Origin: Planctomycetaceae bacterium
GTDB lineage: Bacteria > Planctomycetota > Phycisphaerae > SM23-33
Length of the DNA: 64,000 bases
Direction: 5' to 3'
Assembly: GCA_039680605.1 (NCBI GenBank)
Contig: JBDKTA010000025.1
Coordinates: forward strand, 1-64,000
Made by a program: the position numbers and the translations under genes. Of this stretch, positions 1-64,000 are shown piece by piece (position 1 is the first letter of the stretch; each line of letters starts with the position of its first letter). The notes beneath the pieces are model-generated. The model had not been told where the DNA came from. It saw only the letters and a list, made by a program, of their open reading frames with translations, and did not search any database.

Positions 1-71
1 AGCGGGGCGCATGGACAGTCTGTTTTTCAGATTAACGCCGACGGCGACGTTAGATGGTCTTGTTTTGAGCC

Positions 72-115
72 ATTTGCTTCTCTGCGTACTCTGCGATCTC
101 TGCGGTTCATGCAGT
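72..115. repeat. dispersed CTCTGCG-type intergenic repeat
   Basis: Tandem CTCTGCG-like units lie downstream of the first gene. Similar units recur at about 1399-1424, 6050-6082, 6160-6197 and 13572-13606, always between genes. The first 133 bases of the window contain no convincing gene besides this. Confidence 0.5.
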
Positions 116-133
116 TTTCGGGCTAGCGCATCC

Positions 134-1375
134 TCAGACGGCGTACTCCGCCGAGAGCTCGCGGGCCATGGCGACCCAGTCCCACATGCGCTTCACGTCG
201 CCGCGGACGGTGTGCAGGTCCTTCATCACGACTTCGGGAATGCAGCCGTTGGCGTAGCAGCAGTCGAGCACCTTCTTGAGGTTGGCCCGCAGGATGCTCA
301 CGTCCCAGTTCGTCATCCCCATGTCGGCGGGGTTGGGCTTGTACGAGAAGATCGCGCGGCCGCCGAGTGCGGCGGCGCCGCGGAAGGCGTCGGCGCGGGG
401 GCTCATGCTCAGACGCCGCAGGTCCGGAACGTGCTTGAAGATCACGTCCACCTTGTGATGCAGCGGCTCACAGCAGCCGTAGCACTTGAGCGTGAAGAGG
501 TTCAGGAACGGCGCCTCGTACTGCAGGGCGAACTCCTCGTGCATCGCCGGCGAGACTTCCGAGAAGATCTGGGCGGCCGCATGGCCCCACTGATCCTTCA
601 TGCGCACGGTGCCGTTGAAGTCCTTCAGCGGCAGTTCGTCCGTCCAGCCTTCGCCGCCGGAGCCGACGAAGCGTGCGTCGTTGTTAAGCGTCATGACGCC
701 CAGGGCCTCGCACTGCTTGAGGCGGTTGATCTCCCAGTCAGCGAAGCGCTTGAGCCAGGCATGCACCCACTGGGGCCGGTCAATCATGTCCAGCATGAGC
801 TGCTCGATGCCGCGCACGGTGATGAACAAATCCAGCGGCGCGAACCAGTGTACCCACACGCCGTTCTTGTAGACTTCCAGGATGCCGTCGTAGAGCTCGG
901 ACAATTGCTCGAAGCGGCGGTTGGTCGTCTCCCAATCGACGGTCACGACCGGGTCGGGAATCATCGACGGGTCGGCGTCGTCGTGCAAAGCCTCGTGGAA
1001 CTGCCGCGAACCGAACTGGTGGTCCGGCCGCGTGGACTTCTCGCTCAGGCCCATCGGCGTGCAGTCGATCTTGATGTCGCACTCGATCTTCGGCCGCCAG
1101 ACGTGGTCGTCGCGCTGATGTTCCCAGTGATAGATCTGCCCGCGCAGGCCGGCCTCCTGCCCGCGGGCGAAATCGTCGGTGCATAGCAGCTCATAGCGGT
1201 TGCCGGTCTCGTGGCCGGTTCCGTCGTACAGCAACATCGGCGGGCGCGTCTTCTGCATCGCGTTGTGGCGCTTCCACAGATCGATGGTCTGCTGCTGGAT
1301 CGGGTCGGCGGCGATCGCGGCCACCTGTGCGGCCAGGTCGCGAACGATCTTGCGGTCTTTGTCGGACATTGCCAT
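134..1375 (-). CDS. uroporphyrinogen decarboxylase (URO-D) fold protein
   Basis: A 413-residue protein with the general character of the URO-D/methyltransferase barrel superfamily. Heme-pathway HemE is usually near 350 residues. Longer relatives in Planctomycetota sit in sugar-catabolism clusters and are often corrinoid or other methyltransferase-like proteins of unknown substrate. The reading frame extends much further upstream, but the ATG at 1375 has a GGAGG six bases before it and begins the recognisable protein (MAMSDKDRK). The gene diverges from a glycosidase-like gene. Heme synthesis is unlikely given the neighbours; the real substrate cannot be read from the sequence. Confidence 0.7.
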   Translation of the reverse strand: MAMSDKDRKIVRDLAAQVAAIAADPIQQQTIDLWKRHNAMQKTRPPMLLYDGTGHETGNRYELLCTDDFARGQEAGLRGQIYHWEHQRDDHVWRPKIECDIKIDCTPMGLSEKSTRPDHQFGSRQFHEALHDDADPSMIPDPVVTVDWETTNRRFEQLSELYDGILEVYKNGVWVHWFAPLDLFITVRGIEQLMLDMIDRPQWVHAWLKRFADWEINRLKQCEALGVMTLNNDARFVGSGGEGWTDELPLKDFNGTVRMKDQWGHAAAQIFSEVSPAMHEEFALQYEAPFLNLFTLKCYGCCEPLHHKVDVIFKHVPDLRRLSMSPRADAFRGAAALGGRAIFSYKPNPADMGMTNWDVSILRANLKKVLDCCYANGCIPEVVMKDLHTVRGDVKRMWDWVAMARELSAEYAV

Positions 1376-1652
1376 GGCAGGCCTCCAAAGACAGGAACTT
1401 ACCACAGAGGCACAGAGGGCGCGGAGTAAAAAACCACAAACGGAAGAATGGAATGATGGAATCTTGGAATGTTGAGTATGGAACGCCGGGGCAGGTGCCC
1501 GGTGCCATGGCGGCCGTTGTCCAGCCGCCATGTCCCCGCCTGCAAGCGAGGCAGCGCAGGGCAGGAAAGCTTCTTTTCGTAGGCCTGTGGTGCAGTTGGA
1601 TGGTTTGACAATAGAGATGACCACAGGTCCAACCATCATCGGAGCAATCATC
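1376..1652. other. divergent intergenic region with possible shared promoter
   Basis: It separates the URO-D-like gene from the sugar cluster. It contains a CTCTGCG-family repeat remnant, a GC-rich inverted-repeat stretch around 1495-1560 and a TTGACA hexamer at 1605-1610. A 7-bp inverted repeat (GATGGTT/AACCATC) overlaps that hexamer. No good -10 is visible at the normal spacing, so the promoter is only suggested. Confidence 0.3.
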
Positions 1653-4520
1653 ATGACGGCGGCATCGATATCCGCGGGCCAAATGGCCCTTGTCAAGACG
1701 GACCGGTTCTCGCTGCAGTTTTCGGCCGACGGCAGGCCGGCATCGCTCAAGACTGCCGATGGCAAAGAACTGCTGAACGTGGCCGACCCGGGTGCGGGGT
1801 TTGCCGCGTGCGGGGCCGGGGGGATGGTCATCCCGCTCAACCGCGTGCGCGTCGAGGGGCAGACGCTCATTGCTTCCAGCGACAACGCCACCCAGCAGGT
1901 CCATCTTGCCGTCAAGAGCGGCACGGGGCACATCGGGCTGCAGATCGTGCGGCTGATCGGGTTTGCCACCACCGGCGACCTGGCGCTGACGCTGGAGATG
2001 AAGTTCGTCGACGATTCCGTGCGGGCGCTGCCGTACGATCCGCTGACGCGCGTGACGAGCGAAGGCAAGACGCTCAAGGTCTCATGGCCGCACCTGTGGC
2101 AGCGGACCATCGGCGACGCGCCCGGGGGATTCTCGATCTACCTCTGCACCAGCGACGCCGGCGAGGACGACACGCTCCTGCACATCTGGGCCGACCAACC
2201 GCTGCCGCACCCGGCCGTTGAAGGCGCGTGGACCTACGATCGCGCCAAGCAATGGCTGGCCGCATGGCAGAAGCGGTTCGGCGACCGCACGCCCTGGCCG
2301 CAGTTCGCGGTCTTCTACCTCGAGCCGACCAAGCCCCAGGACCTCTACGACGGCGCCAAGTACGCCAAGGCCGCCGGCGTCAGCGCGGTCTACCTCATGC
2401 CCTGGAGCTGGCGGGGCGAGTACTGGCCCGACCACAAAACCACCGCCGGCATCAATACCGACATCTTCCCCGCCGGCGAGGCCGACCTGGAGGAATACTC
2501 CAACCACCTCGCCGCGATGGGCCTGGGCCTCGAGCTGCACTACGTCAGCGGCGGGATCGGCTTTCACAATCCCAGGTACGTCGGCACAAAGCCCGACCGG
2601 CGCCTGGCAAGCTGGGGAGGCGGCAAGCTGGCCGCGGCGGTCTCGGCAAGAGATCGCACGCTGAAGTTCCGCCCGGCCGCCGGCGTCGAGGCGCCCTTCG
2701 TGCTGTCCGACAAGGTCAACTGGGGCGCCTTCGACTACCGCCCCCCCGCCCTGCCGCACTGGATGGGGTGCAACATCGTGCGCATCGAGGACGAACTGGT
2801 GCAGGTCGGCTCGTTCGAGGATACGGATAAAGAAGTCTGGACGCTCAAAGACTGCCGCCGCGGGTTCGGCAGCACCACTGCCGCTGCCCACGGCGCCGGG
2901 GCGGATTCGGCCGGCCTGGTCGTCGCGTACGGGCAGAACCTCGTGCCCGAGAACAACTCGACGCTGCTGAGCGAGATCGCCGCGGACTACGCCGGCCTGC
3001 TCAATCGCTGCCGCATCACGCAGGCGATTCTCGACGGCATCGAGATCCACAACTTCTTCGGCGCCGGGCATGACGAGAAGTTCGCAGCCGAGGTCTACTC
3101 GCGGCTCGATCACCCCACCGTCTGCCACACCAGCAGCGGCCGCGCGCCGCGGGCGTGGCTGGAATACCGCTTCAATTCCACGCGGAAGCTGCAAGGCCCC
3201 TCGCGCGGCGGGCACGCGGACATCATCCTCGACCAGCCCTCGCGCCCGGCCAGCAGCATCCTCGACGCTCACCATCAGCTCAGCGCCGCAGCCGCACGCG
3301 GAACGCACGCCTTTGGCATCCGCTCCAGCGACCGCGGGCCGACGGTGGAAGCCCTCAAGACTCACGGCCGCACCGACGCGATTATTCAAGCAGTTAACGA
3401 CTGGCGAGCTGTCAGCTATCTGCTCACCGACGTGCAGCGCGAGAAGTTCACAGCCGCCCCATCGACATCGAATCATTTCGACCCCGGCTGGGCGCAGGGC
3501 GATCAGGTTTACGTGCCGCGCAGAACCGCCGGCGGGTGGAAGATCGTCCCGCTGAAAGTACTCACGCGCAAGAGCGGCGACGTGAAATGGTTCCACGGCC
3601 AGGAGCACGGCGCCGTCGGTCCGCGGCAGTACATAAAGCCTGGCGAAAAGCTTTCGCTGGAGAATCCGTTCAAGGCTCAGGCGGCCCAGTTCGTCATCCG
3701 CGTGCTGTACGCGCACGATTACGACAGCGACAAGAACCTCTCGCTGCAGCCGACGATTACGGAGATCACCAATCCCTCCGACACGCTGATTCGCTCCAAA
3801 GGCGCGGGCCTGGAACTGACCCTGGACAACCAGCGGGCGGTCGACCGCTGGGAGGTCAGCCAGTTGCCCGCGTTCCATCGGCCGGTGGACATGCTGCACC
3901 GCCGCGCGATCGGCATGTATGTCACCGGCGACGCCGGCGGGGCGACGCTGCTCCTGCACGCCCTGCCCACCGGCGGGCACGGGCGCGACTGGGTCGTCAA
4001 GCTCGACTTCAAAGGCCGCCGCTACGTCGAGAGCCCCAGCGGCGAGGCCGCCTGGGCCAACGCCGATTGGGGTTGGCGGTACGCCTGCGCCAAGACGTTC
4101 GACTACGGCCGGGCACACGACTTCCTGTTGGGCTACGGCCACGTGCCGCCGCTGACCAAAGCCTCGGCGCTCGTTGAGGGAATTAAGGCCCTGGCCGAGA
4201 TTCCCGCGATGCTGGAGAACCCCGTCATCCACACCGGCGCGGGCACGCTGACCATCAAGGGCCGCATCGCCAGCGGGCAGTATCTCGAATATACCGGCGC
4301 AGCGACGGCCGCCCTCTTCGACGCCAACTGGAACAAACTGGCCGAGCTGCCCGTCGAGGCCAGGCAATACGTGATGCCCTCCGGCGTCTCGGACGTCTGG
4401 GTCGCCTCTGCCGCAAAGACTCCCCAGCCCTGGCTGGAGGTGCAGTTCATGGCCGAGGGCGCAGCCATCCTCGTACCGGACAAGAGCAAGCTCTCGTCGC
4501 CTCGCGTCGTCAGACGCTGA
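1653..4520 (+). CDS. large glycoside-hydrolase-like protein, predicted barrel core
   Basis: This is a 955-residue protein. The region around residues 215-340 alternates strands and helices in the style of a TIM-barrel glycosidase (AVFYLEPTKP, then YLMPWSWRGEYW, then LELHYVSGG). Around residues 450-530 there is a possible catalytic segment (ILDGIEIHNFFGAG). The C-terminal third looks beta-rich and may bind carbohydrate. I chose ATG 1653 because GGAG lies eight bases upstream, the same arrangement as at the next gene. No clear signal peptide is seen. The family is not recognised with certainty; the role is inferred from fold hints and from the isomerase and GH51-like neighbours. Confidence 0.6.
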   Translation: MTAASISAGQMALVKTDRFSLQFSADGRPASLKTADGKELLNVADPGAGFAACGAGGMVIPLNRVRVEGQTLIASSDNATQQVHLAVKSGTGHIGLQIVRLIGFATTGDLALTLEMKFVDDSVRALPYDPLTRVTSEGKTLKVSWPHLWQRTIGDAPGGFSIYLCTSDAGEDDTLLHIWADQPLPHPAVEGAWTYDRAKQWLAAWQKRFGDRTPWPQFAVFYLEPTKPQDLYDGAKYAKAAGVSAVYLMPWSWRGEYWPDHKTTAGINTDIFPAGEADLEEYSNHLAAMGLGLELHYVSGGIGFHNPRYVGTKPDRRLASWGGGKLAAAVSARDRTLKFRPAAGVEAPFVLSDKVNWGAFDYRPPALPHWMGCNIVRIEDELVQVGSFEDTDKEVWTLKDCRRGFGSTTAAAHGAGADSAGLVVAYGQNLVPENNSTLLSEIAADYAGLLNRCRITQAILDGIEIHNFFGAGHDEKFAAEVYSRLDHPTVCHTSSGRAPRAWLEYRFNSTRKLQGPSRGGHADIILDQPSRPASSILDAHHQLSAAAARGTHAFGIRSSDRGPTVEALKTHGRTDAIIQAVNDWRAVSYLLTDVQREKFTAAPSTSNHFDPGWAQGDQVYVPRRTAGGWKIVPLKVLTRKSGDVKWFHGQEHGAVGPRQYIKPGEKLSLENPFKAQAAQFVIRVLYAHDYDSDKNLSLQPTITEITNPSDTLIRSKGAGLELTLDNQRAVDRWEVSQLPAFHRPVDMLHRRAIGMYVTGDAGGATLLLHALPTGGHGRDWVVKLDFKGRRYVESPSGEAAWANADWGWRYACAKTFDYGRAHDFLLGYGHVPPLTKASALVEGIKALAEIPAMLENPVIHTGAGTLTIKGRIASGQYLEYTGAATAALFDANWNKLAELPVEARQYVMPSGVSDVWVASAAKTPQPWLEVQFMAEGAAILVPDKSKLSSPRVVRR

Positions 4521-4648
4521 AAGAACCGTATGCGAAGTGATCGGAATGTTTTTTCTGTCAACGCCGCGGGCGGCGTGGTGAAATCTTGCGCGGTCCGGTT
4601 CGGGGTCGGTGAACTGACCGGGCCGGAACACTCTTTCGGAGCAGCATC

Positions 4649-6049
4649 ATGACAACTTCGAACTGTCCCCTGCTGGGGGTTGCCCCCATCGGGAAGTTCG
4701 TCTTCTCGCATGAAGACGCCATGGCGTACAAGGCCCGCATCGAGGCGCTGCTGACCCGGCTGGGCGTCAACTACGTCAACCTCGACGCGGCGCTGCCTGA
4801 TGGAATGGTGCGCGACCAGCGGCACGTGGACGCGGCCGTCAATGAGCTGCGCGGCAAGAACATCGACGCGCTGTTCCTGCCCCACTGCAATTTCGGCACC
4901 GAGGGCGCCGCGGGCATGATCGCCCGCAAGCTGAATGTGCCCACGCTGCTGTGGGGTCCGCGCGACGAGGCGCCGCTGGCCGACGGCTCGCGCCTGCGCG
5001 ATACGCTCTGCGGGCTTTTCGCCTCCAGCAAGGTCCTGCGAAAGCTCGGCGTCACGTTCACGTACATCGAGAACTGCCGCATGGAAGAGCCCGCCCTGGC
5101 GGAGGGCATCGTGCAGTTCATGGCCGCGGCGAACGTCGTCAAAGGCTGGCGGCGGATGCGCATCGGCATGGTCGGCAAGCGCATCGACTTCTTCTACACC
5201 TGCATCGTCAACGAGAGCGAACTGCTCGAGCGATTCGGCATCGAGATCGTGCCCATCGACCTGATCGACATCATCGCCGCCACCCGCACGCGTGCCGCGG
5301 GCGCCCGCAAGAGCTATCTCGACGAGATCGAACAGCTCAAGACGCAGCACCGCCTGGAACTGGAGGGCTTCGACGGCCCCGACGCGTTCATCAACGTGCT
5401 GGCCCTGCGCGACGAAATGCTGCACCGCGCAACCGACCTGGGCCTTACGGCATTCGCCATCGAGAGCTTCATGTCGATCTGCAACGAACTGGGCTCGATG
5501 ATCGAGTTCGTCCACGGCGAATTGGCCCAGAGCGGGATCCCCTGCTCGACCGAGACCGACATCCACGGCGCGATCAGTTGCCAGTTGCTCCAGCACGCCG
5601 CAATGGGCGCCGAGCCGACGTTCCTGGCGGACCTGACGATCCGCCACCCCTCCCGCGACGACGCGGTGCTGCTGTGGCACTGCGGATTCCCGCTGAGCCT
5701 GGCGCACCCGCAAAGCCGCCGCAGCGTCGGCCCGCACTGGATCCTGCCGGGCATCGAGCCGGGCTCGTGCCACTGGCGCATGAAGGACGGCCCGCTGACC
5801 GTGTGCCGCTTCGACGGCGACACCGGCAGCTACCGCCTCTGCAGCGGCCAGGGCGAAACCTGCCAAGGCCCCGACACGCAGAACGTCTACGCGTGGATGA
5901 AGGTTGCCGATTGGCCCAAGTGGGAACGCACCTTCATCATGGGCCCGTACATCCACCACGTGGCGGCCGCCTACGGCCATCACGCCGCGGTGCTCAAAGA
6001 AGCCTCGCGATATATGAACGGGGTTGAATGGGAATCGCCCGAAGAATAG
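4649..6049 (+). CDS. L-fucose/L-arabinose isomerase-like protein
   Basis: A 466-residue protein of the FucI/AraA-like fold. The N-terminal Rossmann-like part has the family-typical LFLPHCNFGTEGAAG and TLLWGPRDE segments. The middle has acidic and histidine residues (STETDIHGAISC; LLWHCGFP) where this family places its metal and substrate ligands. These enzymes interconvert aldoses and ketoses such as L-fucose/L-fuculose in the cytoplasm. GGAG precedes the ATG. It follows the glycosidase-like gene by 128 bases and precedes a GH51-like gene, so it probably acts on a sugar released by them. The exact sugar is unknown. Confidence 0.75.
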   Translation: MTTSNCPLLGVAPIGKFVFSHEDAMAYKARIEALLTRLGVNYVNLDAALPDGMVRDQRHVDAAVNELRGKNIDALFLPHCNFGTEGAAGMIARKLNVPTLLWGPRDEAPLADGSRLRDTLCGLFASSKVLRKLGVTFTYIENCRMEEPALAEGIVQFMAAANVVKGWRRMRIGMVGKRIDFFYTCIVNESELLERFGIEIVPIDLIDIIAATRTRAAGARKSYLDEIEQLKTQHRLELEGFDGPDAFINVLALRDEMLHRATDLGLTAFAIESFMSICNELGSMIEFVHGELAQSGIPCSTETDIHGAISCQLLQHAAMGAEPTFLADLTIRHPSRDDAVLLWHCGFPLSLAHPQSRRSVGPHWILPGIEPGSCHWRMKDGPLTVCRFDGDTGSYRLCSGQGETCQGPDTQNVYAWMKVADWPKWERTFIMGPYIHHVAAAYGHHAAVLKEASRYMNGVEWESPEE

Positions 6050-6197
6050 TTCACCGCAGAGTTCGCAGAGACCGCAGAGGAAGGGAAAAGGATGGATGGA
6101 TGGATGGATGGGATAGATACCCGCGGTTGGTGCCGTTCATCCAGTCATCCAATCATCCTTCTTCCCTCTCTGCGGTCTCTGCGTCCTCTGCGGTGAA
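6050..6197. repeat. inverted repeat element with TGGA microsatellite
   Basis: Two arms of about 40 bases, each made of CGCAGAG units starting at TTCACCGCAGAG, face each other at 6050-6091 and 6157-6197. A run of GGAT/TGGA tetranucleotides follows the left arm. RNA from here could fold into a long hairpin between the isomerase-like and GH51-like genes. Confidence 0.65.
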
Positions 6198-6218
6198 TAA
6201 AACACAGGAAAAGACAAC

Positions 6219-8051
6219 ATGAACGCGACGATCAAGCTCACCGGCAACGCGACCAAGACCGCCAGCCAGATGTTGCTGGCTCACAACATCGAGGCGTGCA
6301 TCGACACGATTCCCGGCCTGCTGAGCGACCGGCTGGACAATCCCAAGTTTGTCGGCCCGGCGCACCCGGTGACGGGGCTGGCGCCGCAGTGGGAAGGCGG
6401 CAGTTGCATGGCCGCCCTCAAGCACAAGCTCGTCAGCGGCGCGGGGATGATGGGAAGCTGGGCGCACTACCTCACCGGCGGGGCCTGCCTGACGCAGAAC
6501 AAGCGCCAGGTGCGAGCCGGCGAGACGCTCGTCGTCGAGCTCTGGGCCCGCTGCATGGGCGAGCCAGTTACGATCTATACCAACCTCATGCCCATGCCCG
6601 CCGCCCGCAAGGTGTACGCTTCTGCCGAGATCGTCATCGACTGCCCGCAGTTCATGCGCTACACGGCGGAACTGACCGTGCCGGTCGACGACAACGACGC
6701 GTGCCTGGCCGTGGGGCTCAAGACCGAGGGGCATGTGTGGATCGACCAGATCCACCTGCGCCCTAAGGGGCAGGACCTGCTGAGCAAACCGGTGCTGGAC
6801 ATGATGGCCTCGATGCAGATCCCCGCCCTTCGGTTCCCCGGCGGGATCGTCTCGACCAACTACAACTGGCGGCACGGCACCGGCCCGGCGCACCTGCGGC
6901 CGACGGTTCAGGACGCGGCTTTTACGCGCGACTGGTTCATCTATTACGACTTCGGCACTGACGAATATCTGCAGCTTTGCCACGACCAGGGCATCACCCC
7001 CACGCTGACGGTGAACCTCGGAACGGGCAACGCCGACGAGGCCGGCGCGTGGGCGAAGTATGTCGCCGACTGGTACGCCGCCCGCGGGATCACGCCGCCG
7101 ATGATCTACTGGCACATCGGCAACCATCCCTATGTCCAGACCATGGCGTACATGACGAGCAAGATGTACGCCCAGACGGTGCGGACATACGTGCCGGCGA
7201 TCAAGGCCGCTTATCCCAACTCGCGCATCGTCGGCGTCGGGCCGGGCCTCTCGCATGACCCCAAGGAAGCCGCACCCGAGTGGACCGCCGCCGTGCTCGA
7301 CGAAGTCGGGCCCATGCTCGACGTCATCCAGTGCCAGACCTACGCCGGACAAGGCCTCCAGCCCGAAGGCGTCAGCACGGACACGTGGGCGGCCGGCACC
7401 GTCGAGCCGCGCGAGCAGATGACGCGCGTCGTCGACAGCGTGGTGAACTTCGAGGCCGCGCTGGCCAACTACATCGCCGCCTGCCGGAATCGCGGGCTGA
7501 AGACCAACGTCGGCATCGCCGAGTGGAACTACTGGTGCCAGGCCAGCCACCGCGACGGGCATAACTTCGACGAACCGTATTATGTCGTCCACGCGATGTT
7601 CGTGGCGGGGATGCTGCACAACTTCGTGCGTCTCTCGCCGGACCTGGAAGTGGCGCACTTCTACAACCTGATCAACACGATGGGCATCATCGTCCACCGC
7701 GGCGCCGACGCGACAGAATACTGCCTCGGCGACGTCTTCCGCCTCTACCGCCCCGCCTTGCCCGGGTCCGTCCTGCCGCTGGAGATCGACTCGCCCGCCC
7801 TGGGCAACGCCCAGGCCGTCGACGCGGTGGCGCTGCAGAATGCCTCGGGCACATACCTCTTCGCCGTCAATCGCGATGACCGGCAAAGTGCGGAACTCGA
7901 TCTTGGCGACATCCGCCCCAACGCCCCCGCCGACGCGGCCATGATGTGCGGAGACCTGCCCAGCGGCACTCTTGCGACAGTCCAGCCCCCGGCCCTCAAG
8001 GGCGGCACGATCACCCTGCCGCCGCTGTCACTGGTGCGGCTGCGGTGGTAG
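6219..8051 (+). CDS. GH51 alpha-L-arabinofuranosidase-like protein with altered acid/base residue
   Basis: A 610-residue protein. The N-terminus (AHNIEACIDTIPGLLSDRL) and a central (alpha/beta)8-like region resemble GH51 arabinofuranosidases, which remove L-arabinofuranosyl side chains. The candidate nucleophile glutamate is kept (GIAEWNYW, about residue 430). The GNE motif that normally supplies the acid/base glutamate reads IYWHIGNHPY, with histidine in that place. A C-terminal beta-rich domain ends the protein. No signal peptide is evident. The cluster suggests processing of a fucose/arabinose-containing glycan. Whether the enzyme retains normal hydrolase activity is uncertain. Confidence 0.7.
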   Translation: MNATIKLTGNATKTASQMLLAHNIEACIDTIPGLLSDRLDNPKFVGPAHPVTGLAPQWEGGSCMAALKHKLVSGAGMMGSWAHYLTGGACLTQNKRQVRAGETLVVELWARCMGEPVTIYTNLMPMPAARKVYASAEIVIDCPQFMRYTAELTVPVDDNDACLAVGLKTEGHVWIDQIHLRPKGQDLLSKPVLDMMASMQIPALRFPGGIVSTNYNWRHGTGPAHLRPTVQDAAFTRDWFIYYDFGTDEYLQLCHDQGITPTLTVNLGTGNADEAGAWAKYVADWYAARGITPPMIYWHIGNHPYVQTMAYMTSKMYAQTVRTYVPAIKAAYPNSRIVGVGPGLSHDPKEAAPEWTAAVLDEVGPMLDVIQCQTYAGQGLQPEGVSTDTWAAGTVEPREQMTRVVDSVVNFEAALANYIAACRNRGLKTNVGIAEWNYWCQASHRDGHNFDEPYYVVHAMFVAGMLHNFVRLSPDLEVAHFYNLINTMGIIVHRGADATEYCLGDVFRLYRPALPGSVLPLEIDSPALGNAQAVDAVALQNASGTYLFAVNRDDRQSAELDLGDIRPNAPADAAMMCGDLPSGTLATVQPPALKGGTITLPPLSLVRLRW

Positions 8052-8137
8052 CCGCCAGCGGGCCGGTAGCTATTGAAGCCTCCGCGGAAGCTTCTGCTCC
8101 CGTCACCGCAGTATTGCGCCTTGGCGGGTCGATTGTC

Positions 8138-8166
8138 TTGACAGCCGATGTGGGGTTACCTATACT
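8138..8166 (+). promoter_or_regulatory. sigma-70-type promoter for the dksA-like/lspA genes
   Basis: TTGACA at 8138-8143 and TATACT at 8161-8166 are separated by exactly 17 bases. The GTG start of the DksA-like gene follows about 80 bases downstream. Confidence 0.75.
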
Positions 8167-8248
8167 TCCTGGTCTGTGAATCGCCAGGCGGCCGGCGTCA
8201 GCACTGCCGACCGCCGCCTTTGTTCCAACCATACAAGGGAAACCCACG

Positions 8249-8923
8249 GTGGCAGAAAAGGCTCGCGTCAACAAAGACAAGAAGGCGGCAAAGTCCTCCA
8301 AAGCAGCCAAACCGGTCAAGAAGACCAAGCCTGCGGCGTTCGCGCCCGAGGCATCCAAGCCGGCGGCGTCTCCCAAGGTCAAGTGCCAGTTGAGCAAGGG
8401 CGAGTTGGCGGAGGTTCGCCAACTGTTACTCCAGAAGCGACAGTCACTTCTGGGCGATCTGAGCGGGATGGAAGCCACGGCCATGCGGTCTCGTCAAGGT
8501 CACGGCGAGCTTTCCCACATGCCCACGCACCTGGCCGATTTGGGCAGCGACAACTACGAGCAGGAGTTCACCCTCGGTCTGCTCGAAAGTGAGCGGGCGC
8601 TGCTGGTTGAGATTGACCAGGCCCTGGAACGCATCGACCGCGGAACCTACGGTATCTGCCTGGGTACCGGCGAAGCCATCGGCAAGAGCCGCCTCATGGC
8701 CAGACCTTGGGCCAAGTACACCATCGAATACGCCCGCCTGATCGAAAAAGGCCTGGCCAAGCCCGTCGAAGAAATGGCCGCACAGGCCGACGGCGAAGAC
8801 GAGAACGTCAAGGCTCGTCCCGCCGATGAAGAAGACGTCGACGAGGATGAAGACGAAGAAGATGAAGCCGCTGACGACGAAGACGACGAGAAGGAACGCG
8901 ACGACGCCCTTGACGACGAGTAG
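8249..8923 (+). CDS. DksA/TraR-family protein with degenerate zinc finger and acidic tail
   Basis: A 224-residue protein. The lysine/alanine-rich first 50 residues are probably disordered. A coiled-coil region carrying DksA features follows (SKGELAEVRQLLLQKRQSLLGDL; ERIDRGTYGICLGTGEAI). The last 50 residues are almost all Asp/Glu. DksA proteins enter the RNA polymerase secondary channel and tune initiation. The usual four-cysteine finger keeps only the first cysteine: the partner positions read LGTG and TIEYA. The start is a GTG after AGGGA. It directly abuts lspA, a gene order I associate with Planctomycetota. Confidence 0.8.
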   Translation: MAEKARVNKDKKAAKSSKAAKPVKKTKPAAFAPEASKPAASPKVKCQLSKGELAEVRQLLLQKRQSLLGDLSGMEATAMRSRQGHGELSHMPTHLADLGSDNYEQEFTLGLLESERALLVEIDQALERIDRGTYGICLGTGEAIGKSRLMARPWAKYTIEYARLIEKGLAKPVEEMAAQADGEDENVKARPADEEDVDEDEDEEDEAADDEDDEKERDDALDDE

Positions 8924-9625
8924 GTGACGGTGAGCCCCGCCAAACAGCGCCCGCCGACCGCGGCCGATCCGCAGCATCGCGCCGATACTGAGCCGGCTGT
9001 GAAAAGCCCCTTGGCGGTGATTCTGTTTCTGCTGGTGGCCGCCGCCGGCTTAGCCAGCGATCTGGGGTCCAAACACTACGTCTTCCAGCAACTGCTGGAC
9101 GATCCTGACCTGGCTGTCAAAGCCGACCGGATCTACGCCCGCCTGCAGGAAGACCACCCCGGCCGTCCCGCTGAACAACTCTCCAAAGAGGTCCTCGATA
9201 TTCTCTCGCCCCGCACGCAAACCGTCGCCGGAACGCGACTGACGATCTCCACCAATCCCGGCGTGGTGTTCGGTCTGCCCATGCCACGGCTGGTAGTGGC
9301 TGCGGTGACGATCCTGACCTCCGGGTTGATTTTCTACTTCTTCGCCGCTTCGGACCGCAAGGCCTGGTGGACGCACGTGGCGATGGCCCTGCTGCTGGGC
9401 GGGGCGCTGGGCAATCTGTATGACCGCCTGTTCAGTTGCGTGGCGATCCCCGACGCCTCCATGCCGCCCATACGCTACCACGTGCGGGACTTCGTCGACT
9501 GGGGGCAACTGGGCTACCCCTACGTCTTCAACATCGCCGACGCCCTGCTGGTGGCCGGCGTGGCCATGCTGATCCTGCACTGGTTCGCCTCCGCCCGAAG
9601 GGAATCCAAGAAACAAAAGAAGTAG
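8924..9625 (+). CDS. lspA: lipoprotein signal peptidase (signal peptidase II)
   Basis: A 233-residue membrane aspartyl protease that cleaves prolipoprotein signal peptides after diacylglyceryl modification. Hydrophobic helices occur near residues 27-45, 122-145, 152-170 and 200-222. The two catalytic-region aspartates are visible in HVRDFVDW and VFNIADALL. The loop between the first helix and the rest is unusually long (about 60 residues), and the N-terminus carries a 25-residue hydrophilic extension. The GTG start follows the stop of the DksA-like gene immediately, so the two are probably co-transcribed. The lipoprotein at 13689 is a possible substrate. Confidence 0.88.
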   Translation: MTVSPAKQRPPTAADPQHRADTEPAVKSPLAVILFLLVAAAGLASDLGSKHYVFQQLLDDPDLAVKADRIYARLQEDHPGRPAEQLSKEVLDILSPRTQTVAGTRLTISTNPGVVFGLPMPRLVVAAVTILTSGLIFYFFAASDRKAWWTHVAMALLLGGALGNLYDRLFSCVAIPDASMPPIRYHVRDFVDWGQLGYPYVFNIADALLVAGVAMLILHWFASARRESKKQKK

Positions 9626-9704
9626 TGGATGGATGGATGGATGGATGGATGGAGCGGTTTTCCGTCCTCGTCGTCGTCCTCGTCCTCCTCGTCGTCGGTT
9701 TTTT
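9626..9704. repeat. TGGA microsatellite plus GTCCTCGTC repeat
   Basis: About seven TGGA units (9626-9653) are followed by a GTCCTCGTCGTC-type tract (9659-9702). The second tract recurs almost identically at 11353-11394. Confidence 0.6.
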
Positions 9705-9742
9705 CTTTCTAGTGCCCCGCGCGGTATGCTCGTACTAATGTC

Positions 9743-10174
9743 ATGAAAGTCTTTCTAGCCGGCATCATCCAGGGTTCGCTCGTCGAGGCCGACATCCACT
9801 GCCAGGATTGGCGCGTACCCATCAAAGCGGCGCTGGACCGCTGCCTTGCGGGGGCGGAAGTCTATTGCCACTACACGCAGCACCCCCAGAGCATCCGCTA
9901 CGAGCTGCCCGAAATCCGCCGCACGCTGGCCGAGGGTATCGCCCTGGCGGCCGCGTGCGATCTGCTTGTCGCCTATCTGCCCAGTGCCTCGATGGGCACG
10001 GCCATCGAGATGCACGCCGCCGCCGCCAGCGGGGCTGTCGTGCTGACCATCACGCCCCTGGTGGCCAACTGGGTCGTGCGGGCCTACAGCGACCGCATCT
10101 TCCCCGACGTGGCGGCCTTTGAAAGCTTCCTGGCTTCGCCCGAGATGACCGCGCTGCTTGAAAGGCGAAAATGA
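9743..10174 (+). CDS. nucleoside 2-deoxyribosyltransferase-like protein
   Basis: A 143-residue protein with the small Rossmann-like fold typical of nucleoside 2-deoxyribosyltransferase/nucleotide hydrolase families. It begins MKVFLAGIIQGS and has the characteristic ACDLLVAYLPSASMGTAIEMHAA segment (about residues 72-94), whose glutamate is the usual nucleophile. Such enzymes exchange bases between deoxynucleosides or hydrolyse nucleotides. Its stop overlaps the rlmN start by four bases (ATGA), indicating translational coupling. Confidence 0.7.
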   Translation: MKVFLAGIIQGSLVEADIHCQDWRVPIKAALDRCLAGAEVYCHYTQHPQSIRYELPEIRRTLAEGIALAAACDLLVAYLPSASMGTAIEMHAAAASGAVVLTITPLVANWVVRAYSDRIFPDVAAFESFLASPEMTALLERRK

Positions 10175-11250
10175 TGCCCGCCAGTATTCTCGACATGTCG
10201 CGAGACGAACTGCGCCAGGCGGTCACCCACGCTGGGTTTCCCGTCTATCGCGCCGACCAACTGGCCGACTGGGTCTTCGTCAAAGGCATCACCGACCCGG
10301 CCGCCATGACCAACCTGCCCAAGGCAAGACAGTCAGCCCCCCCCTCCCCCGACGCCGCCGCAACGTGCGCCCTGGGAGTGGAGATCCTCAGCTCCCGCCT
10401 CGTCGCCTCCGACCAGGACGCCGACGGAACGACCAAGCTCTTGATCGAGTTCGCCGACGGCCAGCGGGCAGAGACCGTGCTGATACCCGAACCCTCGCGC
10501 GCCACCGCCTGCCTGTCCACCCAGATCGGCTGCGCCATGGGCTGCCGCTTCTGCGCCAGCGGCGCCGGCGGGTTCGTGCGGAACATGACCGCCGCCGAAA
10601 TCCTCCAGCAAGTGCTCCACCTGCGCCACGCCCTGGCTAATCCGGGTGCCATGGCGGCGCCGCGCATCACCAACGTCGTCTTCATGGGCATGGGCGAACC
10701 GCTGGCGAACTATGCCGCCACCATCGCCGCCGTCGGCTCGCTGATCGACCCTGACCGCTTCGCCCTCTCGGCCCGGTCCATCACGATCTCGACCATCGGA
10801 CCGGCCCGGGCCATCCGCCGCCTGGCCAATGAGAACCTCCCCATTACGCTGGCCATCTCCCTCCACGCGCCGACCGATGAGCTGCGCCGCTCGATCATGC
10901 CCGCCGTCCGGGACAGCATCGACGAACTGATGTCGGCCGCGGAATACTTCTTCCAGTCGCGCAAGCGCGAGGTGACGCTCGAGTACGTGTTGATCGATTC
11001 GGTCAACGACACCATGCTCTGCGCCGATGCGCTGGCAAATCTCGCCCGGCGCGTGCGGTGCAACGTGAACCTGATCGCTCTTAATCCCACCGACGATTGC
11101 CCGTATAATAGGCCCACCAGCGGCGCGGTCCGCAACTTCGCCGCCCGCCTGAAAAACCGCGGCGTCAACGTACACGTGCGCCAGTCGCGCGGGGGCGGAC
11201 AGTCCGCCGCGTGCGGACAATTGCGCCTGCGAAAGGAACCGCAGGAATAG
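10171..11250 (+). CDS. rlmN: 23S rRNA (adenine2503-C2)-methyltransferase RlmN
   Basis: A 359-residue radical-SAM enzyme that methylates C2 of A2503 in 23S rRNA (and A37 in some tRNAs). The CxxxCxxC cluster motif is CAMGCRFC at about residues 121-128. The SAM-binding GMGEPLANY follows. The C-terminal cysteine that forms the methyl-bearing adduct is in QSAACGQL. Length is typical. It starts within the stop of the preceding gene. Confidence 0.93.
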   Translation: MMPASILDMSRDELRQAVTHAGFPVYRADQLADWVFVKGITDPAAMTNLPKARQSAPPSPDAAATCALGVEILSSRLVASDQDADGTTKLLIEFADGQRAETVLIPEPSRATACLSTQIGCAMGCRFCASGAGGFVRNMTAAEILQQVLHLRHALANPGAMAAPRITNVVFMGMGEPLANYAATIAAVGSLIDPDRFALSARSITISTIGPARAIRRLANENLPITLAISLHAPTDELRRSIMPAVRDSIDELMSAAEYFFQSRKREVTLEYVLIDSVNDTMLCADALANLARRVRCNVNLIALNPTDDCPYNRPTSGAVRNFAARLKNRGVNVHVRQSRGGGQSAACGQLRLRKEPQE

Positions 11251-11694
11251 GACACGGACGGGGGACGGGACAGGGACAGGGACGGGGAGTGCGGGATTGA
11301 GAGGATTAAGAGGATTAAGAGGATTAAAAAACGAGAGATGCACGGAGAACGGATTTTCGTCCTCGTCGTCGTCCTCGTCCTCGTCGTCGGTTGTTTCTTC
11401 TCCGACCCAATGACAGGGAGTGCGGGATTACTGGATTTGGGGGATTAAGAGGATTAAAACTGAAGACTGGAGATACGGACCGAGACAGGGACAGTGCGAT
11501 TACACGGATTCGAGTGATTGACAGGATTGAGAACTCTTCGGCTTTAGTTTTTTCTTAATCCTCTCAATCCCCTTAATCCCGCACTCCACGTCCCCGTCCC
11601 CGACCGGACGCAAAGCAGGAGCAGTGTTATCGCGACATCAGAACAAAGCAACCCGCGCGCCGTCAAAGGGAACTGGAAGTCCAGCGACCCGGAC
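11251..11694. repeat. intergenic region packed with direct and inverted repeats
   Basis: No gene is seen in most of this 444-base gap. GGGAGTGCGGGATT followed by GGATTAA units appears at 11285-11328 and 11416-11460. An inverted copy occurs at 11555-11587. The GTCCTCGTC tract sits at 11353-11394. The last 70 bases are open in the sigma-factor frame without a standard start codon. Confidence 0.6.
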
Positions 11695-12258
11695 GTGCAG
11701 CTGATGCTGCGTTACCAGGCCGGCGAGGCCGCAGCTTTCGACGAACTCATCGCCCGAAACACGCAGCGCGTACACGCGATCGTTTCCCGTTTCATCCTCG
11801 ACCCGATCATGGTCGAAGACCTCACGCAGGAAGTCTTCCTGCGCGTCTTCCGAGCGTCGAAACGCTACAAGCCCACCGCCCGCTTCAGCACGTTCCTGTA
11901 CCGAATCGCCGCCAACTTATCCTTCAACGCCCTGCGGGCCAGAAAGAACTCCCCCACCGTCCCACTCGACGGCTACAGCACTTCGCAGGACGAAGACTAC
12001 CAAAGGCAGATTCCCGATTACCGCCAGGAAGCCCCCGGACACGGTCTTTCCCAGCACGAAATGAACGACCTGCTCGCCCAGGCCGTCAACGACCTGCCCG
12101 AAAATCAACGCATCGCCATCATCCTTAATAAGTATGAAGGCAGCTCCTACCGCGATATCGCCTACGTGCTGAAATGCTCTCCCATGGCCGTCAAGAGCCT
12201 CCTCAGCCGAGCGCGAACTTCGCTGCGCGATTCGCTGAAGAAATACATGTCGCACTAG
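11695..12258 (+). CDS. ECF-type RNA polymerase sigma factor
   Basis: A 187-residue sigma-70 family protein. Region 2 is clear (MVEDLTQEVFLRVFRASKRYKP then FSTFLYRIAANLSFNALRA, about residues 38-85). Region 4 has the helix-turn-helix GSSYRDIAYVLKCSPMAVKSLLSRART at the end. ECF factors redirect RNA polymerase to stress or envelope regulons and are usually held by an anti-sigma protein; a candidate follows 205 bases downstream. The GTG start is uncertain because the frame is open upstream, with a GGAG near 11618. Confidence 0.87.
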   Translation: MQLMLRYQAGEAAAFDELIARNTQRVHAIVSRFILDPIMVEDLTQEVFLRVFRASKRYKPTARFSTFLYRIAANLSFNALRARKNSPTVPLDGYSTSQDEDYQRQIPDYRQEAPGHGLSQHEMNDLLAQAVNDLPENQRIAIILNKYEGSSYRDIAYVLKCSPMAVKSLLSRARTSLRDSLKKYMSH

Positions 12259-12463
12259 CGGCGCCGGTCCGTCCGGCGGCGATATCGCATTTGAAAATGC
12301 CGCAAAAGTGCCCCGTTTCTTCTTGCAAGAAAAATCTTCAAGAAAAAACGAAATCATTAGTCCGGTTCCAGAAGTGGCCGGTTGAAGTCATAGAGATAGG
12401 CAATCGGTCCATGCAACCGCACGGGACGGTTCGGATCGATCCGGGTTCTAACGCAGACGAGCA

Positions 12464-12994
12464 ATGAACGAGAGACTGACACAATCACAGCGCGACGAAC
12501 TTTCCGCCTGGCATGACGGAGAGATCGAAGGCCCCGCGGCGGCCGAAATCGAAGCCAAAGTGGCTGGCGATCCGGTCTGGGCGGCGGCCTATCGCGAGAT
12601 CGCGGACCTGGAACAAACGCTGGATGCCTGGGCGGTTGAGCCGCCGGCGGCCGACCTTGAGCGGCGGATTATCGCCCGCATCCACCAGCAGCGCGCCCAA
12701 TCGCGGCGTGTCGTGCTGAGGCTGGTCGGGGCAATGTCGGGCATGGCGGCGGCCGCAGCCATCGTGGTGGCCATCCTCCTGGTCAACAACGAGGGCAAGC
12801 AGACCCCAGGCCGCACCGACACGGTAGCCCAGAAGGCCGATCAGACCGTCAAGACCAACCTGGCATCGGTAGAGGGCAGCGACCGGATGATCGTCGAGAA
12901 CCTGGACTTCTTCCAGAATTATGCTGTCGCGGCAAACTACGATACCCTTGAGGCGATTGACCGCATCGAAGACTCCGCGGGCGGGGGAATGTGA
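12464..12994 (+). CDS. membrane anti-sigma-factor-like protein
   Basis: A 176-residue protein. The N-terminal cytoplasmic part (LSAWHDGEIEGPAAAEIEAKV) resembles anti-sigma domains of the zinc-less ASD/RskA type. One membrane helix lies at about residues 87-106 (VGAMSGMAAAAAIVVAILLV), followed by an external tail. The HxxxCxxC zinc motif is absent. Position after the ECF gene supports a role in sequestering that sigma factor. It overlaps the next gene by four bases. Confidence 0.68.
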   Translation: MNERLTQSQRDELSAWHDGEIEGPAAAEIEAKVAGDPVWAAAYREIADLEQTLDAWAVEPPAADLERRIIARIHQQRAQSRRVVLRLVGAMSGMAAAAAIVVAILLVNNEGKQTPGRTDTVAQKADQTVKTNLASVEGSDRMIVENLDFFQNYAVAANYDTLEAIDRIEDSAGGGM

Positions 12995-13530
12995 TGATGA
13001 CGACCTGGAGAAACTTTCTGGCGATAGCTGCCGCGGGGATTATCTTCCTGACCGCGCAGGCCGCCTCGGCCGACGACCCCAAACCCGCCGCAGGAAGCAT
13101 CGCGCGGCAGTTGCTGCTCAAGCGGCGGCTGGAGAAGATCGCCGCCGGAACGCTGTCGGCGTCGCTCGAACACAATCGCCGCCAGTGGGAGCAGCTCTCG
13201 CCCGAGCAGCGCGACCAGATGCGCCGCACCGCCTTGGCCTTTGAGAGCGCCAACCCCGCCGAACAGAAACGCCTGCTGGAACGCTACGAACAGCTCAGCC
13301 GCATGACGCCCCAGAAGCAGCAGGCCTACCGCGAGCGGGCCAGGTGGCTCCAGGTCGTCGTGGCCAGCTTCACCGCCGAGCAGCGAGCCCAAATGCGGGA
13401 CATGCCCGCCGACCAACGCGCCAAGATGCTCCTTGACCGCAAGGCCGAGTTGATCCGCGACGGAAAACTCAACGTCGAATCCGCCGCCACACAACCGGCC
13501 ACCCAGCCGGCCGTGAAACAGGCGCCCTGA
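12991..13530 (+). CDS. secreted helical protein, DUF3106-like
   Basis: A 179-residue protein with a signal peptide (hydrophobic LAIAAAGIIFLTAQ, probable cleavage after ASA near residue 26). The rest is rich in Gln/Arg/Glu helices with repeating patterns (WEQLSPEQRDQMRR; MTPQKQQAYRERARWLQ; FTAEQRAQMRDMPADQR). This resembles DUF3106 or periplasmic LTXXQ-type proteins. The start is GTG 12991 or ATG 12994. Co-transcription with the ECF/anti-sigma pair suggests an envelope-stress role, which is inference. Confidence 0.65.
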   Translation: MMMTTWRNFLAIAAAGIIFLTAQAASADDPKPAAGSIARQLLLKRRLEKIAAGTLSASLEHNRRQWEQLSPEQRDQMRRTALAFESANPAEQKRLLERYEQLSRMTPQKQQAYRERARWLQVVVASFTAEQRAQMRDMPADQRAKMLLDRKAELIRDGKLNVESAATQPATQPAVKQAP

Positions 13531-13639
13531 TAGCCGCACGGTTCAAACAGGATCCTGTCGGCTCTTTCTTAGATTCCCTGTCCTCCTCTGGACCTCTGCG
13601 TCTCTGTGTCGCCGGCTGCAAAATCAGGGTGGCCTTGCC

Positions 13640-13668
13640 TTGCACGATGCGTTTGCGGCAGGTATAGT
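13640..13668 (+). promoter_or_regulatory. sigma-70-type promoter upstream of a lipoprotein gene
   Basis: TTGCAC at 13640-13645 and TATAGT at 13663-13668 have a 17-base spacer. The ATG at 13689 is only 20 bases downstream, so the leader is very short. Confidence 0.65.
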
Positions 13669-13688
13669 CCTTGCGGGAGAATACTACC

Positions 13689-14210
13689 ATGACCATTCGA
13701 CTGGCGTTGATCACGGCGACGGCACTGACAGCCTTGGGCGGATGCACCCAGCAGACGTACCACGTGTCGTATCTGCGGGCCGTTCAGGAATTGATGCTGG
13801 CGTATCCGAAGTTCGATTCCCACGCCCCGGATAATCTTTACGGTCCGGCCGACCGGCACCCCGCGTACGATTCATTCTATCCGACGCTGGACGTTCGCCA
13901 TGAGATCGTCAAACACACCAGCGAGTCGCGCGTGGTCATCACCAACAGCGGGGACAACTACACCCGAAAGACGTATCTGACCGTCACGCGCCAGGATGAC
14001 GACAGCGTCAAGGCCTGGACCTTCAGCGAGATCACCGGCAAGGGTATCATGATGCCCATGCGCGACCTGAACTGGGAAACCGCCCGACTTAACGATTATA
14101 CCGCCCGGCTCAAGCTGATCGAGAGCACCAGTGCCGACGGGGGCTCCTCCAGCCCGCTGTCGCCACCGACCAACTCCAACACGCAACTGCTGGCGCCCCA
14201 GAAAAAATAA
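13689..14210 (+). CDS. hypothetical lipoprotein
   Basis: A 173-residue protein with a lipoprotein signal peptide (MTIRLALITATALTALGGC; the lipobox cysteine is residue 19), so it is a likely LspA substrate anchored in a membrane. The mature part has no recognisable domain and ends in a Ser/Pro/Asn-rich tail. The ATG at 13689 is preferred over an in-frame ATG 18 bases upstream because GGGAG is well placed before it. It has its own promoter and a strong terminator. Confidence 0.72.
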   Translation: MTIRLALITATALTALGGCTQQTYHVSYLRAVQELMLAYPKFDSHAPDNLYGPADRHPAYDSFYPTLDVRHEIVKHTSESRVVITNSGDNYTRKTYLTVTRQDDDSVKAWTFSEITGKGIMMPMRDLNWETARLNDYTARLKLIESTSADGGSSSPLSPPTNSNTQLLAPQKK

Positions 14211-14241
14211 GCCCCAGCCGCCGTCGTGACAGAACCGAAAG

Positions 14242-14264
14242 ACCCCGCCTCTGCGGGGTTTTTC
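14242..14264 (+). terminator. Rho-independent terminator
   Basis: A 7-bp stem ACCCCGC/GCGGGGT with a CTCT loop is followed by a T run. It lies 31 bases after the lipoprotein stop codon. Confidence 0.88.
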
Positions 14265-14295
14265 ATTTTCAGCGGCAGTGGAGTTGAGAAACCCC

Positions 14296-14323
14296 TTGAT
14301 TCTGCTGGCGATAAGGCTAGAAT
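14296..14323 (+). promoter_or_regulatory. tRNA-Arg promoter
   Basis: TTGATT at 14296-14301, a 16-base spacer and TAGAAT at 14318-14323 lie 20 bases before the tRNA. Confidence 0.65.
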
Positions 14324-14343
14324 CCGGAGGAATCGAAACGCAA

Positions 14344-14416
<73 letters not shown>

Positions 14417-14436
14417 GTGAAGGTAAATAAAGGCCC

Positions 14437-14512
14437 TCTCACCAGTTGTGAGAACCACCTGTTTGGGTGTGGGCGGCCGTAACTGAAGGCAAAAGTGGTA
14501 GTACTACCACTT
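14437..14512. promoter_or_regulatory. att-proximal inverted repeats, candidate integrase or excisionase sites
   Basis: A 6-bp inverted repeat (TCTCAC/GTGAGA, loop of 5) lies at 14437-14453. A perfect 20-bp palindrome AAGTGGTAGTACTACCACTT lies at 14493-14512. Both sit between the tRNA and the integrase start codon, where recombination arm sites or an integrase operator would be expected. Confidence 0.5.
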
Positions 14513-14531
14513 GCTAACGGAGACGGCTGCC

Positions 14532-15869
14532 ATGAGTACCCTGCCCCCCGATGCCCCTGTCCCTGATCCTGCGTGCGATGTTCAGGAAAACCGCTCGAAA
14601 AATACTCCATCCCTCTGCCGCCATAAAAAAACCAACCAAGGCTATGTCATCATCGACGGCCGATGGTTTTACCTGGGCGACTATGACCAGCCCAGGACGA
14701 AGCAGCGCTATCACCAACTCATCGCCGAGTGGCTGGCCTGCGGGCGCATGTTGCCCCAGGACAAGAACACCCTGACGATCATCGAACTGGCGGACCTGTT
14801 CTGGCAGTATGCCAAGACGTACTACGTCTCCCCCACCGGCAAGCCCACCACCGAGCTGGCGCACTTCAAGCAACTGCTCAAGATGATCAAGAAACTCTAC
14901 GGATTCTCAAAAGCCGCCGACTTTGGCCCCCTGGCCCTCAAGGCACTCCGCCAGGAGATGATTGATAAAGGCTGGTGCCGCATCAACGTCAACCACCACG
15001 TTGGCCGCATCAAACGCATCTTCCGCTGGGCCACCGAAAACGAACTGGTGCCCGGCAACAGCTATCACTCGCTGCAGGCCGTCGTGGGCCTGAAACGCGG
15101 CCACTGCCAGGTCCGGGAGGGTCGCACCGTCAGGCCCGTGCCGATGCACATGGTCGAGGCTATCAGGCCCTTCGTCAGCCAACAGGTCTGGGCGATCATC
15201 CAGCTTCAACTGTTCACCGCCGCCCGCAGCGGCGAGATCGTCATCATGCGGCCCTGCGACATTGACCGCAGCGGAAAGATTTGGGTCTACAAACCCACCG
15301 ACCACAAGACCGCCTATCGCGGCCACGAACGCAATATCTACATGGGCCCCAACGCGCAGAAGATCGTTACAAAGTACCTGCTGCGTCCTGGCGAGGCGTA
15401 TTGCTTCTCGCCCATCGAGGCCGAAGCAGCCCGCAGAGAAAAGATGCACGAAGATCGCGATACGCCGCTGTCATGTGGCAACAAGCCCGGCAGCAACCGC
15501 AAAGACAAACCGAGCCGGCTGCGTCACGACCACTACGATCCGCAGAGCTACGGCAATGCCATCGCCCAGGCATGCGAACGTGCGTTCCCACTGCCCGAAA
15601 ATCTCGGCCGCAAGAAGGGCGAAAGCAGGGACGCCTTTTTCAAAAGGTTGAAGAAGGACCCCGACCTGCGAGAGCAGGTCAAGCAGTGGCGCCGGGAGCA
15701 TCGCTGGCACCCCCACCAGCTTCGCCACAATGCTGCGACGGAACTTCGAAAAGAGTTTGGTCTGGAGAGTGCCCGCATCATCCTGGGCCACCGCAGTTCC
15801 GCCGTCACCACCATCTACGCCGAAGAAGATAATCGCAGAGCCCTGGAAGTGATGGCCAAGTTTGGCTAA
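14532..15869 (+). CDS. int: tyrosine-type site-specific integrase
   Basis: A 445-residue phage integrase that would catalyse integration and excision at the adjacent tRNA-Arg. An N-terminal arm-binding/SAM-like domain precedes the catalytic domain. The first catalytic arginine is in TAARSGEIVIM, HxxR is in HPHQLRHNAAT (about residue 395), then LGHRS, and the nucleophile tyrosine in VTTIYAEE. ATG 14532 is preferred because GGAG lies nine bases upstream. A hairpin terminator follows. Position beside the tRNA marks the left end of the prophage. Confidence 0.92.
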   Translation: MSTLPPDAPVPDPACDVQENRSKNTPSLCRHKKTNQGYVIIDGRWFYLGDYDQPRTKQRYHQLIAEWLACGRMLPQDKNTLTIIELADLFWQYAKTYYVSPTGKPTTELAHFKQLLKMIKKLYGFSKAADFGPLALKALRQEMIDKGWCRINVNHHVGRIKRIFRWATENELVPGNSYHSLQAVVGLKRGHCQVREGRTVRPVPMHMVEAIRPFVSQQVWAIIQLQLFTAARSGEIVIMRPCDIDRSGKIWVYKPTDHKTAYRGHERNIYMGPNAQKIVTKYLLRPGEAYCFSPIEAEAARREKMHEDRDTPLSCGNKPGSNRKDKPSRLRHDHYDPQSYGNAIAQACERAFPLPENLGRKKGESRDAFFKRLKKDPDLREQVKQWRREHRWHPHQLRHNAATELRKEFGLESARIILGHRSSAVTTIYAEEDNRRALEVMAKFG

Positions 15870-15879
15870 CGCATCCACG

Positions 15880-15921
15880 CCGGCGGCAGAGGAGGCGTTG
15901 TCCTCCTTTGCCGCCGGTTTT
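15880..15921 (+). terminator. integrase terminator
   Basis: A 9-bp stem CCGGCGGCA/TGCCGCCGG encloses an inner GGAGG/CCTCC stem and is followed by TTTT. Confidence 0.8.
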
Positions 15922-16056
15922 GTGCGCGCTGAGAGCGCCCCTTAATCGTCCCCAAAGCGCCCGCTAAGCGCCCCCTATGCGCCCCCAAGGCCCTTGAACT
16001 TCTGTCATGCTAGAGGGTGTTGACGGCACCTGTACTGTGTGCTGCAGGAGTGGGCG

Positions 16057-16389
16057 ATGACAATCGATATCCAGCAGGAAAAACTGATCACTCTCAGACA
16101 GGCGGTGGACGCGCTGCCTCCAATAGATGGCAAGCGCCCCCGCGTGAACACCATCTGGCGATGGTGCCGCATCGGCATACACGGCGTTCGCCTGGAATAC
16201 ATCAAGGTCGGCCGCAATATCGTCACGTCACTGGCGGCAATGAATCGCTTCTTTGTGGCGGTTGCGAAGGCTGAAGAGCCGCTGGTGGATTATCACCTTC
16301 GACCCAAGCCCAGGGTATTTATGGGGCCGGCGTCCAGGCTTCGAGCCATCCGCGCTGCTCAAAAACGGCTGGAGGAGGCCGGAATCTGA
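16057..16389 (+). CDS. DUF1580-family protein
   Basis: A 110-residue protein resembling the Planctomycetota-restricted DUF1580 family. The core has the look of a helix-turn-helix/excisionase-like module (LITLRQAVDALP; NTIWRWCRIGIHGVRLEYIKVGRNIVTSLAAMNRFF), with TIWRWC as the recognition-helix candidate. A strong GGAG precedes the ATG by six bases. It is the first gene after the integrase, so a regulatory or excisionase role is plausible but unproven. A paralogue lies at 23508. Confidence 0.72.
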   Translation: MTIDIQQEKLITLRQAVDALPPIDGKRPRVNTIWRWCRIGIHGVRLEYIKVGRNIVTSLAAMNRFFVAVAKAEEPLVDYHLRPKPRVFMGPASRLRAIRAAQKRLEEAGI

Positions 16390-17135
16390 TGCACCTTCAC
16401 AACCCCCATGAGCACATCGGCAGCAATGTCCGCATCCGCTCCCACGGCTCCAGCCAGCACTTTGGCCGCGGGCGGCTGATCCGCATCGAGGGGCAGTTCG
16501 GGATCGTCCAGCCATTCCAGAGACACAGGAAGAAGGAGCGTGTGCCATTGACGGACCTACATACGTGGGCGGCGGGCAATGTGAATCACCCGCAGCCGCC
16601 ACCGTCATCAGAACAACCACAGCAGCCGGAGAAGGCAGAGCCCGTGATTCAAACAGCAACACAGCAGGTCGAGCAGGCAATTCAGGGCGGCCCCTGGATT
16701 GTCGCCGACGTGGATAACATGCGGTTCTATGTGTCCCCATACCACGGCTTCAAGCCTGAACTAAATCGTGCCAGGTTGTTCGGCGCACAGCGATCCGCCA
16801 ATCACTCGGCGTCTATGCTGCGAGCAAGTCGAGGCGCTGAACTGGGAGAAATCCAAGTGCTAACCCCCCCGCAGGCCCAGCAACTGCTTCAGGATCGTTA
16901 TCAGGATCGGCCGGTTGATGTGGCCCAGGCGCCGGGGCCTTCGACGGCGTCTTCGCCGAGCCTGGCCAGATTCAGCAAAGCCAGCCCAGATGACATTCGC
17001 CTGGCGGCGGACATCTTGAAGCGCATGGCCGATGCGGAGGCGATGTACCGAGAATCCCTGGCGGACCTGGAGAAGATCCGGAGCCAATGGCGGCAGTTGG
17101 AGGAGCGGATCATGTCGCAGGAGCCCAGGCCATGA
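16389..17135 (+). CDS. hypothetical phage protein with C-terminal coiled coil
   Basis: A 248-residue protein of unknown function. The N-terminus is short and beta-like (GSNVRIRSHGSSQHFGRGRLIRIEGQFGIVQPF). The middle is Pro/Gln-rich and probably disordered. The end (about residues 195-245) is charged coiled coil. The start overlaps the preceding stop, and the end overlaps the next gene by four bases, placing it in the early recombination operon. Confidence 0.6.
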   Translation: MHLHNPHEHIGSNVRIRSHGSSQHFGRGRLIRIEGQFGIVQPFQRHRKKERVPLTDLHTWAAGNVNHPQPPPSSEQPQQPEKAEPVIQTATQQVEQAIQGGPWIVADVDNMRFYVSPYHGFKPELNRARLFGAQRSANHSASMLRASRGAELGEIQVLTPPQAQQLLQDRYQDRPVDVAQAPGPSTASSPSLARFSKASPDDIRLAADILKRMADAEAMYRESLADLEKIRSQWRQLEERIMSQEPRP

Positions 17136-18049
17136 CGATCCTGACCAACACAGCTTTGGGTACCTACCGCCTCTGCCCTCGCAAGTATCGCAACCGCTAC
17201 CTCTACAGGCTGGTGCGGGCGCGCAGGGCGGTGGCCTTGCGATTTGGTTCGGCGTTCCATGCGGGCCTGGATATGTTCAACAAGGGCTCGCCCTCAATGG
17301 TCGTCTTGGCCTGGCTTAAGTCCGCCTACGACATCTGCCCCGACTGGGCGGAGCCGGCTGATTGGCAGGTCGAGTACCAGACGCTGAGGCAGCTTCTGGA
17401 GGCGCACTTCTGGCGGTACTCGAAAGACAACCTTGAGCTGATGGCCAGCGAAACGACCTTCAGCATCCCTCTCGTGGATCCGGCGACTCAGTTGGTAAGC
17501 GAGCTTTTCAGCCTAGCCGGCAAGATCGACGCCATCGTTCGCATGGACGACGGACGGCTTGCCCTGCTGGAGTACAAAACCGCCGGCGAAGACATCGGCC
17601 CAAACAGCGATTACTGGCAGCGGCTGCACGCCGACAGCCAGCTCTCCCTGTACATCCTGGCGGCGCGGGCGGCGGGCTATGACGTTTCGACGTGTCTTTA
17701 TGACGTCACCCGCAAGCCCACCATCCGCTGCAAGAAGACCGAGACGCCCGAGCAGTACAGCACGCGCCTCTATGAAGACATCAATGAGCGGCCCGAGTAC
17801 TACTTCCAGCGCCGCGAGATTCCGACCCTGGAAGATGAACTGCGGGAGTTCCAGGTCGAGCTGTGGCAGCAGATCTGTGCCCTCCAGGATTCGATGGCGC
17901 ACGGGCGCTGGTATCGCAACATCAATCGAATGACCTGCGCGTACTGCGAGTACAGCGAACTGTGCTTCAACAACATCCACGTCGATCCGGGGCAGACGCC
18001 CCTTGGCTTTGAGATTATCGCCGACCCGCATCCGGAACTGTCTGCCTGA
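17132..18049 (+). CDS. Cas4/RecB-type PD-(D/E)XK exonuclease
   Basis: A 305-residue nuclease of the PDDEXK_1 group. Catalytic residues are visible in AGKIDAIVRMDDGR (Asp) and ALLEYKTAG (E-x-K), about residues 130-155. One N-terminal cysteine (RLCPRKY) and three C-terminal cysteines (TCAYCEYSELCF) form the pattern that holds a 4Fe-4S cluster in Cas4/AddB proteins. It probably resects DNA ends for phage recombination. The start is inside the preceding stop (ATGA), and a RecA-like ATPase and SSB-like protein follow. Confidence 0.82.
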   Translation: MTILTNTALGTYRLCPRKYRNRYLYRLVRARRAVALRFGSAFHAGLDMFNKGSPSMVVLAWLKSAYDICPDWAEPADWQVEYQTLRQLLEAHFWRYSKDNLELMASETTFSIPLVDPATQLVSELFSLAGKIDAIVRMDDGRLALLEYKTAGEDIGPNSDYWQRLHADSQLSLYILAARAAGYDVSTCLYDVTRKPTIRCKKTETPEQYSTRLYEDINERPEYYFQRREIPTLEDELREFQVELWQQICALQDSMAHGRWYRNINRMTCAYCEYSELCFNNIHVDPGQTPLGFEIIADPHPELSA

Positions 18050-18085
18050 TGCGGCTGGGCATTTTGTACCAGAAAGGATTCTGTC

Positions 18086-18949
18086 ATGACTGCAGTAGGA
18101 GTACCCGCCCGAAGCACAATTCTCCACCGTCACGCGCCGCCCGTTCAGACGGCACAGGACCAAGTCGCCTTTGGGAGCATCCCCTCCGGCGCCGGCCACC
18201 GGATCGTTGTCTACGGCCCCGGCGGCGTTGGCAAGACTACGTGGTCCGTGACGGGGCCCCATCCCCTGGCCATCTTTGACCTGGAGGAATCGCTGCCGGT
18301 CCTGCGGGGGCAATTGCCCGAGCAGCTCCAGCAAGTGATCAACAACGTCGCGGCAATCCAGGACAGGAGCGGCGCTGAGGGTTGGCAGGGTCTGCGCGAT
18401 GCGCTGCATATGCGCGGCTGGGATCAGATCAAGACCATCGTAATCGACTCGGCGACCAAGGCCGAAGAGTGGGCGGCCGCCTGGGTGATCAAGAATGTAC
18501 CCCACGAGAAGGGCAACCGGATCGAGCGGATCGAGGATTACGGCTTCGGCAAAGGCTACTCGCACATCTACGAGACGTTCCTGGCGCTGCTGGGCGATCT
18601 TGACCAGCACGTGCGCGCGGGCCGCAATGTCGTGCTCATCGCGCACGACTGCACGGCCGAAGTGCCCAATCCCGCCGGCGAAGATTACATCCGTTACGAG
18701 CCCAGGCTCCAGAGTCCCGCCAGCGGCAAAAACTCGATCCGCCTGCGCGTGCGTGAGTGGGCCGATCACGTGCTCTTCATCGGCTACGACCTCGATGCCA
18801 AAGACGGCAAAGCCAAGGGCAGCGGTACCCGGACCATCTACCCGGTGGAACTGCCGCACTGCATGGCCAAGAGCCGCACGATGAGTGAGCCCATGCCCCT
18901 GAACAAGTTCGATACCGCCGTCTGGGCCCGCCTGCTGGGCCAGAAATAG
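18086..18949 (+). CDS. Sak4-like RecA-fold ATPase (AAA_24)
   Basis: A 287-residue ATPase. Walker A is VYGPGGVGKTT (residues about 42-52). A Walker B-like strand is TIVIDSATKAEEW, and later VVLIAHD is typical of AAA_24 phage nucleotide-binding proteins. Sak4 members are single-strand annealing/recombination proteins that work with an SSB. The placement between a Cas4-like nuclease and an SSB-like protein matches such a module. An additional role in replication cannot be excluded. Confidence 0.78.
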   Translation: MTAVGVPARSTILHRHAPPVQTAQDQVAFGSIPSGAGHRIVVYGPGGVGKTTWSVTGPHPLAIFDLEESLPVLRGQLPEQLQQVINNVAAIQDRSGAEGWQGLRDALHMRGWDQIKTIVIDSATKAEEWAAAWVIKNVPHEKGNRIERIEDYGFGKGYSHIYETFLALLGDLDQHVRAGRNVVLIAHDCTAEVPNPAGEDYIRYEPRLQSPASGKNSIRLRVREWADHVLFIGYDLDAKDGKAKGSGTRTIYPVELPHCMAKSRTMSEPMPLNKFDTAVWARLLGQK

Positions 18950-18961
18950 GAGTTGTGTGCA

Positions 18962-19699
18962 ATGCTTCCTAACCGTGAAGGCCTGTTCAATGCGTACCCG
19001 CTCGATATCGGGATCACCCAGAGTGGTCCCAATAACCTGCTGACGTGCTCGATTCTGCTGCGGCTGTATGAGGAGCTTTCCAATGGCAGTTGGATCGACT
19101 GCTCTGCAGAAGGCATGGAGATCACCGGCTACTTCTATCTGGAGAAGAAAGACGGCGCTCTCAATACCACTGCCATCGACTCGCTCAAGGCGTCTTTGGG
19201 CTGGGACGGGCGCGACCCGTTCTGGATGCAGGACAATGCCGAGAATCTGCGCGAAAAGCCCGTGCAGGTGAAGCTGGGCGCCGAGCAGTACAACGGCAAG
19301 ACCCGCATCAAGGTCCAGTTCCTCAATCCCCACGGCAGTTCGGCCGCCGGCGTGAGCAAGGGCGACGATGTCCTGCGCCGGACGATCAATACCCGCCTTG
19401 GCGCACGCTTGCGTGCCCAGGCTGGCGGCACGCCGGCGCCGGCACAGACCCCGCCCCCGCGGCCTGCTCAGGCTCCCGCGCCGGCGGCTTCGGCAGCTCC
19501 GGCGACGGCGACCATGGAGCAGGCATGGGCAGAGTTCTGCAAGCACTGCCCCGCGCCCAAATGGGACCAGCAGGCCATTGAGGGCGAGTGGTTCAGAATC
19601 CTCGGTGAACTCTTCCCCGCCAAGCAGCCCGCTGAACTGACCAGTGCCGACTGGGCGGTCATGCTCGCCCAGGGGCCGGGCAGGATCATTCCGTTCTGA
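18962..19699 (+). CDS. putative single-stranded-DNA-binding-like phage protein
   Basis: A 245-residue protein. The first 140 residues look beta-rich and could be an OB-like or DUF669-like domain (MEITGYFYLEKKDG; KPVQVKLGAEQYNGKTRIKVQFLNP). A long Ala/Pro linker follows at about residues 155-185, then a helical tail. ATG 18962 has AGGAG nine bases upstream and is preferred to a TTG at 18953. The SSB assignment rests mainly on neighbours (Cas4-like nuclease, Sak4-like ATPase, primase). Confidence 0.55.
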   Translation: MLPNREGLFNAYPLDIGITQSGPNNLLTCSILLRLYEELSNGSWIDCSAEGMEITGYFYLEKKDGALNTTAIDSLKASLGWDGRDPFWMQDNAENLREKPVQVKLGAEQYNGKTRIKVQFLNPHGSSAAGVSKGDDVLRRTINTRLGARLRAQAGGTPAPAQTPPPRPAQAPAPAASAAPATATMEQAWAEFCKHCPAPKWDQQAIEGEWFRILGELFPAKQPAELTSADWAVMLAQGPGRIIPF

Positions 19700-19717
19700 T
19701 CGGGAGTCTGCGCACGG

Positions 19718-19927
19718 ATGAGCGAGGCGTGGGCAAAGGAGTGCCCTATGCGGACCAGAGTCAAGGAAAGGACACTCAAGGACCAGCGCGAGGTCGCGCG
19801 GCGGCTGCGGGTGTACGTCTCGCAGGTCGAGCGCTGCGGGCGCATTACGCGCTGGCAGCCCAACGTGATGAACCCCGAGGTCAGGGATGACCGTTATGTG
19901 CCGGAACCGTCGAAAGAGGATGATTGA
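19718..19927 (+). CDS. small hypothetical basic protein
   Basis: A 69-residue highly charged protein rich in arginine (TRVKERTLKDQREVARRLRVY), with no recognised domain. It overlaps the following small gene by 41 bases in another frame. Coding status is supported only by operon position and by a GGGAG upstream of the ATG. Confidence 0.45.
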   Translation: MSEAWAKECPMRTRVKERTLKDQREVARRLRVYVSQVERCGRITRWQPNVMNPEVRDDRYVPEPSKEDD

Positions 19928-20087
19928 AAAGTCCAAGGCCGCCAAGGAAGGCCGTCGGATGCACGCGTTTTACGTTGGCTTCTGGGCCGCCCGTCGCGGC
20001 GGCGGGAGCAACCCCTTCCCTGCAGGCAGCGAGAAAGCCACCTGCTGGCAGGCTGGCTGGGAGTTTGCGCAGGAGACCCAGCAATGA
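19887..20087 (+). CDS. small Rmf/CrpP-like protein
   Basis: A 66-residue protein whose core (AFYVGFWAARRGGGSNPFPAG, then CWQAGWEFAQE) fits the ribosome-modulation-factor-like pattern of Gly, aromatic and WxxGW residues. Rmf dimerises ribosomes in stationary phase; phage and plasmid relatives (CrpP-like) have other or unknown roles. The start could be ATG 19887, 19896 or 19920. It overlaps the VRR-NUC gene by four bases. Confidence 0.55.
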   Translation: MTVMCRNRRKRMIEKSKAAKEGRRMHAFYVGFWAARRGGGSNPFPAGSEKATCWQAGWEFAQETQQ

Positions 20088-20443
20088 GCCTGCGCGCCTC
20101 CGACGTCTTCCGCACCACCAGGGCCAGACAGAAGCCCGAGCGCGAGGTACAGCGGGCGATCCTGGGCTATCTCCGCTCCATCGGGGCACTGGTGGCCGTC
20201 ACAGACGCCGGGGCGGCATATCGCGCCGGCTCATGGGGTGCTGACACAGTGCCGGCCGGATGGCCGGACATCACGGGTCTGCTTCCCGACGGCCGCTTCA
20301 TTGGCGTCGAGTGCAAAGCCCCAGGCGGCCGCCAGTCGCCGGTGCAGAAGTTCATGGAGCAGGAGATCGAGCACCGCTGCGGGCTCTACGTGCTGGCCTG
20401 CAGTATCGACGACGTGCGGGAGGCAATCGAACGCGATGGATGA
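20084..20443 (+). CDS. VRR-NUC domain nuclease
   Basis: A 119-residue stand-alone VRR-NUC protein. The catalytic signature is AGWPDITGLLPDGRFIGVECKA (PD...E-x-K, about residues 58-80), with GRQSPVQKFMEQEI after it. Phage members process branched DNA or resolve replication/recombination intermediates. It is coupled at both ends, by an ATGA overlap upstream and an 8-base overlap with the primase-helicase. Confidence 0.88.
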   Translation: MSLRASDVFRTTRARQKPEREVQRAILGYLRSIGALVAVTDAGAAYRAGSWGADTVPAGWPDITGLLPDGRFIGVECKAPGGRQSPVQKFMEQEIEHRCGLYVLACSIDDVREAIERDG

Positions 20444-22655
20444 TCCCGTGCAGGAAATCCTGGAGCGTCTGGACGGGGCCAAGCAGGTCGGGCCAGACCA
20501 GTGGCAGGCTCGCTGCCCCGCGCATGAGGATGATCATCCCAGCCTGCGCGTTGGCCGGGGCGCCGACGGGCGAGTGCTGCTCAATTGCCGCGCCGGCTGC
20601 GCGACGATGGAAATCTGCAAAGCGCTGGGCCTATCCGCCAGCGCTCTCTTTCCCCCTGGCCAGAAGAAATGCTCTGCCGGCACCACAATCGTCGCCACGT
20701 ATGATTACCGCGACGCACACGGAAATCTGCTCTTCCAGAGCGTGCGGTTTGAGCCTAAGAAGTTCCGCCAGCGACGGCCTGACGGCAATGGGGGCTGGCT
20801 TTGGGAACTGGGCGATACGCCGCGGGTGCTCTATCGCCTGGTCGAACTCCTGGCCGCCGATCCGGCCCAGTGGGTGTTCATCGTCGAGGGCGAGAAGGAT
20901 GCGGACAATCTCGCCGCGGTGGGCCTGGTGGCCACTACCAATCCACAGGGAGCCTGTAAGTGGGGCAAGCTCTCCGACGACAGCGCGCTGCACGGCCGCC
21001 GCGTGGCGATTCTGCCTGACAGAGATGCGCCCGGTCGCAAGCACGCCCAGGACGTCGCCCAGCGCCTCAGGGGCAAGGCGGCACAGGTCAAGGTGCTCGA
21101 ACTGCCTGGCGACGGCAAAGATGCCTCTGACTGGCTGGCTGCCGGCGGGACGGCGGCAGAACTGCTGGCGCTGGTCGAGGCGGCGCCCGCTTACGAACAG
21201 CCCGTCGAGCCTGAAATCGCCGCCGCTACTGCCCCCGATGAGCCCATGGTCAAACTGGGCGAGCATGATCCGGCCACAGGTCGGCTCGTGTTGTCGCCCC
21301 GCCGCACGCTGCCCACCGCCGACGCGTTCATCAACGCCTTCCACAGCCACCCTGAGGGCCGGACCATTCATGGCCACGGCGGGGTGTTCATGGTCTGGCG
21401 GGATAATCGGTTCATAGAGGCCGAAGACCAGGCGGTGCGCAAGCAGCTCCAGTCCTGGCTGCACGAGGCGCTGCGATATGTGTTCGACAAGAAAACGAAC
21501 CAGATGGAACTGGTGGACTTCGAGTCCAATCCCACCACGATCAATGCCGCACTGGAATCGCTGCGAGTCCGGGCGCATCTGCCGGCCTCCATCGTTCCGC
21601 CGGCGTGGCTGGACGAAAATCCCCAGCGCCCGCCGGCGACGGAGATTCTGCCGTGCAGGTCATACAACCTGCATATCCCCTCAGAGACGGTACTGCCGCC
21701 GACGCCGGCGTTGTTCACCACCAACGCCCTGGACTTCGACTTCGACCGCGCCGCCCCCTGGCCGGAAGCATGGCTGGATTTCCTGGCGCAGCTTTGGGGT
21801 GACGATCAGCAGTCCATCGCGTTGCTCCAGGAGTGGTTTGGGTACTGCCTGACCGCCGACACCAGTCAGCAGAAGATGCTGCTGCTGGTTGGCCCCAAGC
21901 GATCGGGCAAGGGCACCATCGGGCGCATCCTGAGCCGCCTGATCGGCCCAGCCAACGTCTCCGGCCCGACCACCAGCGGCCTGGCCGGGCCGTTTGGCCT
22001 GCAGCCTCTGGTCGGCAAGAGCCTGGCCATCGTCTCGGACGCCCGCTTCACCGGCAATGACGTGGGGACGGTGATCGAGCGGCTCTTGTGCATCAGCGGG
22101 GAAGACAACCTCACCATCGAACGAAAGTTCCTGCCGGCGCTGACCATGAAGCTGCCGACTCGGTTTGTATTCCTGACCAACGAACTGCCGCGGATTAACG
22201 ACGCCAGCGGCGCCCTGGCCAACCGATTCCTGCTTCTGACGCTTCGCCAGAGCTTCTACGGCCATGAAGACACGCACTTGACGAGCAAGCTCATGTCGGA
22301 GCTTCCTGGGATCCTGCTGTGGGCTCTGCAGGGATGGGTGCATCTGCATGATCGGGGATATTTCGAACTGCCCCAAAGTTCCAGGGACCTGCTGCAGGAC
22401 GTGGAGGAACTGTCCAGTCCTGTCGGGGCGTTCGTCCGCGACTGCTGCACGGTCGCCGTCGGCAATCGCTCGCGTGTGGAGGATCTTTATGCAGCCTGGA
22501 AGGGCTGGTGTCAGAAAGACGGCCGTAACACAACCTCAACTCGCCAGACGTTCGGTCGCGATCTTCTGGCGGCCGTGCCGGGGCTGACAACTCGGAGAAA
22601 TCAGCATACCGGGCGTTTCTACGAGGGTATCTCGCTGAGCGAGGGGGTCGCATGA
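20436..22655 (+). CDS. phage primase-helicase (CHC2 zinc finger, TOPRIM, SF3 helicase)
   Basis: A 739-residue replication protein. A zinc-binding CHC2-like finger uses C27, H30, C51 and C55 (CPAHEDDHPSL; NCRAGC). The TOPRIM catalytic segment is FIVEGEKDAD (about 148-157) with a DRD at 195-197. The D5/P4-like helicase has Walker A GPKRSGKGT near residue 488 and arginine-finger region LANRFLLL. It would lay primers and unwind DNA at the phage origin. ATG 20436 is chosen because upstream sequence belongs to the VRR-NUC gene. An iteron-like array begins right at its 3' end. Confidence 0.9.
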   Translation: MDDPVQEILERLDGAKQVGPDQWQARCPAHEDDHPSLRVGRGADGRVLLNCRAGCATMEICKALGLSASALFPPGQKKCSAGTTIVATYDYRDAHGNLLFQSVRFEPKKFRQRRPDGNGGWLWELGDTPRVLYRLVELLAADPAQWVFIVEGEKDADNLAAVGLVATTNPQGACKWGKLSDDSALHGRRVAILPDRDAPGRKHAQDVAQRLRGKAAQVKVLELPGDGKDASDWLAAGGTAAELLALVEAAPAYEQPVEPEIAAATAPDEPMVKLGEHDPATGRLVLSPRRTLPTADAFINAFHSHPEGRTIHGHGGVFMVWRDNRFIEAEDQAVRKQLQSWLHEALRYVFDKKTNQMELVDFESNPTTINAALESLRVRAHLPASIVPPAWLDENPQRPPATEILPCRSYNLHIPSETVLPPTPALFTTNALDFDFDRAAPWPEAWLDFLAQLWGDDQQSIALLQEWFGYCLTADTSQQKMLLLVGPKRSGKGTIGRILSRLIGPANVSGPTTSGLAGPFGLQPLVGKSLAIVSDARFTGNDVGTVIERLLCISGEDNLTIERKFLPALTMKLPTRFVFLTNELPRINDASGALANRFLLLTLRQSFYGHEDTHLTSKLMSELPGILLWALQGWVHLHDRGYFELPQSSRDLLQDVEELSSPVGAFVRDCCTVAVGNRSRVEDLYAAWKGWCQKDGRNTTSTRQTFGRDLLAAVPGLTTRRNQHTGRFYEGISLSEGVA

Positions 22656-22860
22656 GCAAAAAGTACCGCACAGTACCGGACAGGTACCGCACAGTACCGC
22701 AGTCACTGCTGGTGAGATACGCCAGACGCAATAAAGACTTACAGCTCAAGTACCGCACAGTACCGCACATTTCCCTATATACCGCGTGTGTGCGCGCGCA
22801 CGCGCGTACGCGCACGCGCGCGCGATACGCGCCAGGAGACAATAGGAGATACCGCGGTAC
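22652..22860. other. candidate replication origin: iterons plus Z-DNA tract
   Basis: Three copies of GTACCGCACAGTACCG lie at 22663-22678, 22684-22699 and 22750-22765. Each holds two GTACCG hexamers 10 bases apart. An AT-rich patch (22767-22781) and a perfect 42-nt alternating pyrimidine-purine tract (22783-22824) follow, then a TACCGCGGTA palindrome near 22850. An 84-codon frame crosses the region (22652-22906), but its repeated YRTVP and Arg-rich peptide looks like a by-product of the repeats. Confidence 0.6.
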
Positions 22861-22898
22861 TTCGCGGCACCGGCCGGCACTGGTCAAAGGGGCCGGTC

Positions 22899-23228
22899 AT
22901 GTATGAGTTCTCGACGGCCCGCAAGCCCAAGGCTGCGCCGCCGCCCTCGGCGCCTCCTGTCGTGCCCGTTTGGCCGGTACCCCAGCCCGTGACGCTGCTG
23001 CGGTACTGCCGCTGCACGGACTGCCAGAAGTTCTTCAGCTCCGCCGGCCAGTACTACTGCGACGACTATATCGGCGGCACGAAAGTGGTATGGGGCACCG
23101 GTGAGAGGTTCTGCGATCCGCCGCCCGATTCCTGGCACTACTGTGCGGGCTATGACGGCCCGCTGATCAGCAAGGAGGTCATGGCGTGGCCCAAGGGCCA
23201 AGAGAGGAGCAGCAATGCAGGCACGTGA
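22899..23228 (+). CDS. hypothetical cysteine-rich protein
   Basis: A 109-residue protein with a Pro/Ala-rich N-terminus and many cysteines (RYCRCTDCQKFF; YYCDDY; RFCDPP; HYCAGY), probably a metal-binding fold. ATG 22899 follows AAAGGGG. The function is unknown. Position after the primase suggests an early phage accessory gene. Confidence 0.6.
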   Translation: MYEFSTARKPKAAPPPSAPPVVPVWPVPQPVTLLRYCRCTDCQKFFSSAGQYYCDDYIGGTKVVWGTGERFCDPPPDSWHYCAGYDGPLISKEVMAWPKGQERSSNAGT

Positions 23229-23382
23229 ACTGGCCAAACTGGTCAAGGCGATGCGGGACAAGCAGAAGGAGTTCTTTCGGGCTCACGAGCCCCAGGTGCT
23301 CCAGCAAGCCAAGGCTCTGGAGCGTCAGGTGGATCAAGTTATCGAGAAGGCCCTGAGCGGGCAGGCGGGTCTGTTCGAGTAA
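23215..23382 (+). CDS. small coiled-coil phage protein
   Basis: A 55-residue protein (begins MQARELAKLVKAMRDKQKEF, ends GQAGLFE) with heptad-like helices. ATG 23215 has a strong GAGGAG six bases upstream and overlaps the preceding gene by 14 bases. The C-terminal QAGLFE resembles the tail of proteins that bind the sliding clamp (QxxLF), a weak but notable hint. Confidence 0.55.
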   Translation: MQARELAKLVKAMRDKQKEFFRAHEPQVLQQAKALERQVDQVIEKALSGQAGLFE

Positions 23383-23507
23383 GCGCGGCAGAGTGCATTC
23401 CAGTGCGTATGACCAAGGCCATTTGGATTTTGAGGCCCAAGATGGCCCACAGCACAGAGAATCATGCCGTATCCGACACAGTCCCCAATGCAACGAAGGG
23501 AATCCAG

Positions 23508-23870
23508 ATGAGCATCGATATTATGAAAGACGAGCTATTGACGTTGGCGGAAGCAGCTAAATGCCTGCCCCTGATCAGGAGCAAGAAGATCGCTGTGTCA
23601 ACATTGTGGAGATGGTGCGTGAAGGGTATGGCCGGCGTCTATTTAGAGTACGCAAGGATAGGCCATCGCATTTTCACCTCCAGGGAAGCAATGAATACCT
23701 TTGCACTCGCCCATGCGGTGGTCCGTCGCCACAAGTTCGCCAAGGCAGAGGCAGAAGCCGTTGATGCAGCTTTCACGGAACATCTACGAAAGGACCGCCC
23801 CAGGACAGAACGCCAACGACAGCGAGACTTGGCGGAAGCAGACCGTATCCTGAATGAGGCTGGAATCTGA
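23508..23870 (+). CDS. second DUF1580-family protein
   Basis: A 120-residue paralogue of the protein at 16057: both start MxIDI and share STLWRWCVKGMAGVYLEY / TIWRWCRIGIHGVRLEY and a C-terminal RILNEAGI / KRLEEAGI. AAGGGA precedes ATG 23508. It borders the reversed AbiE locus. It may be a DNA-binding regulator, by analogy with the helix-turn-helix-like core. Confidence 0.72.
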   Translation: MSIDIMKDELLTLAEAAKCLPLIRSKKIAVSTLWRWCVKGMAGVYLEYARIGHRIFTSREAMNTFALAHAVVRRHKFAKAEAEAVDAAFTEHLRKDRPRTERQRQRDLAEADRILNEAGI

Positions 23871-24133
23871 TAACAAGCTAGATCGGACCAGTCGAACTGC
23901 TGTAACCGGACCTGTCTCAGCAAAGCCACAAAGTGTATCGAAGAGGTCTTGTCGGATATGGCCTTCCCTCGAATGGCAATGCTGAGGCAGGTTCGGCTTG
24001 GCGGCGGTGTGTTGGAGGCCGACGAGTTGAGCAGCGGATGCAAGCTGTGGGTCCCTCCTGGCTTGTGAAGAGCGAAACCCCTCAGGGGGAACCACCCCGG
24101 CAGGGACTAATCTTTCTTTTCGTCGCCCGGTGC

Positions 24134-25054
24134 TCAGTGCTGCCACGGTCCCGGAGCTTGCCAGCGTTGAGGCAACCGCTGGTTGTCAGCGAGATGAGCC
24201 AAAACTGGACCGAGAAAGGCAGCAACGCCGGCAACAACTTCAACGAAGTTATCCGGGACGCCTGTGGGAGCGGATCGACGCACAAAGGCTGCCCACTGGG
24301 CCTGCTTTTCTTCCCGGTGCGCAAACTCGTTACTGAACGCAGTGGGATTGGCCGGAATGGGCGTGTTGCGCCGCTCGAACGTGCTGACGATAGCCTGAGC
24401 CAGCGTGGAGCCCTCGAATGCGAAGCCCTGTGCGAGATGCCAGATATCGGCGAAGTCCTTCATGCGACTGTTGAGGACATCGCGAGCGACCATGGCCTGG
24501 AGCTTCTCGGCAATCGAGGATTCAGGGCGATAGCCCATCATGGACACGCCAGGAAAATCCAGCAGGCCGGGCAGGTCCAATCGCTGAGGCTTTGGGATCG
24601 GCCGGTCGCTAAAGCCAATATCGATCTGGATGGATATCCGGGCGTTGCCCATCCGGCCCGTCAGCCTGACGCGCATGCCGTTGTACTCGGCATCCTCGGT
24701 GATCGGCACAGCCGTGACGCTCTGGGCATCGAACACGAGCCCGTCAATCGGCACGTCCTGCGCGGCGACTGCCTGGAACACCTTCACCAGGCTTTCCGCT
24801 TCGTTGCTTGTATGCCCAAGCAGGTCGATGTCCATGGTTGGCCGATACATCCGGCCGCTGCCGGTCCACGCCAAAAGGGCCAGTGCCCCCTTGAGGGTGA
24901 ACTGGCCGGCGAAGGGAGATGAGCTCAGGCGGTAGAGAAAACGCTCCATCGCGAAGCGTTGCTGCAGGTCGTTGTAGGGGCGGCCCTTTTCCTTTGCGAT
25001 CTTGAGCAGACGGTCGTGGACCGACCGCGCCATGTTGCGGACAGTATCGCTCAC
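24134..25054 (-). CDS. abiEii: AbiEii-type nucleotidyltransferase toxin
   Basis: A 306-residue type IV toxin of the AbiEii/AbiGii family, a DNA-polymerase-beta-like nucleotidyltransferase. The family signature is KGALALLAW followed by RPTMDIDLLG (about residues 55-80). FxDxxD-like downstream residues occur in RMKDFADIWHLA. Known AbiEii proteins arrest growth by modifying tRNA or related targets with NTPs. Its start overlaps the antitoxin stop by four bases. The locus runs against the surrounding phage operons, typical of prophage-borne anti-phage cargo. Confidence 0.9.
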   Translation of the reverse strand: MSDTVRNMARSVHDRLLKIAKEKGRPYNDLQQRFAMERFLYRLSSSPFAGQFTLKGALALLAWTGSGRMYRPTMDIDLLGHTSNEAESLVKVFQAVAAQDVPIDGLVFDAQSVTAVPITEDAEYNGMRVRLTGRMGNARISIQIDIGFSDRPIPKPQRLDLPGLLDFPGVSMMGYRPESSIAEKLQAMVARDVLNSRMKDFADIWHLAQGFAFEGSTLAQAIVSTFERRNTPIPANPTAFSNEFAHREEKQAQWAAFVRRSAPTGVPDNFVEVVAGVAAFLGPVLAHLADNQRLPQRWQAPGPWQH

Positions 25055-25662
25055 AGCATTGCCTCCAGGTACGGCGACATGATGTTCTGCACTCGACAGA
25101 TTCGGGCGAACTCCAGGAACTCGGCGACGGAAGTGCCCTTGCGATCGCGGCAGAACCTCAGGGCTTCCATCGCCACATCTTTGCCGATCTTCTTGCGGTA
25201 CTTGAAACAGTCGGCCACGGTTTTGGCGGGGCTGTAGATGCGGACCCTCACACCGTCGATGTCGTGCGTCTCGACCCCCGCCGAGTAGGCCTGTCCGCTG
25301 AACCAGTATGGCTGGATGGGCGGATACTCGATCTTGGGGCTGTGCGTGTGGGCCGGAAGAGCAAGGTCCACAGCGCGGGGAATCTGCGTAGTGATGTCAT
25401 GGAATGACAGGGCCGAGACCAGGCAGATCACGCCTTTGGGCGCGGCTTTGGCGACCACGGCAAGGTCTGGCTCGGCCATCTGGTCCAGTTCAGCCAGCCG
25501 GTAGCAGCCTCGGCGCAGCATGGTGACTTCGCCGGCGTCGCGCATGGCGTAAAGCACTCGCGGCTGGATGCCTTCGCGAATAACCTCTGCGGTGCGGAGC
25601 ATGCCGCCATGATGGCGGAAGATCTCCTTGGCCTTATCGATCTGTCTGGGCGTCGGTCTCAT
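25051..25662 (-). CDS. abiEi: AbiEi-type antitoxin and autorepressor
   Basis: A 203-residue antitoxin. The N-terminal winged-helix DNA-binding domain (GGMLRTAEVIREGIQPRVLYAMRDAGEVTMLRRGCYRL) is followed by the AbiEi C-terminal domain (VCLVSALSFHDIT; YSPAKTVADCFKYRKKIG). Family members both neutralise AbiEii and repress their own promoter by binding inverted repeats; a perfect palindrome lies 18 bases upstream of the start codon. It is the first gene of the toxin-antitoxin operon. Confidence 0.88.
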   Translation of the reverse strand: MRPTPRQIDKAKEIFRHHGGMLRTAEVIREGIQPRVLYAMRDAGEVTMLRRGCYRLAELDQMAEPDLAVVAKAAPKGVICLVSALSFHDITTQIPRAVDLALPAHTHSPKIEYPPIQPYWFSGQAYSAGVETHDIDGVRVRIYSPAKTVADCFKYRKKIGKDVAMEALRFCRDRKGTSVAEFLEFARICRVQNIMSPYLEAML

Positions 25663-25679
25663 GGTGAATAGTATATGCT

Positions 25680-25697
25680 TTAGTTATCGGTAACTAA
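25680..25697 (-). promoter_or_regulatory. palindromic operator of the abiE operon
   Basis: TTAGTTA-TCGG-TAACTAA is a perfect inverted repeat just upstream of abiEi. A -10-like TATACT reads on the minus strand at 25675-25670, so a bound repressor would overlap or abut the promoter. Confidence 0.65.
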
Positions 25698-25841
25698 CGA
25701 ATATATTATTCAATACATCCTGCCATTTCTGCTGTCCACCTGCCCGGTAAAATCTTTTCAAATCTTTCACCAGCAGTCGTAACCGAATTCCCCACCACAG
25801 CTTAGAAGTGGCATAAATCTTACCGCAATTCCGCTATTATC

Positions 25842-25870
25842 TTGCCATAAATCGTGCTATGTCATATACT
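25842..25870 (+). promoter_or_regulatory. sigma-70-type promoter for the second phage operon
   Basis: TTGCCA at 25842-25847, a 17-base spacer and TATACT at 25865-25870 lie in an AT-rich divergent intergenic region. The first gene starts at 26106, giving a leader of about 230 bases. Confidence 0.68.
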
Positions 25871-26049
25871 TATATCACTAAGACGGTCCATGCAAGATGG
25901 GCCTGCAGGCTGGTTGAAAACAGAATCGCGGCGGAAAGGTGACTGACTCCGAAGGGGTAGCCTTCCTGGCAGAACGTATCCGCAAACAAGCAGAACTGAA
26001 AATCCCTCTGGGCCTGGCTGTTCAGGCCTGTTCTTCACCCTAAACAAGC

Positions 26050-26079
26050 GGCCGAGAGGTGCGCAAACACCCCTCGGCC
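26050..26079 (+). promoter_or_regulatory. 5'-leader hairpin before the MoxR-like gene
   Basis: GGCCGAG/CTCGGCC and GGTG/CACC pair around a 6-base loop with one internal mismatch. There is no T run, so it is more likely a stabilising or regulatory leader structure than a terminator. The rest of the 25698-26105 gap holds the promoter and no convincing gene. Confidence 0.45.
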
Positions 26080-26105
26080 AGACCATAGGAAAGTGAGCCT
26101 TCCCA

Positions 26106-27062
26106 ATGATCGCATCAGAATCTACCACGCACGTTGAGCAGTACCAAGACATATTCAAGCGGTTGGCCGGGGCCATCAATGAGCACCTGGAGCTTAAGCA
26201 GGACCTGGACGAATCGAAGGTCCGCGGCATCGTCGATGAGGCTGTCGCGGCTGCGCGGTTGCCGCGGCCGGTGGAAGTCCACATGCCCGACGGCACGGTC
26301 AACACGCTGTCGGAGCGGACGCATCGGCAGTTTGAGCAGGTGCTGTCCCTGATCGGTGAAGGGCACAGCAACATCATGCTCGTCGGCCCGGCGGGTACGG
26401 GCAAGACCACGCTGGTCAAACACGCCGCCAAGGCCCTTGGCCGCAGTTTCGCATTCATCAGTCTCTCGGCCGGCGTGACTGAAACGCACATCTTCGGCCG
26501 GATGCTGCCTCAGTCAGACGGCACCTGGGCGTATGTCGAATCGCCCTTCATCCGCATCTACCGCAACGGCGGTGTATTCCTCTTCGATGAAGTCGATGCC
26601 GCAGACGGCAACGTCATGGTCTCCATCAATGCGGCCCTTGCCAACGGGGTGCTGTGCAACCCGGTCAATGGCGAGGTGATCGAGCGGCATGCTGACTGCG
26701 TCATTGTAGCCGCTGCCAACACGTATGGCCGCGGCGGCGACATGGTCTACGTCGGCCGCAACGCCTTGGATGGTGCCACGCTTGACCGGTTCGTCCTGTC
26801 CAAAATCAATGTCGGCTACGACACCGATCTGGAAGCGGATATGGCCACTGCGGTTGGCTCGAAGGGTCAGGCTCTGGTTGACTGGGTGAATCGCCTGCGT
26901 GACCGCATTGCGGATAACCGCCTCCGCCGCATCGCCTCCACTCGCCTGGTCGAACAGGGCGTCAAGGCACTGTCGGCCGGAAGAACGCTGGAGGATGTGA
27001 AGAGCCGGTTCTTCCAGGACTGGTCAGCGGATGAAAAGTCTAAAGTCGGCGAGGAGGCGTAA
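26106..27062 (+). CDS. MoxR/CbbQ-like AAA+ ATPase
   Basis: A 318-residue AAA+ protein. Walker A is LVGPAGTGKTT (about residues 93-103), Walker B GVFLFDEVDAAD (about 156-167), and sensor 1 CVIVAAANTYGRGG. The N-terminal 60 residues are helical. MoxR-type ATPases usually remodel or insert metals into partners together with a VWA-domain protein; a candidate partner is the next gene. It heads an operon of phage genes under the promoter at 25842. Confidence 0.82.
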   Translation: MIASESTTHVEQYQDIFKRLAGAINEHLELKQDLDESKVRGIVDEAVAAARLPRPVEVHMPDGTVNTLSERTHRQFEQVLSLIGEGHSNIMLVGPAGTGKTTLVKHAAKALGRSFAFISLSAGVTETHIFGRMLPQSDGTWAYVESPFIRIYRNGGVFLFDEVDAADGNVMVSINAALANGVLCNPVNGEVIERHADCVIVAAANTYGRGGDMVYVGRNALDGATLDRFVLSKINVGYDTDLEADMATAVGSKGQALVDWVNRLRDRIADNRLRRIASTRLVEQGVKALSAGRTLEDVKSRFFQDWSADEKSKVGEEA

Positions 27063-27063
27063 C

Positions 27064-28146
27064 ATGAACCGGGAATTACTTAACAATCTGCGACAGCGTT
27101 ACGCCGGCGGTGAAAAGGTCACGGCCCTGGCCAAAGAGGCTGGGATCCCCTGGCAGCGGCTCTGGGGCCTGCTCAAGAGCGGCACCCAGCAACAATCGCG
27201 GCAGGAATCCCATCAGGAACCCCGCCAGCAGCGTCGTCAACGCCGCCTCAAGAATCGCCTGCACCGCAGCGAAGGGCAGGTCACTTCGCAGAATCCCGTT
27301 CACCGGGACAGCGACGGCATCGACCGCATCACGTTCGATTCAGTCGGCGAGGCTGTGATCGATGCTCTGGCCGATTACGCCCAGAACGATGGCAACCGCA
27401 CCTTCATCGCAGGCCGCATTGCCGAACATACCACCGGCCACGATGCATGGGCCAATTACTACACCCGCGACAAGCTGCTGGGCTCGATTGCCAATCCGCC
27501 GCGGCACTTGCTGGATGCGGTGGAAGACATGCGACGGCAACTGGTGGATGAGATTAGTCCGCCCGTCTGCACGCGCCGGCGTGTTCGCCGCAATCAGGAA
27601 TGGGGCGACGAACTGGAGGCCGAGTCGGTTCTGGTTCGTAGCCTGACGCCCTGGGAGCGCATGACTCGGGAAACCCAGCCCCGCCGCTCTGTCACCATCG
27701 GCGTAAACCTCACGGTCAACGCCGGTCAGCGGTCAGAACATCTTCTGTGGCGTGGCGCCGCGGCGGCGGCTTTGGCGGACATCCTTACCCAGCGCGGCGT
27801 CAATGTCGAAATCGTCGCTTTCTGGACGATCAGCCGCATGAGCAGTGAAAGCCGGATGGTGGTCAGCCGCTATGTGGTCAAGCGTGCGGACATGCCCATG
27901 GATCTGGGCAGTGTGTCGGTGGCCCTGGCGGAGATCGCCTACTCGCGTCTGGTGGCCCTGTACGGGCTGGCGCGGCACGTTCCCGGTGTCCTCGATGACG
28001 GCATGGGCTGCTGTGAGAAGCTGCCCGCGCAGGACCGCAGCGGCATCGATTATCTGGCCGAAGCGGACATCACCAGCCGCAGCGCCGCTGAATCCTGGCT
28101 CAAACAGTCTGCCACGGTGCAGGAAAGCGGGGTGCTCCATGTTTAA
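27064..28146 (+). CDS. DUF7192-like protein, possible VWA partner of the MoxR ATPase
   Basis: A 360-residue protein. Residues 1-38 (LLNNLRQRYAGGEKVTALAKEAGIPWQRLWGLL) form a helix-turn-helix-like module that is clearly repeated at the start of the clamp-loader-like protein at 29378. A Gln/Arg-rich linker follows. The main domain has an alternating strand/helix pattern (RRSVTIGVNLTVNAGQRSEH, GAAAAALADILTQRGVNVEIVAFW) like VWA folds. The start codon is one base after the MoxR-like stop. Function is inferred from pairing only. Confidence 0.55.
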   Translation: MNRELLNNLRQRYAGGEKVTALAKEAGIPWQRLWGLLKSGTQQQSRQESHQEPRQQRRQRRLKNRLHRSEGQVTSQNPVHRDSDGIDRITFDSVGEAVIDALADYAQNDGNRTFIAGRIAEHTTGHDAWANYYTRDKLLGSIANPPRHLLDAVEDMRRQLVDEISPPVCTRRRVRRNQEWGDELEAESVLVRSLTPWERMTRETQPRRSVTIGVNLTVNAGQRSEHLLWRGAAAAALADILTQRGVNVEIVAFWTISRMSSESRMVVSRYVVKRADMPMDLGSVSVALAEIAYSRLVALYGLARHVPGVLDDGMGCCEKLPAQDRSGIDYLAEADITSRSAAESWLKQSATVQESGVLHV

Positions 28147-28588
28147 GCCCATCAAGCCCAGTAAATCCGGCCATCTGCTGGATGCAGAAACGTGGGACGC
28201 CCTGCGGAAGGCAGGTGTCCCTGAAGACCAGCTCAGTGCCGAGCAGCCCTTTGGGCCAGTGATCTTCGCCTACACGCGTGCTCAGGCCATTGAAGATGGC
28301 GTCTTGGTGGACGTGACGGCCCTGGCGCGGCGGGCGGGGTTCACCATCCACACCGCCATCACCTGCGGCGTCGTGGCTGAGGTGACGGAGGGCATGAGCG
28401 ACGAGCGGATGAAGCAGGCGGCCCTGTTGGCTGTCCTGCAGACCCTGCGCGACTGCATCCGCCGCAGCCCCAATGCCAACACCGATCGGCTTGAGTTCGA
28501 CGTGGCCCACTGGAAACTGTGGGCCCACGTGGGCCCCGGCGATGACGCTGCGCCGGTGCTCACGATCATGCTCATCGGCGAAGATTGA
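28139..28588 (+). CDS. DUF6573-family protein
   Basis: A 149-residue protein with the typical FGPVIFAYTRAQAIEDGVLVDVTALARRAGF segment (residues about 40-70) and a conserved AHWKLWAHVGPGDDAAPVLTIML end. The family is common in phages, plasmids and Planctomycetota and has no known biochemical role. It overlaps the preceding gene by eight bases. Confidence 0.75.
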   Translation: MFKPIKPSKSGHLLDAETWDALRKAGVPEDQLSAEQPFGPVIFAYTRAQAIEDGVLVDVTALARRAGFTIHTAITCGVVAEVTEGMSDERMKQAALLAVLQTLRDCIRRSPNANTDRLEFDVAHWKLWAHVGPGDDAAPVLTIMLIGED

Positions 28589-28590
28589 GG

Positions 28591-28818
28591 TCAGAGCCCT
28601 CTGAAATCAGATGCGCACTTCCCACAGTCGCATGCAGTGGTCCAAGCGCAATGGTGACCGCTGTCTTCAGGAAAACCCCTGACTGTGATCAGTGAGCCGC
28701 ATTCAGGACACTTTTCGTCAACCTCATACCCGTTCTGGAACAGCATCAATGCCATCAAGACTGCACGATGCAATTCTGTAGTCCCAAGACGGGTTGCCTC
28801 TTGGCGGAAATTCGACAT
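28591..28818 (-). CDS. small zinc-ribbon protein on the opposite strand
   Basis: A 75-residue protein (MSNFRQEATRLGTTELHRAV...) with two cysteine knuckles (KCPECGSLITV; CDCGKCASDF) typical of zinc ribbons, which argues that this strand is coding. It runs convergently to the DUF6573 gene, ending two bases from it, like other minus-strand cargo in this prophage. An in-frame ATG at 28856 is an alternative start; neither start has a good ribosome-binding site. Confidence 0.5.
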   Translation of the reverse strand: MSNFRQEATRLGTTELHRAVLMALMLFQNGYEVDEKCPECGSLITVRGFPEDSGHHCAWTTACDCGKCASDFRGL

Positions 28819-28893
28819 GACAGGTTCAGTTGGTTTCACACAAGCAATTTTACCCATTCTGGCTTCGACAGCCAGGCACAAAAGGAATACCCC

Positions 28894-29073
28894 ATGATCG
28901 TAATCGTTGTACGCGGCGGCATTGTGCAGGGCGTCTATTCGGATGAGCCCGAGGAAGACGTCGTTGTCCTGGACTTCGACAACGCCGCCTCTGATCCGGA
29001 CTCGGAAGTGACGCCCGAGCAGATGGAAATTGAACTCGAACAAGTGGCCCGCGACATGCACGCGGTGCTTTAG
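28894..29073 (+). CDS. small acidic protein
   Basis: A 59-residue, strongly acidic protein (IVVRGGIVQGVYSDEPEEDV, then VTPEQMEIELEQVARDMHAV). The beginning resembles the short beta-hairpin module of Planctomycetota phage/plasmid small proteins. AAGGA precedes the ATG. No function is known. Confidence 0.55.
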   Translation: MIVIVVRGGIVQGVYSDEPEEDVVVLDFDNAASDPDSEVTPEQMEIELEQVARDMHAVL

Positions 29074-29084
29074 GAGTATTGACA

Positions 29085-29381
29085 ATGGCAGACAATGTAA
29101 ACATCGAAGCAGTTGAGCGTAATCAGGACCGGGCATCATGCGCCCAGGCCGCGGTCGAGGCCTACGCCGGCCTCAAGGTCAACAACACCACCGATATGTG
29201 GGACTTTGAGTCCGAGTCCCAGCAGGAGCGGCTGACGGACCTGCTGAGCGACCTGCGGCACTGGGCCTGTCAGAACGAACTGAACTTTGACGAGTCGGTT
29301 CGGATCTCCGAGAGCCACTTCAACTGCGAAGTGGACGAAGAGGCCGAAGTGGAAGAGCCGGAGGGAGGTGATGGCCAATGA
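29085..29381 (+). CDS. acidic phage protein of unknown function
   Basis: A 98-residue acidic protein with alternating helices (LTDLLSDLRHWACQNELNFDESVRISESHF) and a Glu-rich tail. TAGGAG lies nine bases before ATG 29085. It overlaps the clamp-loader-like gene by four bases. Confidence 0.6.
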   Translation: MADNVNIEAVERNQDRASCAQAAVEAYAGLKVNNTTDMWDFESESQQERLTDLLSDLRHWACQNELNFDESVRISESHFNCEVDEEAEVEEPEGGDGQ

Positions 29382-30199
29382 CGTCGATAGACCAATCACT
29401 CCTGGACACCATCCGCCAGCGCCGCACAGCCGGGGAGAACTTGGCAGCCCTCGCCCGCGAGGCAGGTTTGACCTGGCAGCGGCTCTGGACGCTGCTGTAT
29501 CCGGCAGAGCATCTCCCCACGCTCCAGCCATCAGGCACCGGCGCCCTCACGGAAAAGTACCGGCCCACCAGCCTGGACAGCATCTGGGGCCAGGATGAGG
29601 TGGTGACGTTCCTGCGGAAGTTCGCCGCGGCCCCTTATCCCACAGCCATGATCTTCGAGGGCGAGACGGGCACCGGCAAAACTTCCGCCGCCCTGGCACT
29701 GGCCGCGGCACTGGGCTGCGACATGGCCCAGAAGGAATTCGGCGGCGTCCACGTGATCGCCTCGGGCGAGCAGACAGCAGAGGCCGTGCGGGAAACGACG
29801 CGGCTGATGTGGAACCGGCCGTTCTACGGCAGCGGCTGGAAGGTCATCATCGTCAACGAGGCGGACCGGATGCACCCGGCGGCCGAGACGATCTGGCTGG
29901 ACCGCCTGGAGGCCCTGCCGGCAAAGACCGTGGTGGTCTTCACCACCAACTACGCCGGCAAGCTCAGCCAGCGCTTCCGCGACCGCTGCACGGGCCTGAC
30001 GTTCCAGTCGGACGCTCAGGAACTGGCCCGCTCGTGCAGGCAGCTTCTGTCGGCGATCTGGAAACGCGAGACAGGCAAGAGCCTGCCGGCGAGTTCATTC
30101 AGTCACATAGTTGACCAGGCCACGTGTGACGGCCGCCTGAGCTTTCGTCGGGCGGTGCAGTTGCTGACAGTGGCCTTGGCAAAGGAGTCCTTGGTATGA
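29378..30199 (+). CDS. clamp-loader-like AAA+ ATPase with N-terminal HTH-like module
   Basis: A 273-residue AAA+ protein resembling replication factor C/DnaX small subunits. Residues 8-43 repeat the module seen in the 27064 protein. LTEKYRPTSLDSIWGQDEVV is the classical clamp-loader lead-in. Walker A is EGETGTGKTS (about residues 93-102) and Walker B is VIIVNEADRM. It probably loads a ring onto phage DNA or remodels the phage replisome. It is coupled to its neighbours by ATGA overlaps on both sides. Confidence 0.8.
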   Translation: MTSIDQSLLDTIRQRRTAGENLAALAREAGLTWQRLWTLLYPAEHLPTLQPSGTGALTEKYRPTSLDSIWGQDEVVTFLRKFAAAPYPTAMIFEGETGTGKTSAALALAAALGCDMAQKEFGGVHVIASGEQTAEAVRETTRLMWNRPFYGSGWKVIIVNEADRMHPAAETIWLDRLEALPAKTVVVFTTNYAGKLSQRFRDRCTGLTFQSDAQELARSCRQLLSAIWKRETGKSLPASSFSHIVDQATCDGRLSFRRAVQLLTVALAKESLV

Positions 30200-30729
30200 C
30201 CATGAGTACGAGCGATTCGACAATTGAACGTGTGCTGCTTTGGATGGTTAGCGGCCTGGCCGGCACTGACCTGGAAAGCGCATGCATCGCAAAGCTGGAC
30301 GTTGACCCCTCGCAGGTCAAAGCCGTGATCGCCGAGGCGCGCAAGCGCCTGACCCTGGCAGCCGAGTACAACCGCGACGAACTGCTGGGCACGGCCCTGA
30401 CACGGCTCAATGATCTCTACAGCCGCTGCATCCGCGCAGGCGTCGATGGCAGCGGGCCGAACCTCGCCAAGGCCCTGGACGTCCAGCGGGAAATCAACCG
30501 CCTCACGGGCCTGTACCGCCAGCCCAGCCTGTCCGGCATGGACAGCGCTAGCAGCGAAGCGGCCGAAGAGCTGGAAGCCGTGAGTGAGTACCTGACCCCC
30601 CTGGCACTGACCAGCCAGTCGTACCCGCTACGGGAACATGCCCGTCTGGCGGCGCAGAAGATCGCAAGCCTTGAAGCCGTCGCGGCATGTGAAGCGGCCC
30701 CGGCCTCACAGACAGGAGACAATGAATGA
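30196..30729 (+). CDS. hypothetical phage protein, possible small terminase-like
   Basis: A 177-residue helical protein. The part AEYNRDELLGTALTRLNDLYSRCI followed by NLAKALDVQREINRLTGLY resembles the helical core of some phage small-terminase or DNA-binding proteins, but no firm family match can be claimed. It overlaps both neighbours by four bases. Confidence 0.5.
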   Translation: MTMSTSDSTIERVLLWMVSGLAGTDLESACIAKLDVDPSQVKAVIAEARKRLTLAAEYNRDELLGTALTRLNDLYSRCIRAGVDGSGPNLAKALDVQREINRLTGLYRQPSLSGMDSASSEAAEELEAVSEYLTPLALTSQSYPLREHARLAAQKIASLEAVAACEAAPASQTGDNE

Positions 30730-31163
30730 CCATCTACACCCTTGGATATACCGGCTGGAAACTTGAAGCCGTTGAGGCCGCCCTGGACAAAACCAACGGC
30801 CTGCTCGTGGATGTGCGCATGATGCCCCGGTCGCGCAACCCGATCTGGAACTCGGGCTCACTGGCAAAGCGGCTGCCCGGCCGCTACCAGTGGCTGCGGC
30901 AGTTCGGCAACCGCAACTACAAGGCCGGGCCAATCGAGATTGTGAACTTCGAGTCCGGCGCTGCAGAGCTTTTGCGCGAAGTGGCTGGCAGCGGCCGCTC
31001 CCCCGTGCTCTTCTGCGGCTGCGCGGACGTGAACATCTGCCATCGCAAGATCCTGGCGGAGTGGTTGGGTGGCCTCTGGCAGGCGGAAGTGGTACATCTG
31101 ACCAACGAGCCCTTGACAGCCTCCGAGAATGGAGGGGTGAAGGGCCAGCAGAAGCTCTTCTGA
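30726..31163 (+). CDS. DUF488 family protein
   Basis: A 145-residue DUF488 protein. Conserved parts are TLGYTGWKLEAVEAAL, LLVDVRMMPRSRNP and the cysteine-containing LFCGCADVNICHRKILAEWL. The family is widespread, has a ThiI/rhodanese-like cysteine pattern, and has been linked to nucleic-acid or stress functions without a settled activity. It is the last gene of the forward operon. Confidence 0.78.
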   Translation: MTIYTLGYTGWKLEAVEAALDKTNGLLVDVRMMPRSRNPIWNSGSLAKRLPGRYQWLRQFGNRNYKAGPIEIVNFESGAAELLREVAGSGRSPVLFCGCADVNICHRKILAEWLGGLWQAEVVHLTNEPLTASENGGVKGQQKLF

Positions 31164-31266
31164 TTCATGCGCCGCCGGTGTTTGGGCACGCTGACCCACC
31201 AGGTCAGAGGACGTGGCCCGCAGCCACGGCGGCGCTGTGCGGAAATCCTTCTTCGTTGCTAGAGTT

Positions 31267-32295
31267 TCATGGGCTCAGCGGTTCACAAGGGTGCTTCTCG
31301 TAATCGATATAGCGAATCTTCCCTGAGTCGTCATGGAGCCACGTCATGGTCTGTCCCTCTGTGGGATACAGCATCTCGTATGGGTAGCCAGTATAGAACG
31401 CGAGGTACTTCGCATAAACGGCTTCATCCCAATCACAGAAGTATGGTTTGGCGCTCATGCCACCCAGTGGCATCTGGCGCACCTCGTGAGGGGACTTCTC
31501 AATGGTGATGTACTTCGGTGTGCGGGTTGCAATCGACGAACGATAAGAGAAGTGCGCGCAGACCTCGCGGAACTGCAGGGGGTGAAGAGGAAGATCCCTG
31601 ATGGCTTCATATGCCTCCGCGTACCCCATCTGCGCCCCGCCATCACCCAAGACCCCAATGATGCCCACGGTGCCCATGCGCATGGCTATGAACATGGTCT
31701 CGATGTTGTCGCAGAAATCCCACTGCAGACGCAGGTCTTTGGGCGCTTGGCAAGAAAATGTGTAGATGGATCCGGGAGTGAAGTCCACCAGTTTCACCTT
31801 CTCTCGTGCTTGCTGGAGAAAGAAAAGGTGTGTTTCGTATTGCCGTAGCATCTCCGGGGTCGCGATGGTGAGTCCGTCTATCTGAGTTCGGTCCAGAAGC
31901 AGGGAGAGCTCGCGGTACAGAATTCCGTAGAATATCTTGCCGAGCCATAGGAACAACGTATTCGGCCCGAGCTGACGCACCGCCCCGGCGCCTCTTGGGA
32001 CAGCGCCGGACATTGTTACCTCGATAGGTTGAAGGCGGTACTTATTACATTCACCACAGCATGGGACGGTCAGCAAGCGGTAGGGAATATTTGTCCCATT
32101 AAGGAGAACAAGCCGCTGATCCCATAGTTCAAATCGCTTCTGCAGCCACTTCGGAAAGACATGCTCGGACGTAAGATCGACATCATCGAAGTGATTGGCG
32201 CAAAGGAAACAACATGAAGGATCGAACGCGCGTCCGCGCAATCGCTCTGTCAGCGTGCGAAGATCACTGTCTGGATCGACGGGCTTCATCTCCAA
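31267..32295 (-). CDS. HNH-type nuclease-like cargo protein
   Basis: A 342-residue protein with an N-terminal HNH/zinc module: CCFLCANHF (about residues 28-36), LTSEHVFPKWL (42-52) and VPCCGECNKYR (about 78-88). The rest is a large alpha/beta region of unknown function. Base composition is lower in GC than neighbouring phage genes, and it opposes them, pointing to acquired cargo, perhaps anti-phage. The start may be TTG 32295 or ATG 32289. Confidence 0.68.
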   Translation of the reverse strand: MEMKPVDPDSDLRTLTERLRGRAFDPSCCFLCANHFDDVDLTSEHVFPKWLQKRFELWDQRLVLLNGTNIPYRLLTVPCCGECNKYRLQPIEVTMSGAVPRGAGAVRQLGPNTLFLWLGKIFYGILYRELSLLLDRTQIDGLTIATPEMLRQYETHLFFLQQAREKVKLVDFTPGSIYTFSCQAPKDLRLQWDFCDNIETMFIAMRMGTVGIIGVLGDGGAQMGYAEAYEAIRDLPLHPLQFREVCAHFSYRSSIATRTPKYITIEKSPHEVRQMPLGGMSAKPYFCDWDEAVYAKYLAFYTGYPYEMLYPTEGQTMTWLHDDSGKIRYIDYEKHPCEPLSP

Positions 32296-32473
32296 CCATC
32301 GAACCTCATATTACAGGTCTTGTTTGCAGACGGACTTGAACCCAAAAGAGAGTACCACCGTGGGAGAGAGGCGGCAAGCGTATCTGCAAGTAGTGTCGTA
32401 GTAGGAACGTGGGCCTTACGCACGCAGTCTCGCCGCGTCCATAGGACGCTTGACACCGGCAGATAATGGCAGC

Positions 32474-33784
32474 ATGTTCATCGGGTCCATCAATCGGTAC
32501 ATGCGGGCCGTGCTGGAGACGGCGGCGCAGCAGTGGCGCGGGCTGCCAGTATACGTCGCGTGCAGCGGCAACTTCACCGTCGAGCGCATCCTCGCGCGCT
32601 GCGGCGTCGGGGCGATCCACTCTAACGATGTGTCGATCTACTCCTGCGCCCTGGGCTGGCACCTGGCCGGCAGTGAGCAGGCATACAAGGTCAAGAATCA
32701 GGATTTCGCCTGGCTGGGAGAGTATCTGGCGCCGGGGCCGGCGACCATCGCCACGCTGCTGCTAACGGGGGAGATGCTCAAGGTCGGCAAGGATAACGCG
32801 TATGCCCAGCGGATGCGGGAGCAGTACCGGCGCCGCTGGCCGGAGCTTCATGCCACGACCGTCGAGCGGGTGACGAAGGCCCTGGCCGGGCTGCCCCTGG
32901 CGTCGTACTTCGCCGGCGACTGCCGGGAGTTTCTGGCAGCCGCAGATCGCGATGCAGTTTGCATCAGCTTTCCGCCCACGTACAAGGGCGGGTACGAGCG
33001 GCTGTTCAAAAAGCTCGACAGCGTCTTCGAGTGGTCCAAGCCCAGCTACCAGGTCTTCAGCCCCGAAGATTTCGAGCAGTTCAGCCAGAGCGTCCGCAGC
33101 TTCAAGCACTGGATGATCTCCAGCGACTCTGAGCAGCCCGCCCTGGCCGGCCAGCACGTCGCCACGGTCCAGACTTCCCTGCGTAGTAAGCCGGTGTTCA
33201 TGTACTGCGATTCCGCTCCTGCGCGCTACGCGGCCGCCCGTCAGCAGATCGGCCAGAACCCCTGGGCACCGCGGACCGACGAAGTGGTCGAGCCTATCCA
33301 GGTGGTGCAGATCGATGCCAAGACCATGAACGCCATCCGCAGCCTGTACCTCTCCCAGAGCATCATCGTCTGTGACGCCCCGCGCAACTATGCGGTGCTG
33401 TCGGACGGCAGGCTGCTGGGGGCATTCTCGTTTGCTCTGCCGCGGGGTCCGCTGCCGTGCGATCTGTATCTGCTGTCGGATTTTGCCGTGCGGCCCACGC
33501 CGCACAAGCGGCTGAGCAAGCTGATCCTGGCCTGTGCCGTCAGCAGCGAGGTCCGGGCCGATCTGGAGCAGTGGCTCTGCGGCCGCATCCGCACCATCGG
33601 CACCACGGCATTTACGCAACGGGCGGTCTCCATGAAATACCGTGGACTGTTCGAGGTCCATAATCGCAGCGAAGGGAAGGTCAATTACCTGGGCGCCGCC
33701 GGAAGGTGGTCCTTGCAGGAGGGTTTTGCATGGTGGAAAGCCAATCACAGCCAGTCGATAAGCACAGCGCCAGCTCCGCAGTAA
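32474..33784 (+). CDS. methyltransferase-fold/GNAT fusion, Mom-like DNA modification or antirestriction protein
   Basis: A 436-residue protein. The N-terminal half has a methyltransferase-like layout: YVACSGNFTVERILARCG as motif I, IHSNDVS, and ISFPPTYKGGYERL where DPPY-type catalytic motifs occur. It resembles proteins labelled antirestriction adenine methyltransferases. The C-terminal part (GRLLGAFSFALPRG, LYLLSDFAVRPTPHKRLSKLIL, FEVHNRSEGK) looks like a GNAT/Mom domain, which in phage Mu alters adenines to block restriction. A ParB-like gene overlaps its end by 55 bases. The chemistry is inferred. Confidence 0.62.
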   Translation: MFIGSINRYMRAVLETAAQQWRGLPVYVACSGNFTVERILARCGVGAIHSNDVSIYSCALGWHLAGSEQAYKVKNQDFAWLGEYLAPGPATIATLLLTGEMLKVGKDNAYAQRMREQYRRRWPELHATTVERVTKALAGLPLASYFAGDCREFLAAADRDAVCISFPPTYKGGYERLFKKLDSVFEWSKPSYQVFSPEDFEQFSQSVRSFKHWMISSDSEQPALAGQHVATVQTSLRSKPVFMYCDSAPARYAAARQQIGQNPWAPRTDEVVEPIQVVQIDAKTMNAIRSLYLSQSIIVCDAPRNYAVLSDGRLLGAFSFALPRGPLPCDLYLLSDFAVRPTPHKRLSKLILACAVSSEVRADLEQWLCGRIRTIGTTAFTQRAVSMKYRGLFEVHNRSEGKVNYLGAAGRWSLQEGFAWWKANHSQSISTAPAPQ

Positions 33785-34566
33785 ACGAGAAGCTGTCCGG
33801 CTCCAGCCTGCGCGTGGCGATGGTGCCCATCGCCGCCTGCGATCTGCTGGAAAAGAACGCCCGCTTCATGCGGGTCGAGCAGTACAAGCGGCTGGTGGAG
33901 AACATCCGCCGCGACGGCTGTTTGACCAGCGTGCCCTTCGCGATCCGCCGCGGGGAGCGCTACGCCATCCTCTCGGGCAACCACCGCGTCAAGGCCGCCC
34001 ACGAAGCCGGGCTGGCGGAGATCATGGTGCTCTACACGGATCGGGAACTCACGCGCGCCCAGCAAGTGGCCATTCAGCTTTCGCACAACGCCATCGCCGG
34101 CCAGGATGATCTGGCAATCCTGCGTGAGCTGTACGACGAGATTAACGATGTGGCGCTGATGGAATACTCGGGCCTCGACGACGTGGTCCTGGACCGGCTG
34201 AACCCGCCCAGCCTGGACCCGCTGTCAGAGAAGGGCCTGGAGTACCGGATCGTCTCGATTGCATTCCTGCCCGAGGAGGTCGAGCGAGCCGAGAGACTCT
34301 TCGCCAAGGTGCTGGAGCAAGCCACCGGCGACGTCACCTGGATCAACCGCTATGCAGATTATGACCGGATGCTGGATGCCCTCACCGCCGCCAAGGAACA
34401 GGCTGGGATCAAGAACACCGCGACGGCATTCGGGCTGCTGCTAGATCTGGCGGACAAGCACCTGCAGGACATTCCGTTCGGCACAGGAGAAGGTCAAGCC
34501 TTAGATGAAGGTGTCGTAGGCGCAGTTGACGTCGATCTCATGCTCCCCTCCAAGACTGTCGCGTAA
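33730..34566 (+). CDS. ParB-like nuclease-domain protein
   Basis: A 278-residue protein. The N-terminal ParB/sulfiredoxin-like domain is clear: VEQYKRLVENIRRDGCLTSVPFAIRR and YAILSGNHRVKAAHEAG (about residues 55-105). A helical region follows (LTRAQQVAIQLSHNAIAGQDD). ParB-like CTPase proteins near phage DNA-modification genes are thought to act in modification targeting or packaging. GGAGG precedes ATG 33730. Its 3' end converges on, and overlaps, a minus-strand cargo gene. Confidence 0.78.
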   Translation: MVESQSQPVDKHSASSAVNEKLSGSSLRVAMVPIAACDLLEKNARFMRVEQYKRLVENIRRDGCLTSVPFAIRRGERYAILSGNHRVKAAHEAGLAEIMVLYTDRELTRAQQVAIQLSHNAIAGQDDLAILRELYDEINDVALMEYSGLDDVVLDRLNPPSLDPLSEKGLEYRIVSIAFLPEEVERAERLFAKVLEQATGDVTWINRYADYDRMLDALTAAKEQAGIKNTATAFGLLLDLADKHLQDIPFGTGEGQALDEGVVGAVDVDLMLPSKTVA

Positions 34567-35100
34567 GACGAATTGGATCGGGCGCTCTTTATGTGAGCAC
34601 TTACCAGAGATCAATGGTGTCGGAATGACGATTGTGGTGCTGCCACCGTGCCCTTCTAACGTGACTGGTAACTGCTTAAGCAACGAAATGCATTGCTTGG
34701 ATCCATTATCAGCCTTTACGAAAAGATCCTGCAGAGTCAAAGGCTGGGCCCCTTCCTTCGCGCAGACAAGGTTGACAGATTCCAGAAACAAACCGCGATC
34801 CGTCTTCTGGCGGGTCTTACGAATTGTTATTTTCAGACCTCCCTTTTCCATTGTTTGTTGATCGCGCTGTATCTGTCGATGGAACTCCATAAACTTGTCA
34901 AGTTGGTTCACCTCAAATGCTTCCTGACGATCCTGCAACTGCCTCTCGAACTCTTGCTGGGCTGCAAGTTGTTGCTGCCGGAAGACATTCTGCCTTCTGT
35001 CCTGCTTATACACTTTGCACAAAGCCCATGCTGCCACTACAGCCGAGACAACAGTAGCACCCGCGCGAACATTCTCTGCCAACGACCATTCAGCGAGCAT
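34501..35100 (-). CDS. membrane-anchored coiled-coil cargo protein
   Basis: A 199-residue protein with one N-terminal membrane helix (GATVVSAVVAAWALCKVY, about residues 13-30). A Gln/Arg-rich coiled coil follows (VFRQQQLAAQQEFERQLQDR), then a beta-rich C-terminal domain. GGGAGG precedes ATG 35100. Low GC and orientation mark it as inserted cargo between ParB-like and terminase genes. It could be a sensor or superinfection-exclusion protein, but nothing proves that. Confidence 0.6.
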   Translation of the reverse strand: MLAEWSLAENVRAGATVVSAVVAAWALCKVYKQDRRQNVFRQQQLAAQQEFERQLQDRQEAFEVNQLDKFMEFHRQIQRDQQTMEKGGLKITIRKTRQKTDRGLFLESVNLVCAKEGAQPLTLQDLFVKADNGSKQCISLLKQLPVTLEGHGGSTTIVIPTPLISGKCSHKERPIQFVLRDSLGGEHEIDVNCAYDTFI

Positions 35101-35199
35101 GGCGGCCTCCCAGCAATTCCGATCAGATCCCAAGCTTGACAAGCCAAGACAATAAACAGCATGAGCTTTTCGCACCAACGAGACTCATCAGCTTACCAT

Positions 35200-37251
35200 A
35201 TGGCCAAGGACCGCGCCAAGGCGCGCTCGGCGGCGATCACACTGGCTGGGCAGGATATTGCCCCGATCCCGTCCCCCAAAGATGCCCGGCGCCGGGCGCG
35301 AGCGGATCGGGACTTCAAGTTCTTCTGCGAGACGTACTTTCCACACATCTTCACGTTGGCGTGGAGCCAGGACCACCTGCGCGTGATCGGTAAGATCGAG
35401 CGCGTGGTGCGATATCGTGAGACGCTGGCCGTGGCCATGCCTCGCGGTAGCGGCAAAACTTCCCTATGCCTGGTGGCAGTGATTTGGGCGATCCTCTCGG
35501 GCCAGCACGAGTTCGTATACCTAATCGCCAGCGCCCAGGAGGCAGCACTGTCGATGCTGGCCAATATCAAGAGCCACCTGGTAGGCAACGAACTTCTCCT
35601 GGCGGACTATCCCGAGGCTGTCTATCCCATCCGGATGCTGGAGGGCGAGGCCCGCCGTTGCACCGGCCAGCGGTACTACGGCGTGCCTACGCGCACCGGC
35701 TGGGGGATCGACGAGATCATCATGCCCACGATCCCCGGCAGCCGCTGCAGCGGATCGATCATTCGCGTCAGTGGTATCACGGGCAACATCCGCGGGGCCC
35801 TGCACGTGCGATCCGACGGAACGCAGGTGCGCCCGGGTCTGGTGGTCTGCGATGACCCCCAGACGGACCAGTCAGCCAACTCGATGCTCCAGACCCACGA
35901 GCGGCTGTCTATCGTCAATGGCGCCGTCAAGGGCCTGGCCGGACCTGGCCAGCGCACGGCCATCATCATTCCTTGTACGGTTATCCAGGGCGGCGACATG
36001 GCGGATCAGCTTCTTGATCGTCAGCTCAACCCGTCCTGGCACGGGGAACGCACGCGGCTGCTGTACAGCTTTCCGGCCAGCGATGCTCTGTGGAACGAAT
36101 ACGCCCGCATCCGCCACGAGAGCCTGCGCTCCGATGGCGACGGCCACGAGAGCACCGAGTTCTACGACGCCCACCGCCAAGCGATGGACGAAGGCGCCGT
36201 GGCGGCCTGGCCGGCGCGGTATCTGGCCAGCCGTGGCGAGATCAGCGCCATCCAGCACGCCATGAACCTCAAGCTGGACAATGAGCGGGCGTTCTACGCC
36301 GAATACCAGAACGATCCGCTGCGGCCCAGCGAACTGCGCAAGGATCTGCTGACGGTGGCGATGGTGTGCCAGAAGACCAACGGGCGGGCGCGCAGCGAGG
36401 TCCCTCTGGCGGCCACGAAGCTGACGATGTTCATCGACGTGCACAACAAGCTGCTGTACTACTGCGTCTGCGCCTGGGGCGAGGATTACACCGGGTATGT
36501 GGTGGACTATGGCACCTTCCCCGAGCAGACCGAGCGGCATTTCGCCCTGGAGACGTCCAAGCGCACCCTGGGGCGGGCGTTTCCGGGGGCAGGGCCGGAT
36601 GGGGCGATCCAGGCGGGGCTGGAGAAGTTGGTGACGACGTATCTGGCCAGAGACTTTCGCCGCGGGGCCGGCATTATGCGGATTGACCGGCTGGTGGTGG
36701 ACATGGGGTACAAGCCGGGGCTGGTGGCGGCCGTCAAGCATAAGGCCGGCGGCGCCACGATGATGCTGTACAAGGGCGTGGGCATCCGGGCTGGGCACAA
36801 GCCCATGAGCAGCTACCGCCGCCGGCCGGGCGAGATCCACGGGCACTACTGGTACGTGCCCAGCGTGGCCAAGACCACCGAGTTCCCGCACGTAGCGGCG
36901 GATGTGAACTACTGGAAGACCTTCACGCACAACGCCCTGGCCGCCGCCGCGGGCGACCCCGGCAGCCTGACCATCTTCGGCGAAGCCTCAGAATCGCACA
37001 GCCGTAACATCCAGCACGAACTGTTCGCCCAGCACATCGCCGCCAGCGAGACCTGGACAGAGACCCAGGGCCACGGCCGCTTCGTGCACGAATGGTCGCT
37101 GCTGCCCAGCAAGCCGGACAACCACTGGTTAGACTGCCTGGCCGGCTGTGCCGTCGCAGCGAGCATGGCCGGAATACACGCCCCAGGACAGCAGGCAACC
37201 CCCGGCCGCCAGCGAAGACGATACACCCAGCAAGACCTCAGGAGGCGATGA
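35200..37251 (+). CDS. phage terminase large subunit
   Basis: A 683-residue (or 696 from ATG 35161) DNA-packaging motor. The ATPase has Walker A AMPRGSGKTS (about residue 80), adenine-region YLIASAQEAAL and Walker B LVVCDDPQTD. The C-terminal nuclease half has acidic residues in LTMFIDVHNK, RLVVDMGYKPG and NHWLDCLAG. It cuts and pumps phage DNA into procapsids. Neither start has a good ribosome-binding site. A small zinc-ribbon gene follows after one base. Confidence 0.9.
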   Translation: MAKDRAKARSAAITLAGQDIAPIPSPKDARRRARADRDFKFFCETYFPHIFTLAWSQDHLRVIGKIERVVRYRETLAVAMPRGSGKTSLCLVAVIWAILSGQHEFVYLIASAQEAALSMLANIKSHLVGNELLLADYPEAVYPIRMLEGEARRCTGQRYYGVPTRTGWGIDEIIMPTIPGSRCSGSIIRVSGITGNIRGALHVRSDGTQVRPGLVVCDDPQTDQSANSMLQTHERLSIVNGAVKGLAGPGQRTAIIIPCTVIQGGDMADQLLDRQLNPSWHGERTRLLYSFPASDALWNEYARIRHESLRSDGDGHESTEFYDAHRQAMDEGAVAAWPARYLASRGEISAIQHAMNLKLDNERAFYAEYQNDPLRPSELRKDLLTVAMVCQKTNGRARSEVPLAATKLTMFIDVHNKLLYYCVCAWGEDYTGYVVDYGTFPEQTERHFALETSKRTLGRAFPGAGPDGAIQAGLEKLVTTYLARDFRRGAGIMRIDRLVVDMGYKPGLVAAVKHKAGGATMMLYKGVGIRAGHKPMSSYRRRPGEIHGHYWYVPSVAKTTEFPHVAADVNYWKTFTHNALAAAAGDPGSLTIFGEASESHSRNIQHELFAQHIAASETWTETQGHGRFVHEWSLLPSKPDNHWLDCLAGCAVAASMAGIHAPGQQATPGRQRRRYTQQDLRRR

Positions 37252-37252
37252 C

Positions 37253-37447
37253 ATGGACGCAACTCAGGCCAAACCCGCCGATAGCCGAAAGAAGCTCCCC
37301 CAGTCTGATAATCGCGGCCTGGAGTGCCGTCATTGCGGCTGTAAGCACTTCCGTGTCGTCTACACTCGTCCCACCTGGGGTAATCGTATTATACGGCGAC
37401 GCGAATGCCGCCAGTGCAGACGACGGATGACTACATGGGAATCTTAA
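37253..37447 (+). CDS. small NrdR-like zinc-ribbon protein
   Basis: A 64-residue protein with ECRHCGCKHFRVVYTRP and RRRECRQCRRRMTTWE, the zinc-ribbon half of NrdR-type regulators without the ATP-cone. It may bind DNA or RNA as a late-gene regulator. It is coupled to the terminase gene, with AGGAGG upstream of the ATG. Confidence 0.72.
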   Translation: MDATQAKPADSRKKLPQSDNRGLECRHCGCKHFRVVYTRPTWGNRIIRRRECRQCRRRMTTWES

Positions 37448-37449
37448 CA

Positions 37450-39069
37450 TCACAACCGTGCAACGCCTATTCTTTGCATCAGATCCTTGACCTCTTTTAT
37501 AAGGGCCTCTGGCGGATTCTCACTAGCGGCAACTGCGATAATTCTCTCGACTGGAACCAAAAGCGCATATAGCTTTTTTGAACGGAAAGCCTCCGCTATC
37601 CTGCTCCAGTTCTCTATGAGGTTCTCAGCCGTCACAAATACACAAGTATTGCATACTTGCTCATTCTTCTTGAGAACAGCACTATACCTGTCTGCGTCTC
37701 TAGTTTCGATAGAAGTCATTATTGGCACGAACAAAACCCTTGCACGTACACCGCGTGTTTTTAAGATACGTATGTCGTGTTCAACCCAAAAGTGACTACC
37801 TAACTTACACTCCTGAAGCGATAAGCCCGGGAGAAGTGATATCGCCTTTATGGCGATGTCACATATTTCTGTTGTGGAAGTTACTCTAGTGGGAGAAATA
37901 CGTTTCAGAGCATTTACTTCAATATACATCTTCAATAGCATTTCTTCGACGCGATGCAGTCCCTCAACTGCCTCCACAAAACGATCTATGGTCGCTGGAT
38001 TGCTGCTAACATGAGTATTCAAGTATGTCTCAATGTTGTTTAGTATTTTAAGGAAGTCGGAAAGGCGCAACTTGTTTCGAACCAGATCCTGACAAATGGA
38101 TCCGATCCTAGAGTAATGTTCCAAGTACTCGGGCGTCTTCCTATCCAGGTGCCCAACAAGATGCACCAGATTTCTAAAGGGAGCCATATGACCGCACCCC
38201 ATCCAGGCACCATAGTAAGCCAAAATAGCCGAAGATGAATGGTGGACACATTCACGGGCAGCATATAAAGATGCGGCGATGTCCCTTTGCCTGTACTCGC
38301 GAACGTCGCGTGCATGCACGGCAGCCTTACTGTGATCATAGAGTACTGCCTCGTATTCAAAGACTTTTTGAATCAACCATGGATGAGGCGGCTGCAACGC
38401 CAGTTCTTTCACCAGCAAGAGAAGCGCGTCATAGTGGATGCGATACAGATGAAGTCCTTCAACGGCAGACATGATTGAAGCGGCTATCTGTGTCTCCTCA
38501 TTGTTGGGGAGGAATGGTGCGAACCGGGCAAAACCGGTTTGTGGAAGAATCAAGTCAATCATGTCATGAAGAAGCTTACTTCGGACATATTCGGAGTCAA
38601 AAACAGTAATGCAACCATCTGGATAAATGACCTCAACATGGTAAGTGCAGTTGGCATACGTTCTTACATAGCTGTCGCCCCATACCTGTGTCTTTTGTTT
38701 GTCGTACTCATCTGATTCGAGTTTGTGAAGAACTGCCGAAACTGCCTTTCTGATATCGCTAGTCGTAAGTAACGTCTGGTTTGAACGAATCAGGTCTGAA
38801 CGTAGCACGTCGAGTACATCCATCGCAACAGCAACAGGAATATCTAGCTTGACTAGAGAGGAAATGAGCCGTTCACAGGAAAACGGCCGATTCTGATCAG
38901 AAGTTTGGGGTGAATCAGGAAACATGGCGTTAATCTCATCGTCAATGGCAGCAAACTTGTTGCGCATTGCCACCCAAAGCTCTTTGAGATGAGCAGCCGA
39001 AGGGACTTGACCCTGAATATTTATGTCCCGGCCAGCTTTTAAGTTGTTATTGCCCTTGATGTCATCCAT
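37450..39069 (-). CDS. large tag-bearing cargo protein, possible ATP-cone-like domain
   Basis: A 539-residue protein of no recognised family. It opens with IKGNNNLKAGRDINIQG (residues 4-20), sharing a G-N-x-N-x-x-A-G-R-D-I tag with the membrane protein encoded just upstream. Residues 63-118 (FSCERLISSLVKLDI; TTSDIRKAVSAVLHKL) resemble an ATP-cone nucleotide sensor. The middle is helical, and the end (VRARVLFVPIMTS; NTCVFVTAENLIENWSRIAEAF) looks alpha/beta. Clearly lower GC than the phage. Start 39069 overlaps the upstream gene by eight bases. A defence or exclusion effector is suspected. Confidence 0.6.
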   Translation of the reverse strand: MDDIKGNNNLKAGRDINIQGQVPSAAHLKELWVAMRNKFAAIDDEINAMFPDSPQTSDQNRPFSCERLISSLVKLDIPVAVAMDVLDVLRSDLIRSNQTLLTTSDIRKAVSAVLHKLESDEYDKQKTQVWGDSYVRTYANCTYHVEVIYPDGCITVFDSEYVRSKLLHDMIDLILPQTGFARFAPFLPNNEETQIAASIMSAVEGLHLYRIHYDALLLLVKELALQPPHPWLIQKVFEYEAVLYDHSKAAVHARDVREYRQRDIAASLYAARECVHHSSSAILAYYGAWMGCGHMAPFRNLVHLVGHLDRKTPEYLEHYSRIGSICQDLVRNKLRLSDFLKILNNIETYLNTHVSSNPATIDRFVEAVEGLHRVEEMLLKMYIEVNALKRISPTRVTSTTEICDIAIKAISLLPGLSLQECKLGSHFWVEHDIRILKTRGVRARVLFVPIMTSIETRDADRYSAVLKKNEQVCNTCVFVTAENLIENWSRIAEAFRSKKLYALLVPVERIIAVAASENPPEALIKEVKDLMQRIGVARL

Positions 39070-39220
39070 CCCTAGCTCCGATATCGCGCCCGGCAAAAAC
39101 GTTCCTGTTACCTGTTACATTCGAAGTGTTCTTGATTTTGAGAACTTGTGATGCGACGAAGAGTGAGACCAGCAGGGACGCTATTGAGCAAGCTCCCGCG
39201 ATGACAAAGAACGTGTCCAT
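39062..39220 (-). CDS. small tag-bearing membrane protein
   Basis: A 52-residue protein: a membrane helix (FFVIAGACSIASLLVSLFVA, about residues 4-23), a basic stretch, then VTGNRNVFAGRDIG, the same tag that starts the downstream 539-residue protein. AAAGGG lies before ATG 39220; an in-frame ATG at 39313 lacks such a site. The eight-base overlap indicates translational coupling. The tag could be a pairing element recruiting the large protein to the membrane. Confidence 0.6.
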   Translation of the reverse strand: MDTFFVIAGACSIASLLVSLFVASQVLKIKNTSNVTGNRNVFAGRDIGARDG

Positions 39221-39431
39221 GAAAAGCCCTTTCAGAAGAGGTTGAAGAGACTCAATCACGATTATAGGGTATTGGCTGAAAGTTCGCTCGTCAAGCACCT
39301 TTCCTATGTCCATGGGTGTAACTATCTGCTCGAAAATCAGTTTTCCCTTTCTTCGGCTGTTGAATTGCGGGCAATAGCTCTTTAGAAAGTGGATGATTTC
39401 TCGAACAGATGGAAGGCAAAGAGTGGTCCGT

Positions 39432-39632
39432 ATGTCAGATGAACTAACGATCGCAATCGAACAGAGCGCTCAGGGCCCCAAGCAGGCCAGCGTCGATGGC
39501 GTCAGCACACAGCAGCACTCGCTGATCGAGCAGATCGAGGCGGACAAGTACCTGGCTGGCAAGGAAGCGGCGTCGCGTAATCCTGCCAAGGCCTTCACGC
39601 GGGTCAAGATTGTCCCGCCTGGGACGGTGTAA
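39432..39632 (+). CDS. gpW-position head-tail joining-like small protein
   Basis: A 66-residue helical protein (TIAIEQSAQGPKQASVDG; HSLIEQIEADKYLAGKEAA) ending RVKIVPPGTV. It lies between terminase and portal, the place of gpW in lambda-like phages, and ends one base before the portal start. Assignment rests on size and position. Confidence 0.55.
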   Translation: MSDELTIAIEQSAQGPKQASVDGVSTQQHSLIEQIEADKYLAGKEAASRNPAKAFTRVKIVPPGTV

Positions 39633-39633
39633 C

Positions 39634-41049
39634 ATGGTCGCATGGCCCTGGACAAAACGTGTCAGTTCCCGCGTGCGGACGGCCGTTCGGGTCATCCGCG
39701 CCAAGTTTGATTCGGCGCAGACCACGCCGGATAATCGTCGCCACTGGGCCAACGCCGATGGCCTTTCAGCGGACACTGCCGCCAATCCCCAGGTACGGCG
39801 GATCGTCCGCAACCGCTCCCGCTACGAGGTCGCGAACAACTCCTACGCCCGCGGGATCGTGCTGACTTTGGCCAATGACGTCATCGGCACGGGGCCGCGG
39901 CTGCAGATGCTGCTGGATAGTGCCGACTCCAATCGCACCATCGAGCAGGAGTTTGCGGCGTGGGCACGCGCCATCGGCCTGCCCGAGAAGCTGCGCACCA
40001 TGCGGATGGCCCGGGCGCAGGATGGGGAGAGCTTTGCGATCCTGTCCAGCAATGAAGGCCTGGATGGGCCGGTGAAGTTGGACCTGCGGCTGATTGAGGC
40101 CGATCAGGTGACCGCGGCCATGTCGCAGCCGGTGCCGGGAAGCGTCGATGGGATTATGTTCGATGTCTACGGCAACCCCAGCGAATATCTGGTGCTCAAG
40201 GCGCACCCGGGCGGCGGGACTGTATCCTCTGGCGCCGAATGCGACCGCGTGGCAGCGGCCTCCATGATCCACTGGTTCCGCGCGGATCGGCCCGGCCAGA
40301 GCCGCGGCCTACCGGACATCCTGCCGGCGCTGCCGCTCTTCGCACAACTTCGAAGATACACCCTGGCGGTGATTGCCGCGGCCGAGAGTGCAGCCAATAT
40401 TGCCATCTTCATGAAGACCAACGCTCCGGCCGGCGGGGAAGCCGCCGAGGTTGAGCCCATGTCGGAGATGGAGTTCTCGCCCAACATGGCGGTCTTTGGT
40501 CCGGAGGGCTGGGAGCCTTCGCAGATCCGGGCAGAACAGCCCACCACCACCTACGATATGTTCAAGCGGGAGATCCTCAACGAGATCGCCCGCTGCCTGA
40601 ACATGCCCTACAACATCGCCGCGTGCAACAGCAGCGGGTACAACTATTCGTCGGGGCGCCTTGATCACCAGACGTACTACAAATCCATCCGCGTGGACCA
40701 GGCCCATTGCGAAGCCGTCGTCCTGGATCACATTCTTAGCGCCTGGCTCGCGGAAGCGGTGAAGGTCTTTGGTCTGGGGGATCTGTCGGACACCTCGCAC
40801 CAGTGGTTCTGGGATGGCCATGAGCATGTGGATCCCGCCAAGGAGGCAACCGCTCAGGCCCAGCGTCTGGAGAGCAACACCACCACCCTCGCCAGCGAGT
40901 ATGCCAAGCAGGGCAAAGACTGGGAAACCGAGCTTCGCCAGCGTGCCAAGGAAGTGGCGATGATGAAGGAACTGGGGCTGACGGTGGTCCAGACTGCGCC
41001 TAAACCCACTCCGGTGGATGAAGAACAGCAGCAAGAAGAGGCGGCGTAG
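39634..41049 (+). CDS. phage portal protein (lambda family)
   Basis: A 471-residue portal protein that forms the dodecameric DNA gate of the capsid. It shows family features: NNSYARGIVLTLANDVIGTGPRLQ, IHWFRADRPGQSRGLPDILPAL, and the loop/stem region EIARCLNMPYNIAACNSSGYNYSSGRLD. An acidic Gln/Glu-rich tail ends it. It follows the gpW-like gene and precedes the fused protease-capsid gene. Confidence 0.9.
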   Translation: MVAWPWTKRVSSRVRTAVRVIRAKFDSAQTTPDNRRHWANADGLSADTAANPQVRRIVRNRSRYEVANNSYARGIVLTLANDVIGTGPRLQMLLDSADSNRTIEQEFAAWARAIGLPEKLRTMRMARAQDGESFAILSSNEGLDGPVKLDLRLIEADQVTAAMSQPVPGSVDGIMFDVYGNPSEYLVLKAHPGGGTVSSGAECDRVAAASMIHWFRADRPGQSRGLPDILPALPLFAQLRRYTLAVIAAAESAANIAIFMKTNAPAGGEAAEVEPMSEMEFSPNMAVFGPEGWEPSQIRAEQPTTTYDMFKREILNEIARCLNMPYNIAACNSSGYNYSSGRLDHQTYYKSIRVDQAHCEAVVLDHILSAWLAEAVKVFGLGDLSDTSHQWFWDGHEHVDPAKEATAQAQRLESNTTTLASEYAKQGKDWETELRQRAKEVAMMKELGLTVVQTAPKPTPVDEEQQQEEAA

Positions 41050-41170
41050 TCTATATGCGTAACGATCTGCAGGCTGTGGGCATTTGCCGCTTGCAGTATT
41101 CCAGAGTGGGTGTAATTTTGCGAAAGACAACCTGACCGGGCGGCGCGGCGACTGATCCTCGCTGCGGATG

Positions 41171-41224
41171 CCAAGAGAACCAAGGCCGTGTGGGGCCACA
41201 CACTCACGCGGCCTTTTCTCTTGG
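41171..41224 (+). terminator. long hairpin between portal and capsid genes
   Basis: CCAAGAGAA/TTCTCTTGG (outer) and AAGGCCG/CGGCCTT (inner) form a 54-base inverted repeat. The inner stem is followed by TTTTCTC, so partial termination or attenuation before the highly expressed capsid gene is possible. It may instead be an RNA-processing or stability element. Confidence 0.55.
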
Positions 41225-41256
41225 TCGCCTGGGCAGGCTGCCAGAAAGAGTCAAGG

Positions 41257-43242
41257 ATGACTGAACCCAAGAATATTTCTCTGACGGCGGCACTGGAGAT
41301 CGATCTTTCCGCGCAGGCGTCTACCCCCGACGCGCCGGCCCTGCCGCGATTCAACATGGTCGCCTACACCGGCGGCACGATGCGCATTTCCGGATGGCGG
41401 TATCCCCTTGTGGTGGATCTGGCCGGCCTGGCGATTCCGCGCCAAAACGCCCCGATCCGCGAATCCCATGGCACCCGAGTCGGCCATGCCGAAGCGATCC
41501 GCGTCGAGAACGGCCAGCTCATGGCCAGCGGCATCATTTCCTGCACGGGCCAGACCGCCCGCGAGGTGGTCGCCGACGCCAAAAATGGCTTCCCCTGGCA
41601 GGCGTCCATTGGGGCGTCGGTCGAGCAGTTCGAGTTCGTCAAAGAGAACCAAACCATCTCGGTCAACGGCCGGGACTTTTCCGGGCCCATCAACGTCGTG
41701 CGTAAGGCGACGCTGGGCGAGATCAGCTTTGTGGACCTCGGCGCCGACGGCAACACGTCCGCCAGTGTCGCCGCGGCTAAGGAGAAGATCATGGACGAAG
41801 TTACGAGCACCAGCACTGCGACTCCCACGGGCGAACAGGGCAAGGAAGCCCAGCCCTCTACTGTCCAGGCGGCTGTCGGCACGGACGCCGGCGCGCCTGG
41901 CATTGTCGCGGCGGATCCCGTCGCCGACATCCGAGCCAAGGCCGTCGTCGAGCAGGAGCGGATCATCGCTATCCGCGATGTCTGCGGCGAGAAGTTCCCC
42001 GAGATTGCCGCCAAGGCCATCAAGGAGGGTTGGGACGTGACCAAGACGGAACTGGAAGTGCTCCGTGCGCAGCGCCCCAAGGCCCCGGCCGCCCATATCC
42101 CCGACAGCACCATGTCCGGCAGCGTGCTGGAAGCGGCCTGCATGCTCACTGGCGGAATGAAGGGTGATGCCATGGTCAGCAGCTATGGCGAGAAGGCCGT
42201 GGAAGCTGCCGAAAAACGATTCCATCGCGGCATCGGCCTGCAGGAGCTTCTGCTGGAGGCGGCCTGGGCCAATGGCTACGACGGCCGCAACTTCCGCGAC
42301 AGCCGGGCCGTGCTGCGGTTCGCCTTTGGCCTGGGCATCCAAGCTCAGGGCTATAGCACCATCGATATCAGCGGCATCCTCAGTAACGTCGCCAACAAGT
42401 TCCTGCTGGAGGGGTTCTTCAGCGTCGAGCGCACCTGGCGGAACATCTGCGCCATCCGCAACGTCAGCGACTTCAAGACCATCACCAGTTACCGCCTGAT
42501 CGGCAACGATCAGTACCAGGTCGTGGCCCCCGGCGGCGAGCTCATGCACGGCACCCTGGGCAACGAGTCCTACAGCAACAAAGCCGACACCTACGGCCTG
42601 ATGCTGTCCGTCGATCGGCGCGACATCATCAATGATGACCTGGGCGCCATCACCACGCTGCCCCGCAAGTTCGGCCGCGGCAGCGGGCTGAAGATCAATG
42701 ATATCTTCTGGACCATCTTCCTGGCCAATAGCGCCTTCTTCACCGCCGGCAACAAGAACTACGTCACCGGCGCCGACACGGTGCTGGGCATCGACGGCCT
42801 GAGCAAGGTCGAGAAGGCCTTCGCTGACCAGACCGACAGCGACGGCAAGCCCATCGGCATCCAGCCGGCGATCATGCTGGTGCCCACGGCGCTGAGCGCC
42901 ATGGCGACCATGCTGTACAAGAGCCTGGAGATCCGCGACACCACCGCCAGCACGAAGTACCCGGTGGCCAATCCCCACCAGAACAAGTTCCGCGCCGAAG
43001 TCAGCCGCTACCTGTCCAACGCCAGCTACAGCGGCAACAGCGAGAAGGCCTGGTATCTGCTGGCCGATCCGCAGGACCTGCCGGTGATCGAGGTGGCGTT
43101 CCTCAACGGCCAGGAATCGCCCACCATCGAGACGGCCGATGCGGACTTCAACGTCCTGGGCATCCAGATGCGCGGGTATCACGATTTTGGCTGTGCCCTG
43201 CAGGATCCCCGCGGCGGCGCCAAGAGCAAGGGCGAGGCTTAA
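41257..43242 (+). CDS. fused prohead protease and major capsid protein
   Basis: A 661-residue protein. Residues 1-170 carry a prohead-protease-like domain (YPLVVDLAGLAIPRQNAPIRESHGTR, then GFPWQASIGA) with histidine and serine candidates. A spacer of about 80 Ala/Glu-rich residues could be scaffold. From about residue 290 the capsid-like part begins (GVDVERTWRNICAIRNVS-like region, then SRYLSNASYSGN, AWYLLADP). Self-cleavage during maturation is expected. The start follows AAGAG and the hairpin at 41171. Confidence 0.82.
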   Translation: MTEPKNISLTAALEIDLSAQASTPDAPALPRFNMVAYTGGTMRISGWRYPLVVDLAGLAIPRQNAPIRESHGTRVGHAEAIRVENGQLMASGIISCTGQTAREVVADAKNGFPWQASIGASVEQFEFVKENQTISVNGRDFSGPINVVRKATLGEISFVDLGADGNTSASVAAAKEKIMDEVTSTSTATPTGEQGKEAQPSTVQAAVGTDAGAPGIVAADPVADIRAKAVVEQERIIAIRDVCGEKFPEIAAKAIKEGWDVTKTELEVLRAQRPKAPAAHIPDSTMSGSVLEAACMLTGGMKGDAMVSSYGEKAVEAAEKRFHRGIGLQELLLEAAWANGYDGRNFRDSRAVLRFAFGLGIQAQGYSTIDISGILSNVANKFLLEGFFSVERTWRNICAIRNVSDFKTITSYRLIGNDQYQVVAPGGELMHGTLGNESYSNKADTYGLMLSVDRRDIINDDLGAITTLPRKFGRGSGLKINDIFWTIFLANSAFFTAGNKNYVTGADTVLGIDGLSKVEKAFADQTDSDGKPIGIQPAIMLVPTALSAMATMLYKSLEIRDTTASTKYPVANPHQNKFRAEVSRYLSNASYSGNSEKAWYLLADPQDLPVIEVAFLNGQESPTIETADADFNVLGIQMRGYHDFGCALQDPRGGAKSKGEA

Positions 43243-43535
43243 ACGGTTGCTTCTTCTTCGTCGGAAGGGCTTGTCGGCAGGCGTTGTAGCCGACCCCAAG
43301 GGAGCCTAATGAACCTTGCGTTACAGACAAGGCATTCGCGATGAGCACCGAGCACAGAGCGGCCCTTGTATTCCGTGGAGCCGTAAGTACCGGTAGCTCC
43401 AAGCGCACGAGAACCACACTCCGGGCAACGCCATTGCCAAAAGGCACAAAAAAATGAAATCGCAACACCGATTGCAAGCAGAAGCGCAACGGAACCAAGC
43501 ACGACGATAACGATGATGCTCAAAACCAATTTCAT
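43239..43535 (-). CDS. membrane zinc-ribbon cargo protein
   Basis: A 98-residue protein with an N-terminal membrane helix (LVLSIIVIVVLGSVALLLAI, residues 3-22) and a zinc ribbon (RCPECGSRAL; HRECLVCNARF). It opposes the capsid operon and overlaps the capsid stop by four bases. It is probably a late-inserted cargo gene of unknown role. Confidence 0.6.
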   Translation of the reverse strand: MKLVLSIIVIVVLGSVALLLAIGVAISFFCAFWQWRCPECGSRALGATGTYGSTEYKGRSVLGAHRECLVCNARFIRLPWGRLQRLPTSPSDEEEATV

Positions 43536-43564
43536 AAAAGAGATTTTACACAGGAGACAAACCT

Positions 43565-44239
43565 ATGGCACGGGCGACTTTTGTACAGGACGGCAACTCG
43601 GTTGACTACACGCCGGGCTCTGCTGTGGCCGCCGGCGACGTGATCGTTCAGGGCACCCTGGTCGGCATTGCCCGCACTCCCATCGCGGCCAGCATCCTGG
43701 GCAGCCTGGCTGTCCGGGGCATCTTTGATGTCGTCAAGGCGGCGGTCGAGATCGCTGCCGGCGCGGCTGTCTACTGGGACGCTGACGGCGATCCCGTGGG
43801 CGGCACGGCCGGCACCGGCGCCGCGACTACCACGCGCACCGGCAACACCTTCATGGGCTTTGCCGTCGCGGCCGCTGCCGACACGGCTGCCACAGTCCGC
43901 GCCGATCTGCGCAGCGTCGAAGCCGCCGCGGCTGAGACGCTGGGCCTGGGCGATCTGTCCGATGTCGGCCCCGTCAGCTACACCGCCGGCAAGGTGCTCG
44001 TTGCTGATGGCAACAGCCTGGAGACGGTTGCCGTCTCGGGCAACGCCACCCTGGCCGCCACTGGCGCCCTGACTGTCACCGGCGCGGCCGTCGGCGACAC
44101 CAAGGAGATCACCTTTGGCACCAGCAAGCTCGTGCGCAGCGGCAACAACGTCATCGCCACGCTGCCGACGGTTGATCCGGCCGTCGCCGGAGCGTTGTGG
44201 GTCGATGGCGTTGCGGTGAAGGTCTCGGCCGGCGAGTAA
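43565..44239 (+). CDS. DUF2190-type capsid decoration protein
   Basis: A 224-residue Ala/Gly/Thr-rich beta protein. The first 110 residues match the DUF2190 pattern (TFVQDGNSVDYTPGSAVAAGDVIVQG, GAAVYWDADGDPV, NTFMGFAVAAAADT), found in phages directly after the major capsid gene, where it acts as a head decoration or fibre protein. The C-terminal half is a repetitive extension. Confidence 0.82.
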   Translation: MARATFVQDGNSVDYTPGSAVAAGDVIVQGTLVGIARTPIAASILGSLAVRGIFDVVKAAVEIAAGAAVYWDADGDPVGGTAGTGAATTTRTGNTFMGFAVAAAADTAATVRADLRSVEAAAAETLGLGDLSDVGPVSYTAGKVLVADGNSLETVAVSGNATLAATGALTVTGAAVGDTKEITFGTSKLVRSGNNVIATLPTVDPAVAGALWVDGVAVKVSAGE

Positions 44240-44245
44240 TCGGTA

Positions 44246-44605
44246 ATGGCTGACATGCTGGAACAGGCTGTGAATTGGCTCAATGAAGTGCGCGGCCAGC
44301 ACCTGTCCCGCCAGGTCAGCTACAGCCGCGGCGGCCAGTCGGTACAGGTCGCCGCCACGCTGGGCAGCACTCGCTACGACGTGGTTGACGACACCGGCGC
44401 GGTGATGCAGGCGCGAGCGACGGACTTCATCGTCTCGGCCGCGGACCTGATCCTGGGCGATGCCCAGATCACGCCCCGGCCGGGCGACCGGATCAGCCTG
44501 GATGGCAAAGTCTTCGAGGTGCTGGCCCTGGCCGGCGGCAGTCATTACCGCTGGTGCGATCCGGCCGGGGCAATGCTGCGGATTCACAGCAAGCAGGTGG
44601 AGTAG
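44246..44605 (+). CDS. head-tail connector-like protein
   Basis: A 119-residue beta-rich protein (VSYSRGGQSVQVAATLGSTRYDV; RPGDRISLDGKVFEVLALAG), in the position of lambda FII-like stopper/joining proteins between decoration and tail genes. The family assignment is by position and general fold impression. Confidence 0.62.
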   Translation: MADMLEQAVNWLNEVRGQHLSRQVSYSRGGQSVQVAATLGSTRYDVVDDTGAVMQARATDFIVSAADLILGDAQITPRPGDRISLDGKVFEVLALAGGSHYRWCDPAGAMLRIHSKQVE

Positions 44606-44608
44606 CAC

Positions 44609-44869
44609 GTGAACGACTTCATCACACAACCGATCGTGCAGTACGGGTTCCTGGGCTTCTCGGCAGTTCTGCTGGGCCTTGTGATCTGGCTGATCCAGAA
44701 GCTCCTGGGCGTACTGGAGGCCAATAACTCCATTATCACAGCCAACACCGAAGCCGTGCGCGACCTGGCGGCGATGACCGCCGATCTGCTCAAGCTCAAT
44801 CGCTCGCTCCATGACAAGATCATCTCGCGGCCGTGCATCGCGCGACGGGAGGTCTGCGATGGCCAATAA
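44609..44869 (+). CDS. small membrane protein
   Basis: An 86-residue protein with one membrane helix (LGFSAVLLGLVIWLIQKLLGV, about residues 14-34) followed by a coiled coil. It starts at GTG 44609 after GGAG. It might be a holin-like or membrane-bound morphogenesis protein. It overlaps the next gene by 11 bases. Confidence 0.55.
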   Translation: MNDFITQPIVQYGFLGFSAVLLGLVIWLIQKLLGVLEANNSIITANTEAVRDLAAMTADLLKLNRSLHDKIISRPCIARREVCDGQ

Positions 44870-45419
44870 GAAGGTATGGCTGCGGGCGGCGGACGTGATG
44901 ATCGACGAGCAGACCGGTGCGATCCTGGTCCAGATCGGCGGTAGCGTTGCCATTGATCCCCAAGCCATGATCGACGGCCTTGGCGCGGGCAAGACCCTCG
45001 CTGATCTCAATGCCACCCTGGCGAATCTCTCGCGGATCCCGGCCCTGGGGCAGGCCCTGGCAGCCGCCTCCGTTCCGGTGGTGTTGACGGCGGCGCAACT
45101 GGCCGGCCTCACCTCCAACATGCCCAGCGGCGTCAGCACTCCGCTTGCGGCCCTGGCAACAACCAACGCCTGGGACGCCAATGGCGAGTTGGCCATCCCC
45201 GCCGGCTCGCTGTTCCTGCATCTGTACCTGACCGAAGATATGTTCCTGGTCGCCAGCACCTCTGCGGACGAACCCGCCGGCGGCGCGGACGGGGCCTTCT
45301 ATCCCAAGGGCCAGGTGCATCTGATACCGTGCCGGGGCCAGACCAAGCTGCACAACAAGAACGCCACCGCCGCCGCGGGCACGATCTACGCCACGGCCTT
45401 TCTGGCGGAGGGAGCGTAG
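44859..45419 (+). CDS. hypothetical virion-region protein
   Basis: A 186-residue protein with no recognised family. The centre is Ala/Leu-rich helix (LADLNATLANLSRIPALGQALAAA). The C-terminal half is beta-like (GSLFLHLYLTEDMFLVAST; KGQVHLIPCRGQ). GGGAGG precedes ATG 44859. Structural role suggested by location only. Confidence 0.55.
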   Translation: MANKKVWLRAADVMIDEQTGAILVQIGGSVAIDPQAMIDGLGAGKTLADLNATLANLSRIPALGQALAAASVPVVLTAAQLAGLTSNMPSGVSTPLAALATTNAWDANGELAIPAGSLFLHLYLTEDMFLVASTSADEPAGGADGAFYPKGQVHLIPCRGQTKLHNKNATAAAGTIYATAFLAEGA

Positions 45420-45422
45420 CCC

Positions 45423-45659
45423 ATGAGCGCCCGGAAAACCGACCTCTACAAGCTGCTGGCCCGCCCGCCCAAAAACGTGCAGGCCGAACTGCAGGCGGCA
45501 TGGGATGCCCTCGTGGCTGCCTTTGGTGCGCTGCCCAAGGCCAAGCGCAAGAAGGTCCAGCAGGAGATGGATGACGATCTGATCGCCAGCCTCCCGCCCC
45601 CGTGGCGCGTTCGCATTGCCGCAGCCCTTACCGCCAAGCGTGAGAAGGAGTATGCCTGA
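45423..45659 (+). CDS. small basic helical protein
   Basis: A 78-residue protein rich in Lys/Ala with helices (VQAELQAAWDALVAAFGALPKAKRKKVQQEMDDDL). It overlaps the next gene by one base. Function unknown. Confidence 0.52.
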   Translation: MSARKTDLYKLLARPPKNVQAELQAAWDALVAAFGALPKAKRKKVQQEMDDDLIASLPPPWRVRIAAALTAKREKEYA

Positions 45660-46561
45660 TGAGCACCTTCACCTGGCGGGGCAATGACAATCGCTGGAGC
45701 TACGCCGGCAACTGGATTGAGAATCAGGTGCCGCCGGACGGCTCTGACGTGGTGATCGATGCCGGCAACGTCATCGTCACGTGGCCTGCCCTGGCCCCGA
45801 CGGCTCCAGTCACGCTCAAGAGCCTGACCATCAACCTGAGCGACCGCGCCGGGGCCGCTCAATTGATGAACAATGGCTTCCCCAATGGAGCGATCTCCGT
45901 CGCTGAATCGTTCACGCTTACCAATGCTGTCGGCGCCCGGCAGGATATCACCCTGGGCACCTACGATGGTGCGAAGATTCAACTCCTCGACGGCTGTGTC
46001 GCCAGTGTCGTTCTGGACTGCTCGTTGAACACGGCGGCCCTCTTTATGAACGTCAACAGCGGCGCCTTCCTGGAGATGACCGAACAGGTGCCCGGCGTCG
46101 TCGGCGTTGGCGGGCTTTATCTTGCGGATGAGGTAGCCCACCAGGGCACCATCACCTGCCATTCCCTTGGGAACATCAGCTTTCCGCAGGTGCTGGGAGA
46201 GGGGTGCATCCTCAATATGCATGGCCCTGCCGCGATCTGGGCGGGATTCCAGGTCGATGGCCAGGCCACGGTCAATCTGTTTGATGAGTCCACGATTCTG
46301 GGCATGAGCGTCAACTCGCACTTCACGATCAACGCCAGGCAGGGAGTCTCCCTGACATACTGCGCCGTGAATGAAGATTTTATCATCAACGCCGAGGGGC
46401 CGGTGCTGATTGCGGGGGCGACTGGGGCCGCGGGCAAGGCTATCGGCGTCAATATTCTCTCGCCGCAGGCCGAGTGCCTCCAGATGGAAATCGCCGACGT
46501 GGCCGTGAATGTCCTGGGCCGCTATGCCCGCGGCATGTCAGGCACGATGGCCAGGTGCTGA
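45659..46561 (+). CDS. beta-solenoid virion or adhesin-like protein
   Basis: A 300-residue protein. It opens TFTWRGNDNRWSYAGNWIEN, similar to the start of G8-like/autotransporter repeat regions, and continues with repeated short strands ending in Gly/Asn (parallel beta-helix character). It lies among head-tail genes and could be a fibre or decoration protein. The family is not certain. Confidence 0.6.
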   Translation: MSTFTWRGNDNRWSYAGNWIENQVPPDGSDVVIDAGNVIVTWPALAPTAPVTLKSLTINLSDRAGAAQLMNNGFPNGAISVAESFTLTNAVGARQDITLGTYDGAKIQLLDGCVASVVLDCSLNTAALFMNVNSGAFLEMTEQVPGVVGVGGLYLADEVAHQGTITCHSLGNISFPQVLGEGCILNMHGPAAIWAGFQVDGQATVNLFDESTILGMSVNSHFTINARQGVSLTYCAVNEDFIINAEGPVLIAGATGAAGKAIGVNILSPQAECLQMEIADVAVNVLGRYARGMSGTMARC

Positions 46562-46565
46562 CCCA

Positions 46566-47012
46566 ATGGCAACGATCATCGACATTGCGGATGCGGTTGC
46601 AGCGGCGTTGAACGCCCACACGTTCAGCGCGCCGCTGACTGCCCGCCGCTCGTATCGGCCGGTCTTTGATCTCAAGGAAATGAAGACCCTGCACGTGACG
46701 ATCGTGCCCAAGGGCGCGGAGATGACCGCCGCTGGCCGCGGGCTGGAGCAGACCGACGTGCAGATCGACGTGGCGGTGCAGAAGAAGCTCTCGGCCGATA
46801 CCGCCGCCGAGACCGGCGAGATCGATGCCCTGATGGGCCTGGTCGAGCAGATCGCGGCCGTGATCCGCCAGAAGCGCCGCTTCGCGCTGCATGGCGGCGG
46901 CGATGCGGTGTGGATCAAGACAGACAACGTGCCCATCTTCTCCCAGGAGCACCTGGGCGAAATGCGGCAGTTCACCAGCGTCCTGACGCTGACGTTGCGG
47001 GTGATTGGATGA
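46566..47012 (+). CDS. tail terminator/completion-like protein
   Basis: A 148-residue protein with the alternating pattern of gpU-like tail completion proteins: helix IADAVAAALNAHTF, strand TLHVTIVPKGAEMTAA, VQIDVAVQKKL, and a final strand FTSVLTLTLRVIG. Located before the gp10-like and tail-tube genes, as expected for the protein that caps tail length. Confidence 0.62.
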   Translation: MATIIDIADAVAAALNAHTFSAPLTARRSYRPVFDLKEMKTLHVTIVPKGAEMTAAGRGLEQTDVQIDVAVQKKLSADTAAETGEIDALMGLVEQIAAVIRQKRRFALHGGGDAVWIKTDNVPIFSQEHLGEMRQFTSVLTLTLRVIG

Positions 47013-47040
47013 GTGCTGAGCGAGCAAAGCGAGTCGAAGC

Positions 47041-47493
47041 ATGATCGGCATGGACATTAAACAAGCCAAGGCAATGTTCTTTGACCCCAAGAAGGTCATC
47101 GACGCTGCCGAGCGGGCGACGCAGAAGGTGCTGTCGAAGTTCGGCGCCTTCGTGCGCCAGACGGCGCGGGGCAGCATTCGCTCGGGCAAGAAGCCTGCCG
47201 CGCCGGGCCGGCCGCCGCACTCGCACACCGGGCTGCTCAAGCGGTTCATCTTCTTTGGCTATGACCGCCAGAGAAAGAGCGTCGTTATCGGCCCGGCCAA
47301 GCTCAATGCTCGGTCCAGTGACACGGCCCCTGAAGCCTTGGAGTACGGCGGCGACACGAAGGTCATCGCCGGCTCGCGCCGCCGCGGGCGGGTCGTGAAG
47401 AAAGTGTCTATCGAAAGCCGGCCCTTCATGGGACCGGCATTTGCCAAGGAACAGCCCAAGCTGCCCGCCATGTGGCGAGACAGCGTGAAGTAG
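47041..47493 (+). CDS. HK97 gp10-like neck/tail protein
   Basis: A 150-residue basic protein (VLSKFGAFVRQTARGSIRSGKKPAAPGRPPHSHTG; RPFMGPAFAKEQPKLPAMW) matching the general pattern of HK97-gp10/minor tail Z-like proteins that join head and tail. Confidence 0.72.
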   Translation: MIGMDIKQAKAMFFDPKKVIDAAERATQKVLSKFGAFVRQTARGSIRSGKKPAAPGRPPHSHTGLLKRFIFFGYDRQRKSVVIGPAKLNARSSDTAPEALEYGGDTKVIAGSRRRGRVVKKVSIESRPFMGPAFAKEQPKLPAMWRDSVK

Positions 47494-47503
47494 GAGTATC
47501 CCC

Positions 47504-47962
47504 ATGGGAAAAATCACAGGCGCCGACTGCAAACTCTATCACAACACCGGCACGCATGCAGTGCCGGTCTGGGACGAGGTGCCCAACGTCAAGGATCTGA
47601 ACCTGACGCTGGAGAAGCCCGAGATCGACATGTCCACCCGCGGCAACGGCGGCTTCAAGGCCACCGGCGTGGGGCTCAAGGACGCCACGGTCGAGTTCGA
47701 GATGCTCTGGGACACCGCCGACACGGACTTCACCGCCTTCCAGACCGCATGGAACGCCGGCACGCCCATCGAGCTGGCGGTGATGGACGGCGATATCACC
47801 GTGCCGGGCCATCACGGGCTGTGGGCGACGATGAACGTGCTGAAGTTCAGCCGCAAGGAGCCCCTGGAGGGGCCGGTGGCTGTGGATGTCTCGCTCAAGC
47901 CCGCCCCGGCGGCTGTCACCCCCGAGTGGTACGTCGTGCCCGCGCCCGAGCCTGAGGAGTAG
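47504..47962 (+). CDS. major tail tube protein
   Basis: A 152-residue protein of the phage tail-tube type (KDLNLTLEKPEIDMSTRGNGGFKATGVGLKDATVEFEML; PVAVDVSLKPAP). It polymerises to form the tail tube. It precedes the two tail-assembly chaperone frames and the tape measure, the canonical order. Confidence 0.8.
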   Translation: MGKITGADCKLYHNTGTHAVPVWDEVPNVKDLNLTLEKPEIDMSTRGNGGFKATGVGLKDATVEFEMLWDTADTDFTAFQTAWNAGTPIELAVMDGDITVPGHHGLWATMNVLKFSRKEPLEGPVAVDVSLKPAPAAVTPEWYVVPAPEPEE

Positions 47963-47966
47963 TCGC

Positions 47967-48452
47967 ATGCGAATGTTCAAGGATACCGAGAACCGCACCT
48001 GGCAGGTGGCCGTGAACGTCGGCTCCATCAAGCGCGTGCGTGACGTGCTGGGAATCAATCTCCTGGAGATGATCGAGTCCAAGGAAATGCAGGCCCTGAT
48101 CACCGACCCGATGCAGGTGGTGGACATCCTCTACGTCATGTGCGGCGAGCAGATCGAAAGCCGCAGCCTGTCCGCCGAGCAGTTCTACGCCGGCCTCGTC
48201 GGCGACGTGCTGGGCGACGCTGCCGACGCGCTGCTGGAGGATCTGGTGGATTTTTTCCCGCGGGGCCGCCGCGAGCTGCTGCGCAAGGCGGCCGGCAAGT
48301 GCAGGACGCTGGTGGACCGTGTCCTGGCGGCGGCGACAGCGAGGCTGGACAGCGGCCAGATCGAGACGGAACTGGAGAGCCTCTTGCGACAAGAGTATGG
48401 GCCAACGTCTGGCACTACGCCGGCGTCCTCGGAGTCGATCCCCGCCCCCTGA
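47967..48452 (+). CDS. tail assembly chaperone, G-like frame
   Basis: A 161-residue protein (MFKDTENRTWQVAVNVGSIKRVRDVLGINLLEM...) in the position of gpG. It carries a T-TTT-TTC heptamer at 48251 and a downstream hairpin. The last 15 residues (TSGTTPASSESIPAP) look out of frame relative to the conserved protein, while the -1 frame becomes conserved-looking there. These proteins wrap the tape measure during tail assembly. Confidence 0.72.
   Translation: MRMFKDTENRTWQVAVNVGSIKRVRDVLGINLLEMIESKEMQALITDPMQVVDILYVMCGEQIESRSLSAEQFYAGLVGDVLGDAADALLEDLVDFFPRGRRELLRKAAGKCRTLVDRVLAAATARLDSGQIETELESLLRQEYGPTSGTTPASSESIPAP
48251..48293 (+). promoter_or_regulatory. candidate -1 ribosomal frameshift signal
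   Basis: The heptamer T-TTT-TTC (48251-48257) is in the correct frame relative to the G-like gene. After 6 bases, a perfect 7-bp stem GGCCGCC/GGCGGCC (48264-48270, 48287-48293) follows. The -1 frame then stays open to 48709. Confidence 0.5.
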
Positions 48453-48709
48453 CGCTGCGGGAGCTGGACCTGATGGTGCAGGGCCGCCTGCGCAGCACTT
48501 GGGCGCAGACGAGCCTGCTGGCGGCGCTGATTGCCAACACGGTGCGGGATGAAAAGAAGCACCCCGAGCCGTTCGTGCCGGCCGAGTTTGATCCGTATGC
48601 AGATAGCCCCCGGCCGCAAAAGCGCGGCACGCCGATCACGGCGGACAATATCGAGATTCTGAAAGTATTCGTTAGCGGCCAAACGCCGCAGAAAGGACGC
48701 CGAACATGA
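48257..48709 (+). CDS. tail assembly chaperone, T-like frame, no own start seen
   Basis: The -1 frame relative to the G-like gene. Its protein-like core (VWANVWHYAGVLGVDPRPLT, then FVPAEFDPYADSP) resembles gpT-type domains of Planctomycetota phages, yet no ATG, GTG or TTG precedes it until an internal ATG at 48472 that would delete half the core. Expression by -1 frameshifting from the G frame is the simplest explanation. The linker from 48257 to about 48390 is low-complexity, so the exact shift point is uncertain. Confidence 0.55.
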   Translation, partial: PAGPPRAAAQGGRQVQDAGGPCPGGGDSEAGQRPDRDGTGEPLATRVWANVWHYAGVLGVDPRPLTLRELDLMVQGRLRSTWAQTSLLAALIANTVRDEKKHPEPFVPAEFDPYADSPRPQKRGTPITADNIEILKVFVSGQTPQKGRRT

Positions 48710-49014
48710 ACGGATGCATGAAGATCGTTTTGGTCGTGCTGCTGGTGCTGGTGCTGAATAGCGCCGGCTGCGGGAATGTCTACCTCCACGGCGAGGCGGC
48801 CACGGCCGTCGAGACCTCGGCGATGGACAGCTACCTGGCCACTCAGAAGGCCGCCGCCGATCCGGCCGTGCCCGATTGGTCGAAGGCTTACTTCGAGGAG
48901 AACTTCCGCCAGTGGCGATCGTTCGCGCGATCGGCTCGCCGCGATACCAACTGGGGTCCCAAGCTCCCCAGTGAAGTCGCCGCACAGGCCCCGGCTGCCG
49001 GGGGTGCCCAATGA
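48706..49014 (+). CDS. phage lipoprotein
   Basis: A 102-residue lipoprotein: signal helix IVLVVLLVLVLNSAGC with the lipobox cysteine at about residue 22. It could be an outer-membrane spanin-like or superinfection-exclusion protein; neither can be shown. It starts in the T-frame stop (ATGA) and ends overlapping the next gene. Confidence 0.68.
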   Translation: MNGCMKIVLVVLLVLVLNSAGCGNVYLHGEAATAVETSAMDSYLATQKAAADPAVPDWSKAYFEENFRQWRSFARSARRDTNWGPKLPSEVAAQAPAAGGAQ

Positions 49015-49358
49015 CGGACACCTCTGACCGCATCCAGGCGATCCTGGACAAGATCCCGCCCGAGCAGAAGCAGTTGGCTGCTGATCTGCTGGCCCAGTAC
49101 GGCAGCAAGCTGCTGTCGATGGCCCGCGAGGATGCATGGGCCTACCTGCGCCGGCTGGGGGCGGGCGACCTGCAGGCCGCGGCCGAACTCGATGCGCAGC
49201 TCAGCGACGCGGAGTTCATCGCCCGCATCAAGACCAACACGGCCCGCTGGGAGAGCGTCGAGCGGTACAACCAGGTCCGCGAAGACATGAAGACGGATTT
49301 TCTGCTGCGGCTGGCGCCGGCGATGGCGTCGATGCTTGCAGCCATGGTGGGTCTTTAA
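49011..49358 (+). CDS. hypothetical helical phage protein
   Basis: A 115-residue helical protein (RIQAILDKIPPEQKQLAADLL; EFIARIKTNTARWESVERYNQVREDM) with a hydrophobic C-terminus (LAPAMASMLAAMVGL). It is coupled to the lipoprotein gene by an ATGA overlap. No family is recognised. Confidence 0.58.
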   Translation: MTDTSDRIQAILDKIPPEQKQLAADLLAQYGSKLLSMAREDAWAYLRRLGAGDLQAAAELDAQLSDAEFIARIKTNTARWESVERYNQVREDMKTDFLLRLAPAMASMLAAMVGL

Positions 49359-49374
49359 CGCAAAGGAATGCGAC

Positions 49375-49569
49375 ATGAACATCAGCAAGATTCGCGAGTT
49401 CTTGAAGGGCAAGAAGGCTTACATCACCGCCGCCATCGGGTTGCTGGGCGCCCTGGCTGCCTGGGCGGATGGCCAGATCGACATTCTGGCACTGCTGGCG
49501 GCGATCTGGGCGGCGGCACAGACGTGCTTCATCCGGGCGGGCATTGCCAATGAGGTACAGAAGACGTAG
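49375..49569 (+). CDS. holin-like small membrane protein
   Basis: A 64-residue protein with two close hydrophobic helices (AYITAAIGLLGALAAWA; DILALLAAIWAAAQTCFI) and a short charged N-terminus, as in small class II/III holins. AAAGGA precedes the ATG. No endolysin was recognised next to it, which weakens the holin call. Confidence 0.52.
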   Translation: MNISKIREFLKGKKAYITAAIGLLGALAAWADGQIDILALLAAIWAAAQTCFIRAGIANEVQKT

Positions 49570-49587
49570 CTGTGTACGACCCAGAAA

Positions 49588-49914
49588 CTACCAGAATCGC
49601 CACCACGGCTTCTTGGCATTGGCCGCCTCGACGAGAGTCTTCTCGGGATAGTAGCGTACCTGGCCTGTTTCATCGACCGTCAGTTGGCGATTGCGCCCAA
49701 ACTGTGTGGCGCCGGCTGCCCGGTTCCAGGCTTGCACAAATGCATCGCGATCCTTCCACCGGCTGAGACAGGTACGATGCACGACAGAGTCGTCAAGAGG
49801 CTGGATGAGCGGGTCATAGGAGCCTAGGAAAGTGAAGCCAATGATATCGTCACTCTCCGACACGACACAGCCGCATAGCGGGCATTTTGTGCTATCTGGT
49901 TCGAAAAGAGCCAT
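49588..49914 (-). CDS. zinc-finger-like cargo protein
   Basis: A 108-residue protein with CPLCGCVVSESDD and VVHRTCLSRW, likely metal ligands, and a Trp-rich end (KKPWWRFW). ATG 49914 has GGAGA nine bases upstream; the frame extends to a TTG at 49974. It opposes the tail operon and sits next to a minus-strand terminator. Confidence 0.6.
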   Translation of the reverse strand: MALFEPDSTKCPLCGCVVSESDDIIGFTFLGSYDPLIQPLDDSVVHRTCLSRWKDRDAFVQAWNRAAGATQFGRNRQLTVDETGQVRYYPEKTLVEAANAKKPWWRFW

Positions 49915-50001
49915 TGGATGATTCTCCGAATCGGCCAGGTGAATGTAGCAGATGCCTTCGCGCCATTCAATCAATCCGGGACAAGAGTCTGGCCAGAAGG
50001 C

Positions 50002-50036
50002 AAAAAAAAGACCGGCCCATCAGTGACAGGCCGGTC
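50002..50036 (-). terminator. terminator for minus-strand transcripts
   Basis: GACCGGCC/GGCCGGTC stem (50010-50036) with an 11-base loop and, read on the minus strand, an eight-T run (50009-50002). It would stop antisense transcription coming from the tape-measure side. Confidence 0.78.
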
Positions 50037-50123
50037 GGGTGTCCGGTAGGCGGGGGGGGACCTCCGGACAGGTTTCAATGTACCACGCTGCTCCCCAGCG
50101 TCAATAGGAATTAGCGGGCAAGA

Positions 50124-52364
50124 ATGGCTGACACCAAAGGCATCCGGGCCGGGCGGGCGTATGTCGAACTCTTCGCCGATGGGACGAAGTTGGCGGCCGG
50201 GCTGCGCGCCGCGGCGGCCAAGCTCAAGGCCTTCGGGGCGGCCGTCTCGGGACTGGGTATAAAGATGATGGCCGTCGGCGGGGCCTTGGCGGCTCCCTTT
50301 ATTGCCGGGGCAAGGGCCTTCGCATCGTTCGACGATCAGATGCGCATGGTCTCGACGATGCTCGATGATGCCGATGCGCACATGGCCGCATTCCGCGATG
50401 GCGTGCGGCGGCTGGCGGTCGAGTTCGGCGAAAGCACCGCCGTGCTGTCCAAGGGCCTCTATGACCTGCTGTCGGCGTCTGTCGATCCCGCCCAGGCCCT
50501 GGACGTGCTGAAGGTGGCGACGAAGGCGGCCAAAGCCGGGATGACGGACACGTCCGTTGCGGTCGATGGCCTTACCAGTGTCCTCAATGCCTTCCAGATG
50601 TCGGCGGACAGGGCCGGCCACGTAGCCGACGTTATGTTTCAGACGGTCAAGCGGGGCAAGCTGACGTTTCCCGACCTGGCGGCCAATATCGGCAAGGTCG
50701 CCCCCATGGCGCGGGCGGCGGGCATGTCGATGGAGAACATGATGGCGGCCATCGCGACGATGACCCGCCAGGGCCTCTCCACTGAAGAGGCGACGACGCG
50801 CCTGGTCAACATCCTCAAACAGGTTCCCGAGCAGGCGGGCGATCTGGCGGCCCTGGCTGCCAAGTACGTCGGCAAGAACCTCTCGCAGATCCAGATCGAC
50901 TTCCCCGAGGTCCGCGCCGCCGGCGGCATTGCCGCTCTGGCCGCCGACATGGGAGGGTTCCGCAAAGACCTGGCGCTGATGCAGCAGGCCGCCGGCAGGA
51001 CAGACGAGGCGTTCGGCCGCATGACCGGCGGCGTGTCGTTCGTGATGGCCAGGGCCAAACAGGCGCTGGAGGAGGTGATGACGGTCATCGGTGAGGCTTT
51101 GGCGGATGACCTCAAATCGCTGGCGGACCGGCTGACCCGGATCGGAGCGGGGGCAGCGCAGTGGATCAGCCAGAACCGGGAGCTGGTGGTGACGGTCGCC
51201 AAGGTCGCTCTGGCGACTGTGGCCGCGGGGGCGGGCGTGTTCGTGCTGGGCAAGGCCATCGCTGGTCTGGGCAGTGTGCTCGGTATGGTGGGCACGGGCA
51301 TCAAGTTCGTGATCGCGGCGCTGGGGGCGCTGCTGTCGCCGGTGGGTTTGGTCATCGCCGGGATCGTCGGCGCCGTGGCGGCATTCTTGCTCTTGACCGA
51401 CACCGGCCAGAAGGTCCTGGAGTGGCTCAAGGGCAAGTTCGGCGAACTGGCGGACGAAGCCAAGGCCACGTTCGGCGCCATCGGCGAGGCCCTGGCTGCG
51501 GGCGATCTGAAGCTGGCCGCCCAGGTGCTGTGGGCGTTCCTCAAGCTCCAGTGGGCCAAAGGCACCGGCTGGCTGCTGGGCAAGTGGTACGACTTCAAGG
51601 AAAAGCTCGTCCAGTGGGCCACGGAGGGCTTCTATGGGATCTGGGCAGCCTATGAGATCGTGGCCGCCAAGCTCAAGCAGGCGTGGGCGGCTTTGAAGCT
51701 GGCGTGGCGCACTGTCATGGCCACGATCCAGAACAAGGCCAACGAGATCGCCATCAACATCGCCCTGGACAGCAAGCTCAAGGAGGCAGAAGAGAACTAC
51801 GCCAGCGGCAAGATCTCCAAAGCCGGATATGACCTTGCCGTGCGGTCCGTCAACGAGCAGCGGGGAACGTCGCTGAATCAAAACAACGCCGACTATCAGG
51901 CCGAGCTTGCCGCCGCGGCCGGTGAGGCAGCCGCCAAGAATACCCAGATCGAGCAGGAGAAGAACGCCACCCTGGCGGACATCGGCAACCGCAGCGCGTC
52001 GGCGCGGCTGGAGTTTGAGCGTAAGCGCCAGCAGGAACAGGAAGCTCTGGACGCTGACGAGAAGAAGGCCCGCCAGGAGTGGACGGACGCCGTCGAGCAG
52101 TCCGCCAAAGCCCGCAAGGCCGCCGAGGGCGCCGCTCCGCCCGCGTTGGGCACGCCCGGCAAACTCGTGCAGGACCTGACGGACCTGATGGCGCCGGGGC
52201 TGGCGCAGGACCGCATCAGCGCCGTGGGCACCTTCAGCGGCGGCGCCCTGGCGGGGCTGGCCGGCGGGGTCGAGCAGCGGGCCGTCGTCGCCGCCGAGAA
52301 GACCGCAGAGAACACCCGCAGGATCGTTGACCTGGCCAAGCAGCCGGGGGCGAGGTTCGCATAG
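50124..52364 (+). CDS. tail tape measure protein
   Basis: A 746-residue TP901-type tape measure protein that sets tail length and is ejected with DNA. The N-terminal TP901 core (FDDQMRMVSTMLDDADAH; AVLSKGLYDLLSASVDPAQAL; KVAPMARAAGMSMENMMAAIA) is followed by hydrophobic helices near residues 350-430. A long Ala/Glu/Lys coiled coil ends it. It is short for a tape measure, implying a short siphovirus tail. Confidence 0.88.
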   Translation: MADTKGIRAGRAYVELFADGTKLAAGLRAAAAKLKAFGAAVSGLGIKMMAVGGALAAPFIAGARAFASFDDQMRMVSTMLDDADAHMAAFRDGVRRLAVEFGESTAVLSKGLYDLLSASVDPAQALDVLKVATKAAKAGMTDTSVAVDGLTSVLNAFQMSADRAGHVADVMFQTVKRGKLTFPDLAANIGKVAPMARAAGMSMENMMAAIATMTRQGLSTEEATTRLVNILKQVPEQAGDLAALAAKYVGKNLSQIQIDFPEVRAAGGIAALAADMGGFRKDLALMQQAAGRTDEAFGRMTGGVSFVMARAKQALEEVMTVIGEALADDLKSLADRLTRIGAGAAQWISQNRELVVTVAKVALATVAAGAGVFVLGKAIAGLGSVLGMVGTGIKFVIAALGALLSPVGLVIAGIVGAVAAFLLLTDTGQKVLEWLKGKFGELADEAKATFGAIGEALAAGDLKLAAQVLWAFLKLQWAKGTGWLLGKWYDFKEKLVQWATEGFYGIWAAYEIVAAKLKQAWAALKLAWRTVMATIQNKANEIAINIALDSKLKEAEENYASGKISKAGYDLAVRSVNEQRGTSLNQNNADYQAELAAAAGEAAAKNTQIEQEKNATLADIGNRSASARLEFERKRQQEQEALDADEKKARQEWTDAVEQSAKARKAAEGAAPPALGTPGKLVQDLTDLMAPGLAQDRISAVGTFSGGALAGLAGGVEQRAVVAAEKTAENTRRIVDLAKQPGARFA

Positions 52365-52372
52365 GAGCAGCC

Positions 52373-53170
52373 ATGGCCATCACCGTGCAGGAGAAGTTCG
52401 ATTCGCAGGAGATAGCCAAGGATCAGGCCCAGCGCACGTACCTGGTCAGCGGGACCGACTGGGCTGATGCCGCCAAGGCCCAGGTGGATACGCTGCTGGG
52501 CGGCAGCACCTTCGACGCCAAGCCGTACTCGCACTGCCAGGTGGAGTACTATGGCCCGGCGACGTGGAAGGCCCAGGCGTACTTCATCGACCCCGAGAAG
52601 GCCGAGAAGCCCATCGGCGAGTCCAGCTACGAGTTCGATACCACCGGCGGCACGCAGCACATTACCCAGAGCAAGTTCACCACGATGAAGTTCGCCCCGC
52701 CGGGCAAGGTCGCTCCGGACTTCGGCGGAGCCATCGGCGTGACAAAAGACAGCGTGGACGGCTGCGATATCACCGTGCCGGTGTACGCCTTCAGCGAGAC
52801 GCACGTGCTGGCCGATGCCGCCGTGACGCCTCAGTACAAGGCCATCCTCTTTGCGCTGACCGGCAAGGTCAATGACGCGATGTTCAAGGGCCTTAACCCG
52901 CAGGAGTGCCTGTTCCTGGGCGCCACCGGCTCCAAGCGCGGCAGCGGGGCCTGGGAGATCACGTACCGCTTCGCGGGCAACCCCAGCGTCGATGGGATTA
53001 CCATCGGCGACATTGTCAACGTCAGCAAACTCGGCTGGGAGTACCTCTGGGTGCGCTACCAGGACGTGGAAGACGCCAACGCCAAGAGCATCGTCAAGCG
53101 CCCCCAGGCCGCGTACACGGAGAAGGTGTACGACTCCGCAAACTTCGCCTTGCTGGGGATCGGGACATGA
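52373..53170 (+). CDS. putative tail structural protein
   Basis: A 265-residue beta-rich protein (MAITVQEKFDSQEI...; THVLADAAVTPQYKAILFALTGKVN; KLGWEYLWVRYQDVED). Location after the tape measure suggests a distal tail or baseplate role. It overlaps the next gene by four bases. Confidence 0.55.
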   Translation: MAITVQEKFDSQEIAKDQAQRTYLVSGTDWADAAKAQVDTLLGGSTFDAKPYSHCQVEYYGPATWKAQAYFIDPEKAEKPIGESSYEFDTTGGTQHITQSKFTTMKFAPPGKVAPDFGGAIGVTKDSVDGCDITVPVYAFSETHVLADAAVTPQYKAILFALTGKVNDAMFKGLNPQECLFLGATGSKRGSGAWEITYRFAGNPSVDGITIGDIVNVSKLGWEYLWVRYQDVEDANAKSIVKRPQAAYTEKVYDSANFALLGIGT

Positions 53171-54132
53171 GCGCCGGCCTAATCAAAAAGGTCCACAGCG
53201 GCGACCCGATGGTCATCCCGGCCTCGATGTACAACTCGATGGTGGACCTGGTGAACCAGTCCCGCGGCGGCAAGCTCGCCGGGGGAGCCGCCGCCAGCCA
53301 GACCGCCGCCCCAGCCGGCCAGGTCCTGATCCGCAACGACAGCGGCGCCGACCGCGCCCGCTACGACATCCTGGGCATCGACGGCCTGGTCTTCACGCCC
53401 GACGACGGCCTGGAAAACTTCCACAACCGCGTGACGCTCAAAGGTTCGACGCCGACGGAGGCCCACAAAGGCAAGTTCGTGATCCTGGCCGAACCCGCCG
53501 CAGCCGGAGAACTCGCCCGCGCCTACATCAGCGGCCTGTGCCCCGTGCAGTTGAAAATCGGCAGCGCCGACCACAAATACGCCGACATCGCCGCCAGCCA
53601 GTCCGGCTACCTGGCCACAGCCGAGACCGGCGCAGCCCAGATCCTCTACGCCGCTGACACTTCGGGCACCGTGTGGGGCGTCGTGCGCTTCGGCGCAGGC
53701 GAGAGCTTCGGCTCAGGCTGGACAATGAAGAAGCAGTACCGCCTCAAGCTCACGCCGGCAACCACGGACGGCAGCGTCATCTTCGACAGCCGCGACTGGC
53801 GGGAGCGTCTGATCCACTGCGAGATCCAATGCGTCTACGCCGCCCCGCCCCCGATCACACCCGAAAAGACCTACATGGACGCGATGTCCTCGACAAGCGT
53901 CCTGAAGGACACCCTATGGTGCGGTAACGACATCGGCAGCGCCCCCGAGTGGATCCCCCTCTGGTGGATCACCTTCGGCCTGCCCGGCTTCACATTCTGG
54001 CTTGAGATCGAGAAATCCACCGGCCGCCTCCGCTTCCGCTGGCAAAACTGCTCCGCACTCCCCGACCCGACCTGGTTCATCGGCCGATTCCTGGCGATGG
54101 AGCCGGTTCCTTCGGATGATTTCGGCGCCTGA
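53167..54132 (+). CDS. putative tail tip or fibre protein
   Basis: A 321-residue protein with repeated short beta units and a Trp-rich C-terminal domain (WIPLWWITFGLPGFTFWLEIE; RLRFRWQNCSALPDPTWF) that might bind a receptor. It is the last recognisable virion gene before composition changes toward the defence island. Confidence 0.55.
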   Translation: MSAGLIKKVHSGDPMVIPASMYNSMVDLVNQSRGGKLAGGAAASQTAAPAGQVLIRNDSGADRARYDILGIDGLVFTPDDGLENFHNRVTLKGSTPTEAHKGKFVILAEPAAAGELARAYISGLCPVQLKIGSADHKYADIAASQSGYLATAETGAAQILYAADTSGTVWGVVRFGAGESFGSGWTMKKQYRLKLTPATTDGSVIFDSRDWRERLIHCEIQCVYAAPPPITPEKTYMDAMSSTSVLKDTLWCGNDIGSAPEWIPLWWITFGLPGFTFWLEIEKSTGRLRFRWQNCSALPDPTWFIGRFLAMEPVPSDDFGA

Positions 54133-54423
54133 GCTGCATTTCCGCCGAGCCGCAATTATTCCGAAGAATTCGGTCCAGACATGACCATATCTGTCATAGC
54201 GGGCTCCGATAATACGTGCAGAGGCATCGAGAGTGCGCGAGGGCACTGGCCCGACGACCGCACGGCAACCTGCTCGACAGAGTAAGGTGCCAACGCCAGC
54301 CCAGAGATGGGAACGATGTGGCCCGGCGGTATTGCCGGGCAATGCAGGAGCAACTATCTGCTCCGGCCGTCTCTCCTGGCTTTGATGACCTTCGGGATCA
54401 GTGCATTGAAAGGAGCGACAGTC
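54133..54423. other. non-coding gap with GC-rich hairpin
   Basis: I see no gene here. A perfect hairpin GCCCGGC-GGTATT-GCCGGGC lies at 54321-54340 without a T run. A small CCGAA/TTCGG stem lies near 54162. It separates phage tail genes from the YbjN-like gene. Confidence 0.4.
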
Positions 54424-55381
54424 ATGGCACCGATGGGTCAGATTATCCGCGAGCTGATGGCAGAACGGGCGATCAAGTGCGAGAAGGTCAGCCGCTACAG
54501 CGTGACCGCTGACATCAGTGGCCGCAGCGGCAAGTGGCGGTGGATGTTCCTGTGGAATAAGACTGAAAGCATGATACTCAGCCTCAACTTCCTGCCAGTA
54601 ATCGTGCCCCAGGAACGCCGGACGGAAATGTGCCGGTTCATGGCGAAGGCGAATGCCGACATTACCTTCGGCAACTTCCAGATGGATTCCTCTGACGGCT
54701 GGGCGTGCTTCCGGACGGGGATGCCCATCCTCAACTCCCGCCAGAAGAGAAGGGCCATCGCCGCGGTAGTCATTGATGGGTTGTGCACGATGGGCAAGTA
54801 TCTGCCGACGCTCATGTCACTCGCCAAGGGCTTTGAGCCGGTGGATCAGCGTCCGCGGCACGAGCGATCAAAGAGCAAGGCAGCCATGCGCCGCCAGCGT
54901 GTAACGCAGTTCCGAGAGTATTTGCTGCTGATGAAGAAGCGGGCTCACGAAGAAGTCGGGGGGGCCTGCTTCCTGACCTTTTCAGCAGAGGTGCCCGAAG
55001 ACCAAGTGCCCGAGGGGCTGGAGTCGCGGATGGTTCAGTTCATTTTCGAGGAGAAGTGGTTCGCCCTGGGACGTCCCCAACACGAGCATATTGCCCCAGG
55101 AGGCCGAACGTACCCTCAAGGAACGCTGCGGGTTCTACCGCGAAGCCGCCACGCCACAGGCCAACGTCAGCGAGACCAAGGACCTAGTGGAGTTCGACCC
55201 CCTCGGCCGAAAGTACATTTACGGCGATGAACAAGAAGCCGCCGAAGACGCCGCTTGGCTGCTGTATGACCTTTTCGCTTTGTCAGCCGACGCCGAGATC
55301 CGCGTCACCGCGGCCAGCTTTGAGGGCAACTATCACTATGAGAAGGATAAGCGCCTAACAGAAAAGCTGGAATCCTATTGA
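54424..55381 (+). pseudogene. YbjN-like gene interrupted by a one-base frameshift
   Basis: The first 145 residues resemble a YbjN/type-III-chaperone-like fold (WRWMFLWNKTESMILSLNFLPV; MCRFMAKANADITFGNF). The frame then continues to RMVQFIFEEKWFAL and derails at GGG (55068-55070). Removing one G would give WFALDVPNTSILPQEAERTL and continue in the +1 frame to the stop at 55381. The downstream frame is protein-like (KDLVEFDPLGRKYIYGDEQE). It could be a true pseudogene, a programmed shift or a sequencing error. Its stop adjoins the methyltransferase locus. Confidence 0.62.
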
Positions 55382-55398
55382 TGTCGCTGGGACTCCAC

Positions 55399-55412
55399 GG
55401 TATCATGATACC
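55399..55412 (+). promoter_or_regulatory. palindromic operator candidate before the methyltransferase
   Basis: GGTATCATGATACC is a perfect 14-bp palindrome 25 bases before the GTG start at 55438. The methyltransferase begins with ribbon-helix-helix-like repeats that could bind it. Confidence 0.5.
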
Positions 55413-55437
55413 AAACATTCCCAGAGGAGTTCTGGCC

Positions 55438-56934
55438 GTGACGTATCATCAGTACAGCCTTAAGGGCGTTCCAGGGCCACTATGGGCGTGGGTCGAACAG
55501 CAGGCCATGGCCCGGGATATCGAGATCAACGACTTCATCTTCCGCGTTCTCGACTTCGCACGATGTGACTGGCGAGGTAAGAATCCGCTCGACGCGAAGC
55601 CTGTGGTGCGAGAGGTATCGGTTGCCAAAATCGCCGAGCCCAAGGCACAATTTTGTCTTCGTATTGGCGAGTATGGTCATATCTGGCAATGGGTCATCGA
55701 ACAGCACCGGGGAACCAAGCAACCCATAAAAACAATTGTCCTTGGCGCGATTGAGCGTGCCCGCATCGGTTGGACGCCGCTCTTCGAGTCAGAGACATTA
55801 GTACCCCAACCAAGACCGGCTATCATCCCCTTTACGTTCATCGACTTGTTTGCCGGAATCGGCGGTTTTCGGGTGGCATTGCAGGGCAAACTTGGGGGGG
55901 CATGTGTCTTCTCCTCTGAATGGGACCGATTTTCCGCGCAAACTTACGCCAAGTGGTTCGGCGAGCCGCCAGTGACTGAAGACATCAGAAGAGTTCCAAC
56001 GGAGACAATCCCGGATCATGATATCCTTGCAGCAGGCTTTCCCTGCCAGCCGTTCTCGATCGCGGGTGTCTCTAAGAAACTCAGCTTGGGCCAGAAGCAC
56101 GGCTTCGAATGCAAACGCCAAGGCAATCTCTTCTTCCGAATCTGCGATATCGCACATGCAAAGCGGCCCAAGGTGATGATTCTGGAGAACGTCAAGAACC
56201 TGCGATCGCACGACCGTGGCCGAACTTGGCTGGTTATCCAACAGGAGCTCAGACGGATTGGGTACGAACCTAGGGCCGAAATCATAGATGCAGCTGCATA
56301 CGTTCCACAACATCGGGAGCGCATTATCATCGTCTGCTTCCGCACCGATCTCTACGGCACGGCTGAAGACTTCAGGTTCCCTGTGCCACCATCCGGTCAA
56401 AGACCAGCGATCAGGAACATTCTCGAGGATCGTCCGGACGGCCGTTACATTCTGACCGATCATCTCTGGGCGTATCTGCAGCGATACGCTAAGAAGCACC
56501 GGGAAAAAGGGAATGGTTTTGGTTTTGGTCTGACGCCCCTGGATGGCATCTCCCGCACACTAAGCGCCCGGTACTACAAAGACGGATCCGAGGTGCTCGT
56601 TCCGCGTCGTCCCACAGACCCTTCGTCTTCGGACAGGGGAGCGCAGAATCCTCGCCGGCTTACGCCTGTTGAGGCAGGAAGACTGATGGGATTCAACTTT
56701 GTTCGCAACAGAAATGACATCCCTGTTTCGGACACGCAGGCCTACAAACAGTTTGGCAATGCCGTTGTTCCAGACGTCATCGAAGCCGTTGCCATCAACG
56801 TACTTCGATATATGGCTGAACGCAAAACTTCGAGCAGCAGGGGGAGCGCTAAGCAACGCATCGCTCTTCGAGCGAAGCGATTACTGAAGCAAAAGGTGCT
56901 GCAGTCTGCAGGTGTTGGCGGCGCGGGGGCATGA
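55438..56934 (+). CDS. dcm: Dcm/EcoRII-like DNA cytosine-5 methyltransferase with RHH-like N-terminus
   Basis: A 498-residue C5-cytosine methyltransferase. Motif I is FIDLFAGIGGF (134-144), catalytic PCQ with Cys203, ENV (250-252), QHRER (291-295) and FGN (439-441). The recognition region (GNGFGFGLTPLDGISRTLSA and RYYKDGSEVLV) closely recalls Dcm/M.EcoRII, which methylate CCWGG. Residues 5-42 and 72-111 look like two ribbon-helix-helix-type repeats (QYSLKGVPGPLWAWVEQQAM; AQFCLRIGEYGHIWQWV), possibly an autoregulator. GTG 55438 follows AGAGGAG by eight bases; an earlier in-frame ATG (55381) is possible. It heads the defence operon. Confidence 0.88.
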   Translation: MTYHQYSLKGVPGPLWAWVEQQAMARDIEINDFIFRVLDFARCDWRGKNPLDAKPVVREVSVAKIAEPKAQFCLRIGEYGHIWQWVIEQHRGTKQPIKTIVLGAIERARIGWTPLFESETLVPQPRPAIIPFTFIDLFAGIGGFRVALQGKLGGACVFSSEWDRFSAQTYAKWFGEPPVTEDIRRVPTETIPDHDILAAGFPCQPFSIAGVSKKLSLGQKHGFECKRQGNLFFRICDIAHAKRPKVMILENVKNLRSHDRGRTWLVIQQELRRIGYEPRAEIIDAAAYVPQHRERIIIVCFRTDLYGTAEDFRFPVPPSGQRPAIRNILEDRPDGRYILTDHLWAYLQRYAKKHREKGNGFGFGLTPLDGISRTLSARYYKDGSEVLVPRRPTDPSSSDRGAQNPRRLTPVEAGRLMGFNFVRNRNDIPVSDTQAYKQFGNAVVPDVIEAVAINVLRYMAERKTSSSRGSAKQRIALRAKRLLKQKVLQSAGVGGAGA

Positions 56935-56935
56935 T

Positions 56936-57388
56936 ATGGACGTCCATTCCCGAATCCAGCGGAGCCAGAACATGGCCTCCATCAGGGCAAAGAATACGAG
57001 TCCTGAGATCGCCATCAGAAAGCTCCTTCACCGAGAGGGCTTTCGGTTCAGGATACATTCCAGTAGCCTCCCTGGCAAGCCTGACATTGTGCTGCCGAAA
57101 TATCATGCAGTGATCCTTGTGAACGGATGCTTCTGGCACCTTCACAGGTGCTGTCTCTCCAAGCTCCCGCAGAGCCGCGCAGACTGGTGGAGGAGAAAGC
57201 TGGAGGGGAATCGGCAGAGGGATCTTGCAGTAAGACGAGCTCTCATCCGAAGTGGTTGGCGCGTTCTGACCATCTGGGAGTGCGCCTTCAGGGGCAAAGG
57301 GAGCGTGAGCGAGGCCATGCGGAAGATCGCAGATGAGGCGGCGATGTGGCTACGATCTACGTCAAGAGAGCGCCAGCTATCGCGGTGA
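56936..57388 (+). CDS. vsr: very short patch repair (Vsr) endonuclease
   Basis: A 150-residue Vsr protein. Conserved parts are QRSQNMASIRAKNTSPEIAIRKLL, LPGKPDIVLPKYHAVILVNGCFWH and WRVLTIWECAFRG; the PD aspartate, the FWH histidine and the later HxxC ligands are present. Classical Vsr nicks T:G mismatches arising from 5-methylcytosine deamination in CCWGG contexts, protecting the methylated genome. In MORC-type restriction loci it may instead be a restriction nuclease. It starts one base after the methyltransferase stop. Confidence 0.9.
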   Translation: MDVHSRIQRSQNMASIRAKNTSPEIAIRKLLHREGFRFRIHSSSLPGKPDIVLPKYHAVILVNGCFWHLHRCCLSKLPQSRADWWRRKLEGNRQRDLAVRRALIRSGWRVLTIWECAFRGKGSVSEAMRKIADEAAMWLRSTSRERQLSR

Positions 57389-59409
57389 CGGCTTGCAGGC
57401 GTCTGCCCGATCTGGTTGAATGTCGCCGGAATGAGATGTTGCAGACTTCGTTGTTGGTACGGCTTAACGGGGATACAGCTTTGGCTATGGGCGATCAGGT
57501 TGCTGGAGCTTCTTCAAACGCCGCTTGGATGCTCGACGGCGACAACATCTGTATTCGAATGCAGGACGGGCAATGGCTATATCCCACCGCCATGGAAATC
57601 GTTGGTGCAGAGTTCAAAAGCAGGCTTAACATCAGAGGAGCCCAGTTGCAGGAGCCACCATCGTTATCGCTTCAGGAGATCAGCTTTGCGCGTTTTCCTC
57701 TCAGTGTGAGGCTTTGTTTGTCAACGGCAGGTGAAGGTGAATGCAGCTGCTTTGTTGAAGGAACAGATGCCGATAACCGGGTGCCTTTAACCTGGCCAAC
57801 AACCGATCAGATTCTTATCGACGGAAAGTGGTTTCCTCTTGTACACGAAGACGTGGCGGCTGTGAGGGACGCTTTGAGAGAGGCAAATGTCCCGTCGCCT
57901 GGCCAGCTGACACTCCGCCAATATCTCGCGATCATCCGTCAGGGCAGGCCTCAGGTCGTAGTAGACTCCAGTGCTGAGGCAAAGCATTGCACTTCCATGG
58001 TTATCCACAGCATTCCGGCCGATCCGGGGTTTTGTGGAACCCTGTACCCTTACCAAGAAGTGGGTGTCCGGTGGCTGCAGGCGGTGACCGCAGAGGGCCT
58101 AGGCTGCGTCTTAGGCGATGAAATGGGCCTCGGGAAGACCGTGCAGATCATCCGGTTGCTTGTCGGAGAGAGGCCTAGTCGCAGCCAACCAGCGCTGATA
58201 GTAGCACCTGCGACGCTGCTCGAAAACTGGCGTCGTGAGATCACGAAGTTTGCCCCAGGACTGCGAGTCGCTATCCATCGAGGTCAGGGCCGCACCGGCT
58301 TCCCTGCCCAACTAGCGTCGCATGATGTTGTTTTGATTTCCTACGATTTGGCTGCCAGAGATCTCTCTCTTCTGAAGATGGTCCCTTGGAACGTGGTCAT
58401 TCTTGACGAAGCTCAGGCAATTAAGAACCCAAACACAAGGCGGTCGCTATCAGTCAAAGCTATTGGGAGACGTGTGGGCATTGCCGTGACGGGTACGCCG
58501 GTCGAGAACCGCCTGCGGGATCTCTGGTCGATCATGGACTTCACATGCCCGGGCTTCCTCGGCACCCTCAATGACTTCGAGCAACGCTTCACTGATTCAA
58601 CCAAGGACGCGATCCTTCTAGAGCATATTGTTACCCCTCTGTTGCTGCGACGACAGGTCAAGGACGTCGCTGCGGATCTTCCCGAGCGGATTGACATACC
58701 ACAAGCGGTTGAGTTGTCCGCTGTTGCTGCCAATGAATACGAGATTCTGCGTGCGGCGATCGTCGAAAAGTATGGAGCGGCCGCCACACTGGTGGCCCTG
58801 ATAAAGCTGAGAATGTTCTGCGCCCATCCGTTCCTGATCAACCAGGCAGAAGGCGATCCGGCTCACTACAGCACGAAATATGAGCGACTTCTTGAATTGA
58901 TGGATGAAATCATAGTCGTCGGTCACAAGGCGATTATTTTCACTTCATTCCAGGGAATGGCGGATCTTCTGAGGCAGGATATGAGCCGGCGCTATAGATG
59001 TTTCTGCGAAATCATTGATGGCCGCACTTGTGTCGAATCGCGGCAGCCGACTGTCGATGCCTTCCAGGAATATGCCGGAGCTGGCGTGCTTGTTCTCAAT
59101 CCGAGAGCCGCTGGCACCGGATTAAACATCACGGCCGCCAATCATGTGATTCATTACAACCTCGAATGGAATCCGGCAATTGAGGACCAAGCCACAGCAC
59201 GGGCATTTCGACGCGGCCAAAAACGTCCGGTGACAGTCCACCGGCTCTTCCACCCTGGCACGGTTGAGGAAGTGATTGATGACCGGGTGCAGCGGAAGCG
59301 AGAACTGGCACGGACAGCGGTTGTCGGGACGGAGGGTAGCAGAGTGAATAAGGCAGATATTGTGCGGGCATTGAGCCTCAGTCCGCACGCCCATGGAGAG
59401 CAAGCATGA
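57346..59409 (+). CDS. SNF2-family DNA translocase/helicase
   Basis: A 687-residue SWI2/SNF2 ATPase. About 225 N-terminal residues are of unknown fold. Walker A is LGDEMGLGKT (256-265), DEAQ box 354-357, TGTPVENR 383-390, with motif V RAAGTGLNITAANHVIHY and motif VI QATARAFRRGQKRPV. It would translocate on DNA or remodel protein-DNA complexes during restriction. GTG 57346 overlaps vsr by 43 bases; ATG 57436 is an alternative start. The stop overlaps the next gene by four bases. Confidence 0.88.
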   Translation: MATIYVKRAPAIAVTACRRLPDLVECRRNEMLQTSLLVRLNGDTALAMGDQVAGASSNAAWMLDGDNICIRMQDGQWLYPTAMEIVGAEFKSRLNIRGAQLQEPPSLSLQEISFARFPLSVRLCLSTAGEGECSCFVEGTDADNRVPLTWPTTDQILIDGKWFPLVHEDVAAVRDALREANVPSPGQLTLRQYLAIIRQGRPQVVVDSSAEAKHCTSMVIHSIPADPGFCGTLYPYQEVGVRWLQAVTAEGLGCVLGDEMGLGKTVQIIRLLVGERPSRSQPALIVAPATLLENWRREITKFAPGLRVAIHRGQGRTGFPAQLASHDVVLISYDLAARDLSLLKMVPWNVVILDEAQAIKNPNTRRSLSVKAIGRRVGIAVTGTPVENRLRDLWSIMDFTCPGFLGTLNDFEQRFTDSTKDAILLEHIVTPLLLRRQVKDVAADLPERIDIPQAVELSAVAANEYEILRAAIVEKYGAAATLVALIKLRMFCAHPFLINQAEGDPAHYSTKYERLLELMDEIIVVGHKAIIFTSFQGMADLLRQDMSRRYRCFCEIIDGRTCVESRQPTVDAFQEYAGAGVLVLNPRAAGTGLNITAANHVIHYNLEWNPAIEDQATARAFRRGQKRPVTVHRLFHPGTVEEVIDDRVQRKRELARTAVVGTEGSRVNKADIVRALSLSPHAHGEQA

Positions 59410-59834
59410 AGAACGAAAGGCCATCGGCAATAACAAAGATTCTCAGCCGCAATGACACGGGTGAAACTGGCGGTCATCAAGCTGGGATTCTTGTACCACG
59501 AAATCTTCAGGTGCTGTCCTTCTTCCCCAGCTTGGACAGAGCGACGAAGAATCCTCGCCATCTGCTACTCTTCACCGATACTCTTGGGGAAAGTTGGTCT
59601 TTTGCATTTATCTACTACAACAACACCTTCTTCGGCGGAACCCGAAATGAGTACCGGCTCACCAGAATGACTCCCTATCTAAGGTCGCGCAACCTGAAAG
59701 CAGGTGACAGAATCACCTTGCGAAGGGATACTAACGGGCAGTATACAATCGAATGCACCCAGCAGCACCAGAGCAGGCGCGGGTCAGATGGTGTCCTGCA
59801 TCTTGGAACCGGGTGGAAGGTCATCCGTATATAA
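59406..59834 (+). CDS. stand-alone EcoRII-N/B3-like DNA recognition protein
   Basis: A 142-residue protein that resembles only the N-terminal effector domain of restriction enzyme EcoRII (a B3-like fold). The sequence contains ITKILSRNDTGETGGHQAGI, then SFFPSLDRATKNPRHLLLF, then FAFIYYNNTFFGGTRNEYRL, ending in YLRSRNLKAGDRITLRRD. There is no room for a nuclease domain. In EcoRII this domain binds CCWGG. Here it could be the target-recognition subunit for the SNF2/MORC/HNH proteins. Its ATG overlaps the SNF2 stop. Confidence 0.78.
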   Translation: MKNERPSAITKILSRNDTGETGGHQAGILVPRNLQVLSFFPSLDRATKNPRHLLLFTDTLGESWSFAFIYYNNTFFGGTRNEYRLTRMTPYLRSRNLKAGDRITLRRDTNGQYTIECTQQHQSRRGSDGVLHLGTGWKVIRI

Positions 59835-59867
59835 CCTGTCATTAATCCTGATGGGAAAGGAGAATTT

Positions 59868-61493
59868 GTGCCTACTATAAAAAAGAAGCTGCCGCCAAAT
59901 CCGTCGCGACTGATTGAGGGCCTGCGAGATACAGGCTACGACTTCAATACAGCGTTGGCAGATATCGTTGATAACTCAGTCGACGCGGGGGCCGACCTTG
60001 TCGATATTCGTATCCAGATGGATACTGATGGGGACATTCTTGTTACTGTAGCCGATAATGGCTGCGGAATGGACGAGCAAACCCTGTTGGACGGTATGAC
60101 ATATGGAGCCCAGGGGAGCGGCGATCCCCAGAGGCTCGGAAAGTTTGGATTGGGCCTGAAGACCGCGTCAACAGCGTTTTGCCGGCGACTGGCAGTGGTC
60201 ACGCGCTCTAGCGGCAAGGCAGATCCGCTGAAGGCCACTTGGGATCTGGATCATGTCGTGAAAGTCTCCGAATGGGAACTCCTGATGGAGGAGCCCAAGA
60301 AGGCCGAAATCGACCTTCTGAACAAGGCCGCAAATAATCATTCCGGCACTTTGGTGATTTGGGACAAGGTTGACCGGGTCTTGAAAGCATATGCGAATCC
60401 AGGCGGTAGTGCTGCTCGCAACGCCATAGAACGGGTTGCGGACAGCTTCCGGCAGCATGCCGGGATGATCTATCAACGGTTCCTGGACCCGAAGGATAAG
60501 CGTGCTCGCACGATCACGATGAATCTTAACGGCATTCCCATCGAGGCATGGAATCCCTTCTGTGAGGATGAGGAGGAGACTGAGATGGTGGCCTCAGAGA
60601 AGGTGCCGGTTGAGTCAGAGAGCGGCAAGAAGACCCACTTCACGATCCGGGCCTTTATTTTACCCAGGAAGGAACAGTTCACTTCTGAGGAGGCTCACGC
60701 GCGAGCTAGGCTGTCCAACAGCATGCAGGGCATTTACATCTACCGTGAGAACCGCCTGATCCACCCTGCCGACTGGATCGGTATGTTCAGCAAAGAGCCT
60801 CACCTCACGCTCTTGCGGGTCGAGTTCTCTTTCGACCACAAGCTTGATGACGCTTTCCAGGTTGATATCAAGAAGTCAAGAATTTTACTCAACGAAGCCC
60901 TTTATGACTACGTACTGAACCAGTTTCTCCCGGCTCCACGAAACGCGGCAAACGAAAGGTATCGCAAGGGGCAGCGGAAGAAAGGCGACGAACAGGCAAA
61001 GAACGCGCACGCTGATTCTGACCGCAATATTCAAGCAAAGGAAGAAGACCTTCGCATGGCGGACATCCAGGTCCGCGATCCAAAGAAGAACGAGGTGGAG
61101 GTGACAAACAGGAGTGGGCATTTTGTTCTGAAGCTTAAAGTTGGGGCCGCCAGCAACAACGGTCAGATGAACGTGCAGACCGTCAGCAGCATAGATGATG
61201 GGCTCCTATGGGAACCAGCATTGGCCAGCGGTCACCATGCTGTGCGCATCAACACGGGGCATCCTTACTACCATAAAGTCTATATTCCTAATCACTCTTC
61301 CGGAGTCACAGTACAGGGGATGGATTCTCTGCTGTGGGCTTTGGTTGAGGCAGAGCTTGGAACCATCAGTGAGGCGACCCTCAATCATTTTCATGACCTG
61401 AGATTCGAAGTCTCTAGGCTTCTGAGAAAGCTGGTTGAGGACCTCCCTGAGCCAGACCTGGATGGCAACGGACAAGAAGATGATCAAGCCTGA
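59868..61493 (+). CDS. MORC/GHKL-type ATPase
   Basis: A 541-residue GHKL ATPase of the prokaryotic MORC-like group. The ATP-binding motifs are ALADIVDNSVDAGA (29-42), VADNGCGM (61-68) and GKFGLGLKTAS (91-101). An S5-like transducer region follows (IYIYRENRLIHPADWIGMF, EFSFDHKLDDAFQVDIKKSRILL), then a helical and beta C-terminus. MORC ATPases dimerise as ATP clamps around DNA. The GTG start follows AAAGGAG by five bases. Literature on prokaryotic MORC proteins links them to restriction loci with SNF2, Vsr and HNH genes. Confidence 0.87.
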   Translation: MPTIKKKLPPNPSRLIEGLRDTGYDFNTALADIVDNSVDAGADLVDIRIQMDTDGDILVTVADNGCGMDEQTLLDGMTYGAQGSGDPQRLGKFGLGLKTASTAFCRRLAVVTRSSGKADPLKATWDLDHVVKVSEWELLMEEPKKAEIDLLNKAANNHSGTLVIWDKVDRVLKAYANPGGSAARNAIERVADSFRQHAGMIYQRFLDPKDKRARTITMNLNGIPIEAWNPFCEDEEETEMVASEKVPVESESGKKTHFTIRAFILPRKEQFTSEEAHARARLSNSMQGIYIYRENRLIHPADWIGMFSKEPHLTLLRVEFSFDHKLDDAFQVDIKKSRILLNEALYDYVLNQFLPAPRNAANERYRKGQRKKGDEQAKNAHADSDRNIQAKEEDLRMADIQVRDPKKNEVEVTNRSGHFVLKLKVGAASNNGQMNVQTVSSIDDGLLWEPALASGHHAVRINTGHPYYHKVYIPNHSSGVTVQGMDSLLWALVEAELGTISEATLNHFHDLRFEVSRLLRKLVEDLPEPDLDGNGQEDDQA

Positions 61494-62331
61494 AGACCTG
61501 GCTGCTTTCCTTACCGTTCGTTTTGGACTGCCCGTTATCGCGGACAGCAGACGCCTTCCAGAGGGGCAGCAACTAACTGTGCGCCCTGCAGATGTTCCCC
61601 GAACCATTGGCTTCTCTGTCTCCTTTGTCGTTGGCTGGCGCGCGATAGAGGCGCATTTTATGCCTGCCAGCTATGCGGTAGAACTCGTGCAGGCAATGCA
61701 AGCAGCAACAGTTGACCAGAAAGCCGCCTTTCGGATCTTCGCCGCTTCAGCAGTTCAGAAGGGTGCACCAATCAAAATGACCATCGGTGGGATACCGGCT
61801 GACCCTGCCGCCCCGGATACTTGGCCATCTGCATGGCGATCTGTGGAGTTCTCGATGCGAAAGGGTGCCTTGGTTATTACACCGGAAGACCCGCTGCGCG
61901 AAACACAGACGGTCTTTCCGTGGGCGGCAACTTTCTTTGGCATTACGCTCGCGTTGCTCCCGCTTGAGCCTGCGGAGAGCGCTGTACCAGTGGGCGAGGC
62001 GGAAGGAGCCGTCACGCTTGCCAAGGTAAGGCGGTATGAGAGGAGCCGCATCAATCGAGCTGCTTGTATCGAGATAAACGGTGTTCGCTGTTGTGTCTGT
62101 GGTTTCCACTTCGGAGAGCAATACGGCCGGGTTGGCGATGGTTTCATCCATGTGCACCATCTTGAGCCATTGTCTATGATGCAGGAATCATATGTTATTG
62201 ATCCGGCAATTCATCTGGTTCCAATCTGCCCGAACTGTCACTCAATGGCGCACCGCAAAACTCCACCGTATACACCTGCAGAGCTGAAAGAAATGCGAAG
62301 CCTTGGCATCCAGAGTGGACTGCACAACTAG
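61480..62331 (+). CDS. HNH endonuclease of the MORC-type locus
   Basis: A 283-residue protein. The first 190 residues are a beta-rich domain of unknown fold. The C-terminal HNH module has CCVCGFHFG (204-212), HVHHLEPLS (224-232) and CPNCHSMAHR (250-259), as in McrA-like enzymes. The metal-bound histidines suggest an active DNA nuclease. Start is ATG 61480 or 61462, overlapping the MORC gene. It is the last gene of the operon and the probable cutting subunit. Confidence 0.84.
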   Translation: MIKPEDLAAFLTVRFGLPVIADSRRLPEGQQLTVRPADVPRTIGFSVSFVVGWRAIEAHFMPASYAVELVQAMQAATVDQKAAFRIFAASAVQKGAPIKMTIGGIPADPAAPDTWPSAWRSVEFSMRKGALVITPEDPLRETQTVFPWAATFFGITLALLPLEPAESAVPVGEAEGAVTLAKVRRYERSRINRAACIEINGVRCCVCGFHFGEQYGRVGDGFIHVHHLEPLSMMQESYVIDPAIHLVPICPNCHSMAHRKTPPYTPAELKEMRSLGIQSGLHN

Positions 62332-62463
62332 ATCATCTATGAACTTAAGGCTGATGCGATCACTTTGGGTGACTACCCTCGCCAGCTTTGGCCGCAGTAG
62401 CTGATTGTTAATGCGTACCAGACCGGGCCGTCGGTTGTTGCCGTCCCAAGAGCACTTTGCCAT

Positions 62464-63552
62464 CTACCCGATCTGACGGTCCTCGTGATACTGACGCAGC
62501 ACCTCGCGGATGATGAGATCGCTCTGCGCCGCGTGGGCATACAGGTGCTGCCAGTAGTATTGAAGCGGGCGCCTATTCAGGCACCGTTGGCAATTTTCTG
62601 AACGACTAGTCAGACATGCCCGGGCCGCCGCGGCGTCGGCAGGCCCTCCGGCGTGCCACATGTCATTGGCAATCTCCTTTTGAATGTCCTGGATGTCGCA
62701 CATGAGCGTGCGTCCCCAGAACTCCGCTAGCCTGAACAACCTGTCGAGATTAGCAACCTTGGGTTGGTCGGCCGGATCGAGGGCCTCCAGCGTTGCTACC
62801 AACTCCCTGGCTCCTTGCTCGATAAACGCGACCTTGAATTTGCCCACGGCGGATCGCCAGCGTGGATGAAAATGTTCGGCTGTTTGGTCTAAGCTTGTCC
62901 AGTCCAGCGGCGGCGTGTCGCCCTTGCGGTCTCCACGATTAGAATCGTGGCACGAGGGAATCAGATTGTCCGGATGTACGGACAGGAACGGAAACGCGCT
63001 TTTCGGGAGGAAGTGGTCCAGCTCAGTGCTCTGAAGTTGGTTGTCGCAGTAGGGGCAGATACTGAAGACGGGTTCACGGAGGAACGCCTGCCGAGTCAGA
63101 TGGCCATTCCCTTGGCACACCGAGTCAGGATACCCGAGGTCTTGGCGCAGCCAAGGCTCGTAAAAGTCCAACAGAAGGTTCTTCATCGCTCGGCGTGCAT
63201 GCGCCCCCTCCCAGAACGCCGCATCCGTTTGAGTAAGATGAACGCCAACCGGAGCAGTATACAACTCACGGAAGCGATGTTGTTCCCCCATGATGCGGAG
63301 CAGCTCGTCCTTGGCTGCCCGGTCGGCCGATGCCACCGTGTTCATCCACGGCTGGCGGCGGCCATTCTGATTCCCCCAGAATCGGCAAACCCAGTCCGAG
63401 TCAACTGCCGGCCATGCGAGCCGCTGCAGCCAGGGAAGGTCTACCACTGCTCCTTCCGGCAGCGCGCAGAGCGATCGCACAAGCTGACATTGCAGCTCGA
63501 CGATGCGTAACATGCGCTGGCGCTCTTGCGAATCAGGGACCGGGTGTATCAT
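62464..63552 (-). CDS. HNH nuclease, Septu PtuB-like
   Basis: A 362-residue protein with a central HNH module: ICPYCDNQLQSTELDHFLPKS (about residues 165-185) and NLIPSCHDSNRGDRKGD (196-212). It overlaps the upstream ATPase gene by 20 bases, giving the ATPase-then-HNH order of Septu (PtuA-PtuB) and related systems. It is longer than a minimal PtuB and has helical flanks. It converges with the MORC operon across a 132-base gap. Confidence 0.75.
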   Translation of the reverse strand: MIHPVPDSQERQRMLRIVELQCQLVRSLCALPEGAVVDLPWLQRLAWPAVDSDWVCRFWGNQNGRRQPWMNTVASADRAAKDELLRIMGEQHRFRELYTAPVGVHLTQTDAAFWEGAHARRAMKNLLLDFYEPWLRQDLGYPDSVCQGNGHLTRQAFLREPVFSICPYCDNQLQSTELDHFLPKSAFPFLSVHPDNLIPSCHDSNRGDRKGDTPPLDWTSLDQTAEHFHPRWRSAVGKFKVAFIEQGARELVATLEALDPADQPKVANLDRLFRLAEFWGRTLMCDIQDIQKEIANDMWHAGGPADAAAARACLTSRSENCQRCLNRRPLQYYWQHLYAHAAQSDLIIREVLRQYHEDRQIG

Positions 63553-64000
63553 GCGTCAGTTCGTCCAGCAGTTTCTGTAATCTGGCCCTCGGCCAGCCGC
63601 CGCCAATCTTTGCCACCAGCCGCTCAAGTGCGTCTCGAGTGTCCGCAGTCCAGTCTTCGGCGAGTTTCTGCCTTAGCACCTCGTCAGCCCGCGACCCGAT
63701 GCACTCGGCTGTCTCGAACACGTGCAGCATCACCCGCCCCGGTTCGGCTCCGAACGTCGGGAACGACACTGGCTTTACCCTCGCTTGGCCGTCCTCCCGG
63801 ACGAGGCGAATAATCTCGCTCGCGAAGGCATCCGTGAGCGCGATGCTTGTGTGCGTTGCCACAAGAACCTGGGCGACGGTGGTCTTGAGCACGTTATCAT
63901 CGACGATATCGATGATCTCTCTCTTCCAGGAATCATTGAAGTGCGTCTCGGGTTCGTCCAGCAGCAGCATGCTGCCGTCACGGCCACGCAGCAGCAGTAA
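63533..64000 (-). CDS. AAA/OLD-like ATPase, Septu PtuA-like, 5' part beyond the window
   Basis: The C-terminal 155 residues of an ABC/OLD-type ATPase; the frame is open to the window edge, so the start and Walker A are missing. Walker B is MLLLDEPETHFNDSWKREI. The H-loop-like ATHTSIALTDAFA follows, then a C-terminal helical tail. Paired with the HNH gene it suggests an anti-phage ATPase that controls the nuclease. Family assignment beyond that is not secure from this fragment. Confidence 0.74.
   Translation of the reverse strand, partial: LLLLRGRDGSMLLLDEPETHFNDSWKREIIDIVDDNVLKTTVAQVLVATHTSIALTDAFASEIIRLVREDGQARVKPVSFPTFGAEPGRVMLHVFETAECIGSRADEVLRQKLAEDWTADTRDALERLVAKIGGGWPRARLQKLLDELTHDTPGP

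Follow-up and report, generated by a model that had tools for sequence, protein, structure and literature searches.

The C-terminal domains of SaPI Rep and of SCCmec Cch2 bind repeats that lie just downstream of the genes encoding these proteins (PMC7581432), and PICI origins always comprise an AT-rich region flanked by two sets of iterons, an organisation described as unlike that of any other known bacterial replicon (PMC6092414). We analysed a 64-kb stretch of planctomycete DNA (the window) that carries, downstream of a primase-helicase gene, what is very probably a replication origin of this SaPI/P4 type, read by its own initiator and belonging to an integrated tailed phage. As in SaPI and PICI origins, an array of iterons follows immediately 3' of the gene for the initiator-helicase and two iteron sets flank a spacer (PMC7581432, PMC6092414). 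Unlike in SaPI and PICI elements, the window array resides in a full tailed prophage and its spacer is a GC-rich run of alternating purines and pyrimidines instead of an AT-rich region. In the SCCmec case, short direct repeats follow the gene for the Primase_Cterm helicase Cch2 and are bound by its C-terminal domain in isolation, but these are three 5-nt repeats on one side and a two-armed layout is not described (PMC7581432). In phage P4 (NC_001609), crr adjoins the 3' end of the alpha gene, and the short type 1 repeats occur in either orientation; in contrast to the window, P4 also has a second, distant ori with type 1 repeats, whereas no further GTACCG cluster (150-bp windows with three GTACCG) occurs beyond 22663-23001 in the 64 kb searched. 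A likeness may extend to the crenarchaeal plasmid pRN1, whose replicon reportedly depends on 166 bp that follow the replication operon (PMC4234260).

The prophage in the window starts at a tRNA-Arg gene and an integrase gene, and its replication and nuclease genes encode a PD-(D/E)XK nuclease, an AAA protein, a VRR-type nuclease, the primase-helicase, a clamp-loader-like protein and a ParB-like protein. Since terminase, portal, head-protease and tape measure genes are present in the same prophage, it is not a PICI satellite. A search for the att site was negative: within the window, no 14-bp stretch of the tRNA-integrase region recurs exactly further downstream. Just downstream of the origin and of a DUF1580 block (DUF1580 is typical of planctomycetes) lies a gene for an AbiEii nucleotidyltransferase of a type IV toxin-antitoxin system (24134-25662, minus strand), adjoined by a 203-aa gene that likely encodes its AbiEi partner. 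Further into the prophage, a MoxR-like AAA_5 ATPase is followed by a DUF7192 protein (26106-28146), and the models for a major head protein and a head maturation protease fall on one 684-aa frame (41188-43242), which suggests a fusion.

The protein features on which the comparison with SaPI and P4 rests are as follows.

20436-22655, plus strand: gene for the 739-aa primase-helicase, with a Toprim-type primase half and a DUF5906/Pox_D5 helicase half; the proposed initiator
22446-22637, plus strand: predicted C-terminal winged-helix domain, residues 407-470 of the 475-aa C-terminal half (AlphaFold)
22575-22628, plus strand: wing segment PGLTTRRNQHTGRFYEGI, whose covariation with the iteron sequence is the strongest in the protein (sliding-window Mantel scan)

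The primase-helicase is a member of the same family as P4 alpha (TIGR01613, DUF5906, Pox_D5): it scores as a P4-family phage/plasmid primase by TIGR01613 (156.6 bits versus a cut-off of 108.7) and matches DUF5906 (1.8e-14) and Pox_D5 (PF03288, 23.9 bits versus a cut-off of 21.4) in Pfam. The AlphaFold model of the C-terminal half has a mean pLDDT of 87, and its best match among solved structures is the SaPI5 primase-helicase (7OLA, E 5e-18), the fold that the helicase half is thus predicted to share. At the C-terminus the model places a strand (407-416), two helices (417-430 and 439-449) and two wing strands (454-458 and 462-470), with pLDDT values mostly of 79-89 and one ten-residue block at 66. 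Both this order of elements and the profile score identify it as the Pox_D5-type C-terminal winged helix of P4-family primases.

The 243 bp from the primase-helicase stop (22655) to the start of the next gene (22899) are filled by the two arms and the tract, in the order of six forward iterons, a 42-bp alternating tract and three inverted iterons.

22663-22699, plus strand: left arm, first block, four GTACCG iterons (22663, 22673, 22684 and 22694)
22733-22742, plus strand: AAAGACTTAC box, recognised by eye; counterpart of the CAAGGACTTACG-like box in long-arm relatives
22750-22765, plus strand: left arm, second block, two GTACCG iterons (22750 and 22760)
22770-22781, plus strand: short AT-rich step TTTCCCTATATA bordering the tract
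22783-22824, no strand: strictly alternating purine-pyrimidine tract of 42 bp, Z-DNA-prone; the scored segment reaches 22832
22855-22880, minus strand: right arm, inverted CGGTAC (22855), CGGCAC (22865) and CGGCAC (22875)
22899-23228, plus strand: next gene, for a cysteine-rich small protein (MYEFSTARKP...), which bounds the origin region

An earlier, sequence-only reading had reported three exact copies of GTACCGCACAGTACCG directly after the primase-helicase gene, each with two hexamers 10 bp apart and the first two copies 21 bp apart, and this description is confirmed: the copies occupy 22663-22678, 22684-22699 and 22750-22765 and no other position in the window, the GTACCG starts within the blocks are spaced by 10, 11, 10 and 10, and the first iteron lies 8 bp 3' of the stop. 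With up to three mismatches allowed, GTACCGCACAGTACCG occurs at 6 sites versus 0.28 expected (none of 100 shuffles had as many), and the six GTACCG hexamers in 22656-22899 were matched by none of 20000 dinucleotide shuffles. On the other hand, that reading had captured only the left half of the array and missed the inverted right arm, whose iterons (CGGYAC) are exactly 10 bp apart. The right arm is degenerate (CGGCAC in two of its three copies) and overlaps the palindrome TACCGCGGTA at 22850-22859. The AT-rich patch said to adjoin the array holds for the ~12 bp of TTTCCCTATATA, but the main neighbour is the GC-rich alternating run. Counted from the stop, with signs giving the strand, the window pattern reads +7 +17 +28 +38, +94 +104, tract 127-177, -198 -208.

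Relatives were drawn from planctomycete genomes and viral contigs, giving 145 distinct loci that encode a protein related to the C-terminal half, and 27 loci from another class of the phylum served as an extra test set. Alignment of the C-terminal half worked for this purpose, whereas a whole-protein viral search gave loci that were mostly Toprim-half matches with other helicases and was uninformative. When near-duplicate flanks were merged, 28 independent close relatives (at least 56% identity) remained. Scoring as an array any 7-mer repeated in at least four copies within 300 nt after the primase-helicase stop, we found one in 22 of these 28; in control windows placed within the gene or farther 3' the counts were 0, 1, 1 and 2 of 28. 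Among relatives of 40-56% identity the proportion was 12/31, and among those under 40% it was 26/57 (controls 0-3), a clear array being absent in about half of the distant relatives. As the repeats differ between loci (GTACCG, ACTGTC, ACCGTC, TGGCACG, CCTGCG, CAAGCGCG and others occur at the same site), it is the layout that is conserved and not the sequence.

In this common layout, forward iterons with a spacing of ~10 bp stand to the left of the tract and inverted iterons to its right. The block pattern of the window recurs in outline, mostly with other iterons, in L010, L159, L157, L163, L154, L251, L007, L238 and L240, and the two-block spacing of the left arm is common to L010, L159, L154, L251 and others. 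To quantify the symmetry, the left arm of each of 23 independent tract loci was compared with its own inverted right arm (mean score 16.7) and with the right arms of other loci (8.1); none of 20000 permutations reached the observed value, and the direct orientation scored 9.7. Exact iterons in the tract loci are likewise oriented, with 57 on the plus and 11 on the minus strand in left arms versus 9 and 29 in right arms. A CAAGGACTTACG-like box precedes the second forward iteron pair at about +80 to +95 in L010, L154, L157, L159, L163 and L239, and in L002 a MYEF-start gene likewise lies 3' of the origin. An exact scan for the 16-mer yielded 39 genome and 3 viral matches; as ~120 are expected from base counts, most of them must be chance, and only L027 and L038 encode a relative of the window primase-helicase (the DNA examined around another match, L052, contained none). 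Arthrobacter phage Cassia has no array after its primase-helicase. The window's own genome carries a second primase-helicase that is 25% identical (L206, contig C71) and followed after its stop by an array of its own, GTGTCA x9; since this array differs, a single host harbours several elements whose iterons are not the same.

Could the repeats simply be coding sequence? One frame runs across the whole origin.

22652-22906, plus strand: 84-codon frame whose start overlaps the primase-helicase stop (ATGA) and which ends just inside the start of the next gene

If this frame made a conserved repetitive protein, the iterons would be its codons, and in 41 of 49 close relatives the primase-helicase stop indeed shares bases with an ATG or GTG. 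Moreover, in 210 nt the close relatives have 12 stops in the ATGA frame versus 50 and 54 in the other frames, and the ATGA frame is stop-free in 36 of 48 loci versus ~10 expected from shuffles. However, substitutions between close pairs are spread evenly over the codon positions (490/490/482) and indels mostly break the frame (389 that are not multiples of three versus 114), both counts coming from pairs that overlap and in part align poorly. Because the iteron changes completely between relatives, the encoded peptide changes too, and because alternating DNA cannot hold stop codons, part of the stop depletion is explained, though not the favoured frame, which translational coupling across the origin might account for. 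By these comparisons the frame, unusually stop-poor as it is, is not conserved as a protein at the amino-acid level, and a coding role for the repeats, which the earlier reading had weighed, appears extremely improbable. A tblastn match of the 84-aa frame to L250 was discarded, as it fell in another frame and was of low complexity.

Sorting the loci by iteron also sorts the wing of the winged helix:

wing RRRG.G(D/N): iteron ACCGTCGCG (ACCGTC type)
wing RRRG.G(M/L/Q): iteron ACTGTCGCG (ACTGTC type)
wing TRLG: iteron ACCTGCGCG
wing TRCG: iteron CAAGCGCG
wing SRQG: iteron CCAACGCG
wing (T/S)QPR: iteron TGGCACGCG
wing RDG: iteron TGGTCCGCG
wing R(N/H)....GR: iteron GTACCGC; GTACCG-type repeat GTACCGCACA

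Most iterons of this group end in CGC(G), which suggests that an iteron is composed of a constant and a variable half. In partial Mantel tests given the helicase core, the wing correlated with the iteron (r 0.44, p 0.0002), as did the helix part (r 0.31, p 0.0002), while the core given the wing reached r 0.16; these p-values are optimistic even with near-duplicates removed, since the loci are related. A Mantel scan with 12-residue windows over the 475 residues peaked at 450-461 (r 0.44) and 456-467 (r 0.32) against a median of -0.02, and the top eight windows all fell inside residues 408-467, within the last 68 residues. In these alignments, then, no part of the protein follows iteron identity as closely as the wing does, and the recognition helix correlates with the iteron too, so that the wing is probably not the sole reader.

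The correspondence extends to a single wing residue and a single base: D or N goes with ACCGTC (11/11) and M, L or Q with ACTGTC (16/16). All 27 scorable loci fit this rule, five of them from the different class of the phylum (L285 with Q and ACTGTC; L286, L288 and L289 with D, and L291 with N, all ACCGTC), and the Fisher p of 8e-8 is too optimistic given the relatedness of the loci. The five were not among the data from which the rule was drawn, and a second out-of-sample case is provided by L027 and L038, which were found by the DNA 16-mer alone: their primase-helicases are 60-62% identical to that of the window and their wings, RRNQHTGRFYEG and RRNQSYGRFYEG, are window-like (RRNQ..GRFYEG). 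The GTACCG wing also recurs in the viral contig L251 despite a different recognition helix. Conversely, prediction from the nearest wing failed or was weak in the divergent new loci L287, L290, L294, L295 and L303, and a search of viral contigs for the DNA patterns of wing residues brought up nothing new. Taken as a whole, the comparison points to a few helicase residues that would read particular DNA letters.

On the basis of this covariation and the out-of-sample prediction, the C-terminal domain of the window protein may bind iterons in the manner of SaPI Rep, and the primase-helicase itself is the likely binder. The sequence-only reading had proposed an initiator-binding array, to be sought in related prophages, with either the DUF1580 protein or the primase-helicase as its ligand. 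The array was found in those relatives, and its positional conservation and covariation with the winged helix support the proposal as a whole; of the two ligands, covariation with the wing makes the primase-helicase the likelier and speaks against DUF1580. That the locus is an origin whose iterons are recognised by another protein is very improbable: a DUF1580 gene does lie ~0.6 kb downstream and DnaA serves many bacterial origins, but the iteron varies together with the wing of the primase-helicase, the out-of-sample match included, and host DnaA would leave different iterons within one phylum unexplained. We also consider it improbable, if somewhat less so, that the array functions as an operator or in partition, with the primase-helicase or the ParB-like protein (33706-34566) bound there to regulate the operon or direct segregation. 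Plasmid iterons often double as copy-number control and the prophage does encode a ParB-like protein; yet its gene is 11 kb away and the repeats track the wing of the primase-helicase. Moreover, an origin accounts better than an operator for a conserved tract enclosed by inverted arms, an arrangement that in PICIs is the origin (PMC6092414).

Between the arms, the window tract is the highest-scoring alternating tract in the 64 kb (score 49 versus a shuffle mean of 12.5, equalled by none of 100 shuffles). Of the 28 independent close relatives, 19 had an alternating score of at least 20 after the stop, none of the four control windows reached this in any locus (0/28 each, 0/112 in all), and in 19/28 the tract score exceeded 95 of 100 shuffles. 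The GC content of the tracts averages 75% versus 63% for the loci, with mild AT dips at the two borders (50% and 46% GC). In some more distant loci the eye finds other simple sequences between the arms, each a single case: L169 has (CT)n, L164 a run of C and L276 alternating TA-rich DNA. A CAAT/ATTG symmetry suggested by eye at the tract borders held only in part (CAAT on the right in 14/23, ATTG on the left in 5/23) and was dropped.

The tract is of the right sequence type to form Z-DNA. We tentatively suggest, as a possibility well short of even, that in high-GC phages with P4-type initiators such a tract helps the origin to open by leaving the B form: turned into Z-DNA or a different non-B structure, it would take up negative supercoiling and replace the AT-rich melting element, with opening from the tract borders and with the iterons read by the residue-to-base code of the winged helix. 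A literature search found no paper joining Z-DNA, a replication origin and iterons. It is quite conceivable, though again not favoured, that the tract is incidental and outside the opening mechanism, arising by repeat expansion or serving as a transcription hairpin. Simple repeats expand by slippage, tract sequence and length (15-94 bp) vary widely, and long tracts are absent from relatives below ~55% identity and from some close ones (L214, L215 and L246). Against an incidental origin stand the position between the arms, the excess over the control windows of the same loci, and recurrence in another class (score at least 15 in 7/27 loci of the test set) and, less pronounced, in a phage of Salinibacter.

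The latter, the cultured phage M8CR30-2 (L278), encodes a 28% identical primase-helicase followed by a two-armed array at ~4290-4410, with two direct copies of TAACACAG, a C/A/G-rich and partly alternating tract, and two inverted copies of CTGTGTTA. It differs from the window in belonging to another phylum, in its iteron and in the distance of the array from the gene (~0.55 kb), and no origin feature is annotated at the array in the stretch examined.

For the reading that we prefer, an origin read by the primase-helicase, a mechanism can be envisaged in which the C-terminal winged helix binds GTACCGC(A/G) iterons, the wing mainly reading the variable half. Copies of the initiator would line up on one face of the DNA in the left arm and in the opposite orientation in the right arm, and the inverted arms would serve to load two helicase rings around the tract between them, at which the DNA might open; the linked primase half could then prime both forks. 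Beyond what SaPI and P4 origins have in common, the locus appears to add a GC-rich, Z-DNA-prone spacer and a residue-to-base specificity code. An origin layout that has been called peculiar to satellites thus occurs in full phages as well and is likely a general module of P4-type primase-helicases. The GC-rich alternating spacer raises the question whether a phage origin is able to open when it has no AT-rich element. If the residue-to-base code of the winged helix is true, initiator specificity would be predictable from sequence, and through the correspondence of wing and iteron so would the compatibility of co-resident elements, a prediction that is cheap to test.
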